A stretch of DNA of 45,718 nucleotides, taken from NCBI GenBank assembly GCA_021373175.1, contig JAJFTE010000134.1, positions 1 through 45,718 of the forward strand, in the 5' to 3' direction. Below are positions 1-45,718 of the stretch, piece after piece. Made by a program: the position numbers and the translations under genes. How positions within the stretch are numbered: the stretch's first letter is position 1; every line of letters starts with the position of its first letter. The stretch is from Actinomycetes bacterium (GTDB taxonomy: Bacteria > Actinomycetota > Coriobacteriia > Anaerosomatales > Anaerosomataceae). The notes under the pieces were generated by a model. That model did no database searches and was not told the DNA's origin. It saw nothing but the letters and a program-made list of their open reading frames with translations.

Positions 1-2
1 CG

Positions 3-1259
3 AATGCTCGGCTTGCGTACGGCCTCAAGCAGTACCTCGCCCATACCCACTACCATGGGACGTACTCCTGGGGCCGGCAGTTCCACCTGGCAGACATGAC
101 TGGGTGGGTACTTCGCACGCTGCGAAGGGCGGTGAACAGTCAGCTCGGAGTCATCAGCGCACCTGTGGTCATTGGTATCCCCGTCACATTCGATGGCGAG
201 GCAGCAGGATCGCGTGACGAGGCTATCGCTCGTCTGACTGCAGCTGCCACTCAGGCGGGTTTCACGAACACGGTGTTTCTGGAGGAGCCAAAGGCGGCGC
301 TTGTGGCAGACCTGGCCTCACGGGACAGCCGTGACGCTGGGCCCGACGGAGCGTGCGTCGCTGTTGACTTCGGCGGGGGCACGTTTGATATCGCTGTTAG
401 TGTCGGGGGTACCTCGCCATGGGAAGCAGATGTGACGCGCGGTGTGGCGGTCGGAGGGGAGCACCTCGACAGCCTGATCTTCACCAAGGTCGTAGCGCCG
501 GCCATCGGTCTTGAGCGAGACTTGGCGAGACTGCCCTGGCTGGGTTCGCGAGGCAGCATGATCATGGCGGCAGGGCGATCAGACAGTCGACGTCAGCTTG
601 CTGACGAGGCACTGCGCTCTGAGGGCTGCCGGCTGATCAGTCGAATCTTCGATCGCGGGCAGGTGTACGACTTCTGGCGCTCAATCGAGACGGCCAAGAT
701 CGCCCTCTCTACCCAGGAATCAACAACGGTCGACTTCTACCGACCCGGGGTGCAGATCTCAGTCCCCATCGACCGGGCGACATTCGAACGACTTGCGGCT
801 GAGCCTCTCGGCCGGGTACGGGCTACAGTCGAGGACGCGCTCACCGCCTCGGGTTTGCAGCCCGCCGCGGTGGTTCGTGTTGTGAAGACGGGTGGATCTT
901 CGGCTCTGCCATCCTTCGACGCCATACTGAGGGACTTGTTCCCCAACGCAGAGTTCGAGCAGAAGTCGGCGCTAACAACGGTCGTGGAGGGCCTAGGTCA
1001 GTACCTGCGGCTCCAGGGCAGTGCTTCGAAGGCGGTCTCTACCTCAGGGCATGTGATGCCAAGGAAGTCAGATGACACCCCAGGACAAGATACAGAGGTG
1101 CGGCTGCTCTACGATCCCGTTCAGATGAACATTGAAGGGTCTGGTGTACCCGAGGCCTCGTCTCAGGCGCGTTTCGATGCAGATTCCGAGACCGGGCCCA
1201 GCCAGCCGGTTCGTGGCGGCCTACTTGGACGACTAAGGCGTCTGTTGGGTATTGACTGA
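3..1259 (+). CDS. Hsp70/DnaK-like ATPase, 5' end outside the window
   Basis: The frame is open from base 3, so the N-terminus lies upstream of the window; the first ATG in view (96) is internal. Hsp70 nucleotide-binding-domain landmarks are visible: the IGIPVTFDG stretch, LEEPKAALVAD, the phosphate-2 loop VDFGGGTFDIAV and the adenosine loop KTGGSSALPSF. After the ATPase core there is only a short, low-complexity tail ending in an Arg/Leu-rich segment. A substrate-binding beta-sandwich is not evident, so this is a DnaK-like ATPase rather than a housekeeping DnaK. Its stop sits about 25 bases before the start of an McrB-like gene, and a TTG start for that gene would overlap it, so the two were probably co-transcribed. 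Partners and substrate are unknown; a link to the restriction locus is inference. Confidence 0.85.
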   Translation, partial: NARLAYGLKQYLAHTHYHGTYSWGRQFHLADMTGWVLRTLRRAVNSQLGVISAPVVIGIPVTFDGEAAGSRDEAIARLTAAATQAGFTNTVFLEEPKAALVADLASRDSRDAGPDGACVAVDFGGGTFDIAVSVGGTSPWEADVTRGVAVGGEHLDSLIFTKVVAPAIGLERDLARLPWLGSRGSMIMAAGRSDSRRQLADEALRSEGCRLISRIFDRGQVYDFWRSIETAKIALSTQESTTVDFYRPGVQISVPIDRATFERLAAEPLGRVRATVEDALTASGLQPAAVVRVVKTGGSSALPSFDAILRDLFPNAEFEQKSALTTVVEGLGQYLRLQGSASKAVSTSGHVMPRKSDDTPGQDTEVRLLYDPVQMNIEGSGVPEASSQARFDADSETGPSQPVRGGLLGRLRRLLGID

Positions 1260-1498
1260 GACTCTCGGCGGGAGAGGGGTCTGGATGGCAATTCTCAAGC
1301 GTGAAGGTGCCGACAAGGTCGACGAGGTCACACGCCTGTTCCGCGAGCAGGCGCTCGAGTGGGACGGGTCGTTGCTGTCTCCTGGCTGCGCGGTGTGGAC
1401 GACTGCGGCGCTCGATGACCTGCATGAGCGCTTCGTGCTCCAGCCTGACGCTGGCCCCGATGCGTTTGAGGTGAAGCTCGAACGGCAGCTTGCAGGTG

Positions 1499-2455
1499 CT
1501 AGCTGTACTGCCCGGACACGTTGTTGACACCGGGCACCCGTGAGATCGGTGGTAGACCGCCGATGCCGCCGTGCGGACGTCTGTGATTGTGATTGAACAC
1601 CCAGCCAGGGAGCGCCGCCAGGCGCTCCCTGTTGCTCTGGTAGGGCTTCCGGTATGCCCAGCCGTTGAGCATCAGCCTGATGAAGCGTTCGGCCTTGCCG
1701 TTGGTCTGAGGCCGGTAGGGCCGCGTGTGCGACCGCGTGACGCCGTGCTCCTCGAGCACGGCTCGCTGGGCGTGGGAGGAGTACGACATCGCGTTGTCGG
1801 TGAGCAACCGCCTGACCGTGATGCCGTGACCGGCGTAGTAGTCGATCGCCCGGGCGGTGAATCCAGCGACGGTGTCGGCACGCTCATCTGCGTGGACCTC
1901 GACATAGGCCAGACGTGAGTGATCGTCGACGGCGACATGGATGAAGTCGAACCCGCCACCCACATTGCGCTTCTTCTCCGCCCGGCCTCCGAACCGCCAG
2001 CCACCACCCTCGCCGAGACGTCCGAGCTTCTTGACGTCGATGTGGAGCACGTCGCCGGGCGCGGCGTGCTCGTAGCGCAGAGCCGGCGCCTTGGGCACAC
2101 GGTCAAGGTCACGAAGCCGGCTTTGGCCGTTTCTGGCCAGCACCCCGTAGATCGTGGACGGGGCGAGACCCGTGTGCCACGAGATCGTCAGTGGCCCCTC
2201 ACCGATCCTGCGGCGGCGCCAGATGCGCCGGAGATCTCTCGCTGATACGCGCTCACGGATGTGTGCAGGCCTGCTCGGGCGGTCGCGCAGACCCTGATCA
2301 CCGTCAGCCGTGTAGCGGCCGATCCACTTGTAGGCGGTCTGCCTTGAGACGCCCGCGGCCTGAGCCGCAGCGGTCACCGTCCAGCCCAGCTGGATCACGC
2401 GAGTGACGAGCAGTCGCCGTCCTGCAACGGTGAGAAGCGCGTTAGGATGTGACAC
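1499..2455 (-). CDS. IS481-family transposase (DDE)
   Basis: A 318-residue transposase with an N-terminal helix-turn-helix (residues about 20-60, AAGVSRQTAYKWIGRY) and an rve-type integrase core. The catalytic triad is visible as HIDVKKLG, LLTDNAMSY and NGKAERF, followed by a conserved HRRPHGGIGGLPP tail. The GTG start at 2455 is preceded by AAGGAGGACCCCC. The stop codon TAG is formed by the target-site CTAG at 1499-1502, outside the inverted repeat. No frameshift is seen, so it may be active. Confidence 0.95.
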   Translation of the reverse strand: MSHPNALLTVAGRRLLVTRVIQLGWTVTAAAQAAGVSRQTAYKWIGRYTADGDQGLRDRPSRPAHIRERVSARDLRRIWRRRRIGEGPLTISWHTGLAPSTIYGVLARNGQSRLRDLDRVPKAPALRYEHAAPGDVLHIDVKKLGRLGEGGGWRFGGRAEKKRNVGGGFDFIHVAVDDHSRLAYVEVHADERADTVAGFTARAIDYYAGHGITVRRLLTDNAMSYSSHAQRAVLEEHGVTRSHTRPYRPQTNGKAERFIRLMLNGWAYRKPYQSNRERLAALPGWVFNHNHRRPHGGIGGLPPISRVPGVNNVSGQYS

Positions 2456-2545
2456 GGGGGTCCTCCTTGTTCAGTTGTTGGCTTCAGCACCTACAACCGA
2501 ACGGGAAGACCCTCATCTATGTCAACAACCTATGCGGGCAGTACA
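1504..2545 (-). mobile_element. IS481-family insertion sequence, apparently intact
   Basis: The ends are imperfect inverted repeats of about 25 bp (1504-1528 and 2521-2545); both begin TGTACTGCCCG and finish GTTGTTGAC when read inward. The flanks share CTAGC (1499-1503 and 2547-2551), a short target duplication at a CTAG core, a target known for IS481 itself. One full-length transposase fills the element on the minus strand. Insertion interrupts an McrB-like gene on the plus strand. The exact end could be one base further out on either side. Confidence 0.9.
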
Positions 2546-2789
2546 CCTAGCGACACAACCATCCAGCTCATGGCGGAGTTGCTGTTGATGCACTTCCTTG
2601 TCAACAGCAACATGAGCGGCGCCGCGAAGCGCACCGGCATCTTGCGCGTGCTTGGCTGGATGCAGGAGCCTGCGGCCGTGCCCGAGAACGTGGACGCTGC
2701 ACTCGACTACGGTCTCGCTTGGCCCGGCACGTTCTTCAATACGGGTCGTGACCGTCAGCTGCGATTCCTCATCGACTGGATGCGGTCGC

Positions 2790-3321
2790 GCGGCGTTGCT
2801 CGGACGCCCGACCGAGGCTCGCGTGTCGGGCGATGACCTACGCACCTTCCTTGCCGAGGGCATCACGGTGGTCTTTCGCGGCGGAATCGAGCTCCACTAC
2901 AACCGGTCCTTCTCGAGGGCCAATGGCAAGTGGCATTCGTACTCGGTGCCCTTGCGCCCCGACATCGTGCATAAGGTCGCGGACACGCTGCACCTGTTCG
3001 ATGCGAAGTTCCGGGTCGACCGGTGGGATGTGCCAACCGAGCTTGACAGCGAGGCGCTAGATAGGCTCGAGGCCGACGACCACGCTGGAGTTGCCAGCAA
3101 GGGCTGGTGGAAGAAGGCAGACATCCACAAGATGCATGCGTACAAGGATGCGCTTGGGAGTGAGGGCGCACGAGTGGCGACTGTTTGGGTGCTGTACCCG
3201 GGAACCGAGACGCGGTTCTACGAGGCTCAGGACGGTGCGATGGAGGGCGTGGGGGCGATTCCATTACAACCGGGGGGATGTCACACGACTCGATGAACTG
3301 CTGAAGGGAATCATCGGCTGA
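2790..3321 (+). pseudogene. DUF2357-type PD-(D/E)XK nuclease, C-terminal fragment with frameshift
   Basis: From about 2817 one frame reads like the nuclease end of the DUF2357/McrC-like partner of McrB: GITVVFRGGIELHYNRSF, then VPLRPDI and LFDAKFR (the PD...DxK catalytic signature), then KKADIHKMHAYKDAL, VLYPG and GVGAIPLQPGG. At the G6 run 3272-3277 the frame fails; dropping one G continues as DVTRLDELLKGIIG and a stop at 3319-3321, which suits the family's end. The N-terminal part of the protein is missing, and the fragment abuts the McrB remnant in another frame, so one deletion appears to have removed the ATPase domain and the nuclease N-terminus. There is no credible start codon. Confidence 0.7.
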
Positions 3322-3571
3322 GGAGGTGTGTTCTGGCCGCCCAAGGTTCTGGGGAAGTACGAACTCGTTCACCGCGCCAACAACTTCAATGCGAGCGACT
3401 CCACCGCAGCACGCACGCCGGTTGCCGCCCTTGGATGGCCGGGCCGGGCGGGTCGTCACTTTCTTGCGTTGTGCGATTATGGAATGCAGTCGGCCGGCTT
3501 CTTCGGCGTACGCACTATCGTCGGTGACGTCACACGCTGACGCAGTCGCGTGGGGTTGTTGGTGCGGCATC
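3322..3571. other. Intergenic stretch without a supported gene
   Basis: A 70-codon open frame (GTG 3328 to 3540) lies here, but its Shine-Dalgarno (AGGAGG 3321-3326) is only one base from the start and the protein has no recognisable motif. It is probably residue of the decayed restriction locus. No RNA gene or terminator was seen. Confidence 0.4.
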
Positions 3572-3643
3572 GGCACCGCCAGCATCCCGGGGAGGGGGAG
3601 AGGGATGGGCACCGCCAGCATCCCGGGGAGGGGGACAGGGATG
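3572..3643 (+). repeat. Two tandem copies of a 36-bp unit carrying a ribosome site and start codon
   Basis: Copies 3572-3607 and 3608-3643 differ at one base (GAGAGGGATG versus GACAGGGATG). Each unit contains a purine-rich GGGGAGGGGG ribosome-binding stretch followed by ATG in the same frame, because 36 is a multiple of three. The duplication therefore provides two possible starts (3605 and 3641) for the ADP-ribosylglycohydrolase, the upstream one adding 12 residues. Confidence 0.9.
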
Positions 3644-4609
3644 ACATCTGTCGACATCGGACCGCACTACCTGGGCGTGATGCTCGGTCTAGCGATTGGG
3701 GATGCGCTTGGCGCGCCCGTGGAGTTCGAGTCGCTCTCGGAAATCCTCGCGCATCGAGGAGACCCGGGCGTGGCCGACTTCGAACCGCACAGAGGCCTCC
3801 CGCCGGGTTCCTACACCGATGACACCCAGATGTCCATCGCGACAGCACGCGGGACGCTCGACGCCCATGTGGCGGGCGCGTTCGGGTCCACCGCCGAGGC
3901 TGCGCCGAGGGTGTGGGCTGCGTATCAGGACTGGCGAGAGACCCAGGATGATCCTCACCAGCGACGTGCACCTGGCAGCACGTGCCTATCAGCCCTGCGC
4001 AGCGGCGTGATGGGCACGCCAGACATCCCGCTCAACAACGGCAAGGGCTGCGGCACGATCATGCGCATCGCGCCATGCGCGCTCCTCTACCCGGACGATC
4101 CGTTCGATTGGGCGCTCGCCTGTGGCGCCATGACTCATAGCCATCCGACGGGCTACTTCTCGGGCGCGGCGTTCGCACTCATTCTGCACGAGGTGCTCAA
4201 CGGCAAGAGCCTGGAGAGCGCCATCGAGGGCGCGCGTGACCGGCTTCAGGCCCAGGGTTTCGAAGCCGACGAAACGCGCGCAGTTTTGGAGACCGTGCTC
4301 GATCAGCACCGCCAGGACATGCCGCTCCACGAGCGCATCATCAACACCGGCGCGAAGGGCGAGGGCTGGGTTGCCGAGGAAACACTTGGAATAGCGCTCT
4401 CCTGCGCGCTCGTCCACCCGACCGACTTCTCAGCGGCCGTGCTGGCTGCCGTGAACATCACGGGTGATTCGGACTCGACAGGTTCAGTCACCGGCGCGCT
4501 CATGGGTGCGCTGCTCGGCGTCGACGCGATTCCGCGCGAATGGCGTGAGCAGGTCGAGAATGCGGCTCTCCTCACCCAGCTCGCGAACGACCTGTATCGC
4601 GCTAACTGA
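3641..4609 (+). CDS. ADP-ribosylglycohydrolase family protein
   Basis: 322 residues of the DraG/ARH fold, which removes ADP-ribose from proteins or nucleic acids using two Mg ions. Seen: GLAIGDALGAPVEF near the N-terminus, the metal-binding SYTDDTQMS, KGCGTIMRIAP and the C-terminal GDSDSTGSVTGALMG. The start at 3641 is the second of two starts created by a 36-bp repeat; 3605 is possible. The stop TGA (4607-4609) consists of the first three bases of the downstream IS element, so the natural C-terminus was altered by insertion. Without the IS the frame would run about 48 codons further. The gene lies between two IS481-family elements beside a broken restriction locus, so a defence or toxin-antidote role is possible but unproven. 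Confidence 0.92.
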   Translation: MTSVDIGPHYLGVMLGLAIGDALGAPVEFESLSEILAHRGDPGVADFEPHRGLPPGSYTDDTQMSIATARGTLDAHVAGAFGSTAEAAPRVWAAYQDWRETQDDPHQRRAPGSTCLSALRSGVMGTPDIPLNNGKGCGTIMRIAPCALLYPDDPFDWALACGAMTHSHPTGYFSGAAFALILHEVLNGKSLESAIEGARDRLQAQGFEADETRAVLETVLDQHRQDMPLHERIINTGAKGEGWVAEETLGIALSCALVHPTDFSAAVLAAVNITGDSDSTGSVTGALMGALLGVDAIPREWREQVENAALLTQLANDLYRAN

Positions 4610-5631
4610 ACGGTCCATAGAGGTTGTTGACAGAAAGGGACCCCTTCCTGTCGGTTGTTGGTTGTCGAAGCCACAGCCGAGGAGAGGGGTCCCCATGCAA
4701 CATCCTAACGCCCGCCGGTCCGTCTATCAGCGCCGATCGATCGTCGATAGGGTCGCGAACGGCTGGAGCGTCACCCGCGCGGCGTGCGCCGCCGGTGTCT
4801 CGCGTCAGACCGCGAGCAAATGGGTCGACCGGTTCCGCCGCAGCGGCCCTGTCGCTCTCCGGGATGCGAGTTCGCGTCCGTTGCGCACGGCTCCACGCGT
4901 GGGCCGTCATGTGGTGAGGCGCGTAGTGAAAGCGCGTCTGCACTTCCGCCGCGGACCGCACTTCTTAGGCTGGCAGCTCGGTCTGCCCGGCTCTACCGTG
5001 CACGTGGTCTTGCGGCGGCTGGGTCTGAATCGGCTGCAACGTCCGGAGCGCGAGAAGACGGTGCGCTACGAGTGGCTGGAACCAGGGGATCTGGTCCACC
5101 TCGACATCAAGCGGCTGGGCAGGATCGGTGAAGGAGGCGGGCACCTTGTGCGCGGATGGGCCGCTAAACACCGGCACGCGGGCATCGGTTGGGACTTCGT
5201 GCATATCGCGATCGACGACCACTCCCGGCTCGCTTACGCGGAGGTCTGCCCGGACGAGAAGGCCGACACCACGGTCGCCTTCACGGCCCGTGCACTGGAT
5301 TCCTTCGAAGGCGCCGGCATCCAGGTTCGCCGCATCCTCATCGACAACGGCCTACTGTCCCTTCACCTTCTGCGATCTGCTGGCCGAACGCGGCATATCG
5401 ATGCGCAAGACCCGCCCGTACCGTCCTCAGACCAACGGCGAGGCGGAGGCGTTCGTCAAGATCGTGAGCAACGAGCGGGCGTACGGGAGGGCGTATCACA
5501 ACACACAGGAACGAACCGATCGACTCGGTCCGTTCCTGAGGTACTACGATCTCTATCGACCGCACGGTGGCATCGGCGGTCAGCAGCCGATCTCGCGGGT
5601 CCGCGCGTAAACAACGTCCGTGGACCGTTCA
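4607..5631 (+). mobile_element. IS481-family insertion sequence, degenerate
   Basis: Imperfect inverted repeats of about 25 bp sit at 4607-4631 and 5607-5631 (both begin TGAACGGTCCA). The flanking CTAAC at 4602-4606 and 5633-5637 is the likely target duplication. The element differs in sequence from the one at 1504-2545 but has the same organisation, including the inner GTTGTTGAC/GTTGTTTAC motif. Its transposase carries two frameshifts, so it is probably immobile unless helped in trans. Confidence 0.87.
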
Positions 5632-5636
5632 CCTAA
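4695..5636 (+). pseudogene. IS481-family transposase with two compensating frameshifts
   Basis: It starts at ATG 4695 (GGAGAGGGG upstream) with an HTH (AAGVSRQTASKWVDRF) and the first catalytic segment HLDIKRLGRIGEGGG. Near 5345, right after LIDNG, the frame must shift to continue as FCDLLAERGISMRKTRPYR and NGEAEAF (the catalytic Glu). Near 5602 it must shift back to reach GVNN-like VNNVRGPFT and the stop TAA (5634-5636), which is formed by the target duplication. Both shifts are deduced by comparison with the intact transposase at 1499-2455. As read, the protein would be cut through the catalytic domain. Confidence 0.85.
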
Positions 5637-5771
5637 CCCGGGCGTCGAGCAGAAAGCGCGCCCGTGTGCGCTAGACTCGGGCAGGCAATCGGGCTGGCCG
5701 CCCTTCAGCTCACGCCCGGAGACGTTGAAATCCGGGGATCTCGGTGCCTTAGCGGCTGAATGTGCCGCTCT

Positions 5772-6257
5772 TCAGAGCTTGTAGCCGATCGTTCGCAACA
5801 GGTCGTGCCGCCACCGGACCCCTTCGGCATCCTCTACACCGACCGGGGAGTAACCGTCTATGACGCCGAGCACGCCTCGGCCTTGGTCGGTTTCTGCCAC
5901 GATTGCCTGGACCGGGTTGGCGGTCGCGCAGAAGATGCAGCAGACCTCCGGCACCATCTTGACCGCGTTGAGCACGTTGATCGGGTAGGCGCCTTCCGCG
6001 AGGTGGAGCACAAAAACATGCCCTGCGCCAAGAGCGAGCGCATTGCGGGCCGCAAGCGCCGTAAGTTCGTCGTCAGTGCCGCTCGTGCGCACAAGTCGCT
6101 CGCTCGAGGCCTCGCAAAACGCGAGCCCGAACCGGATGCCGGGCACCGCGGCGACCATCGCCTCGTGGATGTCTTCCACCGTCTTGATGAAGTGCGACTG
6201 CCCGAGGATGACGCTCACCGCCTCAGGCTTCTCGATCGTCACCACTGTCAGGTCCAT
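5772..6257 (-). CDS. Adenosine-specific kinase (PF04008)
   Basis: 161 residues, the normal length of this small compact family described as adenosine-specific kinases. Characteristic stretches are visible: IRFGLAFCEASSERLVR, AGHVFVLHL, YPINVLNAVKMVPEVC, the CATANPVQAIVAET segment and GRGVLGVIDGYSP. It starts at ATG 6257. Its own 3' neighbour is an IS remnant and upstream lies the radical SAM gene on the same strand (75-base gap), so the two may share a transcript. The physiological substrate in bacteria is not settled; the family call is firm. Confidence 0.93.
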   Translation of the reverse strand: MDLTVVTIEKPEAVSVILGQSHFIKTVEDIHEAMVAAVPGIRFGLAFCEASSERLVRTSGTDDELTALAARNALALGAGHVFVLHLAEGAYPINVLNAVKMVPEVCCIFCATANPVQAIVAETDQGRGVLGVIDGYSPVGVEDAEGVRWRHDLLRTIGYKL

Positions 6258-6331
6258 CGGTTATCTCCCAGTCGCTCGGTTGCGGTGCCATCACAGCTGC
6301 CAGAAAGCGGGATCCGGGGCATGCAGCCCTC

Positions 6332-7870
6332 TCATCCCTCAAGCTTGGCGAGGTACGTCGCGTAGTCCGCGTCCTCAAGGAAGGCGCGGACACGCTGCCT
6401 GCCGACGCGCAGGAACGCCCAGGGTGCGAACTTGAACTGCAGGTGCAGCCAGGCCCACTCGCGCGCGCGGCGTGCAGGTGGCAGCGTGCGCAGGTAGCCG
6501 CGCAACCCGGCGCCGAGGCGACGGTGACGTAAGAAGAGCCCGGCGAAGAACGCTTCCGCGATGCGTATCCGAGAGTAGAAAGCCCGATACTCGGCGGTCA
6601 CGATCTCCTGCATCTGCCGCGGTGTCATAGAGGTGGGACGAACGGCGACGTGCATCCCGTCGATGTACTGCACGTCAGCGACCTCATGAAAGAGCACGCG
6701 ACCAGCGGCCTCGTGTTCAGCCGTGCTCTTCGTGCCGGGCAGCGGTGCTTCGAACAGATACTGGAGCGAGCTCACGTACTTGCGCGCGTAGCGGCCGTTG
6801 CGCTTGAGCGTCTCGGCGGTGTCGTTCGCGAAGGCGATGAACATGCCGTGGACCAGCAACCCGTAGCGCTTCATCGCTGAGAGCGCCTTGGCGGTGCGCT
6901 TGCTCGTGGTGTGCTTCGAGATGCCTTCGAGGTCGCCGTCATCGGCGGACTCCACGCCTATGCACAGCGTCGTGACGGGCGCCACATCGCGTAGCAGCCT
7001 GAGGAACTCCCGATCCAAACGCCCGTTCTTGTCGAAAACGGCATCCGCGCGAAGCTGGACCGTGAGCGCACGGGCATACCCGCGCTCGATGGCGCGTTCC
7101 AAGAAGCGCTTGAACGATGGCTTGTTCGCAGCGGAGTTGTCGTCGATAAGGAAGCTGCTGCCCGCGCCTTCCTCCTGGCAGGCGAGCAGCTCTTCGACGC
7201 TCGTCTCCTCGTCGCGCAGGATGTAGTGGGGCCAGATCTCGTGCACCTCGCAGAAGGCGCAACGCTCGGGGCAGCCTCTGGAGCGCCAAACCAGGCCGGT
7301 CGTGCGTTTCCCGGCCTCGTGGACCAATGACATGTCGATGAGTGGGAGCCCGCAGACCTCCTCGCGCGTGAGCTGTCGCGGATCTGGTCCCAGATGGACG
7401 CCGTCTTCTTCACGCCACGCGATCCCGGGGATCGACTCGATCGCCTCGTTGCCAGGTCCCTCGAACAGCGCGCGAAGGAGTTGTGGAAGCGAGAACTCGG
7501 CCTCACCGCGGACGACGTAGTCGGCTCCGGCCTCGAATGCGCGTTCCGGCGCGCATGTCGGCTCCGGTCCGCCCAGGACGATGGGCACGGCTGGGTTCAC
7601 GCGCCTCGTCTCACGGATGAGTTCAGCCGTGCGGGTGAGTGTACAGGTGATCGCCGAGAACGCCACCGCATCGGCTCGGCTCACGGACTCCCAGTCGATC
7701 GAGCCTTTGCCCGAGATGTCCTCAACGAACGCGCGTACCTCAAAGCCGGCCTTATGGAGCACGGTTGCAAGGAGCGGGACTCCGCGCCCCATCGCCACAT
7801 GCGAGTAGATGTTGAGGCCAGGCGAGCCCGCCTCGATAAGCACGAGGGTGTGCTTCTGTGACACCAGCAT
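6332..7870 (-). CDS. B12-binding domain radical SAM protein
   Basis: About 512 residues. The N-terminal part resembles a cobalamin-binding Rossmann domain (roughly residues 5-130, ending with VLGGPEPTCAPERAFEAGADYVVRGE). The radical SAM core starts at WRSRGCPERCAFCEV, the CX3CX2C motif for the 4Fe-4S cluster, and has an LIDDNSA strand and a GVESAD segment. The C-terminal 120 residues are Arg/aromatic-rich. ATG 7870 is preferred because GGAGG lies eight bases upstream; ATG 7876 and 7888 are alternatives. The family includes methyltransferases and cyclases acting on unactivated carbons; substrate unknown. No biosynthetic partner is next to it, apart from a VOC gene transcribed away. Confidence 0.9.
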   Translation of the reverse strand: MLVSQKHTLVLIEAGSPGLNIYSHVAMGRGVPLLATVLHKAGFEVRAFVEDISGKGSIDWESVSRADAVAFSAITCTLTRTAELIRETRRVNPAVPIVLGGPEPTCAPERAFEAGADYVVRGEAEFSLPQLLRALFEGPGNEAIESIPGIAWREEDGVHLGPDPRQLTREEVCGLPLIDMSLVHEAGKRTTGLVWRSRGCPERCAFCEVHEIWPHYILRDEETSVEELLACQEEGAGSSFLIDDNSAANKPSFKRFLERAIERGYARALTVQLRADAVFDKNGRLDREFLRLLRDVAPVTTLCIGVESADDGDLEGISKHTTSKRTAKALSAMKRYGLLVHGMFIAFANDTAETLKRNGRYARKYVSSLQYLFEAPLPGTKSTAEHEAAGRVLFHEVADVQYIDGMHVAVRPTSMTPRQMQEIVTAEYRAFYSRIRIAEAFFAGLFLRHRRLGAGLRGYLRTLPPARRAREWAWLHLQFKFAPWAFLRVGRQRVRAFLEDADYATYLAKLEG

Positions 7871-8098
7871 AGTCATCGCCTCCGTCATCGTTGTTCTACC
7901 ACCGCGGCGCAGAGCAAGACAAGGAGAGCGGCACGCCGTAGTCAAAGAGCGAGCCCGCTACGCAGCACATCCGGCGCATCGCCGGAAGCTACAATGACCG
8001 CGGAGCGTCTGCCGCTGCGCCGATAACGCGGCCCGAAGATGATCGGGGATGCTCAACCAGCCCGCGCACCATGACGGCACCGTGTGAGGTAGACTTGA

Positions 8099-8189
8099 GC
8101 CGGGACGGGCGTAGGCGCTGCGGATCACGCAGTCCCGGCGGGATGGCTTGCCGATCCCACCAGGCCGCACCGGTACCGTTACCGGGGCC
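8099..8189 (+). promoter_or_regulatory. Structured leader of the VOC gene (three hairpins)
   Basis: Three consecutive stems precede the VOC gene. The first pairs GCCGGGAC (8099-8106) with GTCCCGGC (8132-8139) and encloses CTGCG/CGCAG (8118-8122/8128-8132). The second pairs GGGAT with ATCCC (8140-8158). The third pairs GGCC plus CCGGTA with TACCGG plus GGCC (8163-8189). A TAGACT hexamer at 8090-8095 could be a -10. There is no T-run, so they are not simple terminators. I do not recognise the RNA; it may be a cis-regulatory leader or only GC-rich folding. Confidence 0.35.
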
Positions 8190-8222
8190 GAGGGTTTGTC
8201 CGTCGCGACATAAGGAGCCCCA

Positions 8223-8609
8223 ATGGACCTGCGTCCGCATCACATTGGCATCGTCGTGAGCGACCTGGAGCGCTCGATCGCGTTTTACGAAGCGCTCGGG
8301 TTCCACACCGTGAGGGTCATGGACAGCGACGATGGCTCGCGGGTCATCACCTTCATGGACCTTGGCGGGATGCAGGTAGAGCTCTTTTGGTATGCCACCA
8401 CTCCCGCCCCTGCCGAGCGGGGCGAGAAGCGGCTGGGCTTCGCGCACCTCGCGCTTGATACCGTCGACGTCGCGGCCGCGCTTGCGGAGCTGAAAGCGAC
8501 AGGCCTGGTCCCCGATGACGTCCAGCCCCGCGTGGTCCCGCCGGACTTCACGCTCGCCTACATCCTCGATCCCGACGGTGCCGAGATCGAGCTCATGCAG
8601 CGGGGCTGA
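8223..8609 (+). CDS. VOC superfamily (glyoxalase/dioxygenase-like) protein
   Basis: 128 residues forming two beta-alpha-beta-beta-beta modules typical of vicinal-oxygen-chelate proteins: HHIGIVVSDLERSIAFYEALGF at the start and FAHLALDTVDVAAAL in the middle, ending YILDPDGAEIELMQ. Candidate metal ligands are His7, Glu in QVELFW, His in FAHLAL and Glu in EIELMQ. ATG 8223 follows AAGGAGCCCC. The length fits glyoxalase I or methylmalonyl-CoA epimerase-like members; the reaction cannot be decided from sequence. Confidence 0.88.
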   Translation: MDLRPHHIGIVVSDLERSIAFYEALGFHTVRVMDSDDGSRVITFMDLGGMQVELFWYATTPAPAERGEKRLGFAHLALDTVDVAAALAELKATGLVPDDVQPRVVPPDFTLAYILDPDGAEIELMQRG

Positions 8610-8620
8610 GCGGCGCCGAT

Positions 8621-9502
8621 CTACTGGCACTTCCACTTCTCGAGCGTGTCGGCGGCCTCATCCACGGTGAGGGCGGTCGCGGGCGCCCCCGGATCGTGCT
8701 CCCGCAGTCGCGAGAACAGCTCGGCGAGGATCGGTGGCTTGATGTTGCTGCGGTCGAGGACTTCGACATTCCCAAATACCTCGGCGGGCGTGCCCCTGAG
8801 CGCGATGGTGCCGCCGGGCGCAAGCACGTACGCGTAGTCGGCGAACTCCGGTACCGTATCGATGTCGTGCGTGGAGAGCACGACCGTCATGCACCGCTCG
8901 TGCGAGAGCCGCTCGAGCAGGCCCAGTAGCGATTGCCGGGACTTCGGGTCGAGCCCTTCGAACGGCTCGTCCAGCACGAGCAGCTCCGGGTCCATCACGA
9001 GCGCGCCAGCGAGCGCGACCTTGCGCTTCTCGCCGCCGGAGAGGTTGTGCGGCACGCGGTCCGCCAGATCCTTGATGCCGAGCAGCCCGAGGGCGCGATC
9101 GACCCGCTCGAGCACCTCGGCTTCGGGCAGGCCGTACTGCCTGGGGGAGAAGGCGACGTCGTCGGCCACGGTCGGCGCGATGATCTGTTCGTCGACGTTC
9201 TGCAGCACCACGCCGATACGGCGGCGGATCGACGTCCACGCTGCGGAGGGCGAGACGCCGAACACCTCTACGGCGCCTTCCTGCGGCTTCATGAGGCCGA
9301 GGATGTGGTAGAGCATCGTCGTCTTTCCGGCCCCGTTCGGGCCGAGCACCGCGACGCGCTTTCCCCGGTGCGCGAGGAAGTCGAGGCCGCACAGGTGCAC
9401 GGAGGTGCCGTCCTCGTACGTGTGGCGCACGCAACTGATGCGGACGATCTCCTCAGCATCGGGATCGTCGGGATGGACGTGATCGCAGTCGGCGTTTGTC
9501 AT
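8621..9502 (-). CDS. cbiO: Energy-coupling factor transporter ATPase (CbiO type)
   Basis: 293 residues. Seen: Walker A GPNGAGKTT, Q-loop region VVLQNVDEQI, signature LSGGEKRKVALAGAL, Walker B LLVLDEPFEGLDP and switch His in VLSTHDID. It begins at ATG 9502 with GGGAGGAACCG upstream. It is the last gene of a minus-strand unit regulator-CbiM-CbiQ-CbiO and overlaps CbiQ by four bases. It powers metal uptake together with CbiQ and CbiM at the membrane. The C-terminal 50 residues contain an acidic tail usual in CbiO-type subunits. Confidence 0.93.
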   Translation of the reverse strand: MTNADCDHVHPDDPDAEEIVRISCVRHTYEDGTSVHLCGLDFLAHRGKRVAVLGPNGAGKTTMLYHILGLMKPQEGAVEVFGVSPSAAWTSIRRRIGVVLQNVDEQIIAPTVADDVAFSPRQYGLPEAEVLERVDRALGLLGIKDLADRVPHNLSGGEKRKVALAGALVMDPELLVLDEPFEGLDPKSRQSLLGLLERLSHERCMTVVLSTHDIDTVPEFADYAYVLAPGGTIALRGTPAEVFGNVEVLDRSNIKPPILAELFSRLREHDPGAPATALTVDEAADTLEKWKCQ

Positions 9503-10299
9503 CGGTTCCTCCCACGGAACAGCAGCGCCGCGAACAGGCCCAGCAGGGCTGCCGCAAGCGGGATCCAGCTGTAGTTGATGACGCTTGCCCAGTACACGCG
9601 CCACACGATGGCGACGGCGAGCGCGGCGAGGGAGCCGGCGATGAGCGACTGGTCGGTCCTCGGCGAGCGCGAAGGCCGCTCGGCCACCTTGAGACGTCCG
9701 GAGTAGCCGCGAAGCACGAGCACGTCGTACTCGCGCTGCGCGAGGTCCACCGAGTACAGCAGCAGTCCGCCGAGCGCACGCGTCGTCGCCTGTGCCGAGC
9801 GGATCGGGTGCGTGCCTGAGATGCCGGCGCGCAGCCGCACGGCGCGGGTGAGGTCGGCGAACTTCTCGGCCAGGATGAAGATAGCGCGGTACGTCATGAG
9901 CAGGGCGTCGCCCACGAGCGCGGGCGTGACGCGCTGAGCTACTGCGAAGACTTGGGGGTAGGGCGTCGTGAACATGAGGGTGACCGCGCCAAGCGCCGCG
10001 GTGACGGCCTTAGCGATGATGAGCGCCGCCGCGAGCGCGTCGGGGGCTGACGCGATCGCGAAGACCGCGGCGAAGATCGCCGGATACGCCGCGAGCGGCA
10101 GCATCTGGCGGGCGGGGAGCCGCTCGGCGGTGATGACCGCGAGCAGGGCGAGCGCTAGCGCGACCACGATGAACAGGTTGCTGCTGACCACGATCGATGC
10201 CAGCACAAGCGCGAATGCCAGCAGTTTCGTGCGCGGCGAAGCATCGTGAAGGTGCGAACGTCCGCTCACGGCGGAACGGTCGAGGACGGCGATGTCCAT
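9499..10299 (-). CDS. cbiQ: Energy-coupling factor transporter transmembrane protein (CbiQ type)
   Basis: 266 residues with several hydrophobic segments (for example LLAFALVLASIVVSS and ALIIAKAVTAALGAVTLMF), the coupling-helix regions around MTYRAIFILAEKFADL and VLRGYSG, and a final pair of membrane helices before RGRNR. It starts at ATG 10299, sharing bases with the CbiM stop (TGATG), which indicates translational coupling. It is the T component linking the ATPase to the metal-binding S component. Confidence 0.92.
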   Translation of the reverse strand: MDIAVLDRSAVSGRSHLHDASPRTKLLAFALVLASIVVSSNLFIVVALALALLAVITAERLPARQMLPLAAYPAIFAAVFAIASAPDALAAALIIAKAVTAALGAVTLMFTTPYPQVFAVAQRVTPALVGDALLMTYRAIFILAEKFADLTRAVRLRAGISGTHPIRSAQATTRALGGLLLYSVDLAQREYDVLVLRGYSGRLKVAERPSRSPRTDQSLIAGSLAALAVAIVWRVYWASVINYSWIPLAAALLGLFAALLFRGRNR

Positions 10300-11105
10300 C
10301 AGTGCACCCCGTGCTCGTCGCCGGGCAGCACGGGTTCGGCAACGGCGAGCGGTCCCTCGAAGACGAGCGACGGCCGCACGCGCGCCACATAGCCGAGCAC
10401 CGCCGCGGTCACGAGCGCTTCGATGATCCAGCCGATCGGCCCGAGCGTGTATACGATGGTGGCGAAGCGTTTGAGACCGACGGCCGGAGCCGTCGCCGTC
10501 TGACGGCCAGAGAAGAGCCCAATCCCTACGACGCCTTTGGAGAACGGCGAGGCGAACGTGAGGTTGCGCGGGTTGAGCGCGCCGGTCTCGCGGGCGGTCG
10601 CGGCCGTCACCCCGGAGACCGCCACGAGCCCCACCAGAAGCGTCGTGGTGATGGCGAGCGTGATCACGGTCGTGACGGCGCTCGCGGCGCGGACGTGCCC
10701 TCGCCCGAGCAGCTTCACGAAGCCGCGGAACAGCGCCCACCCCAGCAGCATCTCGGTCATCGTCATGAGCGTGTTAAGCCCGATAACAGTGACGCCCCCG
10801 TGCCCGAGCAGCGCCAACACGACCTGCACGACGAATGCCGAGATGATCGCCAGCTGCGGGCCCAGCAGCACGCCGGCGACCACGGTGAGGTTGATGTGGT
10901 AGGCGATCGGGACGATCTCGGACGACATCGCGACAAGCACGAGTGCCGAGACGATCCCCACGAGCGGCACCTTGCGACGGATGTCGGAACGCGCGCTGAG
11001 CGCGCTCGCAAGCCAGACGAGCGCGACCGCGACGATCCAACCGCTGAGCCATAGCCAGACCGGCAAGACGCCATCGGGGATGTGGATGTGCGACACGTCA
11101 GCCAC
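10299..11105 (-). CDS. cbiM: ECF metal transporter substrate-specific component (CbiM/NikM family)
   Basis: 268 residues, about seven hydrophobic segments. The family's N-terminal HIPDG motif is present but sits at residues 8-12 behind an extension reading MADVSHI, whereas classical Ni/Co members start directly with Met-His and use the free N-terminus as a metal ligand. The sequence around MSSEIVPIAYHINLTVVAG and LGHGGVTVIGLNT matches the metal-site helices. It overlaps the upstream Fur-type regulator by eight bases. The regulator and operator point to a transition metal such as zinc, nickel or cobalt; which one is not shown. Confidence 0.88.
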   Translation of the reverse strand: MADVSHIHIPDGVLPVWLWLSGWIVAVALVWLASALSARSDIRRKVPLVGIVSALVLVAMSSEIVPIAYHINLTVVAGVLLGPQLAIISAFVVQVVLALLGHGGVTVIGLNTLMTMTEMLLGWALFRGFVKLLGRGHVRAASAVTTVITLAITTTLLVGLVAVSGVTAATARETGALNPRNLTFASPFSKGVVGIGLFSGRQTATAPAVGLKRFATIVYTLGPIGWIIEALVTAAVLGYVARVRPSLVFEGPLAVAEPVLPGDEHGVH

Positions 11106-11541
11106 GTTCCTTCGAGCACGTGGGGCACAGACCGTACAGCGTGACCTCGTGCGCGGTCACCGTGTAGCCGGCTTCCCGTGCAGAACGCACGAGCGGGCCG
11201 TCAACAGGGCATGCGACGCTCACGACGGTCCCGCACCCGGTGCAGATCAGGTGGTGGTGATGCTTCCCGCCGGCGCAGCGCGCGTACAGCGTGCTGCCGT
11301 CGCGCGCGCCGACGAGTGCGAGCGAGTTCGCCTCGGCCATCGCGGCGACCGCTCGGTACACCGTGGCCACCCCGATGCCGGGGCGCAGCGCGCTGACCGC
11401 GGCGTGGAGGTCCTCGGCCGTGAACGCGCCGCCGAGAGAAGCGAGGGCCTGCGCGATGTCTCGCCGCGCGGCGCTCAGACGGCCCCGGCCGTAGAGACGG
11501 GCGGCGTCGAGCGGCTCTGTTGGATGTGCGGCGGTCGTCAT
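11098..11541 (-). CDS. Fur/Zur-family metalloregulator
   Basis: 147 residues. A winged-helix DNA-binding domain (residues about 20-85, FTAEDLHAAV and GVATVYRAV) precedes a dimerisation domain with the HHHHLICTGCG metal site and a second CPTC pair, so two Cys-X2-Cys structural zinc motifs are present. It is first in an operon with an ECF metal transporter and has a Fur/Zur-like box overlapping its probable promoter, suggesting autoregulation. Zur is favoured over Fur by box similarity, but Nur-type nickel sensing is possible. Confidence 0.93.
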   Translation of the reverse strand: MTTAAHPTEPLDAARLYGRGRLSAARRDIAQALASLGGAFTAEDLHAAVSALRPGIGVATVYRAVAAMAEANSLALVGARDGSTLYARCAGGKHHHHLICTGCGTVVSVACPVDGPLVRSAREAGYTVTAHEVTLYGLCPTCSKERG

Positions 11542-11553
11542 CCTGAACCCTAC

Positions 11554-11568
11554 TGAGAACGATTATCA
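11554..11568 (-). promoter_or_regulatory. Fur/Zur-like operator at the metal-transport operon promoter
   Basis: TGAGAACGATTATCA is an imperfect 6-3-6 palindrome 13 bases upstream of the regulator's ATG. Read on the minus strand it contains GATAAT, a good -10 hexamer, so repressor binding would block the promoter. Its form resembles actinobacterial Zur boxes (TGAAAATGATTTTCA type, from memory). Confidence 0.6.
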
Positions 11569-11653
11569 CCTTCACCGTATACCCGGATGCGGTCGGGCTC
11601 AACCGTCGCCCCGCCGTGTCCGTTGGGGTAGCATAAGGAAGTCGGATAGCACC

Positions 11654-11669
11654 CTTGATAATCTTCAAG
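11654..11669 (+). promoter_or_regulatory. Palindrome overlapping the lysR ribosome-binding site
   Basis: CTTGATAATCTTCAAG has 5-bp arms (CTTGA/TCAAG) and ends inside the AAGGAG Shine-Dalgarno of the LysR gene that begins at 11677. It could be an autoregulatory operator or a small hairpin hiding the ribosome site. Confidence 0.35.
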
Positions 11670-11676
11670 GAGCAGC

Positions 11677-12564
11677 ATGAACCTCTCCCAGCTCCGTACC
11701 TTTGTGGCGGTCGTCGAGCATTCCTCGTTCTCGGCCGCCGCCCACGCGCTCGGGCTCTCGCAGCCCGCGGTCACCATGCAGGTGCAGGCGCTCGAGTCCG
11801 ACCTCGGCGTGACGCTGCTCGATCGTCGCTACCGCAAGGTCGAGTTGACCGAAGCGGGGCGCACCCTTCTGCCGCACGCGCGAAAGCTCATGCACGACAT
11901 GGACGAAGCGCGCCAGGACCTCGAGCGGCTCTCGGACACCGTTTCAGGGCACCTCATGGTTGCGGCGAGCACCACGCCGGGGCAGTACGTCTTGCCGAGG
12001 TTGCTCGGCGGCTTTCTTCGCGAGTACCCGGCTGTCGGCGTCACCATCAGGGTCTTTGATACGGGGGATGTGATAGCTCACGTTGAAAGCGGCGAAGCGC
12101 ACCTGGGCATGACCGGTGCCGAGGTCCCGGGAGCACACGTGTCGCAGGAGCTCCTGGGCAGCGACGACCTCGTGCTGGTGTGTCCGCGCGGCCACCCGCT
12201 CGCCGCCCGTACGCGCGTGCCGCTCTCCGATCTCGTGGATGAGCCGTTCATCGTACGCGAAGCAGGTTCAGGCACGCGCATGGTCTCCGAAGAGGCTCTG
12301 CGGCGTTCCGGCATCGACCCCGCCGAGCTGCGGGTGGTGATGGAACTCGGCACCAACGAGGCTGTCCTCTCGGCAGTTGAAGGCGGCATGGGAATCGGCA
12401 TCGTGAGCATGTGGGTCGCCGAGAAGGCCATCAAGCTCGGGACCGTGGGACTCGTGGCCGCTCCCGGGTTTCCGCTCGAGCGCCCACTGTTCCTCGTGCT
12501 GCCGCGAACCACGCTCACTCGCGCCGCGGATGCGCTTGCCGTCTATCTGCGAGCGGAACTGTAG
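11677..12564 (+). CDS. LysR-family transcriptional regulator
   Basis: 295 residues. An N-terminal winged helix-turn-helix (residues 1-60, MNLSQLRTFVAVVEHSSFSA then LSQPAVTMQVQALE) is followed by a periplasmic-binding-protein-like effector domain (about 90-295, SGHLMVAASTTPGQYVLPR). The effector domain resembles CysB/CysL-type regulators. It starts at ATG 11677 with AAGGAG seven bases upstream. It is divergent from the metal-transport operon (136-base gap) and lies upstream of the molybdenum/tungsten block, so either could be its target. The effector cannot be named. Confidence 0.93.
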   Translation: MNLSQLRTFVAVVEHSSFSAAAHALGLSQPAVTMQVQALESDLGVTLLDRRYRKVELTEAGRTLLPHARKLMHDMDEARQDLERLSDTVSGHLMVAASTTPGQYVLPRLLGGFLREYPAVGVTIRVFDTGDVIAHVESGEAHLGMTGAEVPGAHVSQELLGSDDLVLVCPRGHPLAARTRVPLSDLVDEPFIVREAGSGTRMVSEEALRRSGIDPAELRVVMELGTNEAVLSAVEGGMGIGIVSMWVAEKAIKLGTVGLVAAPGFPLERPLFLVLPRTTLTRAADALAVYLRAEL

Positions 12565-12602
12565 GTTGCGGCACCTCATTCAAGTCTGCGCAGTCCCGCA
12601 TC

Positions 12603-12646
12603 TTGCCAGCGCGGGCGCCCCGCGCGTACACTCAGGGTCGTACCCT
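12603..12646 (+). promoter_or_regulatory. Probable promoter with downstream inverted repeat
   Basis: TTGCCA (12603-12608) and TACACT (12627-12632) are separated by 18 bases and make a plausible sigma-70 promoter for the winged-helix/PBP regulator. AGGGT-CGT-ACCCT (12634-12646) lies at the expected transcription start and is a candidate operator for autoregulation. Confidence 0.45.
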
Positions 12647-12677
12647 AAAGAGAAACTTAGCGTAGTAGGGGAGACCG

Positions 12678-13667
12678 GTGGCCGGCACCATCAGGATGAA
12701 CCGCGACGATCAGATCGAAGCGATTGCCGACGCGACACGGAGGGCGATTCTTCGCAGGCTGATGGCCTCGCCCGCCACGCTGTCGCAACTCGGTACCGCC
12801 TTCGGCAAGCATCCCGCGTGGATTCGTCATCATGTGATGCGGCTTGCCGAGGCGGGCCTCGTCGAACTGAGCGAAGTTCGGCACGTGCGCAATTACACTG
12901 AGAAGTACTACCGCGCCACCGCGTCCGCCTTTGAGCTGCACCTCCTCATGGTCCCCGACGACGGCGCCGAGCGGTCGGTCACGGTCGTCGGCAGCAACGA
13001 TGACGCGCTTGATGCCTTCGCCCGCAGCCTGCCCGGCATGAGCGTCGTCCCCGTCTCGGTGGGGAGTCTTGACGGTCTCATCGCGCTTCGCCAGGGGCTT
13101 GCCGACATCGCCGCATGCCACCTGTTCGATGCGCGCGAGGCCGAGTACAACGTCCCGTACGTGCGTCATCTGTTCGGCGAGCGCGAGGTCGTCGTCGTGA
13201 CGCTTGTCCATCGCGAACAAGGTCTCATCGTGGCGCAGGGGAACCCACTCGGCGTTGGCAGCATCTCCGACGTCGTCGAGAAGGGAGCCCGGCTCGCCAA
13301 TCGCAACCCGGGGTCGGGCACGCGAGTCTGGCTGGACAGCCAGTTGCACTCGATCAGTGCCGATCGCTCGGCGATTCCGGGTTATGAGTCGTCCTTCGTG
13401 ACGCACGCCGAGGTGGCCGCTGAAGTCGCCCACCGGAGAGCTGACGTTGCGCTTGGCATCCGCGTGGCCGCCGAGAAGGTGGGGCTCGGGTTCGTCCCGC
13501 TCACCTGGGAGCGTTTCGATCTGGTCCTACCTGCGGACCGCATCGAGCGTCCCGGCGTGGAGGCATTCATGGGCGAGCTTGAGACACGGCGAGCCCGCAA
13601 GACGATGGGCGCTCTCAGCGGGTACGACGTTTCCCATACCGGCGATGAGGTATCGCTGGCACGCTAG
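12678..13667 (+). CDS. Winged-helix regulator fused to a PBP-like ligand-binding domain (probable molybdate/tungstate sensor)
   Basis: 329 residues. Residues 5-85 form an ArsR-like winged helix (IADATRRAILRRLMASPATLS, then IRHHVMRLAEAGLVEL). Residues about 95-310 form a substrate-binding-protein superfamily domain (PF12727 type) with SNDDALDAF, SLDGLIALRQGLADIAACHL and NRNPGSGTRVWLD, similar to molybdate-binding regulators. The start is GTG 12678 with GGGGAGACC upstream; ATG 12696 is possible. Its position just before a molbindin, tungstate transporter and cofactor genes suggests it senses oxyanion supply and controls them. The ligand is inferred from context. Confidence 0.85.
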   Translation: MAGTIRMNRDDQIEAIADATRRAILRRLMASPATLSQLGTAFGKHPAWIRHHVMRLAEAGLVELSEVRHVRNYTEKYYRATASAFELHLLMVPDDGAERSVTVVGSNDDALDAFARSLPGMSVVPVSVGSLDGLIALRQGLADIAACHLFDAREAEYNVPYVRHLFGEREVVVVTLVHREQGLIVAQGNPLGVGSISDVVEKGARLANRNPGSGTRVWLDSQLHSISADRSAIPGYESSFVTHAEVAAEVAHRRADVALGIRVAAEKVGLGFVPLTWERFDLVLPADRIERPGVEAFMGELETRRARKTMGALSGYDVSHTGDEVSLAR

Positions 13668-13699
13668 GTACAGCCGTATTCAGCGTTGGAGAGAGGGAG

Positions 13700-14428
13700 G
13701 GACAACGAACACCTGGGCCCAGGAGCGCGAGCCGTGGATGAGCTTCCCGGTCGTCACGACCGATGCAAGCGGTCTGCTGGACCAATGGGTGTATGCGAAG
13801 TTCGGTGACAAGGACGAGGGCGGCGACTACTACGCCATGATCTCGCTCTCGAAGACCGGTGCGGCGTCGACGTACAACTCGTCGGTGCTTCCGATCGTCC
13901 TCGGTCATGGCTATGACCACCGGAGGCGCGCGCCCGCGAACACCACCGGTACGCCGCCCACCGGCGGCACTTCCCATTCCGCAACCACCGGGAGCTCCCC
14001 GGCCGCTCCGATACCCTCCGGAGCCAAAGGCAGCGCTGGCATCGCTCTTCCGGGCGACGCCGGGGTCGGGACAGCTCTCGATGGTCCGCTCGAGGCGGCG
14101 GCGGGGCAGGTCCTCGCCGTAGGCGCCGGGTCGATGCCGGGGCTGCCGGGCCCTGGTGTGGCGACCGGCGAGACTGGCGGAACCGCCGCCGCTCTTGGGC
14201 GCACCTATCTGGCGGGGTTCGCGTGGCACCCCGCGGGAATCGGGCCGGGACCTCTGATGCCGTCCCGCGCCCGTGTGGTCTTGAAAGCGCGTGACTGACG
14301 CTTGATCGATGGCATCCGCTATCTTGCGACGCACCCGCAGGCGATCATCTACCAGACCGCCACCGCGCCTGGCGTGTGGCAGGCGATCGGACGCTCCAGC
14401 GGTACGGCGAAGCCAGACGGGGAATAGT
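13700..14428 (+). pseudogene. Cell-surface protein remnant with in-frame stop
   Basis: An open frame without a clear start reads WMSFPVVTTDASGLLDQWVY and KFGD..GDYYAMISLS, then a long Gly/Pro/Thr/Ser-rich linker, then LAGFAWHPAGIGPGPL. At 14296-14298 there is a TGA, after which the same frame continues sensibly as LIDGIRYLATHPQAIIYQ and TTAPGVW-like residues to TAG at 14426-14428. The character is that of the end of an exported, repeat-containing surface protein that has lost its signal peptide and most of its body. No function can be assigned. The only start with any context is ATG 13738. Confidence 0.5.
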
Positions 14429-14469
14429 CGACTCAAAGGAAGTGTCGCCGTTTCTGAGGAGGAACCATT

Positions 14470-14676
14470 ATGAAGCTTTCTGCCAGGAACGTCTGGAAGG
14501 GCAAGGTCGTCGAGATCGAGCTGGGCAGCGTGAATGCTGTCGTGAAGGTCGATGTCGGCGGCATCATCGTCAGTTCGATGATCACGCTTGACGCCGTGAA
14601 GGACCTTGGGATCAGCGTTGGCTCGGCGGTCTACACAGTCGTCAAGTCCTCGAGCGTGATCCTGGGCGTCGACTAG
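14470..14676 (+). CDS. Molbindin (Mop/TOBE-domain molybdate- or tungstate-binding protein)
   Basis: 68 residues making one Mop domain: MKLSARNVWKGKVVEIELGS, then NAVVKVDVGG and ITLDAVKDLGISVGSAVYTVVKSSSV. Such proteins form hexamers that bind and buffer molybdate or tungstate in the cytoplasm. It starts at ATG 14470 with GAGGAGG upstream. It is followed by a strong terminator, so it is separate from the tup transcript although it belongs functionally with it. Confidence 0.95.
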   Translation: MKLSARNVWKGKVVEIELGSVNAVVKVDVGGIIVSSMITLDAVKDLGISVGSAVYTVVKSSSVILGVD

Positions 14677-14696
14677 CGTCTCTTGCCGGCGTGCTC

Positions 14697-14723
14697 AAAG
14701 GCCCGGCCCTGCGCCGGGCCTTT
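14697..14723 (+). terminator. Intrinsic terminator after the molbindin gene
   Basis: The 10-bp perfect stem AAAGGCCCGG/CCGGGCCTTT (14697-14706 and 14714-14723) has a 7-base loop. It is an A-stem-T type terminator separating the molbindin from tupABC. Confidence 0.85.
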
Positions 14724-14737
14724 GGCGTGCTGGGACA

Positions 14738-14766
14738 TTGAGGTCGATGGTCGATTCGGATACTCT
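14738..14766 (+). promoter_or_regulatory. Possible promoter of the tup transcript
   Basis: TTGAGG (14738-14743) and TACTCT (14761-14766) are spaced by 17 bases between the molbindin terminator and the structured tupA leader. The -10 is a weak match. Transcription from about 14773 would include the entire candidate riboswitch. Confidence 0.4.
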
Positions 14767-14800
14767 AGCATTATGCCGTGGGGGCCCTGCGGCACATATC

Positions 14801-14893
14801 TCCGAGTCCCGGACATCTACGGCAGTTGGTCGCTGCTAAGGCGCCGGGACCGACAGGGTTGGATCGGAAACGATGCAGCCTTCCGTACTCGAA
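14801..14893 (+). promoter_or_regulatory. Candidate Moco/Tuco-type riboswitch upstream of tupA
   Basis: The 5' leader of the tungstate-binding protein gene folds into several stems. CGAGT (14803-14807) can pair with ACTCG (14887-14891) to close the domain. GTCCCGG (14806-14812) pairs with CCGGGAC (14844-14850), and inside it GCAG/CTGC (14822-14825/14833-14836) is flanked by TACG and TAAG, resembling an 11-nt tetraloop receptor. A second arm pairs GGTTG with CAGCC and ATCG with CGAT around a GAAA tetraloop. A CCGAGYC start, a GNRA loop plus receptor and location before tungstate transport all fit the Moco RNA motif as I recall it. The closing stem overlaps the second stem by two bases, and the 3' end lies just before the AAAAGGAG ribosome site, so translation control is likely. 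Confidence 0.55.
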
Positions 14894-14905
14894 AAGGAGA
14901 GTCAC

Positions 14906-15799
14906 ATGACAGACCGTTCAGTTCGACCCGCCCTGTGGCGGGTAGCGATCGTCGCGCTGGCAGTGATTATGGCATTCTCGCTCATCGGCTGCTCCACGCC
15001 TGCGACGACGAGCACCAATACCCCAACGGCTACAGCTCCCGTCGCGAAGACCAACATCGTGTTGGCCTCCACCACCTCGACACAGGACTCAGGCCTTTTC
15101 GACGTGCTGATCCCGGCATTCGAGAAGGCTGATCCGCAGTACTCCGTGGAGGTCATCGCGGTGGGCAGCGGTGAGGCGATCAAGATGGGCGAGAACAAAG
15201 ACGCTGATGTGCTGCTCGTGCACTCGCCTGCAGCCGAGAAGGCGTTCATGGCGGCCGGGTTCGGTATCGAGCGTCGCGACGTCATGTACAACGACTTCGT
15301 CATCGTCGGCCCCGCCTCCGACCGCGATGGCGTCAAGGGCGCGGCCGATCTTAACGCCGTTATGAAGGCGCTGGCGACAGGCAAGGTCCCGTTCATGACC
15401 CGCGACGATAAGTCAGGCACAAACGCCAAGGAACTCAAGCTCTGGGCTGATGCGAGCGTAAGCCCCACGGCGACCGCCAACTACAAGGACTGGTACCTCT
15501 CGACGGGCCAGGGTATGGGCGAGACCCTCAAGATCACAAGCGAGAAGCAGGGATACACGCTTTCCGACCGTGCCACGTTCCTTACGAACAAGGGTGGCCT
15601 TGATCTCGTCATCCTGCGCGAGGGCGACAAGGGCCTGCTCAACCAGTACGGTGTCATCCCGGTAAAGGGTGCGGCGCATGTGGAGGGTGGCATCGCCTTC
15701 ATGGATTGGATCACAAGCGCTGAGGGCCAGACGGTCATCGGCGAGTTCGGTAAAGAGAAGTTCGGACAGGCGCTCTTCACGCCGAATTACGTCAAGTAG
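14906..15799 (+). CDS. tupA: Tungstate ABC transporter substrate-binding lipoprotein TupA
   Basis: 297 residues. The N-terminus is a lipoprotein signal peptide (IVALAVIMAFSLIGC, lipobox LIGC) followed by a Thr/Pro linker. The mature domain begins with ASTTSTQDSGLFD, the hallmark TTSTQDSG motif of TupA/WtpA-like oxyanion binders. VLLVHSPAAEKAFM, RDDKSGTN and YTLSDRATF are further conserved stretches. ATG 14906 has AAAAGGAGAGTCAC upstream; an upstream ATG at 14873 would lie inside the structured leader and spoil the signal peptide. It captures tungstate outside the cell for TupBC. Confidence 0.95.
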   Translation: MTDRSVRPALWRVAIVALAVIMAFSLIGCSTPATTSTNTPTATAPVAKTNIVLASTTSTQDSGLFDVLIPAFEKADPQYSVEVIAVGSGEAIKMGENKDADVLLVHSPAAEKAFMAAGFGIERRDVMYNDFVIVGPASDRDGVKGAADLNAVMKALATGKVPFMTRDDKSGTNAKELKLWADASVSPTATANYKDWYLSTGQGMGETLKITSEKQGYTLSDRATFLTNKGGLDLVILREGDKGLLNQYGVIPVKGAAHVEGGIAFMDWITSAEGQTVIGEFGKEKFGQALFTPNYVK

Positions 15800-15848
15800 A
15801 TCGACCTTCATCGCGCGGCCGGCACCGTGAGAGCAAGGGTAGGGGTCA

Positions 15849-16553
15849 ATGGGCATTTTCATCGACGCGTTTCGCGGGGGACTTGCGATGCTGGTCTCTG
15901 GCGCTGCCGATGTGTGGACCATCGTTCTCGTCTCTGTACAAGTCTCGGGTGCAGCGGTACTGCTCGCTCTTGTGCTTGGCATCCCAATCGGGTTCATGCT
16001 GGGCACAAAGCGTTTCGTTGGTCGGAGAATGATGCTCGTCATCGCGAACACCGGGATGGGACTGCCCCCTGTGGTGGTCGGTCTGGTCGTCGCGATGCTG
16101 CTATCCAGGCGGGGCCCCCTCGGCAGTCTTGAACTGCTGTATTCTCGTCCGGCGATGGTCATCGCTCAGCTGGTCATCGCGGTTCCGATGGTAGCCGCTG
16201 TCTCGGCGGCTGCGGTGTCAGCCGTGCCGAGAGAACTCAGGTTGCAAGCACGCTCTCTCGGAGCCTCGCCGTTGCAAGTGGCGATCATGACGCTCAGGGA
16301 GGCCCGGATGGGCCTGCTGGCGTCGGTCGCCGCCGGCTTCGGCTCGATCATCTCAGAGGTCGGCGCCGTCACGATGGTGGGCGGTAACCTGGCAGGCAAG
16401 ACGCGCGTCATGACGACGGCGATCGTACAGTACACGCGCATGGGTGACTATGGCGCGGCGCTCGCGCTGGCGGTGGTGCTCATGGCGATGGTTCTCGCCG
16501 TCAACATCTTGCTCACCCGGGTGCAGCAATCCGCCGAAAGGTACGAACAGTGA
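15849..16553 (+). CDS. tupB: Tungstate ABC transporter permease TupB
   Basis: 234 residues with about five to six membrane segments (TIVLVSVQVSGAAVLLALVL, VVVGLVVAML, MVIAQLVIAVPMVAAV and others). The EAA-type coupling loop is visible as ARSLGASPLQVAIMTLREAR. It starts at ATG 15849 behind GGGTAGGGG. It lies 49 bases after tupA and overlaps tupC by four bases, so the three form one unit. Confidence 0.94.
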   Translation: MGIFIDAFRGGLAMLVSGAADVWTIVLVSVQVSGAAVLLALVLGIPIGFMLGTKRFVGRRMMLVIANTGMGLPPVVVGLVVAMLLSRRGPLGSLELLYSRPAMVIAQLVIAVPMVAAVSAAAVSAVPRELRLQARSLGASPLQVAIMTLREARMGLLASVAAGFGSIISEVGAVTMVGGNLAGKTRVMTTAIVQYTRMGDYGAALALAVVLMAMVLAVNILLTRVQQSAERYEQ

Positions 16554-17644
16554 GCGCGCCGAAGCCAGCCGACATCGTTGTCGAAGGCGTGCGCAAGTCT
16601 TATCGCGGTAAGACGGTTGTCGACGTCGACCGGTTGGAGCTGAAGGCGGGACGCACGCTTGGCCTGCTTGGTCCCTCCGGCTCGGGGAAATCGACGCTGC
16701 TTTCGATGATCGGGCTCCTCGAGCGGCCTGACGCGGGTACGGTCTCGGTCGATGGTCGCGAGGTTAACGCCACCGATCGGCAGACGCGCATGTCTATGGC
16801 GGCGGCGTTCCAACGACCGTATCTGTTCAAAGGAACGGTCGGCGACAATGTCGCATACGGCCTCCGGCTTCGTCGGGTGCCGGCTTCGGATACTCGAGAT
16901 CGGGTTGAAGCTGTGCTCACGCGCGTCGGGCTTCAGGGGTGGCAAGACCGCTCGGCGCTCACGCTTTCTGGCGGCGAGGCACAGCGGGTCGCGCTGGCCC
17001 GGGCACTCGTTCTCGAACCGCGGATCCTGCTCCTTGACGAACCGCTCGCATCGCTCGATCCGGTGATGAAGTGGCGCCTCGCACGGGATTTCGCACGGAT
17101 CTTGCGTGAAGAAGGCAAGACGACGCTGTATGTCACCCACGATCAGGACGAAGTGCTCGCAATCGCGGACGACGTGGCGATCATGCGGCAAGGACGTGTC
17201 GTCGCCTCCGGTACGGGAGACCAGGTGTTCGGTCTGCCAGCGGATGACTGGATCGCGGGTTTCCTCGGCATGGAGCCGTCAATCCGTGGCAGGGTGCTTG
17301 ACGTAAAAGACGGTGTCGCGCGCGTCGACTGCGGTGGCGTAACACTGTACGCGGTCGCTCCAGTGGCGCCGGGCGCCGAGGTGCTGCTTGGCGTGCGACC
17401 GGAAGACGTCGTGCTCTTCGAAGCCGACGCGATCGTGCCGCTTACCTCGGCGCGTAACAAGATCCAAGCTGTTGTGGTGCAGATAGACCCGTCCGGTTCC
17501 ACGTATCGCGTGGTGATCGAGCGCGGCCCCGTGCGGATCGCCGCGAAGATCTCGCGCTCCGCCCTTGTGGACCTGCGCTTAAGCGAGGGAACACCGGTCC
17601 AGGCGCTGTTCAAAGCCACGGCAGTGCGCGTGGCGTCGACGTAG
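16550..17644 (+). CDS. tupC: Tungstate ABC transporter ATP-binding protein TupC
   Basis: 364 residues. ABC ATPase domain: Walker A GPSGSGKST, Q-loop AAAFQRPYLF, signature LSGGEAQRVALARAL, Walker B ILLLDEPLASLDP and His in YVTHDQDE. The C-terminal third (about 240-360) is a TOBE-like domain that can sense cytoplasmic oxyanion (LGVRPEDVVLFE). GTG 16550 overlaps the tupB stop (GTGA). It energises tungstate import. Confidence 0.94.
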   Translation: MSAPKPADIVVEGVRKSYRGKTVVDVDRLELKAGRTLGLLGPSGSGKSTLLSMIGLLERPDAGTVSVDGREVNATDRQTRMSMAAAFQRPYLFKGTVGDNVAYGLRLRRVPASDTRDRVEAVLTRVGLQGWQDRSALTLSGGEAQRVALARALVLEPRILLLDEPLASLDPVMKWRLARDFARILREEGKTTLYVTHDQDEVLAIADDVAIMRQGRVVASGTGDQVFGLPADDWIAGFLGMEPSIRGRVLDVKDGVARVDCGGVTLYAVAPVAPGAEVLLGVRPEDVVLFEADAIVPLTSARNKIQAVVVQIDPSGSTYRVVIERGPVRIAAKISRSALVDLRLSEGTPVQALFKATAVRVAST

Positions 17645-17646
17645 CG

Positions 17647-17665
17647 TACCCTGCGGGGGTATGAT
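17647..17665 (+). promoter_or_regulatory. Inverted repeat with -10-like hexamer upstream of the mobA-fdhD gene
   Basis: TACCC-TGCGG-GGGTA (17647-17661) is a perfect 5-bp inverted repeat that runs into TATGAT (17660-17665), a 5/6 match to a -10. No convincing -35 was found. It may drive and control the cofactor genes separately from tupABC. Confidence 0.3.
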
Positions 17666-17720
17666 TCGATGCTGTTGCACTCGGTAAGATGACGCACTCC
17701 CCGGCAGGAGGCGGACAGGA

Positions 17721-19145
17721 TTGACCAACTCTGATGCTCCCACGCGTCTGCCTGTGACGGCCGCGGTTCTCGCGGGCGGCCGATCGATGCGCATGGGTGT
17801 CGACAAGACGATGCTGCCGGTGGACGGCGAGCCGCTTGTGGCGCGCGTTGCCGAGACGGTGGCGGGGCTGTGCGAGCATGTCGTTATCGTCACGAACCGC
17901 CCCGAGGCGCTCGACCCGGCTTCGCTGCCTGCACACGTTCGGATCTTGCAGGACGAGGTTGCGTATCAAGGACCGCTTGGCGGGTTGGTGACGGCGCTTG
18001 GGGCTGCCGAGGATGACTGGGTGCTTGCTGTCGCGGCCGATATGCCGTGGCTGCGGCCGGAAGTCGTGCGACTTTTGTGGGACTCCCGTAACGGCGCGCA
18101 GGTGGTCATCCCACTCACGGAGAAGGGGTCTGAGCCGTTGCTCGCCCTGTACCATCGCGATTGCCTTCCCGCGGCCCGCACCGTGCTGGAGTCGGGCAGG
18201 CGGCGAGTGGTGGCGATTCTCCCATCCCTCAAGGTCGTGGAAGTCCCGGTCACGGCGATCCGAGACGTCGACCCTGGTCTCACCAGCTTCGTGAACGTGA
18301 ACACGCCCGAGGACCTGTCCGAAGTGCACCATGGCGCCGCTCCGGTTCCGTTGCCCGACGAGGGCCATGAGGTGCGCGTCTCGGTCATCGAGGTCGGGAC
18401 GCGGCGTCCGCGCCCCATGCCGAGCGAACGGGCCGTCACGATCGACATGAACGGCACCGAGATCGCGACCGTGCAGGCCACGCCGCACGATCTCGATGAG
18501 ATGGCGGTCGGGTTCCTTGTCGCCGAGGGGCTGCTCACCGATCGCGACGCGTTTCTGGGCGCGGATGTCGACGCGAAGCGTGGGCTCGTGTACGTGCGCA
18601 GCGAGGAGCCGGTGCCCGACGACCTCGTCTACCGCCGCCGGTACATCACCGCAGGTTGCGGCAAGGGCGTGACGTTCGCGTCGCTCGGCCACACCCTCGG
18701 GCTCGACGCCGTGACATCGACCGCGGTCGTCGATTCCCGCGAGCTCTATGACATGATGGGTCAGATGTTTCGACAGTCGCTTGCATACCGTGACCGTGGC
18801 GGCATGCATTCATGCGCGCTTGGCCGGGATGGTCGCGTGCTCTTGGTCCGTGAGGACGTCGGCCGTCACAATGCGGTCGACAAGGTGCTGGGCCGCGCAT
18901 GGATCGACCGGGTACCAGTGGAAGGGGCCGTTTTGCTCACCACGGGCCGCATCAGCTACGAGATGGCGGTGAAGGCCGCGAAGGCCCGCGTCCCGATCGT
19001 CGTATCGCGCACAGCGGTCACCGATCTTGCCGCCGAGGTGGCCGCCACCGTTGGCGTCACACTCGTCGGCTACGCGCGTGGTGGCAAGATCGTCGTCTAC
19101 ACACGACCCGAAAGAGTGTCGGTTCCCGAGGAGGACAACCTGTGA
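17721..19145 (+). CDS. MobA-FdhD fusion: Mo-cofactor guanylyltransferase plus formate dehydrogenase sulfurtransferase
   Basis: 474 residues with two enzymes in one chain. Residues 1 to about 205 are MobA, which attaches GMP to molybdopterin: AAVLAGGRSMRMGVDK is the nucleotide-binding signature and VAADMPWLRPE holds the metal-binding Asp. Residues about 215-474 are FdhD, which passes sulfur from a desulfurase to the cofactor of formate dehydrogenase: DEMAVGFLVAEGLL, ITAGCGKGV, GGMHSCALG and VREDVGRHNAVDKVLG. The FdhD motif is CGKG, with one Cys where E. coli has two, a variant also known in clostridial-type FdhD. The start is TTG 17721 with AGGAGG upstream. There is no internal stop or start at the junction, so the fusion looks real. 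It overlaps moeA by four bases. Confidence 0.93.
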   Translation: MTNSDAPTRLPVTAAVLAGGRSMRMGVDKTMLPVDGEPLVARVAETVAGLCEHVVIVTNRPEALDPASLPAHVRILQDEVAYQGPLGGLVTALGAAEDDWVLAVAADMPWLRPEVVRLLWDSRNGAQVVIPLTEKGSEPLLALYHRDCLPAARTVLESGRRRVVAILPSLKVVEVPVTAIRDVDPGLTSFVNVNTPEDLSEVHHGAAPVPLPDEGHEVRVSVIEVGTRRPRPMPSERAVTIDMNGTEIATVQATPHDLDEMAVGFLVAEGLLTDRDAFLGADVDAKRGLVYVRSEEPVPDDLVYRRRYITAGCGKGVTFASLGHTLGLDAVTSTAVVDSRELYDMMGQMFRQSLAYRDRGGMHSCALGRDGRVLLVREDVGRHNAVDKVLGRAWIDRVPVEGAVLLTTGRISYEMAVKAAKARVPIVVSRTAVTDLAAEVAATVGVTLVGYARGGKIVVYTRPERVSVPEEDNL

Positions 19146-20371
19146 TCACCGTCGAGGAAGCCCGTGGCATCGTGCTGAGCGACATACGCGCGCTTGAGCC
19201 CGAGCGCGTCACCGCGCTTGAATCGATCGGCCGGGTGCTTGCGGCCGATGTCGTCTCGGACATCGATGTCGCGCCGTTTGACAACTCGGCGATGGACGGC
19301 TACGCCGTGCGCGCCGCTGATGTGGAAGGTGCGCTCGAGGGGACGCCCGTTCGCCTGCGCGTTGTCGAGCACGTCCCCGCAGGGGTCTTTCCCTCAATGG
19401 CGGTCGGTCCCGGCGAGGCGACCCGCATCATGACCGGCGCTCCGGTGCCGCAGGGCGCTGATGCTGTCGTGATGGTGGAGCGCACCGCCGAGGAGGACGG
19501 TGGCGCCGTCGCTGCCATCATGGCGCCGGTTCGCAAGGGCGAGAATATCCGCCTGAGAGCTGAAGACGTCCGTGCCGGTGAGGTCGTTCTTGCCGCCGGC
19601 GAGGTCGTCGGGCCTGCGGCAGTCGGGCTGTTGGCGGCCGTTGGAGTCGCACAGCCGCTCGTCTACCGGCGGCCACGCGTGGCGATCGTCGCCACCGGCG
19701 ACGAGCTCGTGCCGATCGAGGAGTACCCCGGTCCGGGCAAGATCCGCAACTCGAACTCCTACTCGCTTGCGGCGCAGGTGCTCGATGCCGGCGGCGAGCC
19801 GCACGTGCTCGATGTCGCGCGGGACAACTTCGAAGACAGCGTCGCTATCCTGTCTCGGGCTCCGGAGTTCGACGTGATGGTGAGCACCGGTGGTGTCAGC
19901 ATGGGCGACTACGACGTCGTCAAAGACGTGCTGGAACGTATCGGGACGATGGATTTCTGGAAAGTCGCGATGCGCCCCGGAGCCCCCCAGACGCACGGGA
20001 CCATCGGTGGCACGCCCTTCTTCGGACTGCCGGGCAACCCCACCTCCACGATGGTCGGCTTCGAGCTGTTCGTGCGGCCCGTTCTCCTCAAGATGCAGGG
20101 TCACACCATGCTCGACCGGCCGGGACATGCCGTTGTTCTTGCCCACGACATCAAGAAGAAGCCGGACCGGCGCTATTTCCTGCGCGCCAGAGCGGCACGT
20201 CAGCCTGACGGCACGTACGTTGCTGCGCTCTCCGGTGCGCAGTCCTCGGCTATGCTCACATCTATGCATCGCGCCAATTGTCTGCTGGTCCTGCCCGAAG
20301 GGGAGTCGTTCTTCTCGGCAGGCACGACTGTGGAATGCATCCGAATCGATCGCAAGGAGGGTTCCGAATGA
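19142..20371 (+). CDS. moeA: Molybdopterin molybdenumtransferase MoeA
   Basis: 409 residues, normal for MoeA, which inserts Mo or W into adenylylated molybdopterin. Seen: DIDVAPFDNSAMDGYAVRAAD near the N-terminus, RIMTGAPVPQGADAVVMVE, ATGDELVPIEEYPGPG, the MPT-binding STGGVSMGDYDVVKDVL, and GLPGNPTSTMVGFELFVRP. The start is GTG 19142 overlapping the previous stop (GTGA). Only one MoeA is in the window, so a separate tungsten-specific paralogue, if present, is elsewhere. Confidence 0.96.
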   Translation: MITVEEARGIVLSDIRALEPERVTALESIGRVLAADVVSDIDVAPFDNSAMDGYAVRAADVEGALEGTPVRLRVVEHVPAGVFPSMAVGPGEATRIMTGAPVPQGADAVVMVERTAEEDGGAVAAIMAPVRKGENIRLRAEDVRAGEVVLAAGEVVGPAAVGLLAAVGVAQPLVYRRPRVAIVATGDELVPIEEYPGPGKIRNSNSYSLAAQVLDAGGEPHVLDVARDNFEDSVAILSRAPEFDVMVSTGGVSMGDYDVVKDVLERIGTMDFWKVAMRPGAPQTHGTIGGTPFFGLPGNPTSTMVGFELFVRPVLLKMQGHTMLDRPGHAVVLAHDIKKKPDRRYFLRARAARQPDGTYVAALSGAQSSAMLTSMHRANCLLVLPEGESFFSAGTTVECIRIDRKEGSE

Positions 20372-20586
20372 GCAGTGACGCTCCCAAGATCATCGACCAG
20401 CGCTGGGCCGAGAAGATCACTCCCGAACTCACTGAGGCCGTGCGGTCCAAAGCAGTTGACGGGCGCATCACGTGTCCGGTGCTGCGCAGACTGGCTGAGG
20501 ACCACGGCGTCGCGTACAAGGTCGCCGGTGCCGCGGCCGATGCTGCCGACGTGAAGGTCAAGAACTGCGACCTGGGCTGTTTCTGA
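20368..20586 (+). CDS. Small cytoplasmic protein with C-terminal CxLGCF motif, function unknown
   Basis: 72 residues, translated from an ATG that overlaps the moeA stop (ATGA), with AAGGAGG upstream, so it is a real, coupled gene. It has RITCPVLRRLAEDHGVAYKV in the middle and ends NCDLGCF. From memory, short proteins with RITC..A..LAE and a terminal CxLGCF occur beside molybdopterin genes in anaerobes, but I know of no assigned function. Three Cys (one mid-protein, two at the end) could bind metal or carry sulfur; this is speculation. Confidence 0.75.
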   Translation: MSSDAPKIIDQRWAEKITPELTEAVRSKAVDGRITCPVLRRLAEDHGVAYKVAGAAADAADVKVKNCDLGCF

Positions 20587-20587
20587 C

Positions 20588-21151
20588 ATGAGCCGGCGGG
20601 TCGGCATCCCGGCCGTTTCGGTGGTCGGCAAGAGCGACTCGGGCAAGACGACGCTCATGGAGGGCCTCATCCGCGCGCTCACGTCACGCGGGTGGCGCGT
20701 GGCCACGTGCAAGCACCACGTGCACGAGGTGGACATCGACCAGCCGGGAAAGGACTCGTGGCGACATGCGCGGGCAGGCTCTCGCGTCGCGATGATCTCG
20801 TCGCCCACACAGTTCGCGGTGGTCCGACAGATCGATGCGGAGCGTACGCTCGATCAGATCGCTGCCGAGGCGGTCGCCGGCGGTTGCGACATCCTGCTCA
20901 CCGAGGGATTCAAGCGCGCAGGCAACGTTCGCATCGAGGTCTCACGTCTGGCACGCTCCGACGAGATCATCAGCGAGCCGGCCGAGCTCTTCGCGCTCGT
21001 GACCGACAATCCCGACCTGCGCCCGGAAGGCGTTCCGCTCTTCGGGCTTGATGAGGCAGACGGCCTTGCCGCCTTCGTTGAGGAACGGTTTCTGGCGAAG
21101 GCTCATGACCAGCATCATGACCAGCAAGGAGACGCGCGCGATGGCAACTGA
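20588..21151 (+). CDS. mobB: Molybdopterin-guanine dinucleotide biosynthesis protein MobB
   Basis: 187 residues. The P-loop VVGKSDSGKTT at residues 12-22 and CKHHVHEVDIDQPGKDSW are typical of MobB, a GTP-binding partner of MobA; ILLTEGFKRAGN is the Walker-B-region segment. The C-terminal His/Asp/Gln-rich tail overlaps the start of moaA by 11 bases and includes a short direct repeat (ATGACCAGC at 21105 and 21117). It starts at ATG 20588, one base after the preceding stop. Confidence 0.93.
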   Translation: MSRRVGIPAVSVVGKSDSGKTTLMEGLIRALTSRGWRVATCKHHVHEVDIDQPGKDSWRHARAGSRVAMISSPTQFAVVRQIDAERTLDQIAAEAVAGGCDILLTEGFKRAGNVRIEVSRLARSDEIISEPAELFALVTDNPDLRPEGVPLFGLDEADGLAAFVEERFLAKAHDQHHDQQGDARDGN

Positions 21152-22166
21152 CGCTCACGGCCGCAGGATCGACTACCTGCGGATCAGTGTGACCGACCGC
21201 TGTAACCTGCGGTGCGTGTACTGCATGCCTGCCGGGGGCGTGCCGTGGAAGGCGCCCGAGGAGATCCTCTCCTGGGAGGAGATCGAGCGTTTCGCGGCCG
21301 TGGCCGCCGGTGAAGGCATCTCGAAGATCCGCCTCACGGGCGGCGAGCCCCTGGTGCGCTTGGGCATCGTCGATCACGTGCGCCGCCTTCGTGCCGCCAC
21401 CGGCATCGAGTCCATCGCCATCACCACCAACGGCACGCTCTTGCCCCGGTACGCGAACGATCTTTTCGCGGCGGGGCTTACGCGCGTGAACGTCTCGCTC
21501 GACACGCTCGATCCCGACACATACTCACAGGTCACGCGTGGCGGAAAGCTCGCCGATGCGCTCGCCGGCATCGAGGCGGCGTTTGACGCCGGGATGGATC
21601 CGGTCAAGATCAACGTTGTCGTGGTCAGGCGTCTGAACCAGAATCTCCTCGGCTTCGCACGCATGACGCTCGAGCGGCCGGTGCACGTGCGTTTCATCGA
21701 GTACATGCCGGTCGGTGGTGCCGAGGAAGGCGTTGCGTGCGCATCGACCGAGGGCGAGGGTTGGACCGAGGCCGACGAGGTGCCGGCCGACGAGATCCTC
21801 GCGCGTTTGACCGCCGAGGGGGCGCTCGCGGGTTTTGGCGAGCTCCTGCCGCTCGCGAAAGCGGATGCGCCAGGCGGCTGGGGACCGGCGCGCTACTACC
21901 GGTATCCGGGAGCACCCGGCACGCTAGGGGTCATCTCCCCGCTGTCACATCACTTCTGTGGCGAATGCAACCGGCTGCGTCTGACGGCCGATGGCCGACT
22001 CAGGACGTGTCTGTTCAGCGACGATGAACTCGATGCGCGTACGGTCCTGCGCAGCGGAACCGATGCCGACATCCGCGAGCTCATCGAGGCGGCGCTGGCT
22101 GCGAAACCCGCGAGCCATAACATGCGGATCGGGACCGTTCGCCGCATGTCCCAGATCGGAGGCTAG
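21141..22166 (+). CDS. moaA: GTP 3',8-cyclase MoaA
   Basis: 341 residues, radical SAM enzyme for the first step of molybdopterin synthesis. Seen: N-terminal cluster motif [33 protein letters not shown], and C-terminal cluster motif [20 protein letters not shown] (CX2CX13C). It ends in IGG, the conserved tail needed for activity. ATG 21141 is chosen because AAGGAG precedes it by nine bases; upstream in-frame ATGs lie inside mobB. It works with MoaC, encoded next. Confidence 0.97.
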
Positions 22167-22167
22167 G

Positions 22168-22653
22168 ATGGAGGAAGCACCGCGCCTCACGCACGTCGAC
22201 GAACGCGGCGCCGCCCGCATGGTCGATGTCGCCGGCAAGGCGGTCACGCATCGCCGTGCGGTTGCCTCGGCCGAAGTGCGCATGCTCCCCGCGACCCTCG
22301 CGATGATCGTGGAAGGGCGCGCGCCGAAGGGCGATGTGTTCGCTGTGGCGCGCGTGGCTGGCATTATGGCGGCCAAGCGCACGGCGGATCTGGTGCCGAT
22401 GTGCCATCCGCTGTCGCTCACCCACGTCAGCGTGGATCTTGAGCCCGGGGAGGCGGCCGTGCTCATCACGGCGGTCGCCGAGACCGACGGCAAGACCGGC
22501 GTGGAGATGGAGGCGCTCACGGCCGCGTCAGTCTCGGCGCTCACCATCTACGACATGTGCAAGGCGGTCGACAGGGGGATGGTCATCGTAAGCGTGAAGC
22601 TGCTCGAAAAACAGGGCGGGAAATCCGGCCATTACCTTCGAGAGGACGTCTGA
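22168..22653 (+). CDS. moaC: Cyclic pyranopterin monophosphate synthase MoaC
   Basis: 161 residues, full length. Seen: [39 protein letters not shown], the active-site [10 protein letters not shown] and [24 protein letters not shown] 22168 lies one base after the moaA stop and reuses GGAGG in its end. It converts the MoaA product to cyclic pyranopterin monophosphate. Confidence 0.97.
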
Positions 22654-23129
22654 TGAGCGACAACGCGAGTTTCCCGGGTCCTGGCACGGTTACCTCGGTG
22701 AACCTCTCGGCGAAAAAGACGGTGCGCAAGACGCGGGGGGCGCAAGGCGTGCTCCGCGTGGACCACGGCTTCGAGGGCGACGCGCACGCGGGCGACTGGC
22801 ACCGACAGGTGAGTCTTCTCGCTCAGGAGTCCATCGACAAGATGGTCGCCAAGGGGCTTGATGTCGCCGCCGGTGACTTTGCCGAGAACATCACCACAAC
22901 CGGTATCGACCTGCTGGCTTTGCCGGTCGGCAGCGCCGTGAAGATCGGCGATGACGCCCTTGTGGAGATCAGCCAGATTGGCAAGGTCTGCCATACGAAG
23001 TGCGCCATCTACTATCAGGCCGGCGACTGCGTCATGCCAAAAGAGGGGGTCTTCGCTGTCGTTCGCCACGGTGGTACGGTGCGTACCGGAGATTCTCTCG
23101 TCGTCCAACACCTCGGAGAGACCGCATGA
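22653..23129 (+). CDS. MOSC domain protein
   Basis: 158 residues forming a single MOSC domain: GVLRVDHGFEGDAHAGDWHR, QVSLLAQESID, FAENITTTGIDLLALPVG and a Cys-containing GKVCHTKCAIYY segment. MOSC proteins transfer or bind sulfur at molybdenum cofactors. Stand-alone bacterial members sit with moaC and moaB as here. The start overlaps the moaC stop (TGATG). The exact substrate is unknown. Confidence 0.92.
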   Translation: MSDNASFPGPGTVTSVNLSAKKTVRKTRGAQGVLRVDHGFEGDAHAGDWHRQVSLLAQESIDKMVAKGLDVAAGDFAENITTTGIDLLALPVGSAVKIGDDALVEISQIGKVCHTKCAIYYQAGDCVMPKEGVFAVVRHGGTVRTGDSLVVQHLGETA

Positions 23130-23611
23130 GCGAGCTTCGCATCGGCGTGCTGACCTGTTCGGACTCGCGCTCGGCGGGCGGTGCCGAGGACACGTCCGGC
23201 CGTGCGCTTGTGGAGCTCGCACAGGCGCGAGGCTGGTTGCTTGCGGCGTATCACGTCGTTCCCGACGACCGGGAGACCATCGCGAACACCATCGTCGAGA
23301 TGGCGGACATCGATGAGGTCGATATCCTGCTCACCACCGGCGGCACCGGTCTCGGTCCGCGCGATGTCTGCCCCGAGGCCACGCTCTCGCGCGCCGATCG
23401 TGAGGTGCCTGGCATCGCCGAGGCGCTGCGTGCCGAGAGCATGCGCATCACGAAGCGCGCGATGCTCTCGCGCGGTGTGGCCGCCATGCGCGGGCGCACG
23501 CTGATCATCAACTTTCCCGGCAGCGAGAAGGCCGCCCGGGAATCGTTCGAGATCGTCGCCGACCAACTGGAGCACGCCGTCTTGATGATCGCAGGCGGCG
23601 GCCATGCGTGA
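23126..23611 (+). CDS. moaB: MoaB/Mog family molybdopterin adenylyltransferase
   Basis: 161 residues. Seen: IGVLTCSDSRSAGGAEDTSG at the N-terminus, LLTTGGTGLGPRDVCPEAT (the MPT-binding TGGTG motif) and INFPGSEKAARESFEIV. It activates molybdopterin with AMP for MoeA. The start ATG overlaps the MOSC stop (ATGA). Whether it is the MogA-type enzyme or the MoaB variant used with tungsten cannot be told by eye. Confidence 0.94.
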   Translation: MSELRIGVLTCSDSRSAGGAEDTSGRALVELAQARGWLLAAYHVVPDDRETIANTIVEMADIDEVDILLTTGGTGLGPRDVCPEATLSRADREVPGIAEALRAESMRITKRAMLSRGVAAMRGRTLIINFPGSEKAARESFEIVADQLEHAVLMIAGGGHA

Positions 23612-24767
23612 GCTGCGCACCGGGCGGCGCATCACGTATCTCGATCATGCCGCCACCTCATGGCCCAAGCCAGAGCCGGTGATCGAGGCCGTCGTGCACG
23701 CCATGACAGACGCGGGCGGCAACCCCGGGCGCTCGGCGCACGTGCTCGCGCTCGCGGCATCGCGGCTCATCCTGGAGGCGCGCACCGACGTTGCGGCGTT
23801 GCTCGGCGTGCCAGACGCCCGGGATGTCGCGTTCATGCCCGGTTGCACCGCCGGCCTGAATCTTGCGCTCAAGGGGCTGTTACGTCCCGGCGACCGTGTC
23901 GTCGTGGGATCCACCGAGCACAACGCCGTCTCGCGTCCGTTGCATGCGCTCGCGCAAGCGGGAGTCCGCGTCGACGTCGTACAGACAGACAGCGCAGGGC
24001 GCATCGATCCCGACGCTGTCGAGCGCAGCGTGGCCGAGGCACTCACCACAGCGGTCGTCTGCCAGCACGCGTCGAACGTGCTTGGCACGATCCAGCCGGT
24101 GGGAGACCTCGCCGACATCGCGCATGCGGCTGGCGCGTACCTGGTGGTCGATGGCGCACAGGGTGCGGGCCACCTCAAGGTCAATCTCGCCACGCTCGGT
24201 GCGGACGCGTACGTGGCGTCGGGGCACAAGGGGCTGCTCGGCCCACAGGGCGTCGGCGTGCTGTACCTGGCGCCCGGCGTGGACGCGGTCGAACTCACGC
24301 AGGGCGGCGGCGGCTCAAACTCCGAGGATCCCGTGCAGCCCACCGCGCGACCCGACCGCTACGAGGCGGGCACGCCCAACACGCCCGGTATAGCAGGGCT
24401 GGCAGCCGCCGTACGGCTGCTCATGGCCGAGGGCGACGCGATCCGTGCCGAGGAACAGCGTCTCGTCCGCATGCTGCACGAGCAGCTTCTCGAGATTCCA
24501 GGGCTGCGCGTCCTCGGTCCGCCACCTGGAGAGGAGCGGGTGCCTGTTCTGAGCGTCGTGCATGCGCGGGTTGCCGCCGATCGCATCGCGTTCGAGCTTG
24601 ATGCGAAATACGGCATCGCCGTGCGAGCGGGTCTTCACTGCGCGCCGTGGGCTCACGAGACCGCCGGCACCGCCGGGTGCGGCGCGGTGCGATTCGGCGT
24701 CGGTTACGGCGTGACCCAGGGCGACATCGAACTCGCCGTTCAGGCGATGCGCGAGGTGTGTGCATGA
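23604..24767 (+). CDS. Class V aminotransferase, cysteine desulfurase family
   Basis: 387 residues. PLP enzyme of the SufS/CsdA type: YLDHAATSWPKPEPV at the N-terminus, VDGAQGAGH, Schiff-base Lys in ASGHKGLLGPQG, and the catalytic Cys in RAGLHCAPWAHE. It overlaps the moaB end by eight bases and sits between Mo-cofactor genes and DUF3343, so it probably supplies sulfur (or mobilises selenium) for the cofactor or for FdhD rather than for Fe-S assembly. That role is inference. Confidence 0.93.
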   Translation: MRELRTGRRITYLDHAATSWPKPEPVIEAVVHAMTDAGGNPGRSAHVLALAASRLILEARTDVAALLGVPDARDVAFMPGCTAGLNLALKGLLRPGDRVVVGSTEHNAVSRPLHALAQAGVRVDVVQTDSAGRIDPDAVERSVAEALTTAVVCQHASNVLGTIQPVGDLADIAHAAGAYLVVDGAQGAGHLKVNLATLGADAYVASGHKGLLGPQGVGVLYLAPGVDAVELTQGGGGSNSEDPVQPTARPDRYEAGTPNTPGIAGLAAAVRLLMAEGDAIRAEEQRLVRMLHEQLLEIPGLRVLGPPPGEERVPVLSVVHARVAADRIAFELDAKYGIAVRAGLHCAPWAHETAGTAGCGAVRFGVGYGVTQGDIELAVQAMREVCA

Positions 24768-25009
24768 GCCAGTTGGCGCCGTTCGTCGTCTACGCGTTTG
24801 CCACCACCCACGACGCGCTTGGGGCAGAGCGTGCGCTGATCGCCGCGGGCGTGTCGCACACGACGATACCCACGCCGGCCAGCATCGGCGTGCTCTGTGG
24901 CATCGCGTTACGCGTGCCCGAGCTCTCGGTGGCCGATGCCGAGGCGGCGCTCAAGAGCGCCGGGTCCGTCTGGACCGCGCGTCTGGAGATGTCTGACCGG
25001 ACAGGCTAG
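24764..25009 (+). CDS. DUF3343 protein, putative sulfur/selenium carrier
   Basis: 81 residues with the DUF3343 pattern: FATTHDALGAERALIAAGV, TIPTPASIGVLCGIALRV and a terminal alpha/beta segment. The single Cys in LCGIAL would be the carrier residue. The family was linked to selenium utilisation by comparative genomics (recalled). Its start overlaps the desulfurase stop (ATGA) and its own stop overlaps the convergent L,D-transpeptidase stop within CTAG (25006-25009). Confidence 0.88.
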   Translation: MSQLAPFVVYAFATTHDALGAERALIAAGVSHTTIPTPASIGVLCGIALRVPELSVADAEAALKSAGSVWTARLEMSDRTG

Positions 25010-26043
25010 TTGATGACGTGGACCGGGGTTCCCACCGGGACCCGATCGTAGAGGTCCTCGATGTCCCACATATGCATGCGCATGCAGCCGTGTGAAGCGG
25101 CGGTTCCGATCGAGGAGTTATTCGACGTCCCGTGGATGCGGATGCCCGGAGCGTCCAGGTTAAGAGCGCGCGTGCCGAGAGGGTTGCCCGGCCCCGGCGG
25201 GATATACGCCGGCATGTCTTTCGCCCAGTCTGAGCCGGGATTGCTCCATGTCGGGCGGTAGCGCTTGAGCACGATCGTGAAATCGCCGCGCGGTGTGGGG
25301 TAACCGGGCGTGCCAACCGCGACGGAGTACGTCTTCACGAGATTGCCATGGTCGTAGAGATAGAGTCTGCGCTGCGAACGCCGCACCAGGATCGTCGGGC
25401 CCAGGTCGCCTGCAGCCACCTTCGGCTCCGTGACGGTCACTGGAAGCGAGACCTGCTTGGCGCCGGACGTGAGCGCGTTCGCGATCGTCTGCGCCGCGGT
25501 CTTGCGGTCGACGACCTGGCCCGTCCGGGCGGCGATCGTCTTGAGCGTGGTGCCCCGCACCACCATCACCGCATCGGCGGGCGCCGTGTCGATCTGGGAC
25601 GCCACGCCGGCGATCCACGCGTCGAGCGCGGCCGTATCGATCGCGATCTCGGGTGCGATGGCAGCGCCGGTCTCGCGGTCGCGCAGTCGGGCGCTCACGC
25701 GAGACGTCAACGAGGAGTTCGCTTTGGGCTCGAATGCAGCCGCGACCATGCCTTCAACGTCGACGGTGATAAGCGAGGCGGCGTCAAGGTCGAAGGTCCG
25801 GTCGCCGTACGTGACCGTCAGCGGCTGCGAGAGCGGCTTTGCGATCTTCTCTCTCACAGCGTCAAGTGCTTCGGCTCGGGTGAGCCCTCCGATCGTCTCG
25901 CCAGCCACTGAGGCTCCGGCAGGGAGCACCTCCCGGGCGGCAAAATCGTCGGCTACGGCGAACGCGGTGCCGCCGGCAAGAGCGAAGAGCAGCAGGGCTG
26001 CGGCGATCGCCAGGATGCGGACGGACGTGGATGTCCGGGACAT
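25006..26043 (-). CDS. L,D-transpeptidase (YkuD) with N-terminal peptidoglycan-binding-like domain
   Basis: 345 residues. It has an N-terminal signal/anchor (ILAIAAALLLFALAGGTAFA), a region of the PG_binding_4 type (about 40-200, VAGETIGGLTRAEALDAV) and a C-terminal YkuD domain (about 225-345) that starts ILVRRSQRRLYLYDHG and carries the catalytic motif HGTSN...SHGCMRMHMWD. It cross-links or anchors peptidoglycan outside the membrane. It starts at ATG 26043 with CAAGGAGTCTTCC upstream. It is transcribed away from the chemotaxis cluster and converges with the molybdenum operon. Confidence 0.95.
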   Translation of the reverse strand: MSRTSTSVRILAIAAALLLFALAGGTAFAVADDFAAREVLPAGASVAGETIGGLTRAEALDAVREKIAKPLSQPLTVTYGDRTFDLDAASLITVDVEGMVAAAFEPKANSSLTSRVSARLRDRETGAAIAPEIAIDTAALDAWIAGVASQIDTAPADAVMVVRGTTLKTIAARTGQVVDRKTAAQTIANALTSGAKQVSLPVTVTEPKVAAGDLGPTILVRRSQRRLYLYDHGNLVKTYSVAVGTPGYPTPRGDFTIVLKRYRPTWSNPGSDWAKDMPAYIPPGPGNPLGTRALNLDAPGIRIHGTSNNSSIGTAASHGCMRMHMWDIEDLYDRVPVGTPVHVIN

Positions 26044-26130
26044 GGAAGACTCCTTGCGCGAATCGGTCTGCCGGGCGGTTGCCGCATATTCTACAATGAC
26101 GACGACATATCCGTACAACCGGGGAGTGGG

Positions 26131-26976
26131 ATGGAAGGCCGACAGGCCGACGCGGTCAACAGGGGGAACCTGACGCGTCTGCTCGAGAAGGTCCGCACCG
26201 AGCGTGGCCTCGACATGGCCCAGTATCGCCCCCGTTACGTGGAGCGTCGCATCGCCGCTCGCCTCCGCACGCTTAACCTCCGTACCTACCGCCAGTATGC
26301 CGCATACCTTGACGGGCACCCTGAAGAGTACGCGAAGCTGTTCGACACGCTCACGATCAACGTGACTCAGTTCTTTCGCGACCCGACGGTCTTCGAGCTC
26401 TTTCGCGAGGACATCGTGCGTGACATGCTTGCCGAGAAGGCGGCGCGACGCCAGCACATGATCCGTGTGTGGTCCGCCGGCTGCGCGACCGGCCAGGAAC
26501 CGTACTCTTTGGCGATGGCGTTCCTCTCGGCGATGGGACCTACGTCCCACGATTTCCTGCTGACGATCCTGGGCACGGACCTTGATCGCAATGCCCTGAA
26601 CGTAGCCAAGCGTGCCGAGTACGATATCTCGCTGATCGACCAGATCCCGCTCGCGGACCGGAACCGGTATGTGGAGGTGTATGGCGACCACTTCAAGATC
26701 AAGCCCGAAGTCGCTCGCCTCTGCAAGTTCGATTACTTCAACCTGTTCGAGGACAAGCCGATACATGCAGTGGACGTGATCTTTTGCCGCAACGTGTTCA
26801 TCTATTTCAATCGCGATGAGCAGGAGCGGATCTTGCACGCGTTCTGGTCGGCGCTAGCGCGAGGCGGATACCTCGTGCTCGGCAGAACGGAGCGGATCGG
26901 TTCGCTGGGTGAGCACGGTTTCGAGTTGGTAAGTGGACGGGAGCGCATCTACCGCAAGTCGCTGGAACTGCTCTGA
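26131..26976 (+). CDS. cheR: Chemotaxis protein methyltransferase CheR
   Basis: 281 residues. The N-terminal all-alpha domain ends near [17 protein letters not shown]; the SAM-binding domain has [35 protein letters not shown] and [13 protein letters not shown]. It methylates glutamates on chemoreceptors. It starts at ATG 26131 with GGGGAGTGGG upstream and opens the che cluster. A TACAAT hexamer at 26092-26097 may be its -10. Confidence 0.96.
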
Positions 26977-27050
26977 GCACGGCGCTTCTGCTATTGTTGT
27001 GGCGATGGCTGTGCGGGTCATGGTGGGCGTTCAGGGAGGGGAAGGGCAGG

Positions 27051-28367
27051 ATGCAGCGTGAATACCGCACCAGTTCGGTGAAGCGGGGGTTGTCCTTCAC
27101 GTTCACGATGTACACATGGCTCACCATCGGGCCGGCCGTGCTCATCGGTCTTCTCGTCACCGGCGCGTACGCGCTGTTCGTCCTTGAGATCGATCCCGTG
27201 GAGCTCACATATGTGGCTATCGTCGGTGCGCTGGCGATGGGCATCTGCGCTATCCCGGGTTCGCTCGCATGGCGCGCGGTATTCAAACATCGTGTGCTCG
27301 ACCCGCTGCGCGATCTGGGCGAGGTCATGATCCAGGCGGGCAACGGCGATTTGACGGTCCATTCCGACATCGTCCGCCACGATGAGATCGGCATCCTTGC
27401 CGAGGAGTGTAACGGCCTCATCGCCTCGCTCTCCGGCATCGCCGGCAACGTGCGTCGCTCGGCAGAGTCGGTCACGAACGCGGCCACCCAGCTGTCGGCG
27501 TCATCGCAAGAGATCAACTCCTCGTCGACGGAGATATCATCCTCGGTGCAGCAGATCGCGCATGGAGCTGAGCTGCAGTCCCGAAAGGTCGAGGAGACGT
27601 CCTCGGCGATCGAGAGCATGACCAAGACGGTCGGCGAGGTCGCGCGACGGGCCGACGAAGCGAGCAAGACCAGCGAGGAAGCGGCCAAGGCCGCAGTGCT
27701 CGGCGAGGCAGCCACCGGAGAAGCGATTCGCAAGATCGCCGAGGTACGCCAGGCCATCGAGACGCTTGCGACCTCGGTCGAGGTGCTCGGCCAGCGCTCA
27801 GAGGAGATCGGCGACATCGTGGATGTCATCACGTCCATCGCCGATCAGACCAATCTGCTTTCCCTCAACGCCGCGATCGAGGCTGCGCGCGCCGGCGAAT
27901 CCGGACGTGGCTTCTCGGTCGTGGCCGAAGAAGTCCGCAAGCTTGCCGAGGGCTCGGGCAAAGCCGCCCAGCAGATTGGCGACCTCATAAAGGAAGTTCA
28001 GGCCGAGACCGGCAAGGCGCTCAAGTACATGCAGGTCGGCACCTCCGAAGTCGTTACCGGCAGCGAGGTCGTGGGACGCACCGGGGAGGCGCTTCGGCAG
28101 ATTACCGAGGCGGTCACACGCACGGCAACGCTGGCCGAGGAGATCGCCGCGGCGATGTCCGGTCAGGCACAGCGCACCGTTGACGTGGATCGCGCGATGC
28201 ACGATATCGCCGCGGTCGTCGAAGAGAACGCGGCGTCCGCCGAAGAGACCGCGGCGGCTGCCGAGCAGCAGACGGCGTGCATGGAGGAGATCTCGTCCTC
28301 GGCACAGGAGCTGGCCGAGATGGCGCGGCATCTTGAAGACTCCGTGCACATGTTTCAGGTCGACTAG
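27051..28367 (+). CDS. Methyl-accepting chemotaxis protein with no extracytoplasmic sensor domain
   Basis: 438 residues. Two membrane segments (about residues 15-45 and 50-75) are joined by only around ten residues. Then comes a HAMP domain ([20 protein letters not shown]) and a cytoplasmic signalling coiled coil with the tip [17 protein letters not shown]-type sequence ([19 protein letters not shown]) and [11 protein letters not shown]. It starts at ATG 27051 behind GGGAGGGGAAGG. Lying inside the che operon, it is probably the dedicated receptor of this pathway, sensing membrane or internal state. Confidence 0.94.
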
Positions 28368-28379
28368 GAGGGTCGCGGA

Positions 28380-28871
28380 GTGGAAGCGACACTCGGCACG
28401 GGTCATCGGCAGTTCGTTCTCTTCCGTCTGGGTACCGAGGAGTACGGCCTGCCGATCGAGCGCGTGCAAAGCATCATCCGTTATGACCCCCCCACGCCCG
28501 TCCCGCACGCTCCGGTCATCGTCGAAGGCGTCATCAACCTGCGCGGTCAGGTGATCCCGGTCATCGATCTGTCCCAGCGTCTGCTCGGCCATCCGCACGA
28601 GGTGTCCGCATCCTCGCGCATCGTGGTTGCCGAGGGGGACACCGGTCTTGTGGGGCTCGCCGTCGACGCGGCTCACGAGGTGGCTACGTTCGCGGCGGAG
28701 GAGATCATGCCGCCACCGGCTACCGCGCTTTCATCCGAGACCGCCGAGGCGTTCGAGGGTGTCGTGAATCACGGCGACCGCCTCGTGATCCTATTGGACC
28801 CGGAAAAGGTGCTGCCCCGGGCGTCGTACAGCACGTCCATCGCAACCGAGGAGGCGCAATCGGGTGTCTAA
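28380..28871 (+). CDS. cheW: Chemotaxis coupling protein CheW
   Basis: 163 residues, a single CheW SH3-like domain: QFVLFRLGTEEYGLPIERVQ, VEGVINLRGQVIPVIDLSQRL and GLAVDAAHEV. It links receptors to CheA. It starts at GTG 28380 after AGGAGGGTCG, 12 bases behind the receptor gene, and overlaps cheY by eight bases. Confidence 0.95.
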   Translation: MEATLGTGHRQFVLFRLGTEEYGLPIERVQSIIRYDPPTPVPHAPVIVEGVINLRGQVIPVIDLSQRLLGHPHEVSASSRIVVAEGDTGLVGLAVDAAHEVATFAAEEIMPPPATALSSETAEAFEGVVNHGDRLVILLDPEKVLPRASYSTSIATEEAQSGV

Positions 28872-29238
28872 GTCGGTGCTTGTCGTTGACGACGCCGCGT
28901 TCATGCGCATGATGATTCGCGACATCTTGTCCAAAGAGGGCTACGTGATACACGAAGCAGTCAATGGCCGCGATGCGGTCGAGAAGTACGCTGAGCTCCA
29001 CCCGGATCTCGTCACGATGGACATCACCATGCCCGAGATGAGCGGCCTCGACGCCCTGCGCGAGATCCGCGAGAGTGATTCGACGGCACGCGTGCTCGTC
29101 GTGAGCGCCATGGGACAGCAGCGCATGATCGTCGAAGCACTCGAGGCGGGAGCGATGGACTTCCTCGTGAAGCCGTTCCAACCGACGAAGGTGCTGGAAA
29201 CCGTCAAGAAGTGTTTGCAGTCCACACCGCGCTGCTGA
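28864..29238 (+). CDS. cheY: Chemotaxis response regulator CheY
   Basis: 124 residues, receiver domain only. The acidic pocket is VLVVDDAAFMR, the phospho-acceptor Asp is in LVTMDITMPEMSG, and the conserved Thr/Ser and Lys are in VVSAMGQQ and FLVKPFQPTK. It starts at GTG 28864 inside the end of cheW. It carries the signal to the motility apparatus, which is not in the window. Confidence 0.96.
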   Translation: MSKSVLVVDDAAFMRMMIRDILSKEGYVIHEAVNGRDAVEKYAELHPDLVTMDITMPEMSGLDALREIRESDSTARVLVVSAMGQQRMIVEALEAGAMDFLVKPFQPTKVLETVKKCLQSTPRC

Positions 29239-29245
29239 GGCGGCC

Positions 29246-30337
29246 ATGGCCTCCGTCATCAAGGTGCTCGTTGTCGATGATTCGGCGCTGATACGCCAGA
29301 TGCTGACCCGAGCGCTGGGTGTGGATCCCCACATCGAGGTCGTCGGCTCGGCGAAGACAGGCGTGGAGGCCATCGAGAAAGCAAGCGCGCTTGACCCCGA
29401 CGTGATCACGCTCGATATCGAGATGCCCGAGCTCACCGGCATCGAAGCGCTCCCGCGTCTGATGCGCGCCTCGGACGCGCGCATCGTCATGCTCAGCAGC
29501 GTGGACGATCCGGACACCACCTACGAGGCGCTCTCACTTGGAGCCGTTGATTTCATCGCCAAGCCCCGCGCCGGCTTCGCGACCTCCCTGTCCGAGCTTT
29601 CCGAGATCGTCATCAAGAAGATCAAGACGGCGTACCGGATCGATCCCGGGCACCGCATGATCGATGGACTGCCTGCAACTGCCGCGATCGGCGCACCCGC
29701 CGAGGACAAGGCCGTTCTCCCGCCCGCAGTCCCGTGGACAGGGCCGGCCCCTGCGCTACAACGCGCTGCCGCGTTCGCGGCATCAACAGGTGGTCCACCC
29801 GCTCTCGAACATGTGTTCTCGGGACTCTCACGTTCGCTGCCATGCGCCTATTTCGTCGTCCAGCATCTACCCGCGGGCTTCACCGCATCGCTTGCCCGCC
29901 GGCTGGGGAAGGTCACCGATATCCGAATGGTAGAAGGCCAGCAAGGAATGCCCGTCGAGCGCGGGGTCGCCTACATCGCTCCGCATGGCACGCACATGCT
30001 GGTGGAAGGCACGAAGCGCCCGAGGATCGCGCTCAGCGACACGCCTTCCATGCACGGTGTGCGACCGGCGGCCGATCCGCTCCTTTCGAGCGTCGCGTTC
30101 GCCTTCGGCCCGCGTTCGATCGGCGTCGTCCTCACGGGTATGGGTGCCGACGGTGCGCTGGGGCTCAAGGATATCCACAACGCCGGTGGCGCCACGATCG
30201 TTCAGGACGAAGCGTCGAGCGTCGTATGGGGGATGCCGGGCGCCGCCGCACGGCTTGGAGCCGCCGACAGGATCGTGCCACTCTCGCGCGTCGCTACCGA
30301 GGTCAGACGCGCGATGAGAGAGGAGGTCGTTCTGTGA
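29246..30337 (+). CDS. cheB: Chemotaxis protein-glutamate methylesterase CheB
   Basis: 363 residues. An N-terminal receiver (VLVVDDSALIRQML, VITLDIEMPELTG) is followed by a short linker and the methylesterase domain with catalytic Ser in FAASTGGPPALE, His in YFVVQHLPAGFT and Asp in VVLTGMGADGALGL. It removes methyl groups added by CheR. It starts at ATG 29246, seven bases after cheY, and overlaps cheA by four bases. Confidence 0.96.
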   Translation: MASVIKVLVVDDSALIRQMLTRALGVDPHIEVVGSAKTGVEAIEKASALDPDVITLDIEMPELTGIEALPRLMRASDARIVMLSSVDDPDTTYEALSLGAVDFIAKPRAGFATSLSELSEIVIKKIKTAYRIDPGHRMIDGLPATAAIGAPAEDKAVLPPAVPWTGPAPALQRAAAFAASTGGPPALEHVFSGLSRSLPCAYFVVQHLPAGFTASLARRLGKVTDIRMVEGQQGMPVERGVAYIAPHGTHMLVEGTKRPRIALSDTPSMHGVRPAADPLLSSVAFAFGPRSIGVVLTGMGADGALGLKDIHNAGGATIVQDEASSVVWGMPGAAARLGAADRIVPLSRVATEVRRAMREEVVL

Positions 30338-32277
30338 GCGATGACATGGCCGCGTACAGAGATGTGTTCCTCTCGGAGAGCGCCGAGCACACGCAGGCGA
30401 TAACCGAAGGGCTGCTCGCGCTCGAGAACGATCCGAACGATCTTGAACCGGTCGAGGCGGTATTTCGCGGAGCGCACAGTCTCAAGGGTATGTCGGCGAC
30501 CATGGGATACACACGAACCGCCGAACTCACGCACAAGATGGAAAGTCTCATGGATACTGTCCGCAAACGCGAACAGGCGGCGGACTCCTCCCTTATCGAC
30601 CTCATGCTGCGCGCGGTAGACGCGCTGCGAGAGCTCATCGACGACGAGTCGTCAGGCGGCTGTACCGTCGATGTGTCCCAGGTCGTGTCTGCCATCGTTG
30701 CGCGGACCGGATCCGTTTCGCCCCCGGCCGCAACGCGGGTCGCCGGCGTTTCCGGGCACGTTCCGCAATCGGACACCCAGATCGGAGCGCTCTACCGCGT
30801 CCGCGTCACGCTCGGCGAGTCCTGCGTGCTCAAGGCCGTGCGGGCGTACATGGCGATCAAGCGGCTGGGGCACATGGGTGAGGTCATTGACACCGAGCCG
30901 GGTGTCCGGCAGATCGAGGACGAACAGTTCGATCGCTCCTTCTCGGTCATCGTCCGCACGCGCGAAAGCGAGACCGCGATCGTCTCGGCGCTGTCCGCGA
31001 TCAGCGAGGTCGACGCGGTTGACGTCTGCGTCGAAGAAGCCGCGGCGCCATCGCTTGCCGACGAACGCTCCGCCGAGGAACACCGGCGCGCGTCGGTCCC
31101 GAAGCTCACCGAGACGCAGACCGTGCGCGTGTCGATCGGACATCTTGACAGCATGGTGAATCTCGTTGGCGAACTCGTGATCATCCGGTCACGGCTCGAC
31201 AGGCTTGCGCACGAGCTCGATTCAAACGAACTCGCTGAGACGCTCGGCGGTCTTAAGCGGATCAGCGGTGAACTGCAACACGAGGTCATGCAGACGCGCA
31301 TGGTGCCGGTGGGCAACATCTTCAACCGGTTCCCGCGCATGGTGCGTGATCTTGCACGTGATCTCGGGCGCTCGGTCTCCTTCGAGATGGGCGGGCTCGA
31401 CATCGAACTCGATCGCACTGTCCTTGACGAGATCGGCGACCCGATCGTGCATCTTTTGCGCAACGCCATCGATCACGGCATCGAGCCGGAAGCCGAGCGC
31501 GAGGCGGCGGGCAAGCCCGCCAGGGGGACCGTGCGGCTTGAGGCAAGCCGCGACCGCGAACTTGTGCGCATCATCGTTCAAGACGACGGTAAGGGTATGG
31601 ACGCCGAGCGCATCTGGTCCAAAGCGGTCGAACGCGGCACGGTGCAGGCGACAGATCGCGATTCGTACACCCGCGGCGATATCCTGATGCTGACCTGCGA
31701 GCCCGGTTTCTCCACCGCCGAGAAGACCACCGTGGTGTCCGGTCGAGGCGTGGGCATGGACGTCGTCAAGGGGAAGATCGAGTACCTGGGCGGCACGGTC
31801 ACCATCGACTCCGAACCCGGTCACGGTTCACGCATCGTGCTGAGCCTTCCCCTCACGCTTGCGATCATCCAGTCGCTGCTCGTTGGGGCGGGAGCGCAGG
31901 TCTTCGCGGTGCCGCTTTCCGCGGTCACTGAGGTGCTCGCTCGCGATGAGGTGAGGCTCACCACGGTCGATGGCGCCCCGGTCGTCGTTGTTCGGGACGG
32001 TTCGGTAGCTCCGCTCTTCCGGCTCGACGAGGTGATCGGCGCCTCTGAGCGGCGACGGCGGATGCCTGAAGAAGGCGACCACATCGTGCTCGTCGAGTCG
32101 GCCGGAGAGATTCGCGCGCTCGCGGTGCAGCACCTCCTCGGCCGTCACGAAGTGGTGATCAAGCCGCTTTCGCCGCTGTTCAAGGATCTGCGGGGCCTCG
32201 GTGGGGCGACGGTGCTTGGCGACGGGCGCGTGGCGATCATCCTGGATCCGCGCACGCTGTTCGGAATGGGGGCCTGA
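30334..32277 (+). CDS. cheA: Chemotaxis histidine kinase CheA
   Basis: 647 residues. P1 Hpt domain with His48 in GAHSLKGMSATMGY; a P2-like region (about 145-240); dimerisation and ATPase domains with N-box HLLRNAIDHGIE, G1 DDGKGMD, G2 GRGVGMDVVK and GTVTIDSEPGHGS; and a C-terminal CheW-like P5 domain ending in LFGMGA. GTG 30334 overlaps the cheB stop (GTGA). It phosphorylates CheY and CheB. Confidence 0.97.
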   Translation: MSDDMAAYRDVFLSESAEHTQAITEGLLALENDPNDLEPVEAVFRGAHSLKGMSATMGYTRTAELTHKMESLMDTVRKREQAADSSLIDLMLRAVDALRELIDDESSGGCTVDVSQVVSAIVARTGSVSPPAATRVAGVSGHVPQSDTQIGALYRVRVTLGESCVLKAVRAYMAIKRLGHMGEVIDTEPGVRQIEDEQFDRSFSVIVRTRESETAIVSALSAISEVDAVDVCVEEAAAPSLADERSAEEHRRASVPKLTETQTVRVSIGHLDSMVNLVGELVIIRSRLDRLAHELDSNELAETLGGLKRISGELQHEVMQTRMVPVGNIFNRFPRMVRDLARDLGRSVSFEMGGLDIELDRTVLDEIGDPIVHLLRNAIDHGIEPEAEREAAGKPARGTVRLEASRDRELVRIIVQDDGKGMDAERIWSKAVERGTVQATDRDSYTRGDILMLTCEPGFSTAEKTTVVSGRGVGMDVVKGKIEYLGGTVTIDSEPGHGSRIVLSLPLTLAIIQSLLVGAGAQVFAVPLSAVTEVLARDEVRLTTVDGAPVVVVRDGSVAPLFRLDEVIGASERRRRMPEEGDHIVLVESAGEIRALAVQHLLGRHEVVIKPLSPLFKDLRGLGGATVLGDGRVAIILDPRTLFGMGA

Positions 32278-32279
32278 CG

Positions 32280-32891
32280 GTGAGACCCGAAGCTCTAACG
32301 CCGCTGCAGATCGACGCGCTGCGCGAACTCGGCAGTATTGGCGCCGGTCACGCGGCCACGGCCCTGTCGCAGTTGCTGGACCACCCCGTTGACATCACGG
32401 TGCCCGAGGTCAAGCTGGTTCCCGTAAGCAATGTGCCTATGGTGTTCGGGGGTCCGGAGACCCTCGTCGGCGCGGTGTACGCGCGGCTATTGGGAGATGT
32501 GAGCGGCGGGATGCTGTTCATCGCGCCACGGGGCGCGATGCTCACGCTCATCGATCTGCTCCGCAACCGCGAGCCGGGCAGCACCCAGTCGATGAACGCC
32601 GATGAAGAGGCGCTGGCTACGCACGCGGCATCCGTCCTCATCTCGGCCTACCTAGCGGCGGTCTCGCGGCTCACGCACTTGAGCGTGCTCCCGTCGCCGT
32701 CGGCCTTCGCGTTTGACATGATGGGCGCCATCCTGCAGGTGGCGACGATGGAAATCGGCATGAAGGCCGATACCGCCATTCTCGTTCTCACAAGCTTCGT
32801 TGATGAGCGTGCGGTTGTGGACGCCGCGCTCTTCTACCTGCCGGATCCGGAGAGCCTCGATGTCATCCTCGGCAGGCTGGGAATCGTGTGA
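32280..32891 (+). CDS. cheC: CheC-like protein with degenerate phosphatase sites
   Basis: 203 residues with the CheC pseudo-twofold fold: ALRELGSIGAGHAATALSQL for the first helix and ATHAASVLISAYLAAVSRLT for the second. Canonical CheC has Glu and Asn (ExxN) in both. Here the first has Glu but Ser for Asn, and the second aligns His for Glu and Ser for Asn, so CheY-P phosphatase activity is doubtful. It may act mainly as a CheD partner, encoded 16 bases downstream. The start is GTG 32280, two bases after cheA. Confidence 0.9.
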   Translation: MRPEALTPLQIDALRELGSIGAGHAATALSQLLDHPVDITVPEVKLVPVSNVPMVFGGPETLVGAVYARLLGDVSGGMLFIAPRGAMLTLIDLLRNREPGSTQSMNADEEALATHAASVLISAYLAAVSRLTHLSVLPSPSAFAFDMMGAILQVATMEIGMKADTAILVLTSFVDERAVVDAALFYLPDPESLDVILGRLGIV

Positions 32892-32907
32892 GAGACGGGC
32901 GCGACAG

Positions 32908-33426
32908 ATGACGGTCGGCTTTCTGAGCGGATTGAGCTGGGGAGACCCGAACGCCAACGTCATTCACGTCGGCACGGGCGAATTCGCCGTGGCCGAGCAC
33001 CCGGCGATTCTCATGACACCCGCTCTCGGGTCCTGTGTCGGCGTGGCGGTCTGGGATGCGGTTCGGCATCGGGGCGGCCTGGCACATGTGATGCTTCCCG
33101 CATCGTCCGAAGCTACCATCGATGGTAACCGAGATCGATTCGCTTGCGTGGCCATTCCTCACATGATCGAGGCTGTGGCGGAGGGTACCGCACAGCCTCG
33201 GCTGGTGGCCAAGATCGTCGGTGGTGCCGCGATGTTCAAGGCGAGCAGCAACCCGTCGAATGTGGGCGAACGCAACATCGATGAGGTCAGAAACCAGTTG
33301 AGACTGTTGCGTATCCCGATTCTGGCCGAAGATACAGGTGGAAATCATGCCCGCACCGTCGAGTTGCGTCTGGACACAGGCGTGCTCGTAGTGCGTAGCT
33401 ACATGTACGGCATCAGAGAGCTCTAA
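32908..33426 (+). CDS. cheD: Chemoreceptor glutamine deamidase CheD
   Basis: 172 residues. The catalytic Cys is in ALGSCVGVAVWD and the His in GGLAHVMLP; KIVGGAAMF and GGNHARTVELRLDTG follow, the latter giving the third catalytic residue (Thr). CheD deamidates receptor glutamines and binds CheC. It starts at ATG 32908. It closes the conserved che set; the next gene is a diguanylate cyclase 18 bases on. Confidence 0.95.
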   Translation: MTVGFLSGLSWGDPNANVIHVGTGEFAVAEHPAILMTPALGSCVGVAVWDAVRHRGGLAHVMLPASSEATIDGNRDRFACVAIPHMIEAVAEGTAQPRLVAKIVGGAAMFKASSNPSNVGERNIDEVRNQLRLLRIPILAEDTGGNHARTVELRLDTGVLVVRSYMYGIREL

Positions 33427-33444
33427 GGACGTTCGACAGGACGG

Positions 33445-34947
33445 ATGTTTCCGATGGCAGAGTACCCCGCGTCGGCAGCCGTAGGGGCCGTTCCACGGTC
33501 CGGGCAGGTGAGGATCGCGATAGCCGGTGGTGGTCTGAGGGCCACATCGGTCCTTCGTCTGCTTTCGGACGTCGAGAACCTCTCGGTCGTTGCCGTCTGC
33601 GACGCCAATCGTTCAGCGCCTGCCATCAGGCTCGCTGATGATCTCGGCCTGTTCACGACCACCGATATCTCTGAACTCGCGCAAATGGCGGATCTCGATC
33701 TCATACTTGACATGTCCGAAGAGCCGTCCGTGCAGCAGGCTCTCAGGAGCCAGCGCTCGCCGAGCATCGCCGTGGTCACCGGACACGGTGCTGAGCTTGT
33801 GTGGGACCTGCTGATCGCGAAGAAGCGCAGCGAGGAGCAGGAGAAGATCTTCGTCGAGTTGCAGGTAGCCTACGACAAGATCCGCAGCCACGAGCGCCGC
33901 CTCCAGTCGAGCAAGGAGGCGCTGGAAAAGGCCAACGAGGAGCTAGAGAGCCGCCTGGCGGAGATCTTCTTCACTCACGAGTTCTTCAAGGCCCTCACGA
34001 ACTACGCGTCGGTGGAGGATGTCGTGAGCCTGATGGTGGATGGCGCCAACGGCATTCTCGGGGCGGAGATCTCGTGCGTCTACTTGTTCGAGCAGAAGGA
34101 CTGGACGCTCAGGCTGGGCGCGAGTCAGGGCCGTCCCGAGGAATCGTTCCAGTCGATCGTACCGGTCTCGGAGACCATCCTCGGTGCCGCATTCAGGGAC
34201 GGATTCACGCAGCAGAGCGACGTCCCTCTCGGCTCTGACTTTGCCACGTGGTGCGTGAATCCGGACGATATCCGCTCGCAGGCGGCGCTTCCGCTGCGCT
34301 CCGGCGAGTCGATCATCGGCGTGCTCATCGTCGCGTCATCCACGTATCGCGAACTCACGGCCGCCGAGCGGGATCGGTTGCAGGTCATCGGAAACCAGTC
34401 GTCCCTGGCGTTGCAGAACGCGTTGCTCCATGAGGAACTCGAGCGCCTGTCGGTCACCGACCGGCTGACCGAGCTGTACAACCACGGATACTTCCAGCAG
34501 CGGCTTGACGAGGAGCTTGGCCGAGCGGCCCGATTCGGTCATAGGCTTTCTGTGATCATGCTGGATATCGACGACTTCAAGCAGTTCAACGACAGCTACG
34601 GCCATCCGAAGGGCGACAAGGTGTTGCAGGCGGTCAGCGCGATCATCCGGCAGAACCTGCGGGAGATCGACGTTGCCGCTCGCTACGGCGGCGAGGAGTT
34701 CATCCTTGTGCTTCCGGAGACCGATATCGACGGGGCCCTTGCGGTAGCCGAACGCATCCGCAAGAGTATGTCCCAGTTCGAGTTCTTCACTGGCCAGAAC
34801 AATCGGCCGGTGACGCAGACGGTCTCGCTCGGTGTTGCCACCTATCCGGCACATGCTACAACGCCCACCCGGCTTGTCGAATCGGCGGACAAGGCCATGT
34901 ACGAGGCCAAGCGCTACGGGAAGAATCAGGTACGGGCCGCAAACTGA
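33445..34947 (+). CDS. Diguanylate cyclase with N-terminal Rossmann-like domain, coiled coil and GAF domain
   Basis: 500 residues. Residues about 20-120 look like a nucleotide-binding Rossmann half (VRIAIAGGGLRATSVLRLL, VVAVCDANRSA, LDLILDMSEE) as in dehydrogenase N-termini. A coiled coil follows (about 125-170), then a GAF domain (about 180-330) and a GGDEF domain with the active motif GGEEF and an RxxD inhibition site (REID) five residues before it. It makes c-di-GMP. The start is ATG 33445, or 33454. Its position straight after cheD suggests joint expression with the chemotaxis genes. Whether the Rossmann part binds NAD(H) is unproven. Confidence 0.9.
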   Translation: MFPMAEYPASAAVGAVPRSGQVRIAIAGGGLRATSVLRLLSDVENLSVVAVCDANRSAPAIRLADDLGLFTTTDISELAQMADLDLILDMSEEPSVQQALRSQRSPSIAVVTGHGAELVWDLLIAKKRSEEQEKIFVELQVAYDKIRSHERRLQSSKEALEKANEELESRLAEIFFTHEFFKALTNYASVEDVVSLMVDGANGILGAEISCVYLFEQKDWTLRLGASQGRPEESFQSIVPVSETILGAAFRDGFTQQSDVPLGSDFATWCVNPDDIRSQAALPLRSGESIIGVLIVASSTYRELTAAERDRLQVIGNQSSLALQNALLHEELERLSVTDRLTELYNHGYFQQRLDEELGRAARFGHRLSVIMLDIDDFKQFNDSYGHPKGDKVLQAVSAIIRQNLREIDVAARYGGEEFILVLPETDIDGALAVAERIRKSMSQFEFFTGQNNRPVTQTVSLGVATYPAHATTPTRLVESADKAMYEAKRYGKNQVRAAN

Positions 34948-34955
34948 GAACAACA

Positions 34956-34979
34956 GCCTGAAGCCAGGGGCTTTCGGGC
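34956..34979 (+). other. Hairpin between the cyclase and the small winged-helix gene
   Basis: GCCTGAAGCC and GGCTTTCGGGC can pair around an AGG loop with one bulge. No T-run follows, so it is at most an attenuator or RNA-stability element. Confidence 0.3.
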
Positions 34980-34994
34980 GAGACGGAGGTAGGC

Positions 34995-35336
34995 GTGAGC
35001 TTTGCACGAGCGCTCTCGCGCCTACCCGGTGACAACGAGACTGAAGCCGTCGTTCGTGATATCGTGACCTTTCTCTCTCACCACGCCGGTGAGTGGACAG
35101 CTCTCGAGGACGTGGCGCATCGCACGGGGAACGCGTCCGCGCAGGTGGAGCAGGTCCTAGAAGCTCTTCGGGGCGCCTTCGTGCTAGACTTCGATGAGGT
35201 AGCCGGGACGTTTCGCTACCGGTACGACGTCGGAGTGAGCATCGAATTCGATGCCTTCTTGCACAGAAGCCGCGCCAAAGAGAACTATATGCAATCCAAC
35301 GTCGCACGGTTCAGGGAGCGATACGGCCCCTTGTGA
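34995..35336 (+). CDS. Small protein, possible winged-helix fold, function unknown
   Basis: 113 residues from GTG 34995 with GGAGG upstream. Residues about 15-75 (VVRDIVTFLSHHAGEWTALE, then VAHRTGNASAQVEQVLEAL) have the look of a winged helix-turn-helix, followed by a beta pair FRYRYDVGVSIEF and a basic tail. Its stop overlaps a possible start of the next gene. No known family is recognised with confidence. Confidence 0.7.
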   Translation: MSFARALSRLPGDNETEAVVRDIVTFLSHHAGEWTALEDVAHRTGNASAQVEQVLEALRGAFVLDFDEVAGTFRYRYDVGVSIEFDAFLHRSRAKENYMQSNVARFRERYGPL

Positions 35337-35371
35337 TCCCGGCGAGACGCGATGAACACGGAGCACCATAC

Positions 35372-36286
35372 GTGAGCACACTGATCGAACGCGGAGCCCG
35401 CGGCCCCGGCGTCGAGGATATTCAGAAGAGGTTGCTTCGCCTTGGCTACGATCTGGGCGCATCCGGCGTAGACGGAGTGTTTCTCGGCGCTACATTCGAG
35501 GCTGTTCGGAGCTTTCAGCGCGCACGTTCAATCGCCGAAGACGGTGCTGTGGGACCCGAGACGTGGTCGGCGCTCGTGGACGCTACCTTCGCGCTCGGCG
35601 ACCGGCTGCTCTACCTGCGGTTCCCACACTTTCACGGTGCCGATGTGGCTACACTGCAAGGCGCGCTGAACGCGCTCGGTTTCGCATGTGGTGCGCCTGA
35701 CGGCATCTTCGGCGCCTTCACCGAGCGTGCCGTGCGAGAGTTCCAGCTCAACACCGGGTACCCGGCTGACGGGATCGTCGGGTCGGACACGGTACGAGCG
35801 GTCATGCGATTGCGACATGTGTGGGAGGACAAGGATCCCACCGCACCGGTGGCGCTTGCTGTCGCACCCGCACGAGCCGCGGATGTGCTGTCGCGGACCC
35901 GTATCCAGGTGCATCCCCTCGATGAGCAGGGGCGCGCAGTTGCCGAACGGCTTGCGAACCTGGCGGTGGCGACGGAGCCGACGTCGCGCGTAGAGGTGCG
36001 TGATGCGCCTTCATCGGAACGTGACGTGCTGCTGCACATCGGCAGCAAAGGTGCTGTTGATCCAGAGTCGCTCAGCATCCCCATCGTGCGCGTGGGAATC
36101 GTGGCGCAGGACACGGTGGAGGCCCGGCTCATGACGGCGCTCACCGCCTCGGAAGGGCACCAAGAGGCGCTTGTCGAACTTGGTGAACTCGCTGAAGACG
36201 AGCAGGCCATGCAGCGTTTGGCCGTCCGTTTGCTTGATGCGGTATGTCTCGCGGTAACGTCGGGGACATCATCTGTGCTATCATGA
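35372..36286 (+). CDS. Protein with two peptidoglycan-binding repeats
   Basis: 304 residues. Two PG_binding_1 modules occupy about 8-70 (GPGVEDIQKRLLRLGYDLG, FLGATFEAVRSFQ) and 80-150 (VATLQGALNALGFACG, FGAFTERAVREFQ). The C-terminal 150 residues look like a degraded N-acetylmuramoyl-L-alanine amidase-type Rossmann region without visible zinc ligands. No signal peptide is seen. GTG 35372 has GGAG eight bases upstream; GTG 35333, overlapping the preceding stop, is the alternative and adds 13 residues. Role in envelope metabolism is inferred. Confidence 0.82.
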   Translation: MSTLIERGARGPGVEDIQKRLLRLGYDLGASGVDGVFLGATFEAVRSFQRARSIAEDGAVGPETWSALVDATFALGDRLLYLRFPHFHGADVATLQGALNALGFACGAPDGIFGAFTERAVREFQLNTGYPADGIVGSDTVRAVMRLRHVWEDKDPTAPVALAVAPARAADVLSRTRIQVHPLDEQGRAVAERLANLAVATEPTSRVEVRDAPSSERDVLLHIGSKGAVDPESLSIPIVRVGIVAQDTVEARLMTALTASEGHQEALVELGELAEDEQAMQRLAVRLLDAVCLAVTSGTSSVLS

Positions 36287-36313
36287 CCGGGCATTTTGCT
36301 GGTGTAACGACCG

Positions 36314-37345
36314 GTGAGGAGACTCACCCTGCATAGCAGATACATACGATTGCTTTCGCTCCTGCTGAGCTGCATCCTCATCGCGGCCGTTCCGGTACGC
36401 GCCTTTGGGGTACCCATCAATGACAGGCGCGCTCAGGCCCTGAAGGTGCAAGGCCAGGTCGAGGATCTTGACGCCAAGATGGAGATCGCCACCGAAGACT
36501 ACAACGTGGCGAATGCGAGCTACCAGAAGGTCACCGCGAAGGTCGTCTCCACCGAGAAGCGCCTCGTCACCTTGACCGCTCGCCAGAAGAAGCTGCAGAG
36601 CCATCTGGACACCCGGGTTGACGGCATGTATCGCTCCGGGCCCCTCGGTTTCCTGGAGATCTTGTTCGGCGCGAACACCTTCGAGGAGTTTTCGACCAAC
36701 TGGGACGTGCTGCGACAGCTCAACGAGCAGGATGCCCAGGCTGTTTCGGACCTCAAAGCCACACGTGCCGAGGTCATGAAGGCGAAGGCCGAGCTCAAGA
36801 CAGCGCAAACGCAGGCCAAGAAGGAGCGCGATGTCCTTTCGGCCAAGAAGTCGTCGATCGAGGGTCAGCTTGCGAGTCGCAAGAAGTTGCTCAAGGGTCT
36901 TGAGTCCGAGATCGCCAGGCTGGAAGCGGAGGCCGAAGCAGCGGCCCGTCGGAGCTATCGGCCACCGGCATACGATGCCGGCGGGAATCCGGGAACGCAG
37001 CCGAAGTCGGGTGTCGTGGCCATTGCGAGGTCCAAGCTCGGCGCGCCATACGTTTGGGCGGCCGACGGTCCGAACTCTTTTGACTGCAGCGGGTTCACGA
37101 TGTGGGTCTACCGGCAGGTGGACGTCAGTCTGCCGCACAGTTCGCGAGCCCAATACAACAGTGGGCCGCATGTCTCGCGAGCCAACCTGCAACCGGGTGA
37201 CCTTGTCTTCTTCGGCAGGAGCGTCATCCATCACGTTGGCATCTATGTCGGCGGGGGCCTGTACATCCATGCCCCCAATACCGGCGATGTCGTGAAGATC
37301 TCCAGTCTGAACAGGACCGACTATGTGGGAGCGTGCCGGCCCTAG
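36314..37345 (+). CDS. Secreted NlpC/P60 peptidoglycan endopeptidase with coiled coil
   Basis: 343 residues. Signal peptide (LLSLLLSCILIAAVPVRAFG), long coiled coil (about 40-215) as in RipA/CwlO-type hydrolases, then NlpC/P60 domain (about 235-343): LGAPYVWAADGPNSFDCSGF with catalytic Cys, PGDLVFF, and catalytic His in IHHVGIYVG followed by YIHAPNTGD. It cleaves peptide stems of peptidoglycan outside the cell. GTG 36314 is the start. TATCAT at 36278-36283 could be a -10. Confidence 0.94.
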   Translation: MRRLTLHSRYIRLLSLLLSCILIAAVPVRAFGVPINDRRAQALKVQGQVEDLDAKMEIATEDYNVANASYQKVTAKVVSTEKRLVTLTARQKKLQSHLDTRVDGMYRSGPLGFLEILFGANTFEEFSTNWDVLRQLNEQDAQAVSDLKATRAEVMKAKAELKTAQTQAKKERDVLSAKKSSIEGQLASRKKLLKGLESEIARLEAEAEAAARRSYRPPAYDAGGNPGTQPKSGVVAIARSKLGAPYVWAADGPNSFDCSGFTMWVYRQVDVSLPHSSRAQYNSGPHVSRANLQPGDLVFFGRSVIHHVGIYVGGGLYIHAPNTGDVVKISSLNRTDYVGACRP

Positions 37346-37400
37346 ACAGCGCCGGCGCGCGCGTTCATTCTGTCATGGGGAGTCGACCCGGAGGGGGGTC

Positions 37401-38615
37401 ATGGCTAGCGCACGTCTGTTCGCGCCGCTGCGCTCGAGCGACTACCGAAAGCTCTGGATAGCGCAGCTCGTATCGGTCATGGGCGACAAGGTCCACCAGA
37501 TCGCATTGAGCGTCCTGGTGTACAAGCTCACGGGCTCGGTCGCGCAGGTGGGAGCGATGCTTGCCATGACGACGCTGCCGGCGGTTCTCTTTGGCGTGCC
37601 TGCGGGCGTGTTCGTGGATCGGTGGGACCGTCGCGCGACGATGGTCGTATCCGACGTCCTGCGGGCCGGCATCGTGCTCGCTATTCCGTCGCTCGTGCGA
37701 GTCGGCATGCCTGCGGTATATGCGGCCGCGTTCTGCGTGGCGACGGTGTCGCTCTTCTTCGAGCCGGCGCGCCTGTCGCTGATTCCCGAGGTCGTTCCCG
37801 AGGACCAGCTGATGGCCGCCAACTCGCTCGACAACGTGACCGCATCCGCATCCGAGCTGCTGGGTCTTGCGGGAGCCGCGGGGGTCGTCGCGGCGATCGG
37901 TTCGGACAAGGCCTTCTATTTCGACGCCGCGACGTTCGCCGTCTCGGCCGGATTCGTGGCGATGATCGTTCACCGCGGGCGAGCCGCCGAGAAGCGACTT
38001 GCCGAGCCGTTCCTCGCTGAGCTGCGCCGCGGTCTCGCGCACATCGCCGAGACGAGAGTGCTGCGCGAGCTTGTGGGCGTGTATTCGCTCGCAGCGGCCG
38101 GTGTAGCCGCCGCTATATTGGCGGTCAATGGTCTGGCGCTGCAGCGTTTTGGCACTGGACCCGTGGATTCCCGGGCGGTCGAACTCGCGTTGCTCGACGG
38201 CGCCATAACCGTGGGCCTGCTCGTCGGCAGCGCGACGATCGGTCAGAGCGCTCCGGACTCGGCCGGCCGCAAGTTCCTGGGGAGTCTCACCGTCTTCGGT
38301 CTGGCGTTCGTGCTTGTGGCGTTCGCTCGCGGGATATGGACAGCGGTGCCGCTGCTGTTCATCGGAGGCGCGGCGAATATGTGGTTCTACGTTCCCGGTG
38401 CCACGATCGTCCAGCGTGCCTCTCGTGCTGACCTCCGGGGAAGGGTCTTCGCGGCGAAGAACGCGCTCTCTCGCATGGCCACGACCGTGGGCTTCTTCGG
38501 AGCGGGGATTCTTGCGGAACGTCTTGGGCTCCAGAGCACCGTGTTGCTCATCGGGACCGTGGTCGTGCTTGTCTCGGCGTTCGGGTGGACGCGGTCCGCT
38601 TTGCGCGAGGCATGA
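37401..38615 (+). CDS. MFS transporter (DHA3/enterobactin-exporter-like)
   Basis: 404 residues, about 12 membrane segments. Typical for the group are FAPLRSSDYRKLWIAQLVSVMGD at the N-terminus, AGVFVDRWDRRATMVVSDVLR (MFS motif A) and VPEDQLMAANSL. ATG 37401 follows GGAGGGGGGTC. It is probably a proton-driven exporter; the substrate is unknown. No regulator is adjacent. Confidence 0.9.
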   Translation: MASARLFAPLRSSDYRKLWIAQLVSVMGDKVHQIALSVLVYKLTGSVAQVGAMLAMTTLPAVLFGVPAGVFVDRWDRRATMVVSDVLRAGIVLAIPSLVRVGMPAVYAAAFCVATVSLFFEPARLSLIPEVVPEDQLMAANSLDNVTASASELLGLAGAAGVVAAIGSDKAFYFDAATFAVSAGFVAMIVHRGRAAEKRLAEPFLAELRRGLAHIAETRVLRELVGVYSLAAAGVAAAILAVNGLALQRFGTGPVDSRAVELALLDGAITVGLLVGSATIGQSAPDSAGRKFLGSLTVFGLAFVLVAFARGIWTAVPLLFIGGAANMWFYVPGATIVQRASRADLRGRVFAAKNALSRMATTVGFFGAGILAERLGLQSTVLLIGTVVVLVSAFGWTRSALREA

Positions 38616-38698
38616 GCAGCCTTGGGTATCCGAGTTAGCGGGTCCTGCTGTATTCTCGTAGTCGTTACGGAATCTCGAATCGGATACGGTGGCGTCGC

Positions 38699-39802
38699 AT
38701 GGCAGAGATAGACTCGCTCCTGAAGCTCATGGCAGACCGAGGCAGCTCCGATCTGCACCTTAAGGTCGGCAGTCCGCCGGCGATCAGGCTGAACGCGAAG
38801 CTCGTGGTCTTGCGCGACTTGCCCGCACTCTCGCCCGAGGCTACGCAGAAGCTTGCCCTCGGCATGATGGACGAGCGGCAACGCCAGTCGTTCGACAATC
38901 GCAGAGAGGTCGACTTCGCGTACTCGGTCTCCGGCGTCGGGCGATTCCGCGTCAACGTCTTTCATCAGCGCGGTAGCGTCGGTATCACGTTGCGCCGCGT
39001 GTCCACCGAGCGATCCTCGATCGAGGGTCTGGGCCTGCCGCCGGTCGTGCGGATGCTAGCCGACGAGCCCCGTGGACTCGTGCTCGTCACGGGCACCGCG
39101 GGCTCGGGCAAGACGACGACGCTCGCGGCCATGATCGACCACATCAACCACACCCGCGAAGGACACATCGTCACGATCGAAGACCCGATCGAGGTCTTGC
39201 ACCAGGACGATAAGTGCATCATCAACCAGCGTGAGATCGGCATCGACACGGAAAGCTACGCAGAAGCGCTTCGCCACGTTGTGCGCCAAGACCCGGATAT
39301 CGTGCTTATCGGGGAGATGCGCGACCACGAGACGGTATCGGCAGCGCTTACCGCAGCCGAGATCGGGAACCTCGTCCTGTCCACGCTTCACACGATCGAC
39401 GCCACCGAGACCATCAACCGGATCATCGACTTCTTCCCGCCGTATCAGCAAAAACAAATCAGGCTGATGCTCGCGTCGACGCTCAAGGGCATCATCTCGA
39501 TGAGGCTCATCCCGTCGATCAATGGCGGCCTGACGCCGGCGGTGGAGGTCCTCGTCATGACCGGGACGGTACGCGAGTACATCCTCGATCCCGAGCAGAC
39601 TTACAAGATCAGGGACGCGATGGACGAGGGCGAATACTACGGCATGCAAACGTTCGACAAGAGCCTCCTTGCGCTGTACCAGCAGGGGAAGATCACGCTG
39701 GACGACGCGACGGCGATGGCGGCGAACGCGCACGATTTCAAGATCAAAGTGCGGCAGCTCGGCGTTACACCCGAGCAAGCCGCGCAGTCGGGAATCTACT
39801 GA
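38699..39802 (+). CDS. pilT: Type IV pilus retraction ATPase PilT
   Basis: 367 residues. N-terminal domain SSDLHLKVGSPPAIRLN, Walker A GTAGSGKTTT, Asp box IEDPIE, Walker B PDIVLIGEMRD, His box LHTIDATETINRIIDFFP and a C-terminal YGMQTFDKSLLALYQQGKI. This is the retraction motor of type IV pili. No other pilus genes are in the window, but the che cluster 5 kb upstream could control twitching rather than flagella. Confidence 0.95.
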   Translation: MAEIDSLLKLMADRGSSDLHLKVGSPPAIRLNAKLVVLRDLPALSPEATQKLALGMMDERQRQSFDNRREVDFAYSVSGVGRFRVNVFHQRGSVGITLRRVSTERSSIEGLGLPPVVRMLADEPRGLVLVTGTAGSGKTTTLAAMIDHINHTREGHIVTIEDPIEVLHQDDKCIINQREIGIDTESYAEALRHVVRQDPDIVLIGEMRDHETVSAALTAAEIGNLVLSTLHTIDATETINRIIDFFPPYQQKQIRLMLASTLKGIISMRLIPSINGGLTPAVEVLVMTGTVREYILDPEQTYKIRDAMDEGEYYGMQTFDKSLLALYQQGKITLDDATAMAANAHDFKIKVRQLGVTPEQAAQSGIY

Positions 39803-39810
39803 GGGCGGGG

Positions 39811-40211
39811 TTAGAGCCAGCGTTTCAGCAGCGTATCGACCTCTGCAGGCATCGCCCCGAGACCATCCGAGAACTGTGTGAGGCATGAGTTCTCCCTGAC
39901 CAGTTTCATCGTGATGAGGAAGTACTCACGCTTGTGGACGTTCATCTCCGGAATCAGGACTTCGGTTCCTGGTACATGTCAGCGTAGGGCCACGGTGAGA
40001 TCGTAAGGAAGAATTCAGTGTCCTCCAGCGGACCGGCGGCCGTACTGCCCCCCCGCGGACGTATCGCCTTCGGCACGGGGAGCGTTTCGATGTGAGGACG
40101 GATGACCACGAAGTGATCAGGGTCTGTGAGAGGCGCCGCAAGAGCGATCGCGCAGGCATCGCGCGGCGACGCTGTGGTGCTCGGTTCGTACGTCCGCACG
40201 TAGAACCGCAT
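39811..40211 (-). pseudogene. Hypothetical protein gene with a frameshift
   Basis: From ATG 40211 the minus strand reads MRFYVRTYEPSTTASP, VVIRPHIETLPVPKAIRP and LTISPWPYADMYQEP, then hits a stop. A one-base shift near 39955 gives TEVLIPEMNVHKREYFLIT, AMPAEVDTLLKRWL and a stop at 39811. The two halves read like one about 130-residue cytoplasmic protein. It follows VanZ by ten bases. No family is recognised. Confidence 0.45.
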
Positions 40212-40221
40212 CAGAGGCCGA

Positions 40222-40596
40222 CTATCCGCGCCCATGGCGGTCGCCGGCGCTGATTCGGCGCCAGATCCAGGCGAGCACGAACGCACCGGCAAGCGCTCCG
40301 GCAGTATCGACAAGCCAGTCGACCGGGTCGGCGTGACGCCCGGGGACGAACAGCTGGTGTAGCTCGTCGGTCACGCCATATGCCGAGGCGAGCGCCACGG
40401 CCGGAAGCAGTCTGTCGGAGGCGCCGAGCGCGAGAAGGATGAGCGCTCCGAAGACCGCGTACTCTCCGAAATGTCCGAACGATCCGTAGCGTCCGGGGAT
40501 CTGTGAGCCGGGCAGGCTAGAAAACCAGAAGATCACCGACGCCCACGCGGCGACCGCGATCCACACGCCGACCCTTCTCCTGCGTCCCGGTGTCAT
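40222..40596 (-). CDS. VanZ family membrane protein
   Basis: 124 residues. Hydrophobic segments near 10-25, 40-60, 65-80 and 95-115. Conserved VanZ features are FSSLPGSQIP, GHFGEYAVFGALI and YGVTDELHQLFVPGRHADPVDWLVDTAGALAG. ATG 40596 follows GGGAGGACCGTAGC. The family's biochemical role is unclear (some confer teicoplanin tolerance). Confidence 0.92.
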   Translation of the reverse strand: MTPGRRRRVGVWIAVAAWASVIFWFSSLPGSQIPGRYGSFGHFGEYAVFGALILLALGASDRLLPAVALASAYGVTDELHQLFVPGRHADPVDWLVDTAGALAGAFVLAWIWRRISAGDRHGRG

Positions 40597-40718
40597 GCTA
40601 CGGTCCTCCCGCGCGTCGGCGACGGGGAGAGTGTAGCACGCGCACGGAGCTGCTTGACCGGGGGGCGTCGTCATGCGACCGTGAGCGTTCAAGGTGTGTC
40701 GTGGGTTGTGGAGCTCGC

Positions 40719-41633
40719 ATGGACCGTCGCGTTTCGCTCGTCGCTGTGGTTATCTCCGCCGCGTGCTTCGGCACCCTCGGCGTGCTCACTCAACTCGCGT
40801 ATCGGCAAGGCGTCGCGCCGCTGCCGCTGCTTGCCTGGCGGTTCGCGTTGGTGTCATTGCTCATGGCCGCCTATCAGCTTGTTCGCAACCCCGGCGTGCT
40901 GCGGGTAGGTCTCGGCGATCTGGGAAGGTACGCTGCGCTCTCACTTTCGGGATACGGCGCCGCTTCGGTGTGCTTCTTCTTCGCGCTGCGGTTCGCGACC
41001 CCTTCGGTGGTCGCCGTGCTCCTCTACACGTATCCTGCGATGGTCGCCGTTCTGAGCGCCGTCTTTCTCGGCGAGCGGCTCACTCGCGCCCGCGTGGCCG
41101 CTATCGCTCTCACCTTTGCCGGCTGCGCGCTTGTTGTCGGTCTATTCTCAGGCCAGGCCCAGGCGTCCGGTACCGGGATCGCACTCGGGCTCGGAGCGGC
41201 GCTCGGCTATTCCGTGTTTAACCTGCTCTCATACCGCTCGATGAAGTCAAAGCCGAGGATGGTCCTCATGACCTACACGTTCGGGATTTCCGCTATCGCG
41301 ATCGGCGCGATCACGCTCGCGACAGGAGGCACGCTCTCTGTTGCCGCCTGGCCGATCACGCTGTGGGGGCTGCTTGGCTTGATCGTGCTCGTGCCCACGT
41401 TTATCGCCGTGCTGCTCTACTTGAACGGCATACGGCGACTTGGACCGGCCCAGGCGGCCATCGTGTCGACCGCCGAACCGCTGTTCACCATCGCGCTGTC
41501 CGCCGTCGTCCTCCACGAGCGTCTGACGCCGTTGCAGATGGCCGGCGCGGCGCTCGTCGTTGCCGGTGTGGTCGCCGCGGAATGGCGTACGCCTACTGCG
41601 GCGGTTCATACCGACGAACTCGCCGCAGTCTAG
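40719..41633 (+). CDS. EamA/DMT superfamily permease
   Basis: 304 residues, ten membrane segments in two EamA repeats (SAACFGTLGVLTQLAYRQG; then LGYSVFNLLSYRS). TYPAMVAVLSAVFLGERLT and STAEPLFTIALSAVVLHERLT are the matching helices of each repeat, typical of drug/metabolite exporters. ATG 40719 is chosen since the membrane protein starts there. It is divergent from VanZ. Substrate unknown. Confidence 0.92.
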   Translation: MDRRVSLVAVVISAACFGTLGVLTQLAYRQGVAPLPLLAWRFALVSLLMAAYQLVRNPGVLRVGLGDLGRYAALSLSGYGAASVCFFFALRFATPSVVAVLLYTYPAMVAVLSAVFLGERLTRARVAAIALTFAGCALVVGLFSGQAQASGTGIALGLGAALGYSVFNLLSYRSMKSKPRMVLMTYTFGISAIAIGAITLATGGTLSVAAWPITLWGLLGLIVLVPTFIAVLLYLNGIRRLGPAQAAIVSTAEPLFTIALSAVVLHERLTPLQMAGAALVVAGVVAAEWRTPTAAVHTDELAAV

Positions 41634-41835
41634 AACAGCGAGATCATCGCCGCAACGCCGCCGAGTGTCTTCGGGTGCCGCAAAAAGCGGATAGCGTCGC
41701 CAGCCGGCGCCGGGCGCGGACCAGCGCATGGCGCGATTCTCGGACGACTGTCGTGAGCAACCGTTGCCACTCGAGGAACCAGGCTGCGCTCGCGCTCGGA
41801 CGCGCGCTGGCGGTGGGCTCACAGCGTGCTACCAT
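41631..41835 (-). pseudogene. Short hypothetical gene, probably frameshifted
   Basis: The minus strand from ATG 41835 reads SASAAWFLEWQRLLTTVVRES and HALVRARRRLA. A one-base shift near 41690 then gives DAIRFLRHPKTLGGVAAMISLF and a stop within the stop codon of the EamA gene. The amphipathic, basic character of both halves suggests one 65-70-residue protein. The rest of 41634-41953 shows no other gene. Low confidence. Confidence 0.3.
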
Positions 41836-41953
41836 GAGTGCGAACTGCTCCTCGGCATGTCGGCACGGTTCATTCAGACAGCATGCCGGAGAAGTCCGCT
41901 CCTTGTTGGTCGCTGCGTTGGCGCCGTTCGAGCCTGTCGGCGTGGGAGGCTGC

Positions 41954-42690
41954 GTGGATTCGCCACGTCTTGTCCGGATACTGAGAATAGCGGCGGGCAC
42001 ACTCGCATGCTGCTGCCTGTTGTTCCTCGTTCTGGGCGGGTCTCTCTATTACCGGTCAACGACGCTTCCCGATATCCGCGTCGATCAGCCGGCGTTCCGA
42101 CCTGCACAGACATCGGTCGTGTACGCGGCCGACAGGAGCGTGCTCGCCACATGGCATGCCGAGCAGGATCGCACCGTGGTCGCGTTCGACAAGATGCTCC
42201 CAGCATGAAGAACGGCATCGTTGCGGGTGAGATCGTTTACGAGCCAGATCGTGCCGGGAACCGCGCGCTCGACGGGGCAGTGGTCAAGACCGCTGGATCG
42301 ATGTTGCACGATGTGGTCGAGAACCGTACGACGCAAGCGTACCGGGCCGCATGGTTCGTCGGTTACAGCGGCGACCCCTGTACTGCCGTGTGGGTCGGGC
42401 GCCCCGATGGTCAGGTATCGATGACTGACGTGCACGGCATCAGGGTGACTGGCGGGAGCTTCCCCGCGAAGATCTGGCAGCGCTTCATGCGCGTGGCAGT
42501 GTCCGCCCATGATGGGGCCGCGACCGCGATCCCATCGGCATCGGCCGACGGTGACCCTCAGAGCGGTGCGCAGGTGAAGGTCACGATCTGCATCGACACG
42601 CTCTTGCCAGCTAATCCTCGCTGCCCGAACACCGTCGAGATCTATCTCGATGACGCGCTCGCGCAGCGCTCAATATGTAAGGAGCACTAG
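41954..42690 (+). pseudogene. Class A penicillin-binding protein with large internal deletion
   Basis: GTG 41954 (GGGAGGCTGC upstream) opens a frame with a membrane anchor (ILRIAAGTLACCCLLFLVLG) and TSVVYAADRSVLATWHAEQD and RTVVAFDK, the usual lead-in to the glycosyltransferase domain, but it stops at 42208. In the next frame, from ATG 42205, comes the end of a transpeptidase domain: YRAAWFVGYSGDPCTAVWVG, then VHGIRVTGGSFPAKIWQRFM, and a Cys-containing tail to 42690. The glycosyltransferase domain and the Ser, SxN and KTG motifs are absent. Roughly 500 codons appear deleted at about 42200. Either a true deletion or an assembly collapse explains this. Confidence 0.75.
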
Positions 42691-42983
42691 TGCGATATCC
42701 CGACCACTACGGTGAGCTGCAAGTCTCGCACGATGCCGAACCGGAAGTGATCGAGAAGGCGTTTCGGGCGCTTGCACTCAAGTACCATCCCGATAGCGGC
42801 GCATTGGGAGATGCGCGAAGGATGCAGCGAATCAACTCGGCGTATGCGGTACTTCGCGACCCGGCTGCTCGTGCGGCGTACGATGACTCGTTGCCAGCCA
42901 TGCACCTCTCGGGCTGGGAGATCTTCTGGGATTCTGGTCTGGTCGGTCTATACCGCGAGCGCCGGCGATCCGTCCGGATGTGA
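42690..42983 (+). CDS. J-domain (DnaJ-like) protein
   Basis: 97 residues. Residues 4-65 are a J domain: DHYGELQVSHDAEPEVIEKA, the HPD motif in LKYHPDSG, and RMQRINSAYAVLRDPAARAAYD. A 30-residue tail follows. GTG 42690 shares a base with the upstream stop and has AAGGAG before it. It would stimulate an Hsp70; no glycine/phenylalanine or zinc region is present. Confidence 0.9.
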   Translation: MRYPDHYGELQVSHDAEPEVIEKAFRALALKYHPDSGALGDARRMQRINSAYAVLRDPAARAAYDDSLPAMHLSGWEIFWDSGLVGLYRERRRSVRM

Positions 42984-43013
42984 AACGGCCCGGGCGGACA
43001 TGCCCGGGCCGTT
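42984..43013. terminator. Strong bidirectional hairpin terminator
   Basis: A 12-bp perfect stem, AACGGCCCGGGC with GCCCGGGCCGTT, and a 6-base loop lie between the J-domain gene and the convergent selenoprotein operon. Confidence 0.8.
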
Positions 43014-43036
43014 GCCGTAACGCTCGTCCGCTGCCG

Positions 43037-43369
43037 TCAGGAGACGGCATTCAGCTTCGTTTGCACAGCCCGAAGGATGGCAGGGTAGGAGACCGCACCT
43101 TCGTACAGAGGCTCGCCGTCGATGACAGTGACAGGGTAGACGAGCCCCTGTTGGCGGATCTGCTCTATGACTTGGTCGCGACCGACGATGGTCTCAGGTC
43201 TGCTCGTGTCGTAGTACGTGATGGATGCCGCCTCGCCGAACCGGTTCTCCATCTCGGAGCGGATGATCTCGGTGATCTCCTCCGGAGACCAAGAGGGACC
43301 TCAACCACCGCTATAGCAGTCGGTCTCGGCCGGATGGTCATACACTTCCACAGAAACGGTCTTTTCCAC
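43037..43369 (-). CDS. saoT: Thioredoxin-like selenoprotein candidate (SaoT-like), UGA read as selenocysteine
   Basis: 110 residues if the TGA at 43301-43303 is decoded as Sec (residue 23). The N-terminal part VEKTVSVEVYDHPAETDCYSGG runs into the TGA and the same frame continues GPSWSPEEITEIIRSEMENRF, then YYDTSRPE, VYPVTVIDGEPLYEGAVSYP. Without readthrough each half is meaningless, while together they form a thioredoxin-like fold with C18-x4-U23 as redox pair. A stem suited to a bacterial SECIS follows the TGA. GTG 43369 has GGGAG upstream, ten bases after the ferredoxin stop. The ETxCYSGG(U/C)GPSW pattern recalls the family named SaoT, (seleno)protein, from memory. Alternative: a nonsense mutation. 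Confidence 0.7.
43274..43290 (-). promoter_or_regulatory. Candidate SECIS stem-loop after the in-frame UGA
   Basis: On the minus strand GGTCTCC pairs with GGAGATC (seven pairs, one G-U) around GGA, starting ten bases after the TGA. Size and distance fit bacterial selenocysteine insertion elements, whose apical part lies just 3' of UGA. Confidence 0.5.
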
Positions 43370-43379
43370 AACGTCTCCC

Positions 43380-43583
43380 TTATCCCAGATTGACTGCGCC
43401 GCCGGGGCAAACCCGGGCACAGATTCCACATCCCACGCAGAGGTCCTCTCGGACGGTATAGCCATTGGCACCAGGGTACACCCCTCCCGGAACCGGTACG
43501 ATTGCGTTTTGCGGACACACACGCCTTGCCGGGCACGCCGGTGACCGGTCGCAGGTGGCGGAATCGATGCTCACGGCAAGCAT
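43380..43583 (-). CDS. Small 4Fe-4S ferredoxin-type protein
   Basis: 67 residues. The C-terminal cluster motif CVGCGICARVCPGG is canonical. The first Cys group is unusual: CDRSPACPARRVCPQNAI has spacing CX5CX5CP instead of CX2CX2CX3CP. ATG 43583 follows GAGGAGACATC. It is the first gene of a two-gene operon with the selenoprotein candidate and probably delivers electrons to it or to a shared partner; that is inference. Confidence 0.85.
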   Translation of the reverse strand: MLAVSIDSATCDRSPACPARRVCPQNAIVPVPGGVYPGANGYTVREDLCVGCGICARVCPGGAVNLG

Positions 43584-43627
43584 GGCGGTGATGTCTCCTC
43601 GTCGATCGGCAGATATCAGAGAGTTAT

Positions 43628-43655
43628 AGTATACCCCATAGGGTATGTCCTGCAA
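43628..43655 (-). promoter_or_regulatory. Promoter with CsoR-type operator between -35 and -10
   Basis: On the minus strand TTGCAG (43650-43655) and TATACT (43628-43633) are 16 bases apart. Between and over them lies the perfect palindrome ATACCC-CATA-GGGTAT (43631-43646, plus strand). Such G/C-tract palindromes flanked by AT/TA are the operators of CsoR/CstR/FrmR-family repressors, which sense copper, persulfide or aldehyde. It would control the ferredoxin-selenoprotein operon; no such repressor gene is in the window. Confidence 0.6.
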
Positions 43656-43782
43656 CCCCCATGGACCCGACCGGAACATCGGTGTTCCTAGAGTGATGAT
43701 GCATCTGGGGCGGCGGGTCGGATACTATGGATGCGTGAGCACCCACGCGTTGGGCAAGCGCGTCTGCGAGACAGGAGCAACC

Positions 43783-44943
43783 GTGAACGAGGAATCTAGG
43801 CCCGGGGATGCCGGTCGTTCGATGCTTCGGGTCATGCTCGGAGCTGGCGTCGCAATCGGGGTGGCTTTCTCGTTCATGGCTCGGCTGTTCGTGGAACCCA
43901 AGAGCACACTGTCCTGGTGGCTGTTCTTCGCCGCCTGCGTTACGGCGGGTGTGGTTCTCGGCGTGCTGTGCCACTACGCATCCCTGCGGATGGCCGAGGG
44001 CGTCCTCGCCCAGGTGCTCAGCGTCGCCGGACGGTCGCTCGGTATCGCCGTTCACGAGAGCCGGGGGCTTGAGACGCTCACCGGCGAACTCGAACGTGTT
44101 CTGTCGAATGCGTCGAACCTGCTCGACCAGATACGCGCGGCGAATACGAATATCCGCGCGCTCACCGCCGAAGTGCTTGCCGCCACGGAACAACAGGCAT
44201 CAGGAGCGTCCGAACAGGCGGCGGCGGTCACTCAGACCTCTGCGACTGTTGAGGAGCTCGCACAGACGTCGAGCCAGATCGCCGACAACTCGGAATCCGT
44301 GGTGCGCGTGGCTGAGCGGACCCTGGCCAGCGCCGAGGAGGGGATGCATGCGGTACACGAGACCAGTGCGGGCATCGAAGATATCCGGGTGAGCACGCAG
44401 CAATCGTCGGACCGGATCCTTGCTCTCGGCGAACGCAGCCAGGAGATCGGCCGGGTGCTCACGATCATAGATGAGATCGCCGAGCAGACGAAGATCTTGG
44501 CGCTTAACGCCGCCATCGAGGCTGCGCGTGCGGGGGACGCCGGCAAGGGATTCTCGGTGGTTGCCGAGGAGATCCGGAAGCTCGCCGAGTCGGTCACGGA
44601 ATCCACTCAGGAGATCGGTCGGGTCGTGCGAGAGATCCAGGCGTCCACGGCGTCGCTTGTGATGCAGACCGAAAAGGCGGCCAAGAAGGTCCAGGAGGGC
44701 CTTCAACTCGCCTCGCACACCCAAGACGCGCTTGAGCGCATCGTCTCCCAAGTCGAGGAGACCACCGATGCCGCAAAGCAGATCTCGGTCGCGACGCAGC
44801 AGCAGCGCACCGCATCGGACCAGGTCGTGGTATCGATGAGGGAGGTCGCGATGGTATCGCAGCAGGCCGCGCAGGCTTCCCGGCAGATCTCGGCAGCGAT
44901 CGTGGAACTCAACTCGCTTGCCGACAGCATGGTGGTGCGCTGA
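43783..44943 (+). CDS. Methyl-accepting chemotaxis protein, membrane-anchored without sensor domain
   Basis: 386 residues. Two N-terminal membrane segments ([19 protein letters not shown] and [18 protein letters not shown]) are separated by about ten residues. No HAMP domain is obvious. The signalling domain has the tip [20 protein letters not shown] and [14 protein letters not shown] 43783 with AGGAG upstream is the start. It lies outside the che cluster and divergently from the selenoprotein operon (about 200 bases). The signal sensed is unknown. Confidence 0.92.
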
Positions 44944-44944
44944 G

Positions 44945-45409
44945 ATGCGGCGGGTCGAAGAGCGCCTGGGCGAACTCGGGCTCACGCTGCCGTCCGTGGC
45001 GGTCACACTCGGGTCCTACGTGCCAGCGGTGCGCTCGGGAGCGCTGGTGTTCACGTCAGGGCAGTTGCCCGTGCTGGACACAGAACTGCTGGCACACGGG
45101 AAGGTCGGCGCCGACGTCACAGCCGAGGTTGCCAGCGCGTGCGCTCGCCGTTGCGCGCTGAACGCCCTTGCTGCAGCTTCAACCGTCTGCGATCTGGATG
45201 ATGTCGTCCGCGTGGTGAGACTGACAGGGTACGTCGCCTCGGACCCCGCCTTCACCTCGCAGCCGGGCGTGGTGAACGGGGCGAGCGATCTGCTCGTCGA
45301 TGTCTTCGGCGATGCCGGGAAGCATGCCCGAGAAGCGCTCGGTGTTGCTGCACTGCCGCTCGACGCGCCTGTTGAGATCTCGATCGTGCTCGAACTCGCG
45401 GTCAGGTAA
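44945..45409 (+). CDS. RidA/YjgF family protein
   Basis: 154 residues. VFTSGQLPVLD, VVRVVRLTGYVASDPAFTSQ, VNGASDLLVDVFGD and HAREALGVAALPLDAPVEIS follow the RidA/YjgF-like pattern, with the Arg (AREALGVAALP) that binds imine/enamine substrates. It starts at ATG 44945, two bases after the MCP stop. It probably deaminates reactive enamines; the length is of the longer, AtzF-like/archeo-RidA subgroup. Confidence 0.9.
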   Translation: MRRVEERLGELGLTLPSVAVTLGSYVPAVRSGALVFTSGQLPVLDTELLAHGKVGADVTAEVASACARRCALNALAAASTVCDLDDVVRVVRLTGYVASDPAFTSQPGVVNGASDLLVDVFGDAGKHAREALGVAALPLDAPVEISIVLELAVR

Positions 45410-45577
45410 CGTGTTCACAGACGCACTGCGGGAGCTGCTCACTCCTCTTGTGTCTTCCGCGTTTCCCACTTGTATTGTCGATTCGTAAGGGTTCAATTAG
45501 AGTTACGTTGATGGGGCGGCCGAGAGGGGGCCGTCTGCTGGTGGTGTCGGCTCGGGATGCAACGTGGAGGGATGCTC

Positions 45578-45718
45578 ATGGCCAAGCTCTCACTCGCCGG
45601 GTTCAAGGACCCGGTCCGGCGGCCGCGGTACCTCATCTGGACGGGCGTGGTCGTCCTGGTGCTGGCCGCGATCGTCGTCGTGGCGTTCTCCGCCACCTCG
45701 ACGTACTGGTTCTGCGCC
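45578..45718 (+). CDS. NapC/NirT (NrfH-like) membrane multihaem cytochrome c, 3'-truncated by window end
   Basis: Only 47 codons are in view. A short cytoplasmic N-terminus (KDPVRRPRYLIW) leads into one membrane helix (WTGVVVLVLAAIVVVAF) and then STYWFCA, where the first haem-binding Cys of NapC/NrfH proteins is expected. ATG 45578 has GGAGG seven bases upstream. Members pass electrons from quinol to periplasmic reductases. The identity rests on this N-terminus alone. Confidence 0.65.
   Translation, partial: MAKLSLAGFKDPVRRPRYLIWTGVVVLVLAAIVVVAFSATSTYWFCA

Follow-up and report, generated by a model that had tools for sequence, protein, structure and literature searches.

A predicted selenocysteine protein of the DUF1462/ArsD type, with its UGA codon and SECIS-like hairpin conserved across an order of Actinomycetota

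The insertion of selenocysteine (Sec) at UGA is in itself a standard recoding mechanism. Among described proteins, the two families closest to the one presented here are DUF1462 (PF07315; YuzD-type, S. aureus SA0789/SA0798, PDB 1xg8), whose structure is a thioredoxin fold (PMC3091736), and ArsD (PF06953, NF033727), in which Cys12, Cys13, and Cys18 form the As(III) site, Cys13 and Cys18 being essential in the E. coli R773 chaperone (PMC4562236). The 2026 catalogue of prokaryotic selenoproteins comprises 119 families and subfamilies (PMC13188914). SaoT (NF040730) is likewise a small thioredoxin-like selenoprotein, with a UxxC motif (PMC13188914), and Trx (UxxC), Grx (UxxC), Sec.1 (CxU), Sec.2 (UxC), and UXX-star share a thioredoxin-type fold in which Sec lies close to the first helix.

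The window, which is the whole stretch of 45,718 nucleotides analysed here, contains on its minus strand two half-frames that share one reading frame and are split by the TGA at 43301-43303 alone. The original prediction had joined them through this codon into a 110-residue protein with DCYSGG-U-GPSW, and direct translation gave precisely this product, with the motif C18-Y-S-G-G-U23-G-P-S-W and no Cys after Sec, which is followed by G-P-S. As had also been foreseen, standard ORF calling returned the 71-residue C-terminal piece, together with a spurious N-terminal ORF. The elements of the gene are as follows.

43037..43369 (-): predicted selenoprotein gene, thioredoxin-fold; 110 codons, GTG start at 43369, TGA stop at 43037-43039
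43301..43303 (-): in-frame UGA, predicted Sec, residue 23; TGA at this codon in 63/63 class homologues
43316..43318 (-): Cys18, partner residue, five before Sec; conserved in 63/63 in the class
43375..43380 (-): AGGGAG, Shine-Dalgarno-like, 5 nt before the GTG start, as read off the sequence
43273..43291 (-): putative SECIS hairpin; 8-bp stem UGGUCUCC/GGAGAUCA, GGA loop, 17 nt from UGA to loop

The in-frame stop codon is almost certainly read as selenocysteine, and sequence comparison leads us to regard the gene at 43369-43037 (-) as a selenoprotein gene with very high confidence. In the proposed mechanism, SelB carrying Sec-tRNA(UCA) would bind the hairpin at 43273-43291 and Sec would be inserted at UGA 43301-43303, translation otherwise ending after 22 residues. 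The product would be a 110-residue cytosolic thioredoxin-fold protein of the DUF1462/ArsD type, with Cys18 and Sec23 in the loop following the first strand as a selenol/thiol pair. As a whole (Sec protein, SelB/hairpin recoding, DUF1462/ArsD-type fold, and the presumed function of the pair), this explanation is the best available and very probably correct; gene, recoding signal, machinery, and fold are established by comparison, and the function is deduced from homology and gene order.

The AlphaFold model (mean pLDDT 88.8, 66-70 round the active loop) has a thioredoxin fold, and a single confidently predicted domain covers both halves. Both Foldseek and VIA-align placed 1xg8 of DUF1462 on top (Z 9.2 over 101 residues, 21% identity), with ArsD close behind (Z 8.7) and many thioredoxins just below, the Z-scores exceeding those of other thioredoxins only slightly. 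The Pfam model of DUF1462 was passed with 32.0 bits (gathering cut-off, 25), and the homologues at loci L083 and L052 scored 32.5 and 28.1, more distant UGA homologues falling below the cut-off. In the position of Sec23, 1xg8 has a Cys, adding to the likeness with DUF1462 in Pfam score and fold; in contrast to that family, the window protein has Sec, a partner Cys five residues before it, and a strictly conserved GP-x-W after it. With ArsD, it has in common the thioredoxin fold and the Cys-x4-Cys/Sec-Gly spacing, Cys18/Sec23 falling on Cys13/Cys18-Gly of ArsD in a mixed alignment with ArsD sequences from the fetched loci. However, it does not pass either ArsD model, scoring 21 bits with Pfam (cut-off, 27) and 16.9 with NCBIfam (cut-off, 90), has no equivalent of Cys12, does not adjoin arsA, and bears Sec.

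The assignment to SaoT that accompanied the original prediction had to be abandoned: an NCBIfam scan at E<=0.1 gave no SaoT match and listed ArsD alone (E 0.007), the motif is CxxxxU, whereas SaoT has UxxC (PMC13188914), and no Sao genes were found beside the gene, the best matches of its neighbours being ferredoxin, DnaJ, and MCP models. The other thioredoxin-like selenoproteins differ from the window protein in the spacing of the motif, and their NCBIfam models were not matched. Three genes surround the candidate selenoprotein gene.

43380..43583 (-): 67-residue two-cluster 4Fe-4S ferredoxin-like gene (Pfam Fer4_7, 2e-8), 10-nt gap upstream of the GTG
43783..44943 (+): methyl-accepting chemotaxis protein (MCP), divergent, separate transcript (PF00015, 3e-40); position conserved
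42690..42983 (+): small DnaJ-domain protein, convergent (PF00226, 4e-17); position conserved

Conserved neighbours were scored by directed tblastn across 63 homologous loci of the class. The ferredoxin was found at the same upstream place in 52 of them, the divergent MCP in most, and the convergent DnaJ-domain gene in many, and in part of the order a DUF362 gene with Fe-S domains follows the candidate selenoprotein gene. In the window, no ars genes were detected close to this gene, and its conserved neighbours across the order included none. Beyond the divergent MCP, multihaem cytochrome c genes (Cytochrome_C7, PF14522; e.g., L052:2-1387(-)) lie upstream in much of the order, with relatives in many loci found by tblastn.

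A wider search, with a profile built from 56 sequences, extended the UGA homologues beyond the class to 20 more genomes of the phylum, and overall the same UGA and hairpin are kept in more than 80 related genomes, a family whose outer limits are soft because its weakest members are linked by the profile alone. All the distant relatives read carry UGA, and representatives scanned against NCBIfam matched no model. The motifs at the Sec site are DSCSGGUGPSWS in family f44, SCGFGUGSYG in f42, ACRGGGUAPP in f50, and GGUGPVCEPADCG in f84; in f42 and f44, Cys stands four residues before Sec, compared with five in the class, and the partner Cys is absent from the f50 protein at locus L117. The gene settings vary too: the f44 genes come after ThiI/MnmA-like and 2-thiouracil desulfurase (DUF523) genes, the f50 gene after a thioredoxin, and the f84 gene in an ars operon. 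In the last case, found in another family of the phylum, the UGA gene (L119:3931-4287(+)) directly follows two arsA genes in an operon of the type arsD-arsR-arsA-arsA-...-acr3; it is ArsD/DUF1462-like and encodes an extra Cys (VCEPADCG) after Sec. Such varied neighbours suggest a general thiol/selenol or soft-ion function and not one pathway.

The f42 genomes also contain second small UGA proteins (L114:4076-4417(-), L115:4068-4406(-), and L118:757-1095(+)) with the motif [VL]PSGU[SR]S and a similar C-terminal half, of which the L114 one had no NCBIfam match. They possibly represent another selenoprotein family.

The Cys18/Sec23 pair would be either a selenenylsulfide redox couple or a soft-metal(loid) site like Cys13/Cys18 of ArsD. 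From the sequence comparisons, we are evenly divided over a redox role, in which the ferredoxin encoded just upstream perhaps supplies electrons, a guess drawn from gene order; a metal(loid) role is possible, if rather unlikely. One form of the latter is a Sec-dependent ArsD-like metallochaperone, in which Cys18/Sec23 would bind As(III), Sb(III), Hg(II), or similar ions and hand them to a partner, with no redox catalysis. Such a chaperone would suit the column-for-column match with two residues essential in ArsD of R773 (PMC4562236), the presence of ArsD among the best structural matches, and the UGA homologue inside an ars operon, but it has against it the missed ArsD cut-offs, the absence of the first ArsD cysteine, and conserved neighbours in the order (ferredoxin, MCP, DnaJ, DUF362) that include no ars genes, as is also the case in the window. 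For the protein described here we hold it doubtful. A broader proposal, that an ArsD/DUF1462-like superfamily in several lineages of one phylum is Sec-obligate and lacks Cys orthologues, with one ancestral SECIS hairpin preserved through compensatory changes and a Cys/Sec pair binding and delivering metalloids or other soft ions, and thus constitutes a selenium-based metallochaperone class, is speculative and unlikely in our judgement.

The hairpin had been described from the sequence as GGTCTCC and GGAGATC round a GGA loop, beginning ten bases past the UGA; it was recovered as such, and the flanking T and A extend it to an 8-bp stem. The whole element, UGGUCUCC-GGA-GGAGAUCA, is built from codons +5 to +9 after the UGA, together with the preceding Trp codon and one base, the first, from the codon that follows. 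At codons +1 to +3 and from +10 onward, third positions vary freely, and at codons +5 to +9 the synonymous entropy is near 0, with a frozen choice of Ser TCT (59/59), Pro CCG (60/61), Glu GAG (57/57 and 63/63), and Ile ATC (61/62). Within the family, no synonymous change was found over the hairpin codons, with a pS of ~0.6 in the flanks on both sides.

The stem cells are paired in 99.2% of cases among 62 distinct sequences of the class and in 96% across the phylum, where the distant hairpins were aligned visually to the register of the known one, a procedure slightly biased towards pairing. Over 22 distinct hairpins, double-sided changes amounted to 22 cells, against 7.2 in shuffles and 0-3 when the partner was slid by 1-3 columns. 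For example, the closing pair, C-G in the order, is A-U in both members of the other family of the class, U-A in f44 and f50, and mostly A-U in f42, where G-C and G-U also occur once each. Since the residues encoded at the altered positions differ as well, the maintenance of the stem is not merely codon conservation. The bacterial SECIS model asks for a spacing of 16-37 nt and a G within the first two loop positions (PMC13188914); the spacing from UGA to loop is 17 nt here and 20 nt in f42, and the loop is mostly GGA or GGC, with one sequence having UGA and another GUC. By these comparisons, the hairpin fits the published model, and compensatory changes preserve its stem elsewhere in the phylum. 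Folded in isolation, the 20-mer reaches -9.5 kcal/mol (z -3.4), but alternatives rival it once longer single sequences are folded, and there it is not the sole optimum. For long stretches, single-fold free energies were uninformative or adverse and were set aside, and the comparative evidence carries the SECIS claim because the thermodynamic evidence alone is weak.

The machinery for Sec insertion was searched for in the source genome, as the original prediction had proposed, and all four genes were found: selA (585.7 bits), selB (377.9 bits; cut-off, 242), the tRNA-Sec gene selC with anticodon TCA, and selD (370.5 bits), which itself has one in-frame TGA. The presence of the gene goes with that of selB both in a sample of the phylum (22/24 versus 146/372, Fisher p 3e-7) and in the class (50/63 versus 90/235, p 4e-9), figures not corrected for kinship. 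In addition, selB was found in 20 of 21 genomes tested, comprising 19 of the 20 genomes with UGA homologues outside the class plus G027 and G037. With all candidates scored, selB stays below the cut-off in 13 of the 63 class genomes that carry the gene; many of these genomes are fragmented or incomplete, but at least one of them, G025, has a completeness of 98% in about 10 contigs and gives partial selB matches only, some of which fall at the ends of contigs.

The formate dehydrogenase alpha subunit was rejected as a companion selenoprotein, as TIGR01591 finds none in the source genome. The DUF3343 and desulfurase genes that had been linked to selenium/sulfur handling are both present in the window, on the plus strand, but they lie 18 kb away from the gene.

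23604-24767 (+): cysteine-desulfurase-like class-V aminotransferase, directly before the next gene
24767-25009 (+): DUF3343 protein (PF11823 Se_S_carrier; Pfam E 4e-12)

This pair (23604-25009) is consistent with selenium or sulfur delivery. By eye, a 474-residue ORF at 17721-19145(+), within a molybdenum/tungsten cofactor and transport cluster, seems to be a fusion of MobA-like and FdhD-like domains.

Hairpin and machinery both bear on whether a near-cognate tRNA (Trp) could read the UGA, giving leaky or regulated readthrough without selenium. Some readthrough is needed whichever residue goes in, but a frozen, compensating hairpin that matches the SECIS model, the co-occurrence of the genes with selB, and a residue whose counterpart in 1xg8 and ArsD is Cys and not Trp make this reading very improbable.

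Of the 27 family genomes searched with the readthrough protein, 25 have the gene, in every case with a single in-frame TGA. Across the order 61 genomes carry it, as do two from another family of the class. The homologue set thus comprised 63 genomes (the source genome, 60 others of the order, and the two of the other family). Reading of each locus revealed TGA at the identical codon in 63/63, five after the invariant Cys, in the context C-x4-U-G-P-[STA]-W; one homologue, in G102, has a second in-frame TGA close to its C-terminal end. Cys was found at the Sec site in none of the 63, nor did any Cys orthologue appear in the class, and it is in the distant relatives 1xg8 and ArsD that Cys occupies the aligned position. 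Two more weak matches in the class, in G195 and G207, were without the stop, and the one that was read, L086, is ArsD-like (CCPTGICG). A scan of genome contigs yielded five close relatives, and the named near relatives appear in public records under Coriobacteriia or Actinobacteria.

A TGA at one shared codon in all 63 class homologues excludes chance, and it led us to reject sequencing error. A changed genetic code was rejected too: TGA is the true terminal stop in 33 of the 63 genes, hence UGA is not a general sense codon. Within the genus, pN/pS is 0.22 upstream of the UGA and 0.17 downstream of the hairpin, and within the family the values are 0.29 and 0.35, respectively; such low values on each side indicate that both halves are translated and constrained. 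The original reading of the UGA as Sec in a thioredoxin-like protein stands on the points where it might have failed, as selB and selC are in the genome, homologues keep the UGA and distant relatives carry Cys there, and the 63 genomes with TGA rule out a read error. That the UGA is a true stop, within a decayed pseudogene or between two short genes, as the separate pieces from standard ORF calling would have it, is a negligible possibility: 63 genomes share the UGA, purifying selection acts on each side of it, homologues carrying it occur in 20 more genomes, and one confidently predicted domain extends across both halves.

The 2026 catalogue (PMC13188914) has no family named DUF1462 or ArsD-like and none with a C-x4-U motif, and a literature search, which covered open-access papers and left subscription ones outside its scope, found no prior report of a DUF1462 or ArsD selenoprotein. 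These two absences argue for a new selenoprotein family, conserved and order-wide, which ORF calling trims to its C-terminal 71 residues. It would bring selenocysteine into the ArsD/DUF1462 branch of thioredoxin folds and give largely uncultured actinobacteria a selenoprotein, even though no formate dehydrogenase alpha subunit was found in the source genome. It also supplies naturally occurring compensatory variants of a SECIS hairpin, useful for testing, and a handle on DUF1462, whose structure was solved long ago and which has no known function.

Elsewhere in the window, two integrase-type transposase genes of similar kind were noticed by eye at 1499-2455(-) and 4464-5636(+), the second of which looks frameshifted (ORFs 4464-5636 and 5128-5610).
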